From Thomasclavelia cocleata (lineage in GTDB: Bacteria; Bacillota_I; Bacilli_A; Erysipelotrichales; Coprobacillaceae), in assembly GCF_900102365.1 (NCBI RefSeq), contig NZ_FOIN01000024.1, positions 1 to 36,979 on the forward strand: a DNA stretch of 36,979 nucleotides. The letters run 5' to 3'. Positions 1 to 36,979 of the stretch are shown in pieces (within the stretch, counting starts at the first letter, position 1; each line of letters starts with the position of its first letter). The position numbers and the translations under genes are program-made. The notes below the pieces were generated by a model, which searched no databases, was not told the DNA's origin, and saw only the letters and a program-made list of their open reading frames with translations.

Positions 1-270
1 CGTCCTGCCAAACAAATTATTGAACGTTTAAATCGAACATTTCAGTATTCATATGCTGTAAAAAATGGTTTCAACACGCTTGCAGGTGCCAATGACTTCA
101 TGTGTCTGTTTACAACATACTTTAACTTTTTAAGAAACCATACAACTTTAGGATATAAACCGCCTGTACAGCTTGACTGTTTAAAAAAGACACATAATAT
201 GCCAAATAAATGGAATATCCTGCTTGATGAAGCTCTTGATTACTACATAGAATCAACTATGGAATTCTAG
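1..270 (+). CDS. Transposase, DDE integrase-core C-terminal fragment (5' end outside window)
   Basis: The frame is open from base 1 to the TAG at 268-270, giving 89 residues with no start inside the window. It contains the block ERLNRTFQYSYAVKNGFN, followed by YFNFLRNHTTLGYKPPVQ. This is the layout of the end of a DDE (rve-type) transposase, with the last catalytic Glu in a helix like IERLNRT and the typical N-x-x-R-x-H-x-x-LGYKPP ending. Base composition is richer in GC than the neighbours, which fits a mobile element. The exact IS family cannot be fixed from the tail alone. It is cut by the window edge, not visibly degraded. Confidence 0.8.
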   Translation, partial: RPAKQIIERLNRTFQYSYAVKNGFNTLAGANDFMCLFTTYFNFLRNHTTLGYKPPVQLDCLKKTHNMPNKWNILLDEALDYYIESTMEF

Positions 271-299
271 TTATGAAAAAATGAAATTTTTTCATAACT
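269..299. terminator. Perfect hairpin at the transposase stop / IS right end
   Basis: A 13-bp perfect inverted repeat (269-281 with 287-299, 5-nt loop) overlaps the transposase stop codon. The sequence TTATTTGACACTACC follows at about 299-313 and probably marks the terminal inverted repeat of the element; this is inference because the left end is not in the window. The hairpin could terminate transcription in either direction and shield the IS from read-through. Confidence 0.55.
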
Positions 300-340
300 T
301 ATTTGACACTACCATTTCATTAATTCTAACAAAAATAAAT

Positions 341-366
341 GCAATAATCAACTAATTGATTATTGC
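341..366 (-). terminator. Terminator of the hflX operon
   Basis: An 11-bp perfect stem (341-351 with 356-366, loop of 4) is followed on the minus strand by a T-rich run. It overlaps the TAG stop (352-354) of the 61-residue gene. Confidence 0.65.
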
Positions 367-537
367 TGGTTTTTCTTCTTTTTCAAACATTTCACTGATA
401 TTATCTTTAGATTGAATAATTAACTCCCTAACCTGTTTTAATGTTTCATCAGTAATTAAAATATCAAACGCTTCTTTAGCTGTTGTAGCTTCAACCGCAA
501 TTGCCAAATCTAAACGAAATAATTTTTTTTCATCCAT
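352..537 (-). CDS. Hypothetical 61-residue protein downstream of hflX
   Basis: A small gene of 61 codons with a strong ribosome site (AAAGGAGG, 8 nt before the ATG), starting 13 bp after the hflX stop, so almost certainly co-transcribed with it. The product is charged and predicted helical, with an N-terminal MDEKKLFRLDLAIAVEA and no membrane segment or cysteine. I do not recognise a family. The good ribosome site, operon position and terminator overlapping its stop argue that it is a real gene. Confidence 0.65.
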   Translation of the reverse strand: MDEKKLFRLDLAIAVEATTAKEAFDILITDETLKQVRELIIQSKDNISEMFEKEEKPAIIN

Positions 538-550
538 GATAAAACCTCCT

Positions 551-1777
551 TTAATTTTTTAATAAATATTTACTATATTTATTTATTTCTTTTGGATGCA
601 TTTCAACTTTCAAATAGATACTATTTTCTAAATACTGAAATTCTAACACTAAATTATGTTGATGTAAATACTTGAATATTTCTCCATCTTGATAAGGAAT
701 ATTTAGGTGATAAATAGCATAATCTTTAAAAAGGATATCACTGATAGTTTTTTCTAACTGATCTAATCCAATTCGCTCCTTAGCCGAAATAAAAACATAT
801 GGGTCCAAAGGTACAATAAATCCATATTTGTTTAAATCAACTTTATTATATGCATAAATCATCGGTGTATCCTTTACTCCTAATTCTTCTAATACCAGAT
901 TAGTAGTTTTAATATAAGATTCATAATTAGGATTTGAAGCATCCACAACATGAACTAGTAAATCAGCCTCAACAACTTCTTCTAACGTTGAACGAAAAGC
1001 CTGAATCAAATGATGAGGTAAACGTTCAATAAAACCAACTGTATCTGTAAGTAAACAAGAATGATGGTTGATCATTACACTACGTGTTGCTGTTTCCAAT
1101 GTTGCAAATAACATATCTTTTTGTAGTACTTGTTTATCTTTATTTATACAAAAAGCATTCATCAAAGTACTTTTTCCACTATTGGTATAACCAACTAATG
1201 CAATAACTTTCATCTCATTGTTTTTACGTCGTTTGCGTTGATTTTGACGCTGTTTAACTATCTTTGCTAACTGTTTTTTCGCTTGTAAAACCTGATTTGC
1301 AATTAATCGACGATCTAATTCTATTTGCTTTTCTCCACTACCTCGAAAACCCGAACCACCTTGCTGACTATATAAGTGTTCTTTCATTCCAGCTAAACGT
1401 GGTAATAAATATTGTCCCTTAGCTATTTCAACTTGTAATTTAGCCTCTTTACTTTGAGCTCTAACTTCAAAAATACGCAGGATCAAATCTGTTCGATCGG
1501 TTATTTCAATATCTAAACTATCAGTTAGATTTTTTACTTGTAATGGAGTTAACTCTTCATCAAAAATCACTATATCTATATCATTTAGCATAGCTTTAAT
1601 CTCTTGAACTTTACCAGTTCCAATATATAGCGAAGGATTGATCTTATCTAAGCTTTGAATACATTTTTTTGTTACTTCAATATTACATGCTTTACATAAT
1701 TGTTCTAATTCTATTAATGAATTATCTAAATCATAATTCATATCTTGATATCTTACTCCTACAATTAAAGCATTCAT
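551..1777 (-). CDS. hflX: Ribosome-associated GTPase HflX
   Basis: The 408-residue product has the HflX arrangement. An N-terminal nucleotide-binding-like domain (about 1-110) is followed by the family signature around 139-157 (GGSGFRGSGEKQIELDRR) and a basic coiled linker. The GTPase domain has G1 GYTNSGKST (196-204), G3 DTVGF (245-249), G4 NKVD (311-314) and G5 ISAKE near 330. HflX binds the 50S subunit and splits stalled or stress-damaged 70S ribosomes; some relatives give macrolide-lincosamide tolerance. Length is normal. The start is supported by GAGGTGA before the ATG. It is divergent from the ylbJ-like gene and followed by a small co-transcribed gene. Confidence 0.95.
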   Translation of the reverse strand: MNALIVGVRYQDMNYDLDNSLIELEQLCKACNIEVTKKCIQSLDKINPSLYIGTGKVQEIKAMLNDIDIVIFDEELTPLQVKNLTDSLDIEITDRTDLILRIFEVRAQSKEAKLQVEIAKGQYLLPRLAGMKEHLYSQQGGSGFRGSGEKQIELDRRLIANQVLQAKKQLAKIVKQRQNQRKRRKNNEMKVIALVGYTNSGKSTLMNAFCINKDKQVLQKDMLFATLETATRSVMINHHSCLLTDTVGFIERLPHHLIQAFRSTLEEVVEADLLVHVVDASNPNYESYIKTTNLVLEELGVKDTPMIYAYNKVDLNKYGFIVPLDPYVFISAKERIGLDQLEKTISDILFKDYAIYHLNIPYQDGEIFKYLHQHNLVLEFQYLENSIYLKVEMHPKEINKYSKYLLKN

Positions 1778-1834
1778 TTTTTCACCTCATCTAATTTTAC
1801 CCTATCTCATTAAATATTACTAGAAGGAAAACAT

Positions 1835-2749
1835 ATGAAAAAATTAAATTATTACTTTACTTTATTATTAGTTGCATTTATAACATTATTTTCATTCTTT
1901 AATATGTTTCAAATTGTTTCACTATCTAACAATGTAATTAAAATTGTTATTAATAATCTTTTACCATCTCTTTTACCTTTTATGATTTTAATTTCTTTAT
2001 GCTTATCATTAGGTTTATTAAATCTTTTTAGTTATTTAATTCAATGGTTCTTTAAACCATTATTTAAATTATCACCAATCATGTCATCTATATACTTTAT
2101 CTCTTTTTTTTGTGGTTATCCAACAAATGTTAAAATGATTAAAGAAGCTTATGAATTAAAATACATTAATCAAGATGAATTACAACATCTATTATCAATC
2201 GCTTCATTTGCATCTATTTCTTTTATCTTTGTATCTTTAAACTTAGAAAATCCAGCAATCATATATTTATGCCATTTAATTCCTAGTCTTATTAAAGCAT
2301 TATTCTATCATAAACACTATTCATTTCAAACTCTTCAAGAATCACTCATTAAATTAAAACAACCTCATCTAAATTTTGTTGAAGCATTAAAACAAAGTAT
2401 TTTAAGTTCTTGTTATGCCTTTATCTTTATTTTAGGATATATGCTTGTTTTCCAATTTATTGGTTATGCCTTATCTCATATTATCAACAATAGTTTTTTT
2501 TATGCTATTGTTCAAGGAATTCTTGAGTTTAGTTCAGGGAGTTTACAATTATTACAATTTGAACATACACCTTTGGTTTATAGTTTAATTTGTTTTAACC
2601 TATCTTTTAGTGGTCTTAGTGTTATGATGCAAACTGATAATTTATTATACGGAATCGACTATAGTTTTAAAGATTATTTTATGGCACGTTTATATCATGG
2701 TATCTTTTCTTTCACGATTTGTTTAGTTATTTATACTTATATTTTATAA
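1835..2749 (+). CDS. ylbJ: YlbJ-like sporulation/nucleoside-gate membrane protein
   Basis: A 304-residue polytopic membrane protein with about eight hydrophobic segments. It matches the YlbJ layout: an N-terminal helix, NLLPSLLPFMILI, a half-repeat with FKPLFKLSP, the conserved FCGYPTNVKMIKEAYE, and a second Gate-type half. YlbJ is a sporulation-specific inner membrane protein of the nucleoside-recognition (Gate) superfamily; its substrate is unknown. The ribosome site AGAAGG lies 8 nt before the ATG. It is divergent from hflX with only 57 bp between starts. A general Gate-domain transporter is the alternative. Confidence 0.8.
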   Translation: MKKLNYYFTLLLVAFITLFSFFNMFQIVSLSNNVIKIVINNLLPSLLPFMILISLCLSLGLLNLFSYLIQWFFKPLFKLSPIMSSIYFISFFCGYPTNVKMIKEAYELKYINQDELQHLLSIASFASISFIFVSLNLENPAIIYLCHLIPSLIKALFYHKHYSFQTLQESLIKLKQPHLNFVEALKQSILSSCYAFIFILGYMLVFQFIGYALSHIINNSFFYAIVQGILEFSSGSLQLLQFEHTPLVYSLICFNLSFSGLSVMMQTDNLLYGIDYSFKDYFMARLYHGIFSFTICLVIYTYIL

Positions 2750-2782
2750 TAATTAATATTTTTACTTTTTCACTAATATAAA

Positions 2783-2797
2783 TGATAATTATTATCA
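2783..2797. promoter_or_regulatory. Fur/PerR-type operator box
   Basis: TGATAATTATTATCA is a perfect 7-1-7 inverted repeat identical to the Fur-family consensus. It sits just upstream of the -35 element of the perR-rbr promoter, a position suited to autoregulation. Confidence 0.85.
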
Positions 2798-2804
2798 TTA
2801 AGTA

Positions 2805-2833
2805 TTGACTATTTATAGTAAATACTATAGTAT
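2805..2833 (+). promoter_or_regulatory. Promoter of perR-rbr with overlapping palindromes
   Basis: TTGACT (2805-2810) and TAGTAT (2828-2833) are 17 bp apart. The spacer carries a second perfect palindrome, TATAGTA-AA-TACTATA (2814-2829), and a 10-bp inverted repeat (2808-2817 with 2831-2840) that encloses the promoter. These are candidate binding sites for PerR or another regulator. Confidence 0.65.
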
Positions 2834-2872
2834 AAATAGTAACCATTACTATTATATAGAGAGGAGATAGTT

Positions 2873-3256
2873 ATGACAAAGACCAGATACTCAAAACAAC
2901 GAGAACTCATTTATGAAAATTTAAAAGCTAGATGTGATCATCCAACTGCAGAAATAATTTATACAGAATTAAAAAAAGATAATCCTAGTTTAAGTTTAGG
3001 AACAGTGTATCGAAATCTGAATTTTTTAGCTGATGCTAAAATGATCAGAAAACTAGATGTGGGTCAAACAATTGTACACTTTGATGCTGATCTTTCAGCT
3101 CATCACCATTTTATCTGCAATGAATGCCAACAGGTATATGACATTTTCTACAATGATGAAATTATTAGTAATGATGCGCAAAGACAAACTGATCATAGAA
3201 TTGAAAAAACCGATCTTGTTTTCAGTGGAACTTGCAAAAATTGTTTAAAAAATTAA
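2873..3256 (+). CDS. perR: Peroxide-sensing Fur-family repressor PerR
   Basis: The 127-residue protein has a winged-helix DNA-binding half (recognition helix region LGTVYRNL, 42-49) and a dimer half with two structural-zinc CxxC pairs (C82/C85, C121/C124). With an offset of 14, all five B. subtilis PerR metal ligands are present: H23, D71, H77, H79 and D90. D90 is the Asp that sets PerR apart from Fur, which has Glu there. PerR senses H2O2 by iron-catalysed oxidation of its His ligands and derepresses oxidative-stress genes. Here it leads an operon with rubrerythrin 24 bp downstream, under a Fur-type operator. The ribosome site is GAGGAG. Confidence 0.92.
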   Translation: MTKTRYSKQRELIYENLKARCDHPTAEIIYTELKKDNPSLSLGTVYRNLNFLADAKMIRKLDVGQTIVHFDADLSAHHHFICNECQQVYDIFYNDEIISNDAQRQTDHRIEKTDLVFSGTCKNCLKN

Positions 3257-3280
3257 AAAGAGAAATGGAGGAAACTAACT

Positions 3281-3865
3281 ATGACACTTAAAGGAACAAA
3301 AACAGCAAATAATTTAATGCATGCTTTCGCAGGAGAAAGCCAAGCACGTAATCGTTATACTTATTATGCATCAATAGCTAAAAAAGAAGGTTTTGTACAA
3401 ATTCAAAATATTTTTTTGGAAACTGCAAATCAAGAAAAAGAACATGCTAAAAGATTAATGAAACTAATGAATAAAGATTTAGCTGGAGAAACTTTATATA
3501 CTGAAGGAAATTTTCCTGTATTATTAGGAACTACAGCCGAAAACCTAAAAGCTGCTGCAGCTGGTGAAAACGAAGAATATACAGATATGTATCCAAGTTT
3601 TGCTAAAACAGCACGTGAAGAAGGATTTGAAGATATTGCAATGATATTAGATAGTATTGCAATTGCTGAAAAACATCACGAAGAAAGATATCTAAAATTA
3701 TTAGCTGCTTTAGAAGCTGGTAATACATTTAAAAGAAAAACCCCTGTAATTTGGAAATGTAATAACTGTGGATTTGTATATGAAGGTCTAGAAGCACCTG
3801 AAAAATGTCCTGCTTGTGACCATCCTCAAGCTCATTTTGAAGTGAATACATTTTTTTTAGGATAA
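3281..3865 (+). CDS. rbr: Rubrerythrin (NADH peroxidase component)
   Basis: The 194-residue protein has a ferritin-like diiron domain with ligands E19, E52/H55, a Glu at 97 or 99 and E130/H133, followed by a C-terminal rubredoxin domain with C160, C163, C176 and C179. Rubrerythrins reduce hydrogen peroxide to water in anaerobes using electrons from NADH via rubredoxin-type partners. Co-transcription with perR fits peroxide-induced expression. It has a strong ribosome site (TGGAGG), is full length, and is followed at once by a strong terminator. Confidence 0.96.
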
Positions 3866-3871
3866 TTAAAC

Positions 3872-3894
3872 AGCCCCTATTAAGGGGCTTTTTA
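3872..3894 (+). terminator. Terminator of perR-rbr
   Basis: A 7-bp GC-rich stem AGCCCCT/AGGGGCT with a 4-nt loop is followed by a T run, 6 bp after the rbr stop. It may also weakly stop minus-strand transcription of the short ORF at 3903-3965. Confidence 0.9.
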
Positions 3895-3902
3895 TATGAA
3901 AT

Positions 3903-3965
3903 TCAATTAAAATATAAGTGATAACTAAATTTGATGATAGCAATTAATTCTTTAATATTCTTCAT
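3903..3965 (-). CDS. Possible 20-residue amphipathic peptide
   Basis: A 20-codon frame beginning MKNIKELIAIIKFSYH has an unusually strong ribosome site (AGGAGGTGG, 4-5 nt before the ATG) for such a short frame. The peptide would be a basic amphipathic helix. It could be a real micropeptide, a leader peptide or a toxin-like peptide. No downstream minus-strand gene follows before the rbr terminator. Confidence 0.4.
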   Translation of the reverse strand: MKNIKELIAIIKFSYHLYFN

Positions 3966-4043
3966 TTTTGCCACCTCCTATGTATATATAATAACTTAAC
4001 TATTATCCAACATCCATCGAATTTCATTACAATATTCTTACAA

Positions 4044-4072
4044 TTTTGTAATATTTAAATTTATGTTATAAT
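4044..4072 (+). promoter_or_regulatory. Promoter of the Mrr-like gene
   Basis: A perfect -10 TATAAT with TG extension (4067-4072) lies 17 bp after a weak TTTTGT -35 (4044-4049). An inverted repeat TTACAA-TT-TTGTAA overlaps the -35 and might be an operator. The transcription start would be only about 12 nt before the ATG. Confidence 0.5.
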
Positions 4073-4090
4073 AGGCCATGAGGTGCAATA

Positions 4091-4798
4091 ATGAAATTAA
4101 TTATTTTATGGTTAATTAATACAGTAATTGTTTTCCCATTAAAAACAATTACTTATATTTTAAAATTAATATTTAAATTTATTAATAATATATACTTTTA
4201 TAACTTAGATTGGGAATATATTAATACTATGAAAGGTCATGAATTTGAATATTTTACTAAAATACTTTTAGAAAAAAATGGTTTTAAACAAGTTACTGTA
4301 AGCCAAAGTAGTAATGATTATGGAATTGATGTTTTAGCTACTAAAAATAAATATAGATATGCAATTCAATGTAAACGATATAATCAAAAAGTTGGAATTA
4401 AAGCTGTACAAGAGGCTAAAAGTGGTTGTGACTATTACCAATGTGATATTCCTGTAGTTTTTACCAATAATACCTTTAGCCCTGCTGCTATTAAACTTGC
4501 TAAAAATATAAATGTAGAATTATGGGACAAAGATACTCTTCATCATTATTTAAAAAAATCTAAACTGCTCACTAAATCATTACCTTTTTATTATCCATTA
4601 ATTTCTTTTCTAATAATAATACTATCTGGCTATTATTATTATTTATTGAGACAAAATTATTTATTAATTATTTTATTAGTTTGTATATCTTTATTCTTTA
4701 GTACTATTTTTAAAATATTTAAAGATAAAAGAAAATCTCCATTAAAAATAACAGAGACTACATACCTGATTCATGATTATCACGATACTATTCAATAG
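4091..4798 (+). CDS. Membrane-anchored Mrr-like restriction-endonuclease-fold protein
   Basis: The 235-residue protein has one or two N-terminal hydrophobic helices (1-38), a PD-(D/E)xK nuclease-fold domain (about 45-155) and two C-terminal membrane helices (about 165-210). The nuclease core shows GHEFEYFTKILL, YGID with D80, and QCK with Q93/K95, the metal-binding pattern of the Mrr_cat/RecB-like family. Mrr-type enzymes cut modified DNA; membrane-tethered versions are common in Firmicutes and their role is not established. No methyltransferase or other defence gene sits beside it. It ends inside a palindrome shared with the convergent gene. Confidence 0.75.
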   Translation: MKLIILWLINTVIVFPLKTITYILKLIFKFINNIYFYNLDWEYINTMKGHEFEYFTKILLEKNGFKQVTVSQSSNDYGIDVLATKNKYRYAIQCKRYNQKVGIKAVQEAKSGCDYYQCDIPVVFTNNTFSPAAIKLAKNINVELWDKDTLHHYLKKSKLLTKSLPFYYPLISFLIIILSGYYYYLLRQNYLLIILLVCISLFFSTIFKIFKDKRKSPLKITETTYLIHDYHDTIQ

Positions 4799-4804
4799 TA
4801 TCGT
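4782..4804. terminator. Bidirectional terminator shared by two convergent stop codons
   Basis: An 11-bp perfect stem with a 1-nt centre (ACGATACTATT-C-AATAGTATCGT) contains both stop codons, with T or A runs on each side. As the palindrome reads alike on both strands, the two proteins end in nearly identical residues, DTIQ and DTIE. Confidence 0.75.
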
Positions 4805-5438
4805 TTATTATTTGCTTTTGTTTATAATTATAAAATACTAAACATAGACTTGCTAAAATAATTACAATTAAAACAATTAAGATAAAACAATGCATAAAAA
4901 ATGTTTCTGGCAAAATCCGAATTATAGGATCACTACGATAATCAAAAATCCAAAAATCATTTCTAAAAACTATTTTATGAAATATTATAAAAGCATTACT
5001 AAAATCTAATGCTGCAATAAACCCCAACATTGAAGGCACAACAATCGTTAGCATTCCAGCTAATTTAAAAAAGCGATACTCTTTTTCCCTTAAACGTTTT
5101 AAAGTCATAATAAAAGAAACTACTCCACTACTAATCATTAATACTTGTATTACTTCAAAAATAGTTTTAACTTCTTGAAAATGTATCCGCCCATTAGTTG
5201 ACATAACAAAATCAGGTAAATTTAAACTTCCCTGATAAAAAATTGATTGATAATTAATTAAAATATCATAGTTTTCTTTTATTATTTTAGCAGGTATCCC
5301 ACTAATAATATCTATATTTAAATAATCTATATCAAAATAATATAACTGTTTAAAAAAAACAGTAAATACGATTGCAAATGAAATAAAAAAGATCATTAAC
5401 ATAATTGATAAAAAAATGTCTTTTTTATTATAGCTCAT
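4788..5438 (-). CDS. DUF1461 (TIGR01906-type) integral membrane protein
   Basis: A 216-residue membrane protein with about five hydrophobic segments (10-30, 95-112, 125-145, and two near the C terminus). The block FHKIVFRNDFWIFD, followed by DPIIRILPETFFMHC, is typical of the TIGR01906/DUF1461 family, whose function is unknown. It is the last gene of the aroE-rdgB-trmL operon. Its ATG overlaps the end of trmL by 11 bp, with no strong ribosome site, suggesting translational coupling. The 3' end overlaps the convergent Mrr-like gene by 11 bp. Confidence 0.8.
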   Translation of the reverse strand: MSYNKKDIFLSIMLMIFFISFAIVFTVFFKQLYYFDIDYLNIDIISGIPAKIIKENYDILINYQSIFYQGSLNLPDFVMSTNGRIHFQEVKTIFEVIQVLMISSGVVSFIMTLKRLREKEYRFFKLAGMLTIVVPSMLGFIAALDFSNAFIIFHKIVFRNDFWIFDYRSDPIIRILPETFFMHCFILIVLIVIILASLCLVFYNYKQKQIINDTIE

Positions 5439-5937
5439 ATAAGAAATCTTCCCCTTTTTGAACTTCCACTTTAGATAGATTAGGATAATTTTGTTGTCTT
5501 AAAACTTCATATATACAAATCGCTGCACAATTCGATAAGTTAAGACTTCTAACTTTATCACTCATTGGAATTCTTAAACAACTCTCTAAATGTTTAGTTA
5601 AAATTTCTTTAGGAATCCCATCATGTTCATGACCAAAAAATAAATAATGTTCCTTAGCACTATCACTAAAGTCCTGATCAGTGTAACAAAGATGAGAATA
5701 GCGTGTAAAAAAATGATATTCACCAGGATTTTTTTGTTCAAACTCCTCAAAACTCTCATACACACTTAAATTTAAATCTTTAACATAATCTAATCCAGCA
5801 CGTTTCATTTTCTTATCATCTAAATCAAAACTCATTGGTTTAATAATATGTAAACATGTATTAGTAGCTACACAAGTTCTCATTATATTCCCTGTATTTT
5901 GAGGAATTGCTGGATGTACTAAAACAATATGATTCAT
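5428..5937 (-). CDS. trmL: tRNA (cytidine(34)-2'-O)-methyltransferase TrmL
   Basis: A 169-residue single-domain SPOUT methyltransferase. It starts with IVLVHPAIPQNTGNIMRTC and carries the AdoMet-knot motifs FFGHEHDGIP and RIPMSDKVRSLNLSNCAAI. TrmL methylates the ribose at wobble position 34 of certain tRNALeu species. Length matches the family. The ATG shares one base with the rdgB stop (TAATG), with GGAGG before it, indicating coupled translation. Confidence 0.93.
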   Translation of the reverse strand: MNHIVLVHPAIPQNTGNIMRTCVATNTCLHIIKPMSFDLDDKKMKRAGLDYVKDLNLSVYESFEEFEQKNPGEYHFFTRYSHLCYTDQDFSDSAKEHYLFFGHEHDGIPKEILTKHLESCLRIPMSDKVRSLNLSNCAAICIYEVLRQQNYPNLSKVEVQKGEDFLYEL

Positions 5938-6524
5938 TATATAACCTCCTTTAAAATAGCATATAATCGTTTTAAAGCCTTAGCACGATGAGAATGCTGG
6001 TTCTTTTCTTCCATTGACATCATTGCAGAAGTCATCTTACAAGGTGGAAAATAGAAAATCGGATCATAACCAAAACCATTTTCACCCTCAATTTTATCAT
6101 TAATCAATCCTTCCATCGTTTCTTCAATTAAGATTGGTTCATGATTTGGAATAACTAACGCCATTGCACAAACAAAGCGAGCACTTTTATCTTTATCTTT
6201 AACTGCATCAATTATATACTGGTTCTTTATCTCATAACTCGTATCATGACCTAAAAAACGGGCTGAATAAATACCTGGCTGTTTATTTAAAGCATCTACT
6301 TCTAATCCACTGTCATCAGCTAAAACTGGCTTATTAATAATATCTGCAATAGTTTTTGCTTTAATCAAAGCATTTTCTTTGAATGTTTTTCCATTTTCTT
6401 CAATATCTATTTCTTGATCTAATACCTCATTCATTGCTAATACTTCAATATTAATATCTTTTAATATCGCTTTTATTTCTTTTATTTTTCCCTTATTAGT
6501 TGAAGCTACAATCAATTGTTTCAT
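5937..6524 (-). CDS. rdgB: XTP/dITP pyrophosphatase (RdgB/HAM1)
   Basis: The 195-residue protein opens with IVASTNKGKIKEI, the substrate-binding start of the HAM1 family. It continues with VLADDSGLEVDAL, PGIYSARF, and FGYDPIFYFP near the C terminus. It removes non-canonical purine triphosphates (ITP, XTP, dITP) and so protects DNA and RNA. Start is directly next to the aroE stop (TGAATG), with GAGGT as ribosome site. Middle gene of a tightly packed operon. Confidence 0.95.
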   Translation of the reverse strand: MKQLIVASTNKGKIKEIKAILKDINIEVLAMNEVLDQEIDIEENGKTFKENALIKAKTIADIINKPVLADDSGLEVDALNKQPGIYSARFLGHDTSYEIKNQYIIDAVKDKDKSARFVCAMALVIPNHEPILIEETMEGLINDKIEGENGFGYDPIFYFPPCKMTSAMMSMEEKNQHSHRAKALKRLYAILKEVI

Positions 6525-7394
6525 TCACTTTACCTCTATTCCTAAAACTTTTTTAACTTTATTAATTGGCATTTCTAAATCCGTCCAAATTTTAAATGAC
6601 TCTGCTCCTTGATATAACAACATTAATTCACCATTCATAATCTCACATCCTGCATCAAGAGCCATCTGTAACATTTTAGTAACTGCTGGCTGATATATAA
6701 TATCTGCCACTTTTAAATCAGGATGAAAATAGGAACTATCTGGTACAACTGATTGATTTAACATCGGTTCCATTCCCACTCCAGTTGTATTTATAAATAA
6801 ATAACTATCTTGCATATCTTGTCTTAAACTAGATGTATCACTTAACGGTTTTAAAGTAATTAAACATCCTGTTTCCTTACTTGTATTATTAATAATTTCA
6901 ATAAATTCTTCACGGATTGTTCGGTTATAAACAACTATTTCTTTAGCACCATCAAGAGCCATCTGCACCATGATCGCAGTTGAAGCTCCTCCAGCACCAA
7001 CCATAGTTATTTTATTAGAATTAATAGACCAGTTTTTTTCTTCAAGACTTTTAATAAAACCTATTCCATCAGTAATTGTACCATAATATTTATTATCTTT
7101 TAAAATAATTGTATTTACAGCATTACATAATCTTGAAGCTGTTGAAATTTGGTCAAGATATGGAATGATATTTTGTTTGTGGGGCATTGAGATATTTGCT
7201 CCTTTTACCCCCATTGCTTTAAATCCCTTTATTGTATCTTTTAATTTATCACTCTCTATATCAAAAGCTAAATAAACGCTATTCACACCTAATTCCTTAA
7301 AAGCGCAATTATGCATTAGAGGTGATTTTGAATGATGAGCTGGACTAGCTATAAACGCATATAAACTAGTCATTGCACTAATCCTTGATTCCAT
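6525..7394 (-). CDS. aroE: Shikimate dehydrogenase, AroE/YdiB type
   Basis: The ATG at 7394 is chosen over a longer frame because GGAGG lies 6-7 nt upstream; the product is 289 residues. Substrate-site residues are visible: SKS (22-24), K73 in NISMPHK and D109 in TDG. The nucleotide-binding GAGGAS is at 133-138. The SMPHKQ variant, VGMEPM and the ending LLYQGAESFKIWTD resemble E. coli YdiB more than classical AroE, so quinate or either cofactor (NAD or NADP) is possible. It normally reduces 3-dehydroshikimate in chorismate synthesis. No other shikimate gene is in the window; it leads the rdgB-trmL operon. Confidence 0.88.
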   Translation of the reverse strand: MESRISAMTSLYAFIASPAHHSKSPLMHNCAFKELGVNSVYLAFDIESDKLKDTIKGFKAMGVKGANISMPHKQNIIPYLDQISTASRLCNAVNTIILKDNKYYGTITDGIGFIKSLEEKNWSINSNKITMVGAGGASTAIMVQMALDGAKEIVVYNRTIREEFIEIINNTSKETGCLITLKPLSDTSSLRQDMQDSYLFINTTGVGMEPMLNQSVVPDSSYFHPDLKVADIIYQPAVTKMLQMALDAGCEIMNGELMLLYQGAESFKIWTDLEMPINKVKKVLGIEVK

Positions 7395-7418
7395 GACATT
7401 CCTCCATATTTTGTGGTT

Positions 7419-7447
7419 ATTATAACATAGATATAAACAAGTTTGCA
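7419..7447 (-). promoter_or_regulatory. Probable aroE operon promoter
   Basis: Reading the minus strand, a TG-extended TATAAT (7419-7424) lies 17 bp from a poor -35 TGCAAA (7442-7447). The start site would be about 20 nt before the aroE ATG. Confidence 0.5.
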
Positions 7448-7510
7448 GTTTTACCAAAAAATATATTTATAATTTTTATATACTATATAATATATACATA
7501 AGAATAATTA

Positions 7511-8085
7511 ATAGCTTTTGATATGGATAATACACTTTTAAACACTCAAAAAAGATTTCAAAACATACAGTTATTGCCCTAAATAAAGCAATTAATAACA
7601 ATTAACATATAATATTATCTACTGGTAGAGCAATAGCATAGTTAAGCGACTATAAAAAAGAGCTTTCTAATGTACAATATTTACTCAGGTTGCAACAATA
7701 GTTGAAAATATCTATGACTACACTAAAAAAATAAAATTGAGAAAATTAATTTATATCATTCTACTCCTGATGCTAGAAAAAACATATGAAACATTAAAAA
7801 TTTTACTACTTTTATTTGTATTAGCAAAAACAACATCATTAGAAATTACATCTTTAAATGTTATCGAAACAAAAAATATCATGTAATTATTTAAATACTA
7901 ATGAAGCAAATACGATTGCTGTTAGTGATACAAATAATAATCTGATATTTAAAAAAATTGCTGGTCTAGTAGTTGCAACAAACAATACTAATGATAATAT
8001 TAAATTAATATATGATGTTATTATAATTGATAATAATCATAATGATTGTAAAAAAGTATTGGAAATTATTTTATATAAAAATTAA
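7511..8085 (+). pseudogene. Decayed Cof-type HAD phosphatase
   Basis: Pieces of a Cof-family HAD protein occur in order but in shifting frames with stops. Motif I AFDMDNTLLN is at 7514-7543. In another frame follow KISKHTVIALNKAINN and then ILSTGRAIA near 7611-7637. The C-terminal part is still open (75 codons from 7858) with NEANTIAVSDTNNNL, IAGLVVATNNTNDNI and NNHNDCKKVLEIIL, which match the Cof ending GDxxNDxxM, AGxxVAMxNAxDxVK, NxxDGVxxxLE. The total span (575 bp) is shorter than a normal gene of about 800 bp, so there are internal deletions. An intact member of the family is at 28744-29532. Confidence 0.8.
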
Positions 8086-8087
8086 TT

Positions 8088-8134
8088 AAAACAGTTAATC
8101 CTAAAACATAAAATATTTTAGAATTAACTGTTTT
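8088..8134. terminator. Bidirectional terminator between Cof pseudogene and rpiR-like gene
   Basis: A 19-bp stem with one mismatch (8088-8106 with 8116-8134) and a T run on the plus strand. It sits just after the pseudogene stop and before the minus-strand gene end at 8139. Conservation of the terminator supports recent decay of the pseudogene. Confidence 0.75.
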
Positions 8135-8138
8135 TACT

Positions 8139-8891
8139 TTATAAATAATACTGTTGATAATAATGTACCCGTAACAAGTCACAAATCGTCATAATCTGAT
8201 AATTAAAATTTATCCCATCAAACTTACCAGGTACATGAATTACATAATCTGCAATTTTATGTTCACCAAATACATATGTTTTATTTTGAGTAACTAAGAT
8301 TGATGTTGCTTTATCAACACCTAACTCTTTTTTTATTTGAATAAAAGAATTCATTGAACGTCCTGTTGCAGAAATAAATATTGTTACATCATTTTCATCA
8401 AGATCAATATCTTTATCAAAATTATGATATTGAATAACTGGTTTACCAAAAGTTACTAAATCAGTTTGAAACTCGACTGCTATTGACATTGGAAATAGTG
8501 CCCCAACTAATATAACTCTTTTTGCCTTAAAAATAGCTTCACAAATAATAGAAATATATTCTTTCATCGTTTCATTTGTACATGACTTTTCCATCTCATT
8601 AATTAATTTTTCACTACTTACCCCCAACATTCTAGCACGTATCTGATCTAAACGAATCATATGATCCCTAACTAATTTAGCCTTAAAACTCTCATAGTCA
8701 TTAAAACCAAGTAAAATACAGAAATCTAAAATATCTTTTTTACTAATACCACTTTTTAAACTAACTTCATCAAATGATAAATCTTCCAATTCTAAATAAT
8801 TATATATTATAAACTTACAAAACTGATAATGAGAATCATATAATAATGTTCCATTTAAATAAGTTAATATTCTACTGAGTAATAAATTCAT
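8139..8891 (-). CDS. RpiR-family transcriptional regulator (HTH plus SIS)
   Basis: The 250-residue protein has an N-terminal RpiR-type helix-turn-helix (about 20-75; FDEVSLKSGISKKDILDFCILLGF) and a C-terminal SIS sugar-phosphate-binding domain (about 115-240; RVILVGALFPMSIAVEFQTDL and TIFISATGRSMNS). Such proteins control sugar-phosphate or amino-sugar genes in response to phosphosugars. Its target is not evident: the only linked gene is the upstream phosphatase, overlapping by 4 bp (ATGA). The ribosome site AGGGGG is 7 nt before the ATG. Confidence 0.88.
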   Translation of the reverse strand: MNLLLSRILTYLNGTLLYDSHYQFCKFIIYNYLELEDLSFDEVSLKSGISKKDILDFCILLGFNDYESFKAKLVRDHMIRLDQIRARMLGVSSEKLINEMEKSCTNETMKEYISIICEAIFKAKRVILVGALFPMSIAVEFQTDLVTFGKPVIQYHNFDKDIDLDENDVTIFISATGRSMNSFIQIKKELGVDKATSILVTQNKTYVFGEHKIADYVIHVPGKFDGINFNYQIMTICDLLRVHYYQQYYL

Positions 8892-9640
8892 AGTTTTCCC
8901 CCTAATAACATTTCACTTTTTTTAATTACATAGACCTGATTATTATTTAAACATATACAATTTAACTGTCCATTTTCAAACGTTCCTAAACCACCATCAA
9001 TTCCAATTTTATCTTTATAAACTGGATCATACCAAACATCAAAACATTCACTAGTTTGACGAATATAACATGTTGGAGTATGACCAAAAATAATAATTTT
9101 ATTGTCCAAACCTTTAGACATAAAAAAATATTCCCGCATCCATGCACATTCCTCTTCTGTTTGATCATATAATCCCTTTTCAGGATTTATTCCAGCATGA
9201 AGCAATACATAATCTTGACCATTACAATTCAGTTCAACAAAAGATGGACAACTATCTATATAATCAATCATCATCTTATAAAAGGCTGCTTTTAATACTT
9301 TATAATCACATTCATTAAATGCTTGTTTATGTAAATACTGATGATAACTTGTACATGTTTTATTTCCACCATTTTGAAACCACATTCTTCTTTGAGAAGA
9401 TGTGGGATCGTCAACTTTGAAAGCATCACGCATCATAATTTCATGGTTACCTTTAATCAAATGAATATTTTTAAATTTTTGTATATAAAGATAAATTTTC
9501 AAACTATCTGGTCCCCGATCACAACAATCACCTAAAATAAACAATGTATCATCTTCACAGAAATTTATTTTTTCAAGCATTTTGATAAAAATATCATAGT
9601 GACCATGCAAATCTGAAAGTACATAAATATTATTAGGCAT
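8888..9640 (-). CDS. PPP-family serine/threonine or bis-nucleotide phosphatase
   Basis: The ATG at 9640 is preferred because GAAAGG lies 9 nt upstream; two earlier ATGs touch the ribosome site. The 250-residue protein has the full metallophosphoesterase set: SDLHG (D10, H12), GDCCDRG (37-43), GNHE (64-67), LLHAGI and FGHTP. The DRG and GNHE forms are those of the PPP superfamily (bacterial PrpA-like protein phosphatases, ApaH-like enzymes). Substrate is not evident. Its stop overlaps the start of the RpiR-family gene, so both are made together; a dephosphorylation-regulator pair is possible but unproven. Confidence 0.88.
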   Translation of the reverse strand: MPNNIYVLSDLHGHYDIFIKMLEKINFCEDDTLFILGDCCDRGPDSLKIYLYIQKFKNIHLIKGNHEIMMRDAFKVDDPTSSQRRMWFQNGGNKTCTSYHQYLHKQAFNECDYKVLKAAFYKMMIDYIDSCPSFVELNCNGQDYVLLHAGINPEKGLYDQTEEECAWMREYFFMSKGLDNKIIIFGHTPTCYIRQTSECFDVWYDPVYKDKIGIDGGLGTFENGQLNCICLNNNQVYVIKKSEMLLGGKL

Positions 9641-9657
9641 AATCATCATCCTTTCAT

Positions 9658-9698
9658 TTATAAGTTTATCACTATTTAAAAGCTTTTTAAACTTATAA
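9658..9698 (-). promoter_or_regulatory. Hairpin upstream of the phosphatase ribosome site
   Basis: A 10-bp perfect inverted repeat (9658-9667 with 9689-9698) with an inner AAAAGCTTTT palindrome lies directly before the phosphatase ribosome site and overlaps the stop of the possible small ORF upstream. It lacks a T run, so it is not a standard terminator; it may influence translation or mRNA stability. Confidence 0.35.
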
Positions 9699-9824
9699 TT
9701 TTTCTAGATGATTATCACACTTATGTTTTATGATATATGTTTTAATTTTTCTTATCATCATCCAACAAATCCAAATTCCTATTAAAAACAGTACTCCCCT
9801 TATAATATAAAATTCTTTTAACAT
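9693..9824 (-). CDS. Possible 43-residue membrane protein
   Basis: A 43-codon frame begins MLKEFYIIRGVLFLIGIWIC. It has one strong hydrophobic helix (about 5-24) followed by a basic tail (RKIKTYIIKHK), a positive-inside single-pass topology. The ribosome site is poor (AGAAGG 13 nt upstream), so the call is tentative. If real it would be the first gene of the phosphatase-regulator operon, ending about 50 nt before the phosphatase ATG. Confidence 0.35.
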   Translation of the reverse strand: MLKEFYIIRGVLFLIGIWICWMMIRKIKTYIIKHKCDNHLEKL

Positions 9825-10029
9825 TTCACTTAGAAAACCTTCTATCTTTTAAAAAGATTTTATCATACACATATTGCATAACAGGAATATTTCAATGACT
9901 CTTTTACATCTTTAAATTATTTTCATCATTCTTTAATATCTTAAAATAAAGATACAATTGAAACACTAATTATACTCAATAAAGTCCCTAACAAATAACA
10001 ATATCCATATTTTGATTTTACTACCAAAT

Positions 10030-10069
10030 AAAAAAATAAATCCACATTAAACTGCAGATTTATTTTTTT
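10030..10069 (-). terminator. Terminator of the FNT channel gene
   Basis: A 13-bp AT-rich stem (10030-10042 with 10057-10069) overlaps the TAA stop of the channel gene and gives a T run on the minus strand. Confidence 0.6.
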
Positions 10070-10818
10070 GGCTTTATCATCAAATATAAAGGTAATCCTA
10101 ATAATATACCTCCACCAGCAATATTTCCTAAAGTTGAGATAAACATATGTAGTGGTAAAGATGACCAATCAAAGCTTGTTCCTAATTCAGTTACCCCTAA
10201 AGTAAAATATCCCATATTGGCAATACTATGTTCAAATCCTGGTAAAACAAAAGCCATAACTACTATCATCATTATAATTGTTTTAGCTGTATCATCTTGC
10301 ATTTTCATTCCAACATAAGCACCAACACAAACAATAAAGTTACACAATACCCCTTTTATAAACAATTCTATAACATCAAATGTTAATTTACCACTAACAA
10401 CACTTTCAATATATGTAAGAAATAAATCATGATTACTACCACTTTTTACAAATAAAATACATATTAATGAAATCCCAATAAAATTTCCTATATAACATAC
10501 AATCCACATAGGAATAATTTGTCTAAATTTTAATTTTTTCCCATACACAGGTATCATTGTTGTAAAACAATTTCCTGTAAACAATTCTGAACCTAAAATT
10601 ACAATAATTACTAATCCTATTCCAAAAGAACCTGCTACTGCAATCTTAGAAGCAATCAAATTATTTTGAAATAAAAGCGTTCCCAATGTTGTAGATAAAA
10701 TAGTTGCCAATCCTAAATAAAGGCCAGCTACAACTGAACGAGCTAAAAAACGCCCTGGTTCATCCCTACACATCTCATATTTTTTTATACCTAAATCCGA
10801 TAACATTTCAAAGCTCAT
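10060..10818 (-). CDS. Formate/nitrite transporter (FNT) family channel
   Basis: The ATG at 10818 is chosen because GGAGGG lies 7-8 nt upstream; the product is 252 residues, usual for the family, with six hydrophobic segments. FNT signatures are visible: the ELFTGN loop (LGSELFTGNCFTTM) and GNFIG after it. A cytoplasmic start with KKYEMCRDEPGRFLARS precedes helix 1. FNT proteins are pentameric channels for formate, nitrite, hydrosulfide or lactate-type monoanions. In an anaerobe formate is most likely, but nothing beside it (no pyruvate formate-lyase) proves it. Confidence 0.88.
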   Translation of the reverse strand: MSFEMLSDLGIKKYEMCRDEPGRFLARSVVAGLYLGLATILSTTLGTLLFQNNLIASKIAVAGSFGIGLVIIVILGSELFTGNCFTTMIPVYGKKLKFRQIIPMWIVCYIGNFIGISLICILFVKSGSNHDLFLTYIESVVSGKLTFDVIELFIKGVLCNFIVCVGAYVGMKMQDDTAKTIIMMIVVMAFVLPGFEHSIANMGYFTLGVTELGTSFDWSSLPLHMFISTLGNIAGGGILLGLPLYLMIKPKK

Positions 10819-10842
10819 AAAAATACCCTCCAAACCTTTTTC

Positions 10843-10871
10843 ATTATAAACCAAATTATCTTTAACTTCAA
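10843..10871 (-). promoter_or_regulatory. Promoter of the FNT gene
   Basis: On the minus strand TTGAAG (10866-10871) and a perfect TATAAT (10843-10848) are 17 bp apart, about 25 nt before the ATG. Confidence 0.75.
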
Positions 10872-11009
10872 CAAATTACAACATCTTAACTATTCTTAAA
10901 AAATATGGGTATTATATAATAAATCAGATATTTAGCTAAATTTAATTATAATAGTACAATAATTTCCCAGGAAATACATTTATCGTACTAAGTTGCTATA
11001 TTTTTAAAC

Positions 11010-11038
11010 TTGTTAAGAAATAATTTAAAGTGTACAAT
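11010..11038 (+). promoter_or_regulatory. Promoter of nadE
   Basis: TTGTTA (11010-11015) and TACAAT (11033-11038) are 17 bp apart, placing the transcription start about 15 nt before the nadE ATG. Confidence 0.6.
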
Positions 11039-11059
11039 ATAAATATTGGAGGAAATATA

Positions 11060-12964
11060 ATGAAAGATGGATATATTCGTGTAGCTGCTGCTTCATTTGA
11101 TACTAGTATTGCTAATGTAAAAAATAATGGTTTAAAAATTTGTAAATTAATTAATGATGCTTATGAAAATAATGCTAAAATAATTGTGTTTCCAGAATTG
11201 TGTTTAACTGGTTATACATGTGAAGATTTATTTAATCAAGATCGTTTATTAAATGAAACTAAAATACAATTACAAACTATTATTAATGAAACTGATAATA
11301 AAGATATTGTTGCTGTAGTGGGTTTACCATACCAGCATCTAAATAGTTTATATAATGTTGCTGCTGTTATTCATAAAGGAAAATTACTTGGATTAGTACC
11401 TAAAACACATATTCCCAATTATCAAGAATTCTATGAAGCAAGACGATTTGAATCAGCACCTAAAAATAATACTACAATTATTTTTAATGGTAAAAACATT
11501 CCTTTTGGTACCCACTATATTTTTGCTTCATCAACAAATCCTGAATTTAAATTTGGAATAGAAATTTGTGAAGACTTATGGCTTCCTGATTCCCCAAGTA
11601 TCAAGCTCGCATTAAATGGTGCTAATTTAATTCTAAATCCTTCTGCCAGTAACGAAATCACTACTAAAAAAGATTACCGCCGATTACTTATAAACTCTCA
11701 ATCAGCACGTTTAGTATGTGGTTATATATATAGCAATGCTGGTAATGGAGAAAGCACTACTGATGTTGTTTTTAGTGGTCATCATATTATTAGTGAAAAT
11801 GGTACGATGATTAAAGAAAGTAGCGGTTTTGAAAGTGAAATAATTTATGGGGATCTTGATTTAAAAAAATTATCTAGTGAACGTCGTAAAATGACAACTT
11901 TTAAATCATACTATGACTATGAGAATATTTATTTTGACTCAACTAATCTAGATTTAAAAACTACATATTATTATGATCCACATCCATTCGTTCCAAGTGA
12001 TCATACTTTAAGAGCCAAACGTTGTAAAGAAGTATTTGATATTCAAACTCATGGTTTAATGCAGCGTTTACAAGCTACAGGAATAAAAAAAGTTGTCATT
12101 GGTATATCAGGTGGTTTAGATTCTACTTTAGCTCTTCTTGTCTGTACTATGGCATTTAAAAACTTAGGATATGATAATAAAGATATTATTGCTATTACAA
12201 TGCCTTGTTTTGGGACTACTTCAAGAACAAAAAACAATGCTTTAGGTTTAATGAATGAATTAAATGTTACTAGTTATGATATTGATATAACAGAATCTGT
12301 AAAAGTTCAATTTAAAGATATTGGACAAAATGAAAATGTTCATGATGTAACTTATGAAAATGTTCAAGCAAGAACAAGAACTGAAATCTTAATGAATAAA
12401 GCCAACCAAGTTGGAGGACTAGTAATTGGTACAGGTGATTTGTCAGAAGTAGCTTTAGGATGGTCAACATACAATGGAGATCATATGTCTATGTATGCAG
12501 TTAACGTTTCTGTTCCTAAGACATTAGTTCGTTATTTAGTTGATTATGTTGCTAGTTTATATCATGGACAAAAATTAGAGACAATCTTAAAAGATGTTCT
12601 AGATACCCCTGTATCACCTGAATTACTCCCTCAACAAGATGATAAGATTGTTCAAAAGACCGAAGATATTGTTGGTCCATACGAATTACATGATTTCTTT
12701 TTATATCATATGATCCGTTTTGGTGATGAACCACATAAATTATTTAGAAAAACTCAATTAGCATTCAAAAATAAATATGACAAAGAAACAATAAAAAAAT
12801 GGTTAGCTAAATTTTATTGGCGTTTCTTTACTCAACAATTTAAACGCAGTTGCATTCCAGACGGTCCCAAAGTTGGTAGTGTATCCCTTTCACCCCGAGG
12901 TGACTGGCGTATGCCTAGTGATGCAAATGTAAAAGAATGGATTACTGAAATTGAAAAGTTATAA
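11060..12964 (+). CDS. nadE: Glutamine-dependent NAD+ synthetase
   Basis: The ATG at 11060 has TTGGAGG 7-8 nt upstream and is preferred to an upstream in-frame ATG. The 634-residue enzyme has an N-terminal nitrilase-fold glutaminase with the E46-K115-C170 triad (FPELCLTGY, PKTHIPNYQEF, IEICEDLW) and a C-terminal ATP-pyrophosphatase domain with the PP loop SGGLDS (350-355) and GTGDLSEVALGWSTYNGDH. It turns deamido-NAD into NAD+ with ATP and glutamine-derived ammonia, the last step of NAD synthesis. It stands alone between its own promoter and terminator. Confidence 0.97.
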   Translation: MKDGYIRVAAASFDTSIANVKNNGLKICKLINDAYENNAKIIVFPELCLTGYTCEDLFNQDRLLNETKIQLQTIINETDNKDIVAVVGLPYQHLNSLYNVAAVIHKGKLLGLVPKTHIPNYQEFYEARRFESAPKNNTTIIFNGKNIPFGTHYIFASSTNPEFKFGIEICEDLWLPDSPSIKLALNGANLILNPSASNEITTKKDYRRLLINSQSARLVCGYIYSNAGNGESTTDVVFSGHHIISENGTMIKESSGFESEIIYGDLDLKKLSSERRKMTTFKSYYDYENIYFDSTNLDLKTTYYYDPHPFVPSDHTLRAKRCKEVFDIQTHGLMQRLQATGIKKVVIGISGGLDSTLALLVCTMAFKNLGYDNKDIIAITMPCFGTTSRTKNNALGLMNELNVTSYDIDITESVKVQFKDIGQNENVHDVTYENVQARTRTEILMNKANQVGGLVIGTGDLSEVALGWSTYNGDHMSMYAVNVSVPKTLVRYLVDYVASLYHGQKLETILKDVLDTPVSPELLPQQDDKIVQKTEDIVGPYELHDFFLYHMIRFGDEPHKLFRKTQLAFKNKYDKETIKKWLAKFYWRFFTQQFKRSCIPDGPKVGSVSLSPRGDWRMPSDANVKEWITEIEKL

Positions 12965-12970
12965 ATATAT

Positions 12971-12998
12971 AGAGTTAGTAATTTACCTAACTCTTTTA
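12971..12998 (+). terminator. Terminator of nadE
   Basis: An 8-bp stem AGAGTTAG/CTAACTCT with a short loop is followed by TTTTAAT, 6 bp after the stop. Confidence 0.8.
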
Positions 12999-13531
12999 AT
13001 TATATAAAAATAGTTGGCTGGTATTTACAATATTATATTTTCATTTATAAATGCTATATATTTAAATCTACTATAATTTTTTTATCAAACACACTACCTA
13101 AAGAACTGATTTTTATACCTTATTTTTTCATTAGTTTCCTAACAACTCCAAGACATTTACATAACGATTTTTATGTTTACAAAATATCTATTTAGAAACA
13201 ATTACTGCAAATTTTAATAATTTATTTACAACTTAATTATTATAATAATTCCTATTTTCCCATTATTTAATAAATAACTTTCAACTAATCTATATGATTG
13301 ATTACCATAAGTTAATTATTAACACATGTAATTTTTATACTATCTTCTAGATATGATTATAAACAAGAGGATACGTTTATATCGTTAATTTAAGTTATTC
13401 TTAAATACTATTTTATATCAAAATAATATGGCAAAAAGTAATAGAATTTCTTATAAAAAGTCATTATCATAAAATATGGTTTTAAAATTCTATAACTCAT
13501 AATATTATATATCTTATACCAATAAAAAGCA
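12999..13531. other. 533-bp gap without a confident gene
   Basis: Very AT-rich. On the minus strand short broken frames appear, for example KISSLGSVFDKKIIVDLNI reading from about 13111 down to 13055, next to a stop and a shifted frame. They suggest an eroded coding region, but no family could be named. No convincing promoter, RNA or repeat was seen. Confidence 0.4.
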
Positions 13532-13879
13532 CTAGACAATATTCTCACCCAATAAAATTTTAGGCATTGTAGTTAGACAACGATTCCACCTTTTATAAAA
13601 TCGATCCAATCCAAGTTTTGAAACATAAGCATGGGTTTCTTCGTCCTCAACTGTCCAATGCAAAATATATGTGACCTTACCTGCCCATTTTGTCAAGCGA
13701 ATGGGTGGTTTTCCTTCCTTAACAGCATTAAAACTCTCTTGTCGGTGTGTTCGTTTGATATACTTCACTTCAATAACTCCAAGTTGTGAAAGATAAAACT
13801 CAGCAACCTCTTTCATTAAAGCTTCAATTTCGTCTTGTTTATTAATTTTTGCTTCATAAATACAAATTTCATTAAACAC
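13532..13879 (-). CDS. Small conserved-looking protein, possibly dimeric alpha/beta-barrel (ABM-like)
   Basis: The gene starts with GTG at 13879; AAAGGAGG is 7 nt upstream. The 115-residue product is well folded in composition, starts FNEICIYEAKINKQDEIEALMKEV, and contains KYIKRTHRQESFN and WAGKVTYILHWTVEDEETH. The alternation of a first strand, a helix with EALMKEVAEFY and later strands resembles the antibiotic biosynthesis monooxygenase-like dimeric barrel fold. That assignment is inference; no catalytic function is claimed. Base composition is more GC-rich than its surroundings, as expected for a conserved gene in an eroded region. Confidence 0.7.
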   Translation of the reverse strand: MFNEICIYEAKINKQDEIEALMKEVAEFYLSQLGVIEVKYIKRTHRQESFNAVKEGKPPIRLTKWAGKVTYILHWTVEDEETHAYVSKLGLDRFYKRWNRCLTTMPKILLGENIV

Positions 13880-14103
13880 CTCAAATCCTCCTTTACAAAC
13901 ATATAACTATTTTTTTCATTTTAGTATGGGGATATAAAAATATTAAACAACTAACTTCCTTATTTTATACTTCTTTGTTTATTAGTTTTAATATTATTTA
14001 CACACTATTTGCAAGATTATAAAAATTTTGATTATATAAAGCTTTTCTAGTTAAAAAATAGTTTTATAATCACCAGATAGTTATCATTCTTTATAATAAT
14101 ATA

Positions 14104-14148
14104 AAAGGATTAGACTTTCTTTTGTTGTAAAAGAATATCTAATCCTTT
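14104..14148 (-). terminator. Terminator of groESL
   Basis: An 11-bp outer stem (14104-14114 with 14138-14148) encloses a second inner stem (TTCTTTT/AAAAGAA). It is about 10 bp beyond the groL stop. Confidence 0.7.
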
Positions 14149-14157
14149 AATCATATA

Positions 14158-15780
<1,623 letters not shown>

Positions 15781-15787
15781 TTACCTC

Positions 15788-16048
15788 CTAAGCAATACTT
15801 GCTAAAATATCTTTAACACTAATTACAATATATTCAACTTCATCAATCTCAATATTCGTACCTGAATATTCTTTGTAAACTACCTTATCATTTTCTTTGA
15901 TCTCAGCTTTACATTCAGGACCAACTGCGACAACTGTTGCCACACTTGGAATTTTTTTGGTTTCGGTTGTTAAAATAATTCCACTTGATGTTTTGTTTTC
16001 TACTTCTTCTTTTTTCAAAATAACGTTATCATGTAATGGCTTAATCAT
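15788..16048 (-). CDS. groS: Co-chaperonin GroES (10 kDa)
   Basis: ATG at 16048 is chosen since AAGGAG is 8 nt upstream; a GTG three codons earlier lies within the ribosome site. The 86-residue product starts MIKPLHDNVILKKEE and has the mobile loop around VENKTSSGIILTTE and the roof segment VYKEYSG. It caps GroEL. First gene of the operon. Confidence 0.97.
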   Translation of the reverse strand: MIKPLHDNVILKKEEVENKTSSGIILTTETKKIPSVATVVAVGPECKAEIKENDKVVYKEYSGTNIEIDEVEYIVISVKDILASIA

Positions 16049-16063
16049 TTTAATCACTCCTTT

Positions 16064-16090
16064 TTAGCACTTGCCATTCATCAGTGCTAA
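16064..16090. promoter_or_regulatory. CIRCE element 1 (HrcA operator)
   Basis: TTAGCACTT-N9-CAGTGCTAA matches the CIRCE consensus TTAGCACTC-N9-GAGTGCTAA except for the innermost base of each arm. It lies just downstream of the groE -10, between start site and ribosome site. Confidence 0.93.
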
Positions 16091-16094
16091 GACT

Positions 16095-16122
16095 ATTATA
16101 CTCCATCTTAGCACTTTGTCAA
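16095..16122 (-). promoter_or_regulatory. groESL promoter (vegetative sigma factor)
   Basis: On the minus strand a perfect TTGACA (16117-16122) and perfect TATAAT (16095-16100) are 16 bp apart. The promoter is sandwiched between two CIRCE copies. Confidence 0.92.
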
Positions 16123-16134
16123 CAACAGTGCTAA
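16108..16134. promoter_or_regulatory. CIRCE element 2 (HrcA operator)
   Basis: A second TTAGCACTT-N9-CAGTGCTAA copy has exactly the same arms as element 1 and covers the -35 hexamer of the groE promoter. Double CIRCE sites give tighter HrcA repression. Confidence 0.93.
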
Positions 16135-16159
16135 AAAATATCAAATTTCTCATAAAAGA

Positions 16160-16184
16160 AAACCAGAGAGATTTTCTCTGGTTT
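16160..16184 (-). terminator. Terminator of the GH20 gene
   Basis: A 10-bp stem AAACCAGAGA/TCTCTGGTTT with a 5-nt loop and a T-rich run on the minus strand, 17 bp after the stop. Confidence 0.85.
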
Positions 16185-16201
16185 AAAATTATAATAAATC
16201 A

Positions 16202-19200
16202 CTATTTATTCTTTCTTTTTTTATTTCCATAAAAGATAATTGATGCAACTGCTAAACCACCTAATGAATACATCATATTTGTTGTATCTCCAGTTTTTAC
16301 ACTTACTGTTTTATCTCCTGGTTTTACTAGTGTACTAGTATCTACTGTACTTCCTAATTTTACTTCCAATCCTGCTAATGCTTTTGTTAAAGCCGATACT
16401 GCAACTTCTACTTCTTCTTTTGTTGCTTCTGGATTATTTAATACTACATTTGCTTTTTCTACCTCAGTATCTACTGCCTTTAATGATGCTGATGTATAAT
16501 TTGCTCTATTTAGCCCATTTGCTTTATTGATTAAATCTGCCAATAGATCTTTATTTGGTTTTAATCTTAAATTCACAAATGCTCTTACTAATTCACTATA
16601 TACTTCATCTACTTCTTCCTGCATTGCATTTTCGTTACCTAATACTTCATTTGCTTTTTCTAATACTGGTAACATTGCATTCCATGTTGATTCAATATAT
16701 TTATCTGATTCTAAATCATTGATTTGATCTACTTGTTTTTGTAATAATTCTTTATTTCCTTTGAAGAATTCTAACATATGCATTACATTTGCTAATCTAG
16801 TAAATGCATTATCTACTTCTTCCTGTGTTGCACTATCATTTGCATAAACTGTTTGAGCATTTTCTAATGCTGCATTGAATTCTTCTACTACTGCTGGTAC
16901 TACATTTTCTAAGCTTGCATTTTCTGCCATTTCAATTGCGATTAATAATGCAACTTTATTAGTTTCTTCAACAACTTCTGAATCTACTTCAACTAAACTA
17001 TCAATAGCATTTATTAATGCCTCTGTTGCATTAATAATCTCTACTTCTGTTGCATCTTCTTTATCAACTACTTCATCAGCAACAATTAAAGCATCACTAA
17101 ATACTTGCCAGCTTGCAGCTGTATAATATTCAGATTCATAGTTTCCTGCTATGTTAATTGCTTTTCTCAAATCTGCTTTATTATCTACTTGACGAACAGT
17201 AAATTCCGCTGCTGCTGCAAATTGTTTTGATGAATCACTAGTTCCAGCTAATGCTACAAATCTAACATAACGAGCTTTTACAGCATCAAAAGAAATTTTC
17301 TTCAATGAAGAGTTACCCTCTAAATTTCCTTCAGAAACTTTTGTGAATTCATCTGTTTCATTTTCTTTTACATATAATTCATATTCAGTAATATGCCCAT
17401 TACTTCCTGATTGTCTTGGTAAATAATCAAATTGATTAATATTGTACACTTTATTCATATCAATATCTACAGTTGCTGGTAATGCTTGATATGGTGTGTA
17501 ATTACTATGCCAGAATGTACTAGGATTATTATCAAATGCCAATGATACAGGTCCCTCAGATCCAGCTAATGGATTTTCATTATCAGATGTTACAGTAAAT
17601 CCTTGACTATCAATAATTGTATAATCTTTTCCAGCTTCACTTCCTATAGATGAAATAACTAAATTATCAATTATACCTTTAAATGAACTTGTTGTACTTC
17701 CAATTCTTTCTAATGGCAATACCATTGTTGCATATTTACCACCAGTAGAATTTTTTGATAATGTATCCACTAAAGTACCATCAACATATAACTCTGCCTT
17801 ATTTTGATATCCTTTAATTTCTAATTTTACCCATGTATCTTTTGGTAATGTATAATCAAATGAATAATCATAGCCAGTTCTTGAGAATCCTACTTTACCA
17901 GTATCTTTTTGTGCCATTTTAATTGCACCTTTATCTGACTCAAATAAAATTTGTTCACCTTCAGCATCTAGATCCATTTTTACCCAAAATGAAGCACTAT
18001 TTGTAGGTCCCATATTTTCAATTGGTGTTTCAATAAAACTTTCTCCACCATTTAATTGTAAACCTTTTGTAAACTTACCTTTTACAGTTGCCACATTTTT
18101 CTTAGTAACTACATTATATCCATTACCAGATTTATCAGTGATATCTTCTTTATTAAAATCATAATTAATTACTGTATCACTTACAGATTCAACTTTATCG
18201 AATGGATTTGAACCTGGCGCTTCTTCTAACAGCTCATTTACCTTTACTAACTCATTATAAGTCAAATCTTCACCATCGCCCCATAATTTAGATGACATAG
18301 ATGGTAATGCAGATGCAAAACGATCATAAATATCATATTCACTTATACCATTTGCTTTTCTATCAACCATATCATTCCAAATTGCATATGATGACCCTAA
18401 CATTTGTTCGGCTCCAGCAGGAATAATAGTACCACTCATGTTATTTGGTTGCCAATTATTATATAAGTTTTGGCTATTTAAATAATCATAATAGTATCCT
18501 GCTCCTGGCACCATATATAATGTACCATCAACCATATTAATTAAATCAAATCCCTGGTTATACATAGCATTAGGATTAGCCCAACCTGTATTCCAAATAT
18601 TCATCTGAACGTTTTCAGATCTAACTGGAGTAGTCCCGTTACGAGCACTTAAACTTCCCCACAAACGAACTGTACGCCCTGTATCTTGTACAAATCCTAA
18701 CATATCATCTGTATATCTACGGAAATTCTCTGCATATTTTCCATCATATTCATCAGTACCAACATTAACTATAGTATCTTGATCAAATACTGGATCATCA
18801 CCTGTCATATATTCATTAAAAATTGATTGTGTAAAAGCCAAACTTTCATCATACATTGTATCTAAATCTAAATGATCCCAATGACGTGCTACTGATGTAT
18901 CCTTCATTGCTAAATCAGGACGAACTTTGGTAAGTGCTAAAGAATGTGCAGGTGTATCAAATTCAGGAACAATATTAACTCCCATCTTTCTTGAGTCTTT
19001 AATAAAGTTACGGAATTCCTCTTTAGTATAAAATACATCTGTACTTGTCAAATCAGCTTGATTTAACCCATTATTTCCGCCTTTTTTGATATCAGATTCT
19101 AGTCTAAATCCTGAATATGCATTCAACGCATCATCTCCATAATCTTCAACCCAAATATAATTATCATTTAAATGAACTTGGAAATCATTCATTTTGTAAT

Positions 19201-20983
19201 AAGCCATATTTTTAGCTACTTCTTTTAAGAAATCTAAACTAAATGGCATTCTTCCAACATCAAGCATAAAACCACGTAACTCATACTTAGGATAATCTCG
19301 AGTTTGTCCTTGAGGAATACTGTTACTATTTTGTTTTAAAATTTGTAAAATTGATTGCACTGACCAAAAAGCTCCAGTTTTATCTACTGCTTCAACCTTA
19401 ACAATTTCATCAATTGTCATTAAATATCCTTCTTCTTTTAATCCAGCATCATTGCTTCCTAAAGTGAAATAAAAGTCATGAGCAGAAGGTATGTTACTAT
19501 AAATGACTTCAATTTCATTACCTGTTAAATCTTGGTAATCAGCTTTAAATGATTTAGCTAAATAATCTAAATCATCTTTATATTCTGGATTAATCACAAT
19601 TTTAGATTTATCACTTATTTCAAATTGACCTTCTGTTCCTACCCATTCAGCTAATTCTGGTATTACTTTTGGTTTAGCATTAACACTATCTTCAGGTGAA
19701 TGTTTACCAGGAACAGTTATTTGATAAGCATTAGTAGTCTTTTCCTGATCACCTTTTTTGATTTTGTAATTTACACTAACAGTTGTATCAACAATTGGCT
19801 GATGAATCGTTAGATCACGATCTAAAATCTGTTCATAATCAGCACCAACAAATTCAATTTCAAAACCATTAGGTACTTCTGGCATTGCCATCTTAGTGTC
19901 CCCTTTAGCAATCGCTGGAATTACCAGATTAGTAATAACACTATCAATTGTTTGTTCTGGTTCAACATCTACTTGTTGTTTAACTGAATATGCTTCAAAT
20001 TCATATAAAGAAACAGTTGCCCAAGATACAGTTTTATCATCACGATCTGGTGCAGAATCAACAAAATCTGTTACTAACACTCTTATATAACGTGTATTTA
20101 TTGTATTATCAAAATTAATAACATCATCAAATTTAGCAGGTGCACTAGTTAAAACTTTTACATCTTCCCAATTACTACCATCATTAGAAGATTGAATTTT
20201 ATAATTAGTTGCATTACAACGTTCCCACTTTAAAGTTACAGATGCAACATCTTTAACACTGCCAAAATCTAAACTTACCCATTTATTGTCATTATGACCA
20301 ACTGTACTAGCCCAACGAGTAGCCATGTCTTCATCTTTAACATTATCAACAACTAAGTTAGCAGCTTCATCTCCACTTGAAGCAGCAGTTGCATTTAGGG
20401 CTAGATTTTCATGAGTTTCCTCACCTAAGATTTCAAATTCATATAATGATACTGAAGCCCAATTAATATCTCCACCATCATATTTATCTACTGTTAATTT
20501 TACATATCGTGCCAAAACACTACTTTCCAATACGATTTCAGTAGTTAAACTTGGAATATTTGTATCATCTGGTTTTGTATATACAGTTGTATAATTTTCA
20601 CCATCATTAGAAATAGCAATATTATAACCCTTAATATTTGTTCTTTCCCATTCTATTTTAAATTCACTAAATGATTTTTCAGATCCTAAATCAACTGTCA
20701 AAATTTTTGGTGTTGTCCCAACATTAGTTGACCAGCGAGATTGGTCTGGTTTTGCTGCATCTCGATTCACTATCCCATCAATCGCTTTATCTCCACCCCA
20801 GTAATTAGTTTCTGAATCATTTACTGTAGCAGTACCTTGCAATGCGTGATTTACCTTAGTTGTAATACTCGCAGGAGCAACTGGATTATTTGCAAAAACC
20901 ATTATTCCTGGTACTAATGTACTTACTGACATAGAAGCTGTCAGTGCCGATACTAAAACTTTCTTTTTCAAATTTTTCTGCAT
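16202..20983 (-). CDS. Cell-wall-anchored GH20 beta-N-acetylhexosaminidase with F5/8C, LamG and FIVAR modules
   Basis: ATG at 20983 (AAGGAG 7 nt upstream) gives 1593 residues. There is a signal peptide (KKKVLVSALTASMSVSTLVPG, cut near ANN at about 32). Two F5/8 type C discoidin-like domains (about 40-190 and 195-330) come next, then an Ig-like segment (340-430) and a GH20b domain (430-560). The GH20 barrel (about 565-880) carries the catalytic pair D744-E745 in NVGTDEY. Then come a LamG-like domain (910-1090), a third F5/8C (1095-1240), several FIVAR helical repeats (1245-1540), and a sorting tail with VKTGD (1562-1566), a membrane helix and KKRKNK. It should release terminal GlcNAc/GalNAc from host glycans at the cell surface. 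The acid pair is kept, but the usual HxGGDE reads NVGTDE. Expression is controlled by the RAT leader upstream. Confidence 0.92.
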   Translation of the reverse strand: MQKNLKKKVLVSALTASMSVSTLVPGIMVFANNPVAPASITTKVNHALQGTATVNDSETNYWGGDKAIDGIVNRDAAKPDQSRWSTNVGTTPKILTVDLGSEKSFSEFKIEWERTNIKGYNIAISNDGENYTTVYTKPDDTNIPSLTTEIVLESSVLARYVKLTVDKYDGGDINWASVSLYEFEILGEETHENLALNATAASSGDEAANLVVDNVKDEDMATRWASTVGHNDNKWVSLDFGSVKDVASVTLKWERCNATNYKIQSSNDGSNWEDVKVLTSAPAKFDDVINFDNTINTRYIRVLVTDFVDSAPDRDDKTVSWATVSLYEFEAYSVKQQVDVEPEQTIDSVITNLVIPAIAKGDTKMAMPEVPNGFEIEFVGADYEQILDRDLTIHQPIVDTTVSVNYKIKKGDQEKTTNAYQITVPGKHSPEDSVNAKPKVIPELAEWVGTEGQFEISDKSKIVINPEYKDDLDYLAKSFKADYQDLTGNEIEVIYSNIPSAHDFYFTLGSNDAGLKEEGYLMTIDEIVKVEAVDKTGAFWSVQSILQILKQNSNSIPQGQTRDYPKYELRGFMLDVGRMPFSLDFLKEVAKNMAYYKMNDFQVHLNDNYIWVEDYGDDALNAYSGFRLESDIKKGGNNGLNQADLTSTDVFYTKEEFRNFIKDSRKMGVNIVPEFDTPAHSLALTKVRPDLAMKDTSVARHWDHLDLDTMYDESLAFTQSIFNEYMTGDDPVFDQDTIVNVGTDEYDGKYAENFRRYTDDMLGFVQDTGRTVRLWGSLSARNGTTPVRSENVQMNIWNTGWANPNAMYNQGFDLINMVDGTLYMVPGAGYYYDYLNSQNLYNNWQPNNMSGTIIPAGAEQMLGSSYAIWNDMVDRKANGISEYDIYDRFASALPSMSSKLWGDGEDLTYNELVKVNELLEEAPGSNPFDKVESVSDTVINYDFNKEDITDKSGNGYNVVTKKNVATVKGKFTKGLQLNGGESFIETPIENMGPTNSASFWVKMDLDAEGEQILFESDKGAIKMAQKDTGKVGFSRTGYDYSFDYTLPKDTWVKLEIKGYQNKAELYVDGTLVDTLSKNSTGGKYATMVLPLERIGSTTSSFKGIIDNLVISSIGSEAGKDYTIIDSQGFTVTSDNENPLAGSEGPVSLAFDNNPSTFWHSNYTPYQALPATVDIDMNKVYNINQFDYLPRQSGSNGHITEYELYVKENETDEFTKVSEGNLEGNSSLKKISFDAVKARYVRFVALAGTSDSSKQFAAAAEFTVRQVDNKADLRKAINIAGNYESEYYTAASWQVFSDALIVADEVVDKEDATEVEIINATEALINAIDSLVEVDSEVVEETNKVALLIAIEMAENASLENVVPAVVEEFNAALENAQTVYANDSATQEEVDNAFTRLANVMHMLEFFKGNKELLQKQVDQINDLESDKYIESTWNAMLPVLEKANEVLGNENAMQEEVDEVYSELVRAFVNLRLKPNKDLLADLINKANGLNRANYTSASLKAVDTEVEKANVVLNNPEATKEEVEVAVSALTKALAGLEVKLGSTVDTSTLVKPGDKTVSVKTGDTTNMMYSLGGLAVASIIFYGNKKRKNK
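16514..16586 (-). repeat. FIVAR/anchor module copy shared with the gene at 36536
   Basis: These 73 bp match 36848-36920 at 68 positions by my count, both encoding LRLKPNKDLLADLINKANGL. Similarity continues more weakly to the sorting signals (TVDTST, VKPGD, VKTGD). It indicates duplication or recombination of C-terminal modules between surface proteins. Confidence 0.8.
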
Positions 20984-21018
20984 TCTTTTTCTCCTTTCAA
21001 CAGTTACTAAAAATAAAA

Positions 21019-21058
21019 ACCAGATACTAGAATACAAAAAAATGTATTAGTATCTGGT
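21019..21058 (-). terminator. Leader terminator of the GH20 gene
   Basis: A stem of about 16 bp (21019-21036 with 21043-21058, one 2-nt bulge) is followed on the minus strand by a T-rich run (TTTTTATTTTT) before the GH20 ribosome site. It lies inside the 5' leader, so it must be overcome for expression. Its 5' arm overlaps the end of the RAT. Confidence 0.85.
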
Positions 21059-21082
21059 CTTGCCTAATTAAAGTAACAATCC
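21056..21082 (-). promoter_or_regulatory. RAT: BglG/LicT/SacY-type ribonucleic antiterminator
   Basis: On the minus strand GGATTGTTACT, six bases, then AGGCAAGACC. The arms match the RAT of bgl/lic/sac operons (GGATTGTTACT...AGGCAAAACC) with one change. Its last three bases form the 5' edge of the terminator stem, the classical mutually exclusive arrangement. A PTS-regulated antiterminator of the BglG family binding here would stabilise the RAT and allow read-through. No such protein is encoded in the window, so it must act in trans. Confidence 0.88.
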
Positions 21083-21092
21083 TACAGCACTT

Positions 21093-21120
21093 ATTATATC
21101 ATCACATAAATAACTGTCAA
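21093..21120 (-). promoter_or_regulatory. Promoter of the GH20 gene
   Basis: A perfect TTGACA (21115-21120) and perfect TATAAT (21093-21098) 16 bp apart on the minus strand. Transcription should start near 21086, about four bases before the RAT. Confidence 0.88.
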
Positions 21121-21428
21121 CTATTTTTACTAAATATTAAATATAATTTTATTTAATCAAAATAAATATTTTAGTTATTTTTTACTAAAATAATCACTAA
21201 ACCACATGTTATTTTATATGTATACTCAAGAATGTTTAATAACCTATAATCATATTTATCTTTAATTAACTTTAGTCTTGCAAGTCAAATTATATGATAA
21301 ATATATACCTGGTATACAAAATAACTGATATTCTTCAAAAACTATTTAGTTTTAGAACAGACTATTATACAACAAGTAAAAAAATTTTATTAAAAATGAT
21401 ATAGTTTATACAAATTCATTACAAAATG
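21121..21428. other. AT-rich spacer upstream of the GH20 promoter
   Basis: No gene is seen in these 308 bp. A short palindrome TATACC-T-GGTATA (21304-21316) is the only regular element; it could bind a regulator but is about 190 bp upstream of the promoter. Confidence 0.4.
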
Positions 21429-21471
21429 AAAAAGCACCAAACCCTTTTGTAATAAGAGATTAGTGCTTTTT
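21429..21471 (-). terminator. Terminator of the lipoprotein gene
   Basis: A 9-bp outer stem AAAAAGCAC/GTGCTTTTT, extendable by wobble pairs, with T runs on both strands, about 80 bp beyond the lipoprotein stop. Confidence 0.7.
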
Positions 21472-21551
21472 ATTTCTTTTCAACTATAAATAAATCATCT
21501 AATTAATCTTTTTCAATCAATTTTACATATTTCAAACATTTAAGACTATTA

Positions 21552-22520
21552 TTAAATATTAATAGCAAATACTTTTCCTTGATATGAAATTCTTATCATT
21601 TTAGCATCATTTACTATATCATCTGGTACTTCAAAAGCAAAATGAATCATAGTACTTTGATTAACAGCAATAGTTGTTGAACTACCAGTAACTAAATCAT
21701 TACGAGCCTCATTTTCACATAAAATATTAGCTGGATATTCATTATTATTTTTATCAATTAATTTTGCTACTACTACATTATCAGCACTTAAATCACTTGT
21801 AGAAATATTTTTAATCATTGTAGTTAAAACCACAAAACTATTAGTATCAGTTTTTACTTTATAATAAGTATATAACCCTTCTGGATTAGCTGGGGTCAAT
21901 TCTTTAGTAATATTTGTTGATTGTAAAGTTATTTCACTACGATTTTCAACAATTATAACTTCACTCATATTTTTAAATTCATAATTTTTCTTTATATCAT
22001 CTAACTTAAATTTCACATTTGCTTCTTGAGGATTTTCTTTATCATTAACAGCAATTTTAAATTCAATTTCTTTCTTTACTATTTCAGGACTAACTTCTGC
22101 ATAAAAATGTACTTTACCTATCCCTTCACTTCCAATAATACCATTTTGTTTAAGTGATTTACCATCATCACTTAATGTTATAACTGATGCAGCATATTCC
22201 TCTTCTCCAATTTTAAAAGATGCAGTTAATGATTTTTTAATATCTAATTCACTCTTTTTTAAATTTTTCATATTTACTACTAAATCTAATAAAACATTTG
22301 TATCTTTTTGTGGTTTGTAATATGTATAAACTGTTCCTATTGTATCAGGGGTTATTTGTTTAGGAACTCCAATACTTTCTATATTATAAGATATTAATTT
22401 TTCAAATTTATTTTCTTTTTCAAAACTTATTTTTAAAGACTCCTTTTCTTTTTCAGTATCACAAGCTGTTATTGTAAAAACAATAAAAAAAGCCAATAAC
22501 AATTTCACAATCTTCTTCAT
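21552..22520 (-). CDS. Lipoprotein with two tandem homologous domains
   Basis: ATG at 22520 has AAGGAG 7 nt upstream. The 322-residue product has a lipoprotein signal (KKIVKLLLAFFIVFTITACD) with the lipidated Cys at 20. The mature part holds two related domains of about 130 residues. Each contains TVYTYYKPQKDTN or GLYTYYKVKTDTN, then MKNLKKSELDI or IKNISTSDLSA, then a line ending in HFYAEVSPEI or HFAFEVPDDI, so it arose by internal duplication. The pattern resembles DUF4352-like surface domains; binding partner unknown. It is transcribed alone. Confidence 0.8.
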   Translation of the reverse strand: MKKIVKLLLAFFIVFTITACDTEKEKESLKISFEKENKFEKLISYNIESIGVPKQITPDTIGTVYTYYKPQKDTNVLLDLVVNMKNLKKSELDIKKSLTASFKIGEEEYAASVITLSDDGKSLKQNGIIGSEGIGKVHFYAEVSPEIVKKEIEFKIAVNDKENPQEANVKFKLDDIKKNYEFKNMSEVIIVENRSEITLQSTNITKELTPANPEGLYTYYKVKTDTNSFVVLTTMIKNISTSDLSADNVVVAKLIDKNNNEYPANILCENEARNDLVTGSSTTIAVNQSTMIHFAFEVPDDIVNDAKMIRISYQGKVFAINI

Positions 22521-22776
22521 CTTGATCTCCTTCCTATGTCTATTTAATTTTATAACTTTATTATATATTATACAATAATTCATATAAAAATAAATAAATA
22601 TAACAAAATTTGAAACATACTTGAAAAATATAATATATTAGTATATATTTTAATTAGATAGAATATTTTTTAAAGAAATATTTGGATAATGAATAGCTAA
22701 GAAATATAATCAATGTAATATTAAAATGTATAAAAAGAAGAATTTTAATTTTAAAATATCCAAATATTTCAATATC

Positions 22777-22811
22777 AAAAGAATTGTGGCAGAGTAACCC
22801 ACAATTCTTTT
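22777..22811 (-). terminator. Terminator of the Lsa-type gene
   Basis: A 13-bp perfect stem (22777-22789 with 22799-22811) with a T run on each strand abuts the TAA of the ABC-F gene. Confidence 0.9.
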
Positions 22812-24287
22812 TTATATTTCAACTATTTTAGTTTTAATCTGATCACAAAAATACCGATCATGTTCTACAAATAAAACAGTTGGTTGAAACTCTAAAAGTA
22901 GATCCTGAATCTGTATTCTTGAAAAAATATCAAGATAATTTAATGGCTCATCTAGTATATATAAATGCGCTTCCTGAGATAAACAACCAGCTAACATTAC
23001 TTTCTTTTTCTGACCTTTACTATAAGTTGCAATATCTTGCAAAAACAATTCTCTAGAAAAACCTAATTTCCGTAAAATAGCTTTAAACAAACTAATATCA
23101 AGATTATAATCATGTGCATAATCATCTAAAGAACCAGACAATGCACTATCATCTTGATAAAGATAAGCAATTTTCATATTTGTTCCTAAATAAATTTTAC
23201 CCTCGTAATTAATATCTTCACTCATAATCAATTTTATGATACTTGTTTTTCCTGAACCATTTTTACCTGATATATTTATTCTATCCCCTTCATTAATATC
23301 AAAACTAACACCTTCAAGAACTGTCTTATCGCCATAAGTTATTTTAATATTTTCTAAATGACACAAACACTTTTTTGAATATTTTAATGGTGATAGTTTT
23401 AATTTTTCTATTACCTCAACATTTTTTAATAATTTTTTCTTTTCTTCAATTGCTTTTGTTTGCCGACGTTCAATATTTTTAGAACGTTTCATCATTTTAG
23501 CAGCTTTATGTCCTACATACCCTTTATCTGGTTTCAATCCCGAGATTTTAACATTTTTACTAGCTTCAACTTTATTTGACCATTCCTCATTTTGTTTAGC
23601 AGCATATTTAAGTCTATTTATATCTTTTCTTAATTGATTATTTTTTTGTAATTCTAGTTGATCTTGATTATTCTTAAGCTCATACCACAACGAGAAATCC
23701 CCTTTAATAAGTTCAATATTATTACGATTAATCGCTAGAACATGATCTATACAATTATCTAAAAAGTTACGATCATGACTAACCAAAATAAAACTTTTCT
23801 TTTTTCTTAGATAATTACTTAAAATCTCTCTTCCATGATAATCTAAATGATTAGTTGGTTCATCAATCAAAATAAAATCATGTGGCTTTAAAAACAATAT
23901 AGCTAATAACACTTTTGTTTGTTCACCTTTTGATAAAGTATTAAAATCCTGATATAAAACTGTTGTTTTCACCTCAAGTAATGATAATTCTCTTTCTAGC
24001 TGCCATAATTCTAATTCATTTACTATATCATCAATAATATCAATTGTCTTTTTCTTATCATTAGTAATTTCATATGGAAAATAGTCAAATATATAATTAG
24101 AAGTAATAAAACCTTGATATTTATATTTTCCCATAAACAACTTTAATAAAGTAGTTTTACCTCTCCCATTTCTTCCAATCAATCCTAATTTCCAATTAGT
24201 ATCAATTTGAAAACTAATATTTTCAAAAACATATTCAATCTGATTATCATAACCAAATGATAAATTTTTAACTTCTAATAAACCCAT
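22812..24287 (-). CDS. Lsa-type ABC-F ribosomal protection protein
   Basis: ATG at 24287 is used because GGAGG lies 8 nt upstream; a TTG five codons earlier overlaps that site. The 491-residue protein has two ABC cassettes and no membrane segment. Walker A1 is GRNGRGKT (38-45), the first signature LSKGEQ and Walker B1 FILIDEPTNHLD. The second half has SGKNGSGKT, YSKGQKKK and LYILDEPLNYLD. The opening GLLEVKNLSFGYD, NWKLGLIGRNGRGKTTLL and the basic inter-domain linker match the Lsa/Vga antibiotic-resistance branch. Lsa proteins bind the ribosome and displace lincosamides, streptogramin A and pleuromutilins. Its leader carries a uORF attenuator, typical of inducible ABC-F genes. The exact drug spectrum cannot be read from sequence. 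Confidence 0.9.
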   Translation of the reverse strand: MGLLEVKNLSFGYDNQIEYVFENISFQIDTNWKLGLIGRNGRGKTTLLKLFMGKYKYQGFITSNYIFDYFPYEITNDKKKTIDIIDDIVNELELWQLERELSLLEVKTTVLYQDFNTLSKGEQTKVLLAILFLKPHDFILIDEPTNHLDYHGREILSNYLRKKKSFILVSHDRNFLDNCIDHVLAINRNNIELIKGDFSLWYELKNNQDQLELQKNNQLRKDINRLKYAAKQNEEWSNKVEASKNVKISGLKPDKGYVGHKAAKMMKRSKNIERRQTKAIEEKKKLLKNVEVIEKLKLSPLKYSKKCLCHLENIKITYGDKTVLEGVSFDINEGDRINISGKNGSGKTSIIKLIMSEDINYEGKIYLGTNMKIAYLYQDDSALSGSLDDYAHDYNLDISLFKAILRKLGFSRELFLQDIATYSKGQKKKVMLAGCLSQEAHLYILDEPLNYLDIFSRIQIQDLLLEFQPTVLFVEHDRYFCDQIKTKIVEI

Positions 24288-24306
24288 CCAACATTCCTCC
24301 AATCAA

Positions 24307-24341
24307 TATAAAAAGCTACAAGAAAACATATACTTGCAGCT
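24307..24341 (-). terminator. Leader terminator 2 of the Lsa-type gene
   Basis: A 9-bp stem with one G-U pair (AGCTGCAAG with CTTGTAGCT) followed by TTTTTAT on the minus strand, 20 nt before the ATG. Its 3' arm contains the alternative pairing partner for GCAAGAAAA. Confidence 0.8.
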
Positions 24342-24367
24342 AAAAAGAACATTAGAATATTAATGTT
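24342..24367 (-). terminator. Leader terminator 1 of the Lsa-type gene
   Basis: A 7-bp stem AACATTA/TAATGTT with a 6-nt loop followed by CTTTTTA on the minus strand. Confidence 0.65.
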
Positions 24368-24424
24368 TGTCAGGATACATTTTCTTGCGCACAAAAACAG
24401 CATCAAAATACTGTTATTTAAATT

Positions 24425-24445
24425 TTAGCAAGAAAATTTATACAT
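24425..24445 (-). CDS. Leader peptide (uORF) MYKFSC of the Lsa-type gene
   Basis: A start-to-stop frame of six codons lies near the 5' end of the leader, 16 nt after the likely transcription start, with a GGGGTGG ribosome site 5 nt upstream. Its last three codons are part of the first leader stem, so ribosome position on it would control folding. Confidence 0.65.
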   Translation of the reverse strand: MYKFSC

Positions 24446-24467
24446 CCTTCCACCCCACTTCTTTTAT

Positions 24468-24495
24468 ATCATATCAAATCTATAATTTTTTTCAA
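24468..24495 (-). promoter_or_regulatory. Promoter of the Lsa-type gene
   Basis: TTGAAA (24490-24495) and TATGAT (24468-24473) are 16 bp apart on the minus strand, about 20 nt before the uORF. Confidence 0.6.
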
Positions 24496-24693
24496 CTATT
24501 TATTATCAATTTCAGTATCTTTCTAAAAATTACTGTCTATTAGCTTTATAATCATATTCTCAAATTCGATTAAATAGTTTTTTAAACATTTTATGATACT
24601 CTTTAGATTAATGTAACTTTAATATTTCTCAATATACTTTAACTATAAACAATTTCTAAATTCATATTTATCTATAATAAAATTTAACATATA

Positions 24694-24748
24694 AAAAATC
24701 TTTCCATATATTCCAACTAAATAAACTATAATATCTAGAAAGACTTTT
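24694..24748 (-). terminator. Weak terminator after the hypothetical gene
   Basis: An 11-bp stem with one wobble position (24694-24704 with 24738-24748) and a long AT-rich loop, 10 bp after the gene end. Confidence 0.4.
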
Positions 24749-24758
24749 ATACTTTTTA

Positions 24759-25121
24759 CTAAAATTCAAATCTGTTATATTTCTTTTCGATCATATCAAT
24801 AAATACTTCTAGTGAATTAACCTTATCATTTAAATAATATAACGCTAAAATATCCTCTTCATTAACTCCTGCTTTGACCCAACGATATAATAAATCTCGT
24901 TTATATGGTTTTAGTTTACTAAGATTTAAATGATGTTTTTCCACAATTTTTTTAGTAGCTGTAATCATTTGATCATATTCATCAATAATACAATCTTGAC
25001 CATAATTTCTAGCCATATACTCAACATATCCCAAAAAAATTTTCTTAAATTCCCCTCCATCAATATTTTTTATATATTCACCCAAACACACCAGCAATAA
25101 ATCAATATCCTCTTCTAACAC
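24759..25121 (-). CDS. Hypothetical 120-residue helical protein
   Basis: The frame is open from 25148 (TTG), but that codon lies in the T run of a terminator. I prefer the GTG at 25121, preceded by AGGTGA. The product is acidic at the N terminus, soluble and mostly helical, with YKRDLLYRWVKAGVNEEDI and YYLNDKVNSLEVFIDMIE near its end; no family was recognised. It lies 118 bp downstream of the EIIB-like gene with a terminator between, so it depends on read-through or a promoter I could not find. Confidence 0.6.
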   Translation of the reverse strand: MLEEDIDLLLVCLGEYIKNIDGGEFKKIFLGYVEYMARNYGQDCIIDEYDQMITATKKIVEKHHLNLSKLKPYKRDLLYRWVKAGVNEEDILALYYLNDKVNSLEVFIDMIEKKYNRFEF

Positions 25122-25150
25122 ATAATCACCTATTTGAATTATTACCAAAA

Positions 25151-25174
25151 AAGCATCTTTTATTTAAGATGCTT
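25151..25174 (-). terminator. Terminator (or attenuator) between EIIB-like and hypothetical gene
   Basis: A 9-bp perfect stem AAGCATCTT/AAGATGCTT with a 6-nt loop and T6 on the minus strand. It ends 30 nt before the GTG of the next gene on the same strand. Confidence 0.8.
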
Positions 25175-25239
25175 AAATAATTGTTTATTTTTTATTACTA
25201 AATCACTTTCAAATATCTTTTACATATTATATTCATTAA

Positions 25240-25857
25240 CTATATATCATCTTTTTTTTCAAGTAAAACATTAATTAAATTAAAAGCTCCTGAAAAATCA
25301 TTAGTTGCAAATATTCTAGTAGGAATAGTAAAAATTTTTTTATTATCTAAACTATGTTTAACCTCAGGCAATAAATACCCAATCTGAGGAGCTAATATTA
25401 TAACATCATATTTATCAGCAATTTCATATAACTTTGTATAACCTGTTGCTGATATTTTATAAGGAAAGTTTTCAAGTAAAGCCAATTCTGACATCTTACT
25501 AGCAAATAATGTTGTTGTTAATCCCCCACTACAACAAAGTAAAACACTGATTTGAGAACTGTTATTTGGTTTAATAGCACAATTTACCATTTCTTTAAAG
25601 AATTCAATTGCATGGTTAAAATGTGTTAATCGGAAATGCAAATAAAAAATTTTTTTATTAGTTTGACAATCAATTAATTCTTCTTCAAACATACCATTAC
25701 CATAATAAATTATCCTTCCCTCTACATAATTATTTTTTATAATAACAGTATCTTCTCTTTCATCTTTAAATCCAATCTGTAAGTTATATTTTTCACCCTG
25801 AATTATAATCCATTTAAGATAAAATATGGCATTGATTTCTTGATAAAACTCATCCAT
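25240..25857 (-). CDS. Stand-alone protein with PTS EIIB (lactose/cellobiose-type) domain
   Basis: ATG at 25857 has AAGGAG 5-6 nt upstream; the longer frame has no ribosome site. The 205-residue product has an unclassified N-terminal half (1-100, with DEFYQEINAIFYLKW) and a C-terminal domain that starts SVLLCCSGGLTTTLFASKM. This is the phospho-Cys loop of EIIB proteins of the Lac family (C followed by S/G/T residues). It continues with YDVIILAPQIGYLLPE. No EIIA or EIIC genes are nearby, so a regulatory or sensory role is as likely as sugar transport. Confidence 0.7.
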   Translation of the reverse strand: MDEFYQEINAIFYLKWIIIQGEKYNLQIGFKDEREDTVIIKNNYVEGRIIYYGNGMFEEELIDCQTNKKIFYLHFRLTHFNHAIEFFKEMVNCAIKPNNSSQISVLLCCSGGLTTTLFASKMSELALLENFPYKISATGYTKLYEIADKYDVIILAPQIGYLLPEVKHSLDNKKIFTIPTRIFATNDFSGAFNLINVLLEKKDDI

Positions 25858-26347
25858 ATCTACTCCTTCCCCCATACTTTTAATAAGTATTGATATAAAT
25901 ATTATAATATATTTTATATCTGTATACAATGATACTAATTAAGTAAATAAAATCTATCTACTGATATAAATATAAAATTAAAAAGTCCCATTCAATCATA
26001 TAACTTCTTTTTTTAAAAAATCTTTAACATAGTAATATTGCTTCATTAATAAAATTTAAATATCACCTAATTTTCATCATATCCAACACCATTCATTAAA
26101 CATCCTTACTATAATATTTATCTACCACCTAGATATTTTTCAATTATGTGAAATATAAAACAGAAGGAATAGATAGAGATATAGGGGTAATAGCTAATAT
26201 AATATCTTCATTTTACATTAGAAATAAAGAAAAAACTGATAAATAAAAAGATACATCTAAATATCAGTTTTAATTTAATTTCTTTTTCAGCAGTCTTGCA
26301 AACTGTCTCTTTTTAAAATATCTTAATCATAATTCCAAATCTACATT
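25858..26347. other. 490-bp AT-rich gap between EIIB-like gene and fic
   Basis: Mostly unstructured. A 32-codon plus-strand frame (GTG 26148 to stop 26246) reads KTEGIDRDIGVIANIISSF without a convincing start; it may be a relic. A terminator-like hairpin follows it at 26232-26271. Confidence 0.4.
26232..26271. terminator. Terminator-like hairpin downstream of fic
   Basis: A 10-bp perfect stem AAAACTGATA/TATCAGTTTT with a 20-nt loop and A/T runs on both sides. Confidence 0.55.
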
Positions 26348-27129
26348 TTATCCAATATCATCAACAGTAATGTCAAATTCTAAATTTAAAAGCTGTTTAC
26401 ATAAATCAATATAAATATCCTGCTCATTTAAACAAGTTTCCAGCAAGTATGTCTTATCTCTGTCATATTCTTTCAGTCCCCTTAGATAATATGGTTTATC
26501 CCTATCAAGAATAAAAAAAGGAACTATATTGTTCTTTAAACATTCTTTAAACATTCTTTAAAGATAATTGCTCGTCCAATACGACCATTCCCATCACCAA
26601 ATGGATGAATTCTCTCAAAACGTAAATGAAATTCAACAATATCTTCTAAAGTTATTTTACTTTGCTTGGTATAATTGCTAATAAGCATATCTATATCTTT
26701 TTCAACTTCGTCTGGTTTTGAGGTTTTAATAGCATTTACCAGCACAATTACATTGGGATGTATTTTAAATCCTCCTACATTATATCTAGGATTAGATTCA
26801 TCAGAGGTTCCTTTTTTAAGAATTTTATTCATTTCAATAATCATATCTTTATTTAATTCATCATCAACATGATCTAAAATAAAATCAAATAATTTAAAAT
26901 GATTTACTGTTTCCATGATATCATCTACTCTGACTACCTCATCATCTTTATCAGAAAAAAATGAATTAGTTTCAAATATCATTTCCGTTTGTTCTTCTGT
27001 TAATCGGCTACCTTCTATTTTATTTGAATTATATGCAAATAATACTTGTGAAACATGATAGATGTTACCAGGAAATTTTGATTCTTTCTGTTCTATGAGT
27101 TCCTTTTTTAATTTTTCTATATCTGTCAT
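26348..27129 (-). pseudogene. Fic-family AMP-transferase gene, frameshifted by an 11-bp duplication
   Basis: ATG at 27129 (AGGAG 7-8 nt upstream). The first 196 residues carry the inhibitory motif SNKIEG (35-40; class II S/TxxxE(G/N), E39) and the complete Fic loop HPFGDGNGRIGR (175-186). Eight codons later the frame meets TAA. The C-terminal 60 or so residues (NNIVPFFILDRDKPYYLRG and on) continue in another frame. Between them an 11-bp unit is repeated; removing one unit gives 771 bp, an intact frame of 256 residues. Fic proteins AMPylate targets such as GTPases, gyrase or EF-Tu. The break lies after the active site, so the shortened protein might keep some activity. Confidence 0.85.
26541..26562. 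repeat. 11-bp tandem duplication breaking fic
   Basis: Two perfect copies of CATTCTTTAAA (26541-26551, 26552-26562), with a 9-bp partial third copy at 26532-26540. Slipped-strand replication explains it and could reverse it. Confidence 0.9.
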
Positions 27130-27600
27130 TTTCAATCTCCTATACTTAGGTTATAAGTATATCACTTTAAATATAAAATGTAACAGAAATTAATTATTCT
27201 TGTAAAAGAGGCAAAATGCCCAAATAGACTATAAAAGAAACTTATTTTAGTATTTAAGAAGATATGAAAAGATAGTCAAAAAAACATATATAAATATAAT
27301 GTTCTAAATATGCCTAATAATCATCTTTAAATTCTAATAGCATAAAACAAGTATTTATATGATACCTGTTTAATAAAAATCTTGAATCTTAGTAATAATA
27401 TCATTAGATTAAAAAATATTTTTAAATCACAAATTCATAATTAAAAACTTTAAGTCATTTAAATTTATTCAGCAAAATTTAACCCTCTTATTACTTATCT
27501 CATTATTAAACATTATATTAGTAATCATTTTTTATAATATATTATAAATCTAAGTTACATTATTACTATCATAATTCTAATTATCTATTATTATTTCACA
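27130..27600. other. 471-bp AT-rich gap upstream of fic
   Basis: No open frame with a ribosome site, hairpin with T run, or clear repeat was found. It presumably includes the fic promoter at its left end. Confidence 0.4.
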
Positions 27601-27627
27601 AAAAAATCAGCTATTTGCTGATTTTTT
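27601..27627 (-). terminator. Terminator of the small-peptide operon
   Basis: An 11-bp perfect stem AAAAAATCAGC/GCTGATTTTTT with a 5-nt loop overlaps the stop codon of the 33-residue gene. Confidence 0.88.
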
Positions 27628-27727
27628 ATTCCTGAGCATTAGAAGCATCAGGATATTCATTATCGTATTCTACAATATGATTTTCATAATCAATTTCATC
27701 TTGATCTTTTAATTCTTTACGTTTCAC
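27626..27727 (-). CDS. Small acidic 33-residue protein
   Basis: GTG start with GGGTGAT 5 nt upstream; the frame opens only after a TAA two codons before. The product begins MKRKELKDQDEIDYEN and is rich in Asp/Glu, with no hydrophobic stretch. It follows the 40-residue membrane peptide by 29 bp and is bounded by a strong terminator, supporting a two-gene operon. A cytoplasmic partner of the membrane peptide is a guess. Confidence 0.6.
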   Translation of the reverse strand: MKRKELKDQDEIDYENHIVEYDNEYPDASNAQE

Positions 27728-27756
27728 TAGTTATCACCCAATTATAGTATGTCCCA

Positions 27757-27879
27757 TTATAAAATAATTAAATCAACTAAATAAGTACTTAGATTAGCAA
27801 TCACCGATCCTAATACTAGAACACCTACTATAATTGTAAATATTCCTTTACCAGTCAAATTAAAATCTTTATACTCCAT
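27757..27879 (-). CDS. Single-pass 40-residue membrane peptide
   Basis: ATG with a strong ACGGAGG ribosome site 8 nt upstream. The product starts MEYKDFNLTGKGIFTIIVG and forms one long hydrophobic helix (about 13-29), then a second short hydrophobic patch at the end. It has a clear promoter (27962-27990) with repeated operator-like sites and is divergent from an S24-type repressor. Small membrane peptides beside LexA-like regulators can act as damage-induced growth or division inhibitors; that role is inference. Confidence 0.7.
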   Translation of the reverse strand: MEYKDFNLTGKGIFTIIVGVLVLGSVIANLSTYLVDLIIL

Positions 27880-27941
27880 AATTATTTCCTCCGTTATCAA
27901 GTATCTATAAATTCATCTTTTTAAGTATTTTCTTTTATCGG

Positions 27942-27959
27942 TATCTTTTTAAGACACTT
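27942..27959. promoter_or_regulatory. Operator-like repeat O1
   Basis: TATCTTTTTAAGACACTT, a quasi-palindrome (GTATCTT-TTT-AAGACAC when the preceding G is included), covers the expected start site of the small-peptide transcript. An identical copy is 56 bp to the right, and a shorter relative (ATCTTTTTAAG) is at 27915-27925. Confidence 0.7.
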
Positions 27960-27961
27960 AT

Positions 27962-27990
27962 AATATATCTCTTTTACTATTATTTGTCAA
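27962..27990 (-). promoter_or_regulatory. Promoter of the small-peptide operon
   Basis: A perfect TTGACA (27985-27990) and TATATT (27962-27967) 17 bp apart on the minus strand, flanked on each side by O1 and O2. Confidence 0.75.
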
Positions 27991-27997
27991 CAAAAAA

Positions 27998-28015
27998 TAT
28001 CTTTTTAAGACACTT
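27998..28015. promoter_or_regulatory. Operator-like repeat O2
   Basis: An identical 18-bp copy of O1 lies just upstream of the -35 of the small-peptide promoter and 13 bp before the -35 of the repressor promoter, so one bound repressor could affect both. Confidence 0.7.
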
Positions 28016-28028
28016 TCAAAGAAAATAA

Positions 28029-28057
28029 TTGCAAAAATAATCTAATAATAGTAAAAT
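28029..28057 (+). promoter_or_regulatory. Promoter of the S24 repressor gene
   Basis: TTGCAA (28029-28034) and TAAAAT (28052-28057) 17 bp apart. Confidence 0.6.
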
Positions 28058-28079
28058 CAAGACATAAGGAGTGAGTAGA

Positions 28080-28697
28080 ATGACAGGTGAAAGAATTAAA
28101 AAATTACGTAAAGAAAAAGGCTTAACCCAAGAACAGTTAGGTAAATTATTAGGAGTCAAAAAATCAGCTATCGCTAAATATGAAAATAACCGAGTTGAAA
28201 ACTTAAAAAAAGAAACTATTCAAAAATTATCAGATATATTTAATGTTCCTGCTTCATACTTTCTAGGAATTGAAGAAAATCAGCCCATAATTACTAATTC
28301 AATAACTATTCCTCTATACAATGATATTAGTTGTGGAACTGGAATATTTGTTGATGATAATATTGATGAATATATTTCATTACCAGAATCATTGTTATCA
28401 TTAAATAAAGAATATTTTTGTCAATACGCTAGTGGTGATAGCATGATTGGTGAAAATATCAATCCTGGTGATTTAATTGTTTTTGAAAAATGTAGTCAAA
28501 TTAGAAATGGCGAGATTGGTTGTTTTACAATTGACGATAATGTTGCAACATGCAAAAAATTTTATTTAGATAGTACTAATCAATGTATAATTCTACAACC
28601 TGCTAATCCAGATTATAATCCATTAGTAATTAACAATGATAATCAAATAGGATTTCGAGTAATAGGTAAATTAAGTTTAGTAATTAATAAACGATAA
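28080..28697 (+). CDS. XRE-S24 (HdiR/LexA/CI-like) self-cleaving repressor
   Basis: ATG at 28080 has AAGGAG 8 nt upstream. The 205-residue protein has an XRE helix-turn-helix (3-60; LTQEQLGKLLGVKKSAIAKYENN) and a C-terminal S24 peptidase-like domain with Ser121 in ASGDSM and a Lys at 159 in NVATCKKFY as the catalytic dyad. The probable self-cleavage bond is Cys85-Gly86 in DISCGTG, the C-G type seen in UmuD. Such repressors cleave themselves when RecA is activated by DNA damage. It resembles Lactococcus HdiR. No phage genes surround it; the divergent two small genes with shared operator-like repeats are the likely targets. Confidence 0.9.
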   Translation: MTGERIKKLRKEKGLTQEQLGKLLGVKKSAIAKYENNRVENLKKETIQKLSDIFNVPASYFLGIEENQPIITNSITIPLYNDISCGTGIFVDDNIDEYISLPESLLSLNKEYFCQYASGDSMIGENINPGDLIVFEKCSQIRNGEIGCFTIDDNVATCKKFYLDSTNQCIILQPANPDYNPLVINNDNQIGFRVIGKLSLVINKR

Positions 28698-28719
28698 ACT
28701 AGAAACATTCTAGTTTTTT
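28696..28719 (+). terminator. Terminator of the S24 repressor gene
   Basis: A 9-bp perfect stem AAACTAGAA/TTCTAGTTT with a 3-nt loop and T run, overlapping the stop codon region. Confidence 0.85.
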
Positions 28720-28727
28720 ATTATAAA

Positions 28728-28751
28728 AAATCTAGCAAATAAGCTAGATTT
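28728..28751 (-). terminator. Terminator of the Cof phosphatase gene
   Basis: A 9-bp perfect stem AAATCTAGC/GCTAGATTT followed by T6 on the minus strand, overlapping the stop at 28744. Confidence 0.8.
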
Positions 28752-29532
28752 GTAAAATTTCTTTAATTTTTCGAAGTACTCCCTGCTCATCATTAGTATT
28801 AGCTATACCATAAGCAATATCCTTAATTGGATCAACAGCATTAGCCATTGCATAACTATATTTAACCTGTTGTAATAATTCATAATCATTCATTTGATCC
28901 CCAAATGCTACACATTCATCAGGATTTATTTCATAGAGTGCTTGTAAAAAATTTATCGCTATCCCTTTATTGATATTTTTATTTTGAATATCCATCCAAG
29001 TATTACCTGATGTTACAACCTTAATATTGGGTGGTAATTGCTTTCTTACTTCTTTTAAAGTTTCATCAAGTTTTTCATTTGGATCAAACACTGCAAATTT
29101 CATAATATCATCATCAACATTATCAAACGAATCTACAAAACGATAATTACAATAGTATTTTTTTATTTCATCTTTATAAATACAATCTTTTTTTAAAATA
29201 TAAGCACCTTTACGTCCACATAAAACAATCAATAAATTATTATAAGTAATTAAAATATCTTTAATTCTTTCAACATCAACTGTATTAATTGTATTACAAT
29301 ATAATTCAGTCGCTCCTTTAGCTATGTAACTACCATTTTCTGCAATAAAATACATTTGTTCACTTAAAGGTATGAATTTTTGAAATAAACGATAATATTG
29401 GTTACCACTAGCAACAACAAATTTTATCCCCTTTTCTTTTAACTTATAAAAAATATCAATAAACTCTGGATCAAAACGCTTTTCAGAATCCAAGAATGTT
29501 CCATCCATATCTGTAGCAATCATTTTTATCAT
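28744..29532 (-). CDS. Cof-type HAD-IIB sugar phosphatase
   Basis: The 262-residue protein begins IKMIATDMDGTFLDSEKRF, with nucleophile D8 and D10 of the DxDGT motif. It continues with VVASGNQYY (motif II), a C2B cap in the middle, and FGDQMNDYELL (motif IV) followed by YAMANAVDPIKDIA. Cof-type enzymes remove phosphate from sugar phosphates, flavin or pyridoxal phosphates; the substrate is not readable. GGGGG is about 8 nt before the ATG. It has its own promoter region after the rhodanese gene. A decayed relative is at 7511. Confidence 0.92.
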   Translation of the reverse strand: MIKMIATDMDGTFLDSEKRFDPEFIDIFYKLKEKGIKFVVASGNQYYRLFQKFIPLSEQMYFIAENGSYIAKGATELYCNTINTVDVERIKDILITYNNLLIVLCGRKGAYILKKDCIYKDEIKKYYCNYRFVDSFDNVDDDIMKFAVFDPNEKLDETLKEVRKQLPPNIKVVTSGNTWMDIQNKNINKGIAINFLQALYEINPDECVAFGDQMNDYELLQQVKYSYAMANAVDPIKDIAYGIANTNDEQGVLRKIKEILQI

Positions 29533-29603
29533 GATAAATCCCCCTTTATCACTTGTAGTATAGCATATATCTATTATTTAAGAAAGATATGTACTAATTA
29601 CCT

Positions 29604-30008
29604 TTATTTAGTAATTTTATAAGGCCAATCTATTATTCCACCAAAATCTTTAACATTTGTATATCCTAAATCTAACAATTTGTCTACAGCTTGACTACTT
29701 CGCCTTCCACTACGGCAATAAACTAGAATTTCTTGCTCTTTATCAGATAATAAACGCTCTATCTGATCAGATATAACTTCATTTGGTATACATACAGCAC
29801 CTTCAATATGACCTGTTTGATATTCTTCTTCGCTTCTAACATCAATAATAATAATATCACTATCTTGATCAATAATTTCTTTTGCTTCTTCTGCAGAAAT
29901 TTTCACATTTTTAACAACTGATCTATTGTTGTTAAAAACAGACACAGCAATCCCAATAATTAAAATGAACGCTAAAACAATAATAATCATTTTTCTATTT
30001 TTAACCAT
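29604..30008 (-). CDS. Membrane-anchored single-domain rhodanese
   Basis: The 134-residue product has an N-terminal signal-anchor helix (7-25, IIIVLAFILIIGIAVSVF) and one rhodanese domain (38-130) with IIDVRSEEEYQTGHIEGA and the active-site loop YCRSGRRS (Cys98). The domain would face outside. Rhodaneses transfer sulfane sulfur or act in thiol redox chemistry. Its start overlaps bcp by 8 bp, so it is co-expressed with a peroxiredoxin, suggesting a shared thiol-stress role. Confidence 0.9.
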   Translation of the reverse strand: MVKNRKMIIIVLAFILIIGIAVSVFNNNRSVVKNVKISAEEAKEIIDQDSDIIIIDVRSEEEYQTGHIEGAVCIPNEVISDQIERLLSDKEQEILVYCRSGRRSSQAVDKLLDLGYTNVKDFGGIIDWPYKITK

Positions 30009-30459
30009 TTAATTCATCTAACATCTGTTTTGGGTTATCAGCTGCTTTTACCTTTTCAAAAGTTTTTTCAATCACACCATCTTCATTAATTAAATATGTA
30101 CTCCTAACTACTCCCATAACCTTTTTACCATACATATTTTTTTCTTTCCATACATCATAACTTTTAATTACTTCTAATTCTGAATCAGATAACAAAATAA
30201 AAGGAAGTTGATACTTTTGTTCAAAACGTTTATGAGAAGCAACACTATCTTTGCTGATTCCTATTATTTGTGCATTAGCTTCAATAAAATGTGGATTCAG
30301 TTCACTGAAAGCACATGCTTGTTTTGTGCATCCAGGAGTACTATCTTTAGGATAAAAATATAAAATTACTTTTTTCCCTCTAAAATCATTTAATGATACA
30401 TTTTCCCCATTTTGATCTAAAAGTGTAAAATCAGGGGCTTTAGTTCCAATTTCTAACAT
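30001..30459 (-). CDS. bcp: Thiol peroxidase Bcp (peroxiredoxin Q)
   Basis: The 152-residue peroxiredoxin starts EIGTKAPDFTLLDQNGENVSL and has the active site YPKDSTPGCTKQACAF, with peroxidatic C44 and the resolving C49 of the BCP/PrxQ class. It reduces hydrogen peroxide and organic hydroperoxides using thioredoxin. AGGAGA precedes the ATG. It is upstream of the membrane rhodanese in a two-gene operon. Confidence 0.94.
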   Translation of the reverse strand: MLEIGTKAPDFTLLDQNGENVSLNDFRGKKVILYFYPKDSTPGCTKQACAFSELNPHFIEANAQIIGISKDSVASHKRFEQKYQLPFILLSDSELEVIKSYDVWKEKNMYGKKVMGVVRSTYLINEDGVIEKTFEKVKAADNPKQMLDELNG

Positions 30460-30663
30460 TCTTAATCTCTCCTTTAACTATCTTAATCATAGCCATTATT
30501 GAAAAAGAATGCAAACTTTATGCAATAAAAATATTATTCATCTTTATTTTCTCATTTGATTTATAAAAATCAAAAATTAACTTTTAACTTAAATCTTTTC
30601 ATACTCTAAAAATTCACTTTTTCCCCATATAATAATTCATATATTTTTATTATCTACATAAAA

Positions 30664-30681
30664 AGGTCTATTACTAGACCT
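30664..30681 (-). terminator. Terminator of the DUF3789-like gene
   Basis: A 7-bp stem AGGTCTA/TAGACCT with a 4-nt loop followed by TTTT on the minus strand, touching the stop codon. Confidence 0.85.
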
Positions 30682-30775
30682 AATCTTTAAACTTATTAAT
30701 TTGAAATAAACACATAATTAACACCCCAATAATAACTCCCATTTCAAAAACAAGAAAACATTTAAATAATTCCAT
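30680..30775 (-). CDS. DUF3789-like 31-residue membrane peptide
   Basis: ATG with a strong TGGAGGT ribosome site 6 nt upstream. The peptide starts MELFKCFLVFEMGVIIG and contains GVLIMCLFQINK, the typical GxxxMCLxQINR ending of the short DUF3789 family of single-pass peptides. Function unknown. It is a separate transcript with its own terminator between bcp and the MATE gene. Confidence 0.72.
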   Translation of the reverse strand: MELFKCFLVFEMGVIIGVLIMCLFQINKFKD

Positions 30776-30989
30776 CGATTACCTCCACACAAAAATAATC
30801 CTACTATAGTCTTCCCATATTTGTATATTTTAATATAAAATAATAACTTTTTTAATAAAAATGTTTCAGTTGAAAGATTTTCTCAAAATAAAAGTAAAAG
30901 TAAATATGAAGATATTAAAAAAGTTACAGATACAAAGAAAATCGTATTATTTATAAAGCCAAGTATACAATATTTTAAAAAATAAAAAA

Positions 30990-31024
30990 CAGAATATCAT
31001 TAATCTTAATAATTAAATATTCTG
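30990..31024 (-). terminator. Terminator of the MATE gene
   Basis: An 8-bp outer stem CAGAATAT/ATATTCTG with an inner ATTAA/TTAAT stem and a long T-rich run on the minus strand, 10 bp beyond the stop. Confidence 0.75.
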
Positions 31025-31033
31025 CCCTATTCT

Positions 31034-32389
31034 TTAACTATTTAACCGATATTTCCATCCACCTTTAAAAAACCTTCTTGCAAGTAAGAAACATCTAGTT
31101 ATATTATCCAATACCATCATAATCCATACAGCTTCAATCCCCTGATTAAAAACATTTATTATTAACCAAGAACCACATACCCGTACTCCCCACATAGTTA
31201 TTAATGAAAAAATAAATGGTGCTTTAGTATCACCCATACCATTAAATGTTCCTTCTAAAATAACAAGTATTCCATAAATAGGTTCCGAAATTGAAACAAT
31301 TCTTAATACACGAGCTCCTAATTCTATTACTTGCAAATCAGGTGTAAAAATACTCATTAATTGATTCGCAAAAACAAATAATGTTATACCACAGATAATC
31401 ATCAAAAACATTGTAATACCACTAATCAAATATGTAACTTCTTTAACTTTATGTTCACTTTTTTGTCCTATCGCATTACCAACTAAAGTAGCTGCAGCTG
31501 TTTGAAATCCATAACCAGGAATATAAAAAGCCTGTTCTGCCTGAATCGCAATTGTATGTGCGGCAAACCTAACAACACCTAATTTTGCAATTAAAGAAGC
31601 AAACGTAACATGACCTAAACAAATTACACCTCGTTCCAAGACAACTGGAATTCCTATAGTTAAACATTCTTTAAATTCTGTTTTATAAAAATGAAAACCA
31701 CTTTTAGAAAATGCAAAAATTTGATTATTATAATATCTAACAAACATCATTATACCACCAACTACAAAAGAAATTGCTGTAGCAATAGCCGCCCCCTTAA
31801 CTTCAAGACCAGCTCCTGGAATTGTTATCCCAAATACTTGCCTAGTTGGATAAATTAAAACAAAATTTAAAACAATGTTAATTAGATTCATATATAAATT
31901 TATTAACATTGGTGTTTTCATATCACTAACTCCTCGCAGTGCAGAAGACAAAATCAAAACTGCACTTCGAAATAATAATGGTAACGAAATAATCATAAAA
32001 TATAAAGATGCAGTTGCTCGAATAGCTTTATCACCATTTAGCCATGCTGGTAAATATGGGGCAATAATAACACAAATAACTGTTAAAACAATCCCTACAA
32101 TCAAAGTTAAAAACAATGCTTGTTGACCCGTTCTTTGTACTTTTTTTTCATCTTTGGCTCCAATTGCCTGAGCACATACCGAAAGAATCCCGATTCCAAA
32201 AGCGATAGCAATACTTGACACAAGCCATCCAACAGTTGATGTTAATCCAACTGCTGCTGAAGCATTAGCACCTAAAGCTCCAACCATTGCAGTATCAACA
32301 TATGAAACAACTACATTCATTGCCTCCTGAACGACTGCTGGCCACGCCAAAAAACAAATTGATTTAATTTGTGATTGATACTTATTCAC
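31034..32389 (-). CDS. MATE family multidrug/Na+ antiporter
   Basis: GTG at 32389 is chosen since AGGAG is 7-8 nt upstream; the longer frame has no ribosome site. The 451-residue protein has 12 hydrophobic segments in two MatE halves. Signatures include AWPAVVQEAMNVVVSYVDTAMVGALG in the first helix pair (seen in pieces), the first-half SSALRGVSDMKTPM and the second-half LEGTFNGMGDTKAPF. MATE pumps export cationic drugs and metabolites using Na+ or H+. Monocistronic; substrate unknown. Confidence 0.92.
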   Translation of the reverse strand: MNKYQSQIKSICFLAWPAVVQEAMNVVVSYVDTAMVGALGANASAAVGLTSTVGWLVSSIAIAFGIGILSVCAQAIGAKDEKKVQRTGQQALFLTLIVGIVLTVICVIIAPYLPAWLNGDKAIRATASLYFMIISLPLLFRSAVLILSSALRGVSDMKTPMLINLYMNLINIVLNFVLIYPTRQVFGITIPGAGLEVKGAAIATAISFVVGGIMMFVRYYNNQIFAFSKSGFHFYKTEFKECLTIGIPVVLERGVICLGHVTFASLIAKLGVVRFAAHTIAIQAEQAFYIPGYGFQTAAATLVGNAIGQKSEHKVKEVTYLISGITMFLMIICGITLFVFANQLMSIFTPDLQVIELGARVLRIVSISEPIYGILVILEGTFNGMGDTKAPFIFSLITMWGVRVCGSWLIINVFNQGIEAVWIMMVLDNITRCFLLARRFFKGGWKYRLNS

Positions 32390-32501
32390 ATTTTCACTCC
32401 TACCTATATACCATAAATTGTATCTATAATTATACACTTTTTATTAGCTAATAGATAGAACTATATAATTATAATTCCTAAATTATTTAGTTATCTAAAA
32501 C

Positions 32502-32897
32502 TTATTTTAAAATATTAACTAGATCTTTAATATATTCTTGGATAGACTTTACTTCAACTCCTAAAACATGACCTGTACATTTACTAACAGGAATAAAATA
32601 TTTTTGCGCTTCACTACAGCTAACTGCTTTTGCCATCGCTGGTGAAACCTCTCCATACATTGAATTCGCAAAAACAAAGCCAATTGGTCCAACAATAATC
32701 TGGGCATTTTTAGCATTATATACTATAGCATTTTCTCCTGTAGCTACAGCATCAGCTCCTGCTTTTTTCATATTATTAGTTGCTGTACTATTTGTTCCTA
32801 CACCAATAATAAAAATATCATTAATTTCTTTTTTTAATGTTTCAATTACACTACGACCAATTCCGCCACCTTGACCATCAATAACGACTATTTCCAT
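32502..32897 (-). CDS. DUF3842 family protein
   Basis: The 131-residue protein starts EIVVIDGQGGGIGRSVIE, a Rossmann-like GGGIG loop, and continues with GVGTNSTATNNMKKAGAD and IVGPIGFVFANSMYGEV, diagnostic for DUF3842. Near the end it has KCTGHVLGVE. Function is unknown; the family is common in anaerobic Firmicutes. AAAGGGG precedes the ATG. It is upstream of the MATE gene with 112 bp between them, so co-transcription is possible. Confidence 0.85.
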   Translation of the reverse strand: MEIVVIDGQGGGIGRSVIETLKKEINDIFIIGVGTNSTATNNMKKAGADAVATGENAIVYNAKNAQIIVGPIGFVFANSMYGEVSPAMAKAVSCSEAQKYFIPVSKCTGHVLGVEVKSIQEYIKDLVNILK

Positions 32898-33513
32898 TTT
32901 TAACCCCTTTCATAACTTCCACCAGTTACTCCTTCCAAATCGAAAATTACATACTTTCATCCTAAAATAATAAATCTTTTCATTTTATTACATCATTAAT
33001 TATATAAATTAGTATACAAACTAAAGTATACTTTAAGTCAAGAATATTTTACAAAAAATTAATTAAAATAATTACTAATATTAAATTATAAGTATTAAAC
33101 AAAAACTTTTACTTGCACTCTTATAAACTTTCTATTCCAATCCAATACTGTTTTAATACCATAATTACTTCTATAATTTTATAGTCAAGACTTTTCAAAC
33201 ACTAAATAAAACCTTTAAGTAATCATATTTCATAATGATAAAAGGTCCTTATTTAACAGGTAAATAAACCCATTAAATAAAGACCCCTAAACCTCTATTG
33301 TATAATTAAATCATTTTCACCTTAAAAATAAGCCTCAACTGAACCATCCGCCATAATTTAAACCAAAGCCCATCGCTTTTCGATAAGTAGTGAAACGAAA
33401 TTCTACTAAACACATAATATTTTCTGACTATCATGATATAACCCTTCATACAATAAAGAGACTGATCTATAATTATTATAGTAGGATTTATTAAAGATAG
33501 AAAACTGTGAAAA
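32898..33513. other. 616-bp gap with a GC-richer gene remnant
   Basis: The left half is plain AT-rich sequence. From about 33290 to 33500 the base composition rises. On the minus strand a frame stays open for about 70 codons without a ribosome site (KYYVFSRISFHYLSKSDGLW), overlapping another with RKAMGFGLNYGGWF. It ends in a terminator-like hairpin (33244-33285). It looks like the relic of a gene or insertion element; the family could not be named. Confidence 0.4.
33244..33285 (-). terminator. Terminator-like hairpin after the remnant
   Basis: A 13-bp stem with one mismatch (33244-33256 with 33273-33285) followed by TTTT on the minus strand. Confidence 0.5.
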
Positions 33514-34299
33514 TTATTTTAATAAAACATGATCTGTATATTCATTTGAAGAAGTTGAATAAAGATGAATCAAACCCTCTACAGTCATTTTCTCTCTCTT
33601 CTTCCCTTCAATTAAAGCAATGATTTTACCATCTTTCATAATCATAGTTTTATTTCCATATTTCAAAGCATCTTCCATATTATGAGTAATCATTAAAGTA
33701 GTAATATCATGCTCCGCAACAATTTTCTTTGATAATTCTAATACTTTATGTGCTGTTTTAGGATCTAATGCTGCTGTATGTTCATCTAATAAAAGTAAGT
33801 CAGGTGTTACTAAAGTAGCCATTAATAAAGTAAGTGCCTGTCTCTGTCCTCCAGAAAGTAAACCAACTTTAGTATCCAAACGTTTCTCTAAACCTAAATC
33901 CAATTCTTTTAAAGCTTCTTTAAAATTTTCACGATGTCGATGTGACATCAGGTTTAAACTAAAATGTTTACCACGCTGATTTGACAAATGAAGATTTTCT
34001 TCAATTGTCATATTTGGTGCTGTTCCTTTTAAAGGATCTTGAAATAATCTTCCAATTACCCTAGAACGACGATATTCTGGCTCAAAAGTTATATCTTTGC
34101 CATTTAAAATTATTGAACCACTTTTTGTATCTACTGCTCCAGAAATTGCTTGGAATAATGTTGATTTACCTGCTCCATTACTACCAATAATCGTGACAAA
34201 ATCACCAGGATCCAATGTTAGATTAATATTATCAAGAGCCAGTTTCTCATTAACTGTCCCTTCATTAAAAATAACAGATAAATTATTAAGTTCTAACAT
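33514..34299 (-). CDS. ABC transporter ATP-binding protein (probable tryptophan uptake, TrpZ-like)
   Basis: ATG at 34299 has AAGGAG 8 nt upstream. The 261-residue ATPase has Walker A GSNGAGKST, Q-loop FQDP, signature LSGGQRQ and Walker B LLLLDEHTAALDP, in which His replaces the usual Pro after DE, as in the ATPase of the DUF534-linked ABC systems. It overlaps the permease gene by 14 bp. The operon's leader is a Trp T-box, so tryptophan or a precursor is the likely cargo. Confidence 0.88.
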   Translation of the reverse strand: MLELNNLSVIFNEGTVNEKLALDNINLTLDPGDFVTIIGSNGAGKSTLFQAISGAVDTKSGSIILNGKDITFEPEYRRSRVIGRLFQDPLKGTAPNMTIEENLHLSNQRGKHFSLNLMSHRHRENFKEALKELDLGLEKRLDTKVGLLSGGQRQALTLLMATLVTPDLLLLDEHTAALDPKTAHKVLELSKKIVAEHDITTLMITHNMEDALKYGNKTMIMKDGKIIALIEGKKREKMTVEGLIHLYSTSSNEYTDHVLLK

Positions 34300-35170
34300 G
34301 ATTTCTTCTCCTTTTTTTATTTTTAAGAGCTCCATTTGTTGAAGCAATTGCAATAACAACAAGTAATGCAGATAACAATTTTAAATAACCAGATGGTAAT
34401 CCCAATTGTAAAGCAAAAGTTAAAACCCCACGATAAAAAACGGCTCCAAAAACTACTGCTACTAATTGAAAAATAATCTTTTCTTTTTTAATAAAAGTCA
34501 TTCCTACAATAATACTTGCAAGACCAATAACCATCATCCCAATTCCACTATTAACATCTGCAAAGCTTTGATGTTGTGCAAAGATCGCACCACTCATAGC
34601 TACAAGTCCATTTGCTAGCGCTAAACCAAGTATTTTCATTTTATCTGTATCAATTGAACTAGCTCTAACCATATCCTCATTATCACCACATGCACGTAAT
34701 GATAATCCCAATTGTGTTCTTAAAAACAGATTCAGTAAAATTACTAATAATATTACAATGATATAAATAACAATCAATTTTGCATATAATGTAATATTTC
34801 CTAAATCACTAAAAATAGTTCCTTGATCAAATAAAGAAATTGTTGGCGTATCATCCATAATTGCAAGATTAATTGAATATAATCCTGTCATTGTTAAAAT
34901 TCCTGATAATAATGGCATGATTTTCAATCTTGTAACTAATAAACCAGTTATTGTCCCAGCTATTGCCCCAATAATAAACGAAGTTAAAATTCCAAGATAA
35001 GGCATTGAATTAATCGTAAACATGGCACTTACAGCCGTTCCTAGAGTAAAACTTCCATCAACTGTTAAATCAGGTATATTTAGCACTTTATAACTAATAT
35101 ATAATCCTAATGATAAAACTGCAAATATCCCACCTAATTCTAATGTACCTAAAACAACTGTTTGACTCAT
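34286..35170 (-). CDS. ABC transporter permease (probable tryptophan uptake, TrpY-like)
   Basis: The 294-residue membrane protein has about eight hydrophobic segments and the branched-chain-permease fold. LSLGLYISYKVLNIPDLTVDGSF lies near the N terminus (seen in pieces), RTQLGLSLRACGDNEDMVRA forms the coupling loop, and LANGLVAMSGAIFAQHQSFADV follows. These are typical of permeases paired with DUF534 binding proteins. GGGAG is 6 nt before the ATG, 10 bp after the binding-protein gene. Confidence 0.9.
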   Translation of the reverse strand: MSQTVVLGTLELGGIFAVLSLGLYISYKVLNIPDLTVDGSFTLGTAVSAMFTINSMPYLGILTSFIIGAIAGTITGLLVTRLKIMPLLSGILTMTGLYSINLAIMDDTPTISLFDQGTIFSDLGNITLYAKLIVIYIIVILLVILLNLFLRTQLGLSLRACGDNEDMVRASSIDTDKMKILGLALANGLVAMSGAIFAQHQSFADVNSGIGMMVIGLASIIVGMTFIKKEKIIFQLVAVVFGAVFYRGVLTFALQLGLPSGYLKLLSALLVVIAIASTNGALKNKKRRRNHVRT

Positions 35171-35180
35171 ACAACTCCCT

Positions 35181-36164
35181 CTACATTTCTATATATGCTT
35201 TATCATTTTTAATACTATCAGGTAAAATAATCCCTAGTTCCCCTAATATTTTTTTATTCACATAAATACTTAGATCTTCTTTAAATACTTTCACAGGAAT
35301 ATTTTTAACTTTTTCACCTTTTAAAATCTTATCAACCATATTAGCTGTCTCTTTACCCAAATCATCATAATTAATTCCCACACTTAAAAATCCACCATCT
35401 TGAACCATTGAATCAGCTCCAACAAATAAAGGTACTTTAGCTTTAGAACAAGCAGTCGATACCATATCCATAGCACTAGCTACCATATTATCATTAGGAG
35501 CAAAAATAGCATCACTTTTACTAGCTAAAACATCAATAGCACTTTGAACTTCATTTACTGCTGTAATAGTCCCTTCTACTAAAGAGATATTATTCTTTTC
35601 ACAAAAGGTCTTAGCTTTTTTGATATTAGTAACTGAATTCACTTCTCCTTTATTATAAATCACTCCTAGTGTTTTTAAATCTGGATCTATTTCTAAAGCC
35701 TTTTCCAAAATTTGTTCAACTTGGATTTCATCACTTGTTCCTGTAATATTTTTATCAGGTTTATCAAGCGAAGATGTTAATCCTGCAGATATTGGATCAG
35801 TTACCGCCGCAAATACAACAGGTGTATTTTTAGCCATTACTGCTGCTGACATAGCAACAGGAGTAGCAATTGCTACTACACAATCTTTTTTTCCAGATTG
35901 AAAACCTTGGATAATTGAAGGAGCTATATTTGAATCTCCTTGAGCATTTTTAAATGTGTAATTAATATTTTCTCCTTGTTTATATCCTAATTCCTCCATT
36001 TGTTTATCAAAAGCTTTTTTAATTGTATCCAATGAAGTATGCTCTACATATTGTATTATTGCTACCTCTTTTAAATCTTCATTATCTTTTCCACTACATC
36101 CAGTCATCATTCCTAAAGTTAAAACTGATACTGCTATTAATTTAAATAATTTATTTACTTTCAT
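35181..36164 (-). CDS. ABC substrate-binding lipoprotein, DUF534/TrpX type
   Basis: The 327-residue lipoprotein has a signal ending in GMMTGC, with lipidated C23, and a two-lobe periplasmic-binding fold of the ABC_sub_bind (DUF534) family. Typical are ELGYKQGENINYTFKNAQGD, VFAAVTDPISAGL, TLGVIYNKGEVNS and IFAPNDNMV. Streptococcal TrpX of this family carries tryptophan. The first gene after a T-box whose specifier and T-box bulge both fit tRNATrp, so tryptophan transport is well supported, though ligand binding is not shown. Confidence 0.9.
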   Translation of the reverse strand: MKVNKLFKLIAVSVLTLGMMTGCSGKDNEDLKEVAIIQYVEHTSLDTIKKAFDKQMEELGYKQGENINYTFKNAQGDSNIAPSIIQGFQSGKKDCVVAIATPVAMSAAVMAKNTPVVFAAVTDPISAGLTSSLDKPDKNITGTSDEIQVEQILEKALEIDPDLKTLGVIYNKGEVNSVTNIKKAKTFCEKNNISLVEGTITAVNEVQSAIDVLASKSDAIFAPNDNMVASAMDMVSTACSKAKVPLFVGADSMVQDGGFLSVGINYDDLGKETANMVDKILKGEKVKNIPVKVFKEDLSIYVNKKILGELGIILPDSIKNDKAYIEM

Positions 36165-36261
36165 CTTCCTGTTCTCCTTTTTTTATTTTTATTTTATATT
36201 AGCTATTTCTACACCATCGTTTATCTAGTTTCATATTGTCCCCCTTTATAGCACAAAAAAT

Positions 36262-36505
36262 AAAAACATCTGTCCTAAAAGGACAGATGTATTATCTGTT
36301 TTGCCACCTTATGGTCATTAAAAATGCTATCACATTCCAGCTTGATAACGTGAGCTAAACGTCAAAAGATACTCAAAATCATTCTTTCCCCTTTGCCTTC
36401 ATGGGTCCATTTATCAAAGTCGCATTTCTATCTAGCTTCCACCATCCTAGACTCTCTACAAGCGCGTTCAAGATTTTATCTCCCAATCACTAGTTTATAT
36501 ATATG
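36262..36505 (-). promoter_or_regulatory. T-box leader specific for tRNATrp
   Basis: On the minus strand Stem I has the AGAGAG segment and a distal loop GGATGGTGGAA (36437-36447), exactly the GGNTGGTGNAA consensus, closed by TCTAG/CTAGA. The specifier TGG followed by A lies at 36409-36406. The T-box AAGGTGGCAAAAC (about 36298-36310) has TGGC, which would pair with GCCA, the acceptor end of a tRNA with discriminator G such as tRNATrp. A terminator follows. Uncharged tRNATrp should allow transcription of the ABC operon. Confidence 0.88.
36266..36290 (-). terminator. T-box terminator before the ABC operon
   Basis: A 10-bp perfect stem ACATCTGTCC/GGACAGATGT, closed by an extra T-A pair, followed by TTTTTATTTTTT on the minus strand. 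Confidence 0.92.
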
Positions 36506-36510
36506 CTATA

Positions 36511-36539
36511 AATTTATCATACCCTAAATAGTTTGTCAA
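36511..36539 (-). promoter_or_regulatory. Promoter of the T-box/ABC operon
   Basis: A perfect TTGACA (36534-36539) and TAAATT (36511-36516) 17 bp apart on the minus strand. The -35 overlaps the stop codon (36536-36538) of the upstream surface-protein gene. Confidence 0.75.
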
Positions 36540-36979
36540 CTGCATTTCTTTTTCTTAGCAGCAATTAATGAAATCATCAATGCTATACTTGCCATTAAAC
36601 CATAGGCAGGTACTTCATCACCTGTCTTTACTGCATTTGCTGTTGTATCTCCAGGTTTTACTGGTGTACTAGTATCTACTGTATTTCCTGGTTTTGCTAC
36701 TAATCCTTCAAGGGCTTTTGTTAAAGCTTTCTCGGCAGCTTTTACTTCTGCCTCACTTGCTTCTGGATCTTCTAATACTGCCTGTGCTTTTATTACTTCA
36801 TTTTCTACTACTGCCCATGTATTAGCTGTATAACTTGCAGCATTTAACCCATTTGCCTTATTGATTAAATCTGCCAATAAATCTTTATTTGGTTTTAATC
36901 TTAAGTTCAAATATGCTCTTGTTAATGCATCACATGCTTCATCTACTTCTGCCTGTGTTGCTTTTTCATTTCCTAATAC
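36536..36979 (-). CDS. FIVAR-containing sortase-anchored surface protein, C-terminal fragment (5' end outside window)
   Basis: The frame is open to the window edge, giving the last 147 residues. It holds the end of one FIVAR repeat (VLGNEKATQAEVDEACDAL), another complete one (NKDLLADLINKANGLNAAS to LTKALEGL), a Pro/Thr spacer (TVDTSTPVKPGD) and a sorting tail with VKTGD, a hydrophobic helix and KKKKCS. It is very similar to the end of the GH20 protein at 16202, so it is probably another glycan-active or adhesive wall protein. No terminator separates it from the downstream T-box promoter, so read-through into that leader is possible. Confidence 0.88.
   Translation of the reverse strand, partial: VLGNEKATQAEVDEACDALTRAYLNLRLKPNKDLLADLINKANGLNAASYTANTWAVVENEVIKAQAVLEDPEASEAEVKAAEKALTKALEGLVAKPGNTVDTSTPVKPGDTTANAVKTGDEVPAYGLMASIALMISLIAAKKKKCS
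36848..36920 (-). repeat. FIVAR/anchor module copy shared with the GH20 gene
   Basis: Partner of 16514-16586, with five differences in 73 bp. The low divergence at third positions suggests recent duplication or gene conversion. Confidence 0.8.

What the first reader, a model, noticed from the sequence alone, without database searches (positions are those of the whole stretch)
27626..28697. LexA/HdiR-like repressor divergent from a membrane peptide and an acidic peptide with shared repeated operators
Seen: an XRE-S24 gene with a Ser121/Lys159 dyad and a Cys-Gly cleavage site; two unannotated tiny frames (40 and 33 codons) with good ribosome sites and a common terminator; a TTGACA-17-TATATT promoter flanked by two identical 18-bp quasi-palindromes, with a third partial copy in the leader. 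Known: S24 repressors self-cleave on DNA damage. Inference: this is a damage-inducible small-peptide module outside any prophage, perhaps a growth or division brake. I know of no description of this trio.
Basis: partly seen in the sequence, partly recalled or inferred. Interest (0 to 1): 0.75.

Follow-up and report, generated by a model that had tools for sequence, protein, structure and literature searches.

The report
Domesticated phage switch controlling membrane peptide
Gut bacteria of two related genera that appear to lack the usual DNA-damage master repressor keep a phage-type, self-cleaving repressor whose only visible targets are itself and a tiny membrane peptide made in the opposite direction, probably a minimal DNA-damage alarm.

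Summary
The window is from a Thomasclavelia-type genome. At 28080-28697 there is an XRE-S24 repressor with Ser121/Lys159 and Cys85-Gly86. Divergent from it lie a 40-aa membrane peptide and a 33-aa acidic peptide, with two operators around their promoter. All three genes and both operators are conserved in 9/9 genomes of the genus. Repressor, membrane peptide and operators are also in Faecalibacillus, at a different chromosomal site; the acidic peptide is not. Both small frames are under coding selection (pN/pS 0.41 and 0.30, lost when the frame is shifted). Exact operators occur nowhere else in the nine genomes, recA has none, and no full canonical LexA was found in the genus. The core repressors form one clade (100/98) among prophage-type S24 repressors; peptide paralogues sit in prophage and mobile-element regions. 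Best reading: a domesticated phage switch, de-repressed on DNA damage, whose output is a small membrane peptide. The same architecture was published in 2026 for FddR in Francisella (PMC13148647), so this is a new variant of a known kind. Peptide function (division brake, depolarising toxin, phage exclusion) is not settled by sequence.

The parts
28080..28697 (+). XRE-S24 self-cleaving repressor, 205 aa, Ser121/Lys159 dyad, Cys85-Gly86 cleavage site
   Evidence: Pfam, alignment to LexA/UmuD of known structure, invariant residues in orthologues
27757..27879 (-). 40-aa single-span membrane peptide MEYKDFNLTGKGIFTIIVGVLVLGSVIANLSTYLVDLIIL
   Evidence: conserved in 9/9 genus genomes and in Faecalibacillus; pN/pS 0.41 in frame, 0.88 and 1.66 when shifted; 19-residue hydropathy up to 2.35
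27626..27727 (-). 33-aa acidic peptide, GTG start, conserved C-terminus SNAQE, net charge about -7
   Evidence: 9/9 genus genomes, absent elsewhere in the family; pN/pS 0.30 in frame, 0.95 and 1.24 when shifted
27941..27957 (.). operator 1, GTATCTTTTTAAGACAC, just downstream of the -10 of the peptide promoter
27997..28013 (.). operator 2, ATATCTTTTTAAGACAC, just upstream of the -35 of the peptide promoter; centre 56 bp from operator 1
27962..27990 (-). promoter of the small-peptide operon, TTGACA-17-TATATT, between the two operators
   Evidence: sequence; conserved in the alignment
28029..28057 (+). probable promoter of the repressor, TTGCAA-17-TAAAAT
   Evidence: sequence; the -10 region AATAGTAAAAT is conserved; inference
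28058..28065 (+). conserved operator half-site (CAAGACAT here, TAAGACAC in relatives) at the repressor's transcription start/RBS
27901..27917 (-). conserved leader element GTATCTATAAATTCATC (+ strand) upstream of the membrane-peptide RBS
27600..27626 (-). intrinsic terminator of the small-peptide operon

Best explanation
The locus is a domesticated phage-type genetic switch. Shown here: the parts, their conservation and their phage affinity. Inferred: the repressor dimerises and binds operators 1 and 2, which flank the peptide promoter, and the half-site at its own start, silencing the small operon and limiting itself. When DNA damage builds RecA filaments, the S24 domain cuts the Cys85-Gly86 bond, the repressor is lost, and a burst of 40-aa membrane peptide (with the acidic peptide in Thomasclavelia) is made. 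Restored repressor shuts it again. In a lineage without a full canonical LexA this would be a one-locus DNA-damage response. The peptide is most likely a membrane-embedded brake on division or envelope growth, as SosA, YneA and SidA are. My confidence is about 0.75 that it is such a switch and 0.4 for the brake given the switch; the figure given is for a damage-responsive switch with the membrane peptide as its main output.
For: Repressor orthologues in 9/9 Thomasclavelia genomes at 80-100% identity and in Faecalibacillus at about 67%. The core clade of 14 has 100/98 support, apart from prophage-type S24 repressors. Divergence tracks RecA, r 0.52, Mantel p 0.0018. The membrane peptide accompanies all 14 core repressors, one of them across a contig break. 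Two operators score 15-27 bits at this locus in the genomes compared, and exact matches occur only here in the nine genus genomes. Other near matches read out lie mostly inside unrelated genes. No full canonical LexA in the genus; in complete genome G006 this is the only S24 repressor, the other S24 hits having signal-peptidase-like sequences. Dyad and cleavage site align with LexA and UmuD. Peptide paralogues lie in a prophage early region with exonuclease- and RecT-like genes and in other mobile elements. Precedent: FddR, an S24 phage repressor with operator GTG-N11-CAC, up-regulated by ciprofloxacin with its divergent gene (PMC13148647). SosA is divergent from lexA and blocks division (PMC6851548).
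Against: No binding, cleavage or induction data. Related IrvR of Streptococcus mutans self-cleaves without RecA (PMC7101444), so an S24 domain does not prove a DNA-damage input. The peptide has no extracellular domain; YneA cut down to its TM segment does not block division (PMC13396833). The cleavage bond is Cys-Gly, as in UmuD, not Ala-Gly as in LexA and FddR. recA carries no operator, so the circuit does not amplify its own signal.
Confidence: 0.6

Rival explanations
1. Membrane-depolarising persistence toxin: the peptide is a TisB-like pore or depolariser released by damage, and the acidic peptide, where present, tempers it.
For: Size and single hydrophobic span; co-oriented acidic partner; SOS control of such peptides has precedent (own knowledge of TisB).
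Against: No antisense RNA was looked for; Faecalibacillus keeps the peptide without the acidic partner; Asp36 is invariant within the hydrophobic end.
Confidence: 0.2
2. Anti-phage function: a retained prophage immunity region whose early membrane peptide excludes or aborts infection by related phages, released when an infecting phage triggers RecA.
For: Repressor clusters with prophage-type repressors; peptide paralogues sit in prophage early and mobile-element regions.
Against: Constant retention in 14 genomes of two genera and tracking of RecA are unlike the patchiness usual for defence genes; no PHROG, NCBIfam or Pfam family matched the peptide; PADLOC was not scanned.
Confidence: 0.2
3. 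RecA-independent stress switch, as in IrvR: the repressor self-cleaves at a basal rate and is set by proteolysis or another stress, not by DNA damage.
For: IrvR precedent in a LexA-like protein (PMC7101444).
Against: All known catalytic features are intact; FddR, a closer parallel in layout, is induced by ciprofloxacin.
Confidence: 0.15
4. Chance frames: the small ORFs are not genes and only the repressor autoregulates.
For: They are very short and match no library family.
Against: Conservation in 9/9 genus genomes and frame-specific purifying selection.
Confidence: 0.02

Closest known systems
FddR unit of Francisella (PMC13148647)
   Same: HTH_3 + Peptidase_S24 repressor of phage descent outside any prophage, palindromic operator of 17 bp (GTG-N11-CAC; here GTR-N11-CAC), regulon dominated by itself and a divergent gene of unknown function, lineage without a canonical LexA orchestrating SOS genes
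   Different: different phylum, 40-aa membrane peptide (plus acidic peptide) instead of the Francisella gene, two operators around one promoter, Cys-Gly instead of Ala-Gly cleavage bond; direct orthology not tested
lexA-sosA (Staphylococcus) and lexA-yneA (Bacillus)
   Same: damage-type repressor next to a small single-span membrane protein gene; divergent in the lexA-sosA pair
   Different: repressor is not canonical LexA; peptide is 40 aa against 77 for SosA and has no LysM or extracellular domain; no sequence relation tested; function unknown
HdiR of lactococci and streptococci
   Same: non-canonical LexA-like S24 repressor, placed with phage repressors in COG2932 (PMC13148647)
   Different: orthology not tested; regulon here appears to be one locus
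Prophage cI-type repressors with divergent early promoter
   Same: architecture and S24 clade; a paralogue at 50% identity beside phage genes in the same genome
   Different: no phage genes around; conserved chromosomal position within the genus

Membership tests
FddR-type co-opted phage repressor unit | HTH_3 plus Peptidase_S24 with Ser-Lys dyad | tested here: met
FddR-type co-opted phage repressor unit | Ala-Gly cleavage bond | tested here: not met
   Cys85-Gly86 at the aligned position; UmuD uses Cys-Gly
FddR-type co-opted phage repressor unit | operator GTG-N11-CAC in the shared promoter region | tested here: inconclusive
   same 17-bp length and CAC half; window sites are GTA/ATA-N11-CAC, some orthologues exactly GTG-N11-CAC
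FddR-type co-opted phage repressor unit | regulon is itself plus a divergent gene | tested here: met
   by sequence only: exact operators only at this locus in nine genomes; other sites mostly inside genes
FddR-type co-opted phage repressor unit | sequence orthology to Francisella FddR | not tested
   Francisella sequence was not compared; different phylum and different divergent gene, so it is filed as working like FddR, not as FddR
FddR-type co-opted phage repressor unit | induced by DNA damage | not testable with these tools
   needs RNA measurement
Canonical LexA | LexA_DNA_bind domain (PF01726) and control of recA | tested here: not met
   HTH_3 type N-terminus; PF01726 not found in the own genome; recA without operator
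SosA/YneA-type SOS division inhibitor | single-span membrane protein encoded beside the damage repressor and under its control | tested here: inconclusive
   layout, operators and hydropathy fit; control not measured
SosA/YneA-type SOS division inhibitor | extracellular C-terminal part required for activity | tested here: not met
   peptide ends at the membrane, 36-45 aa in all members
Type I toxin-antitoxin peptide | antisense or cis RNA antitoxin | not tested
   no RNA search was run on the locus

The most novel reading that the evidence does not exclude
Thomasclavelia and Faecalibacillus lost LexA and live with a minimal one-locus SOS response: a captured phage repressor whose only output is a new family of about 40-aa membrane peptides that halts division or growth during DNA damage.
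Probability: 0.35. Interest if true: 0.7.

Novelty: new variant of a known kind. Interest (0 to 1): 0.5.

Why it matters
It would be a second case (after Francisella FddR) of a phage repressor captured as a DNA-damage sensor where canonical LexA is missing, here in common gut Bacillota and with a small membrane peptide as output. It gives the FddR hypothesis, that SOS networks can be rebuilt from self-contained divergent units, a test in another phylum, and it supplies an uncharacterised small-protein family with a clear regulatory handle.

Tried and rejected
Operator regulon beyond the locus: near matches in own and relative genomes were read out; most lie inside unrelated genes, a few between genes without a shared target. 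SOS-box and operator scan around recA: nothing. Known family for either peptide: none in Pfam, PHROGs or NCBIfam. tblastn of the peptide in phages and plasmids: no match. Peptide elsewhere: order-wide (316 genomes) and in a phylum-wide sample (392 genomes) only the same two genera. Literature on the damage response in these genera: none found in the held library. Structure prediction was not run, since the dyad and cleavage site were already placed by alignment to solved LexA.

Full report
The window lies in a genome (G000:C79) whose nearest named relatives are Thomasclavelia (T. saccharogumia, An173 and others) and then Faecalibacillus. The repressor at 28080-28697 + carries HTH_3 and Peptidase_S24 domains; its catalytic serine and lysine and the Cys-Gly bond align with LexA and UmuD of known structure and are invariant in twelve orthologues.

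Conservation. Orthologues of the repressor are in 9/9 genomes of the genus and in five Faecalibacillus genomes. The membrane peptide is divergent from the repressor in all 14; in one draft genome the two parts lie at the edges of two contigs. Invariant residues in the alignment of 15 peptides are Met1, Gly12, Thr15 and Asp36. Comparing eight genus copies, pN/pS is 0.41 in frame and 0.88 or 1.66 in the shifted frames, with differences concentrated in the third codon position. The acidic peptide is in 9/9 genus genomes, with pN/pS 0.30 in frame, and in no other genome of the family beyond one weak hit inside a long frame. In Faecalibacillus the unit sits beside pyruvate kinase and, in some, a DegV-type gene; in Thomasclavelia it sits beside a Cof-type HAD hydrolase. 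So repressor, peptide and operators stay together although the position differs.

Operators. The 17-bp consensus is GTDTCTTTWWAAGACAC. One copy lies just after the -10 and one just before the -35 of the peptide promoter, start-to-start 55-58 bp apart. An operator half, TTAAGACAC in most relatives, overlaps the repressor's own start. Exact matches to the search pattern in the nine genus genomes are all at this locus. The near matches that were read out are mostly inside genes for unrelated functions. recA has no operator and no classical SOS box within the fetched region.

LexA status. The LexA DNA-binding domain (PF01726) was not found in the own genome. In the genus only three genomes have hits over the cut-off: in two it is a frame of 96 aa or less without an S24 domain, in one it is just over the cut-off. 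In complete genome G006 the S24 hits are this repressor and two proteins whose sequence reads as signal peptidases. This is an HMM-level absence; a strongly diverged LexA cannot be ruled out.

Origin. A tree of 33 S24 repressors puts all core copies in one clade (100/98), among repressors of prophage or mobile-element type; no LexA outgroup was included, and the mobile origin of most of the other rows was not checked one by one. A 50% identical copy in the same genome lies beside phage genes. Distances within the core clade track RecA, which fits vertical inheritance. Peptide paralogues occur in a prophage early region with exonuclease- and RecT-like genes, and in mobile elements with ParA/ParB-like or integrase genes (assignments from reading the sequences, not from a domain search). 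The simplest history is that a phage switch, repressor plus first early gene, was kept after the rest was lost; that is inference.

Mechanism. Repression by binding both operators, cleavage on RecA filaments, and a burst of peptide are inferred from architecture and from the published behaviour of FddR (PMC13148647). What the peptide does is open. SosA and YneA are small single-span division inhibitors encoded beside lexA, but YneA reduced to its membrane segment does not block division, and our peptide has no outer domain; the very short SidA of Caulobacter is the better parallel (named in PMC13396833; its small size is own knowledge). A depolarising toxin or a phage-exclusion peptide remain live rivals.

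Novelty. The regulatory idea is published for Francisella. New here are the lineage, the coupling to a membrane-peptide family without a family model, the paired operators, and the genus-specific acidic peptide.

Noticed in passing
window 26536-27135 (-): Fic/DOC family protein (Pfam E 3.3e-13) with HPFGDGNGRIGR motif next to the module; the corresponding place in T. saccharogumia (L065) holds a RpiR-type regulator and PTS genes instead.
   Followed up: no
window 36536-36910 (-) and 16202-21037 (-): The ORF at the window end repeats the C-terminal part of the 1611-aa hexosaminidase-like ORF, suggesting a second large surface protein cut by the contig end.
   Followed up: no
L116, L119 (G002:C148, C141): Two identical copies of a 45-aa relative of the membrane peptide beside large ORFs that look like conjugative-element genes, on short contigs.
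   Followed up: partly
L166 around 9580-9700 (G030:C2:102583-102690): A 36-aa relative of the membrane peptide in a prophage early region between an excisionase-like gene and YqaJ/RecT-like genes, with no S24 repressor seen nearby.
   Followed up: partly
window 27901-27917: Leader element GTATCTATAAATTCATC upstream of the peptide RBS is conserved across both genera although it is not a full operator; role unexplained.
   Followed up: partly
L164/L165 (G007:C172): recA reads as two pieces with an internal TGA in this draft genome; may be a sequencing error.
   Followed up: no
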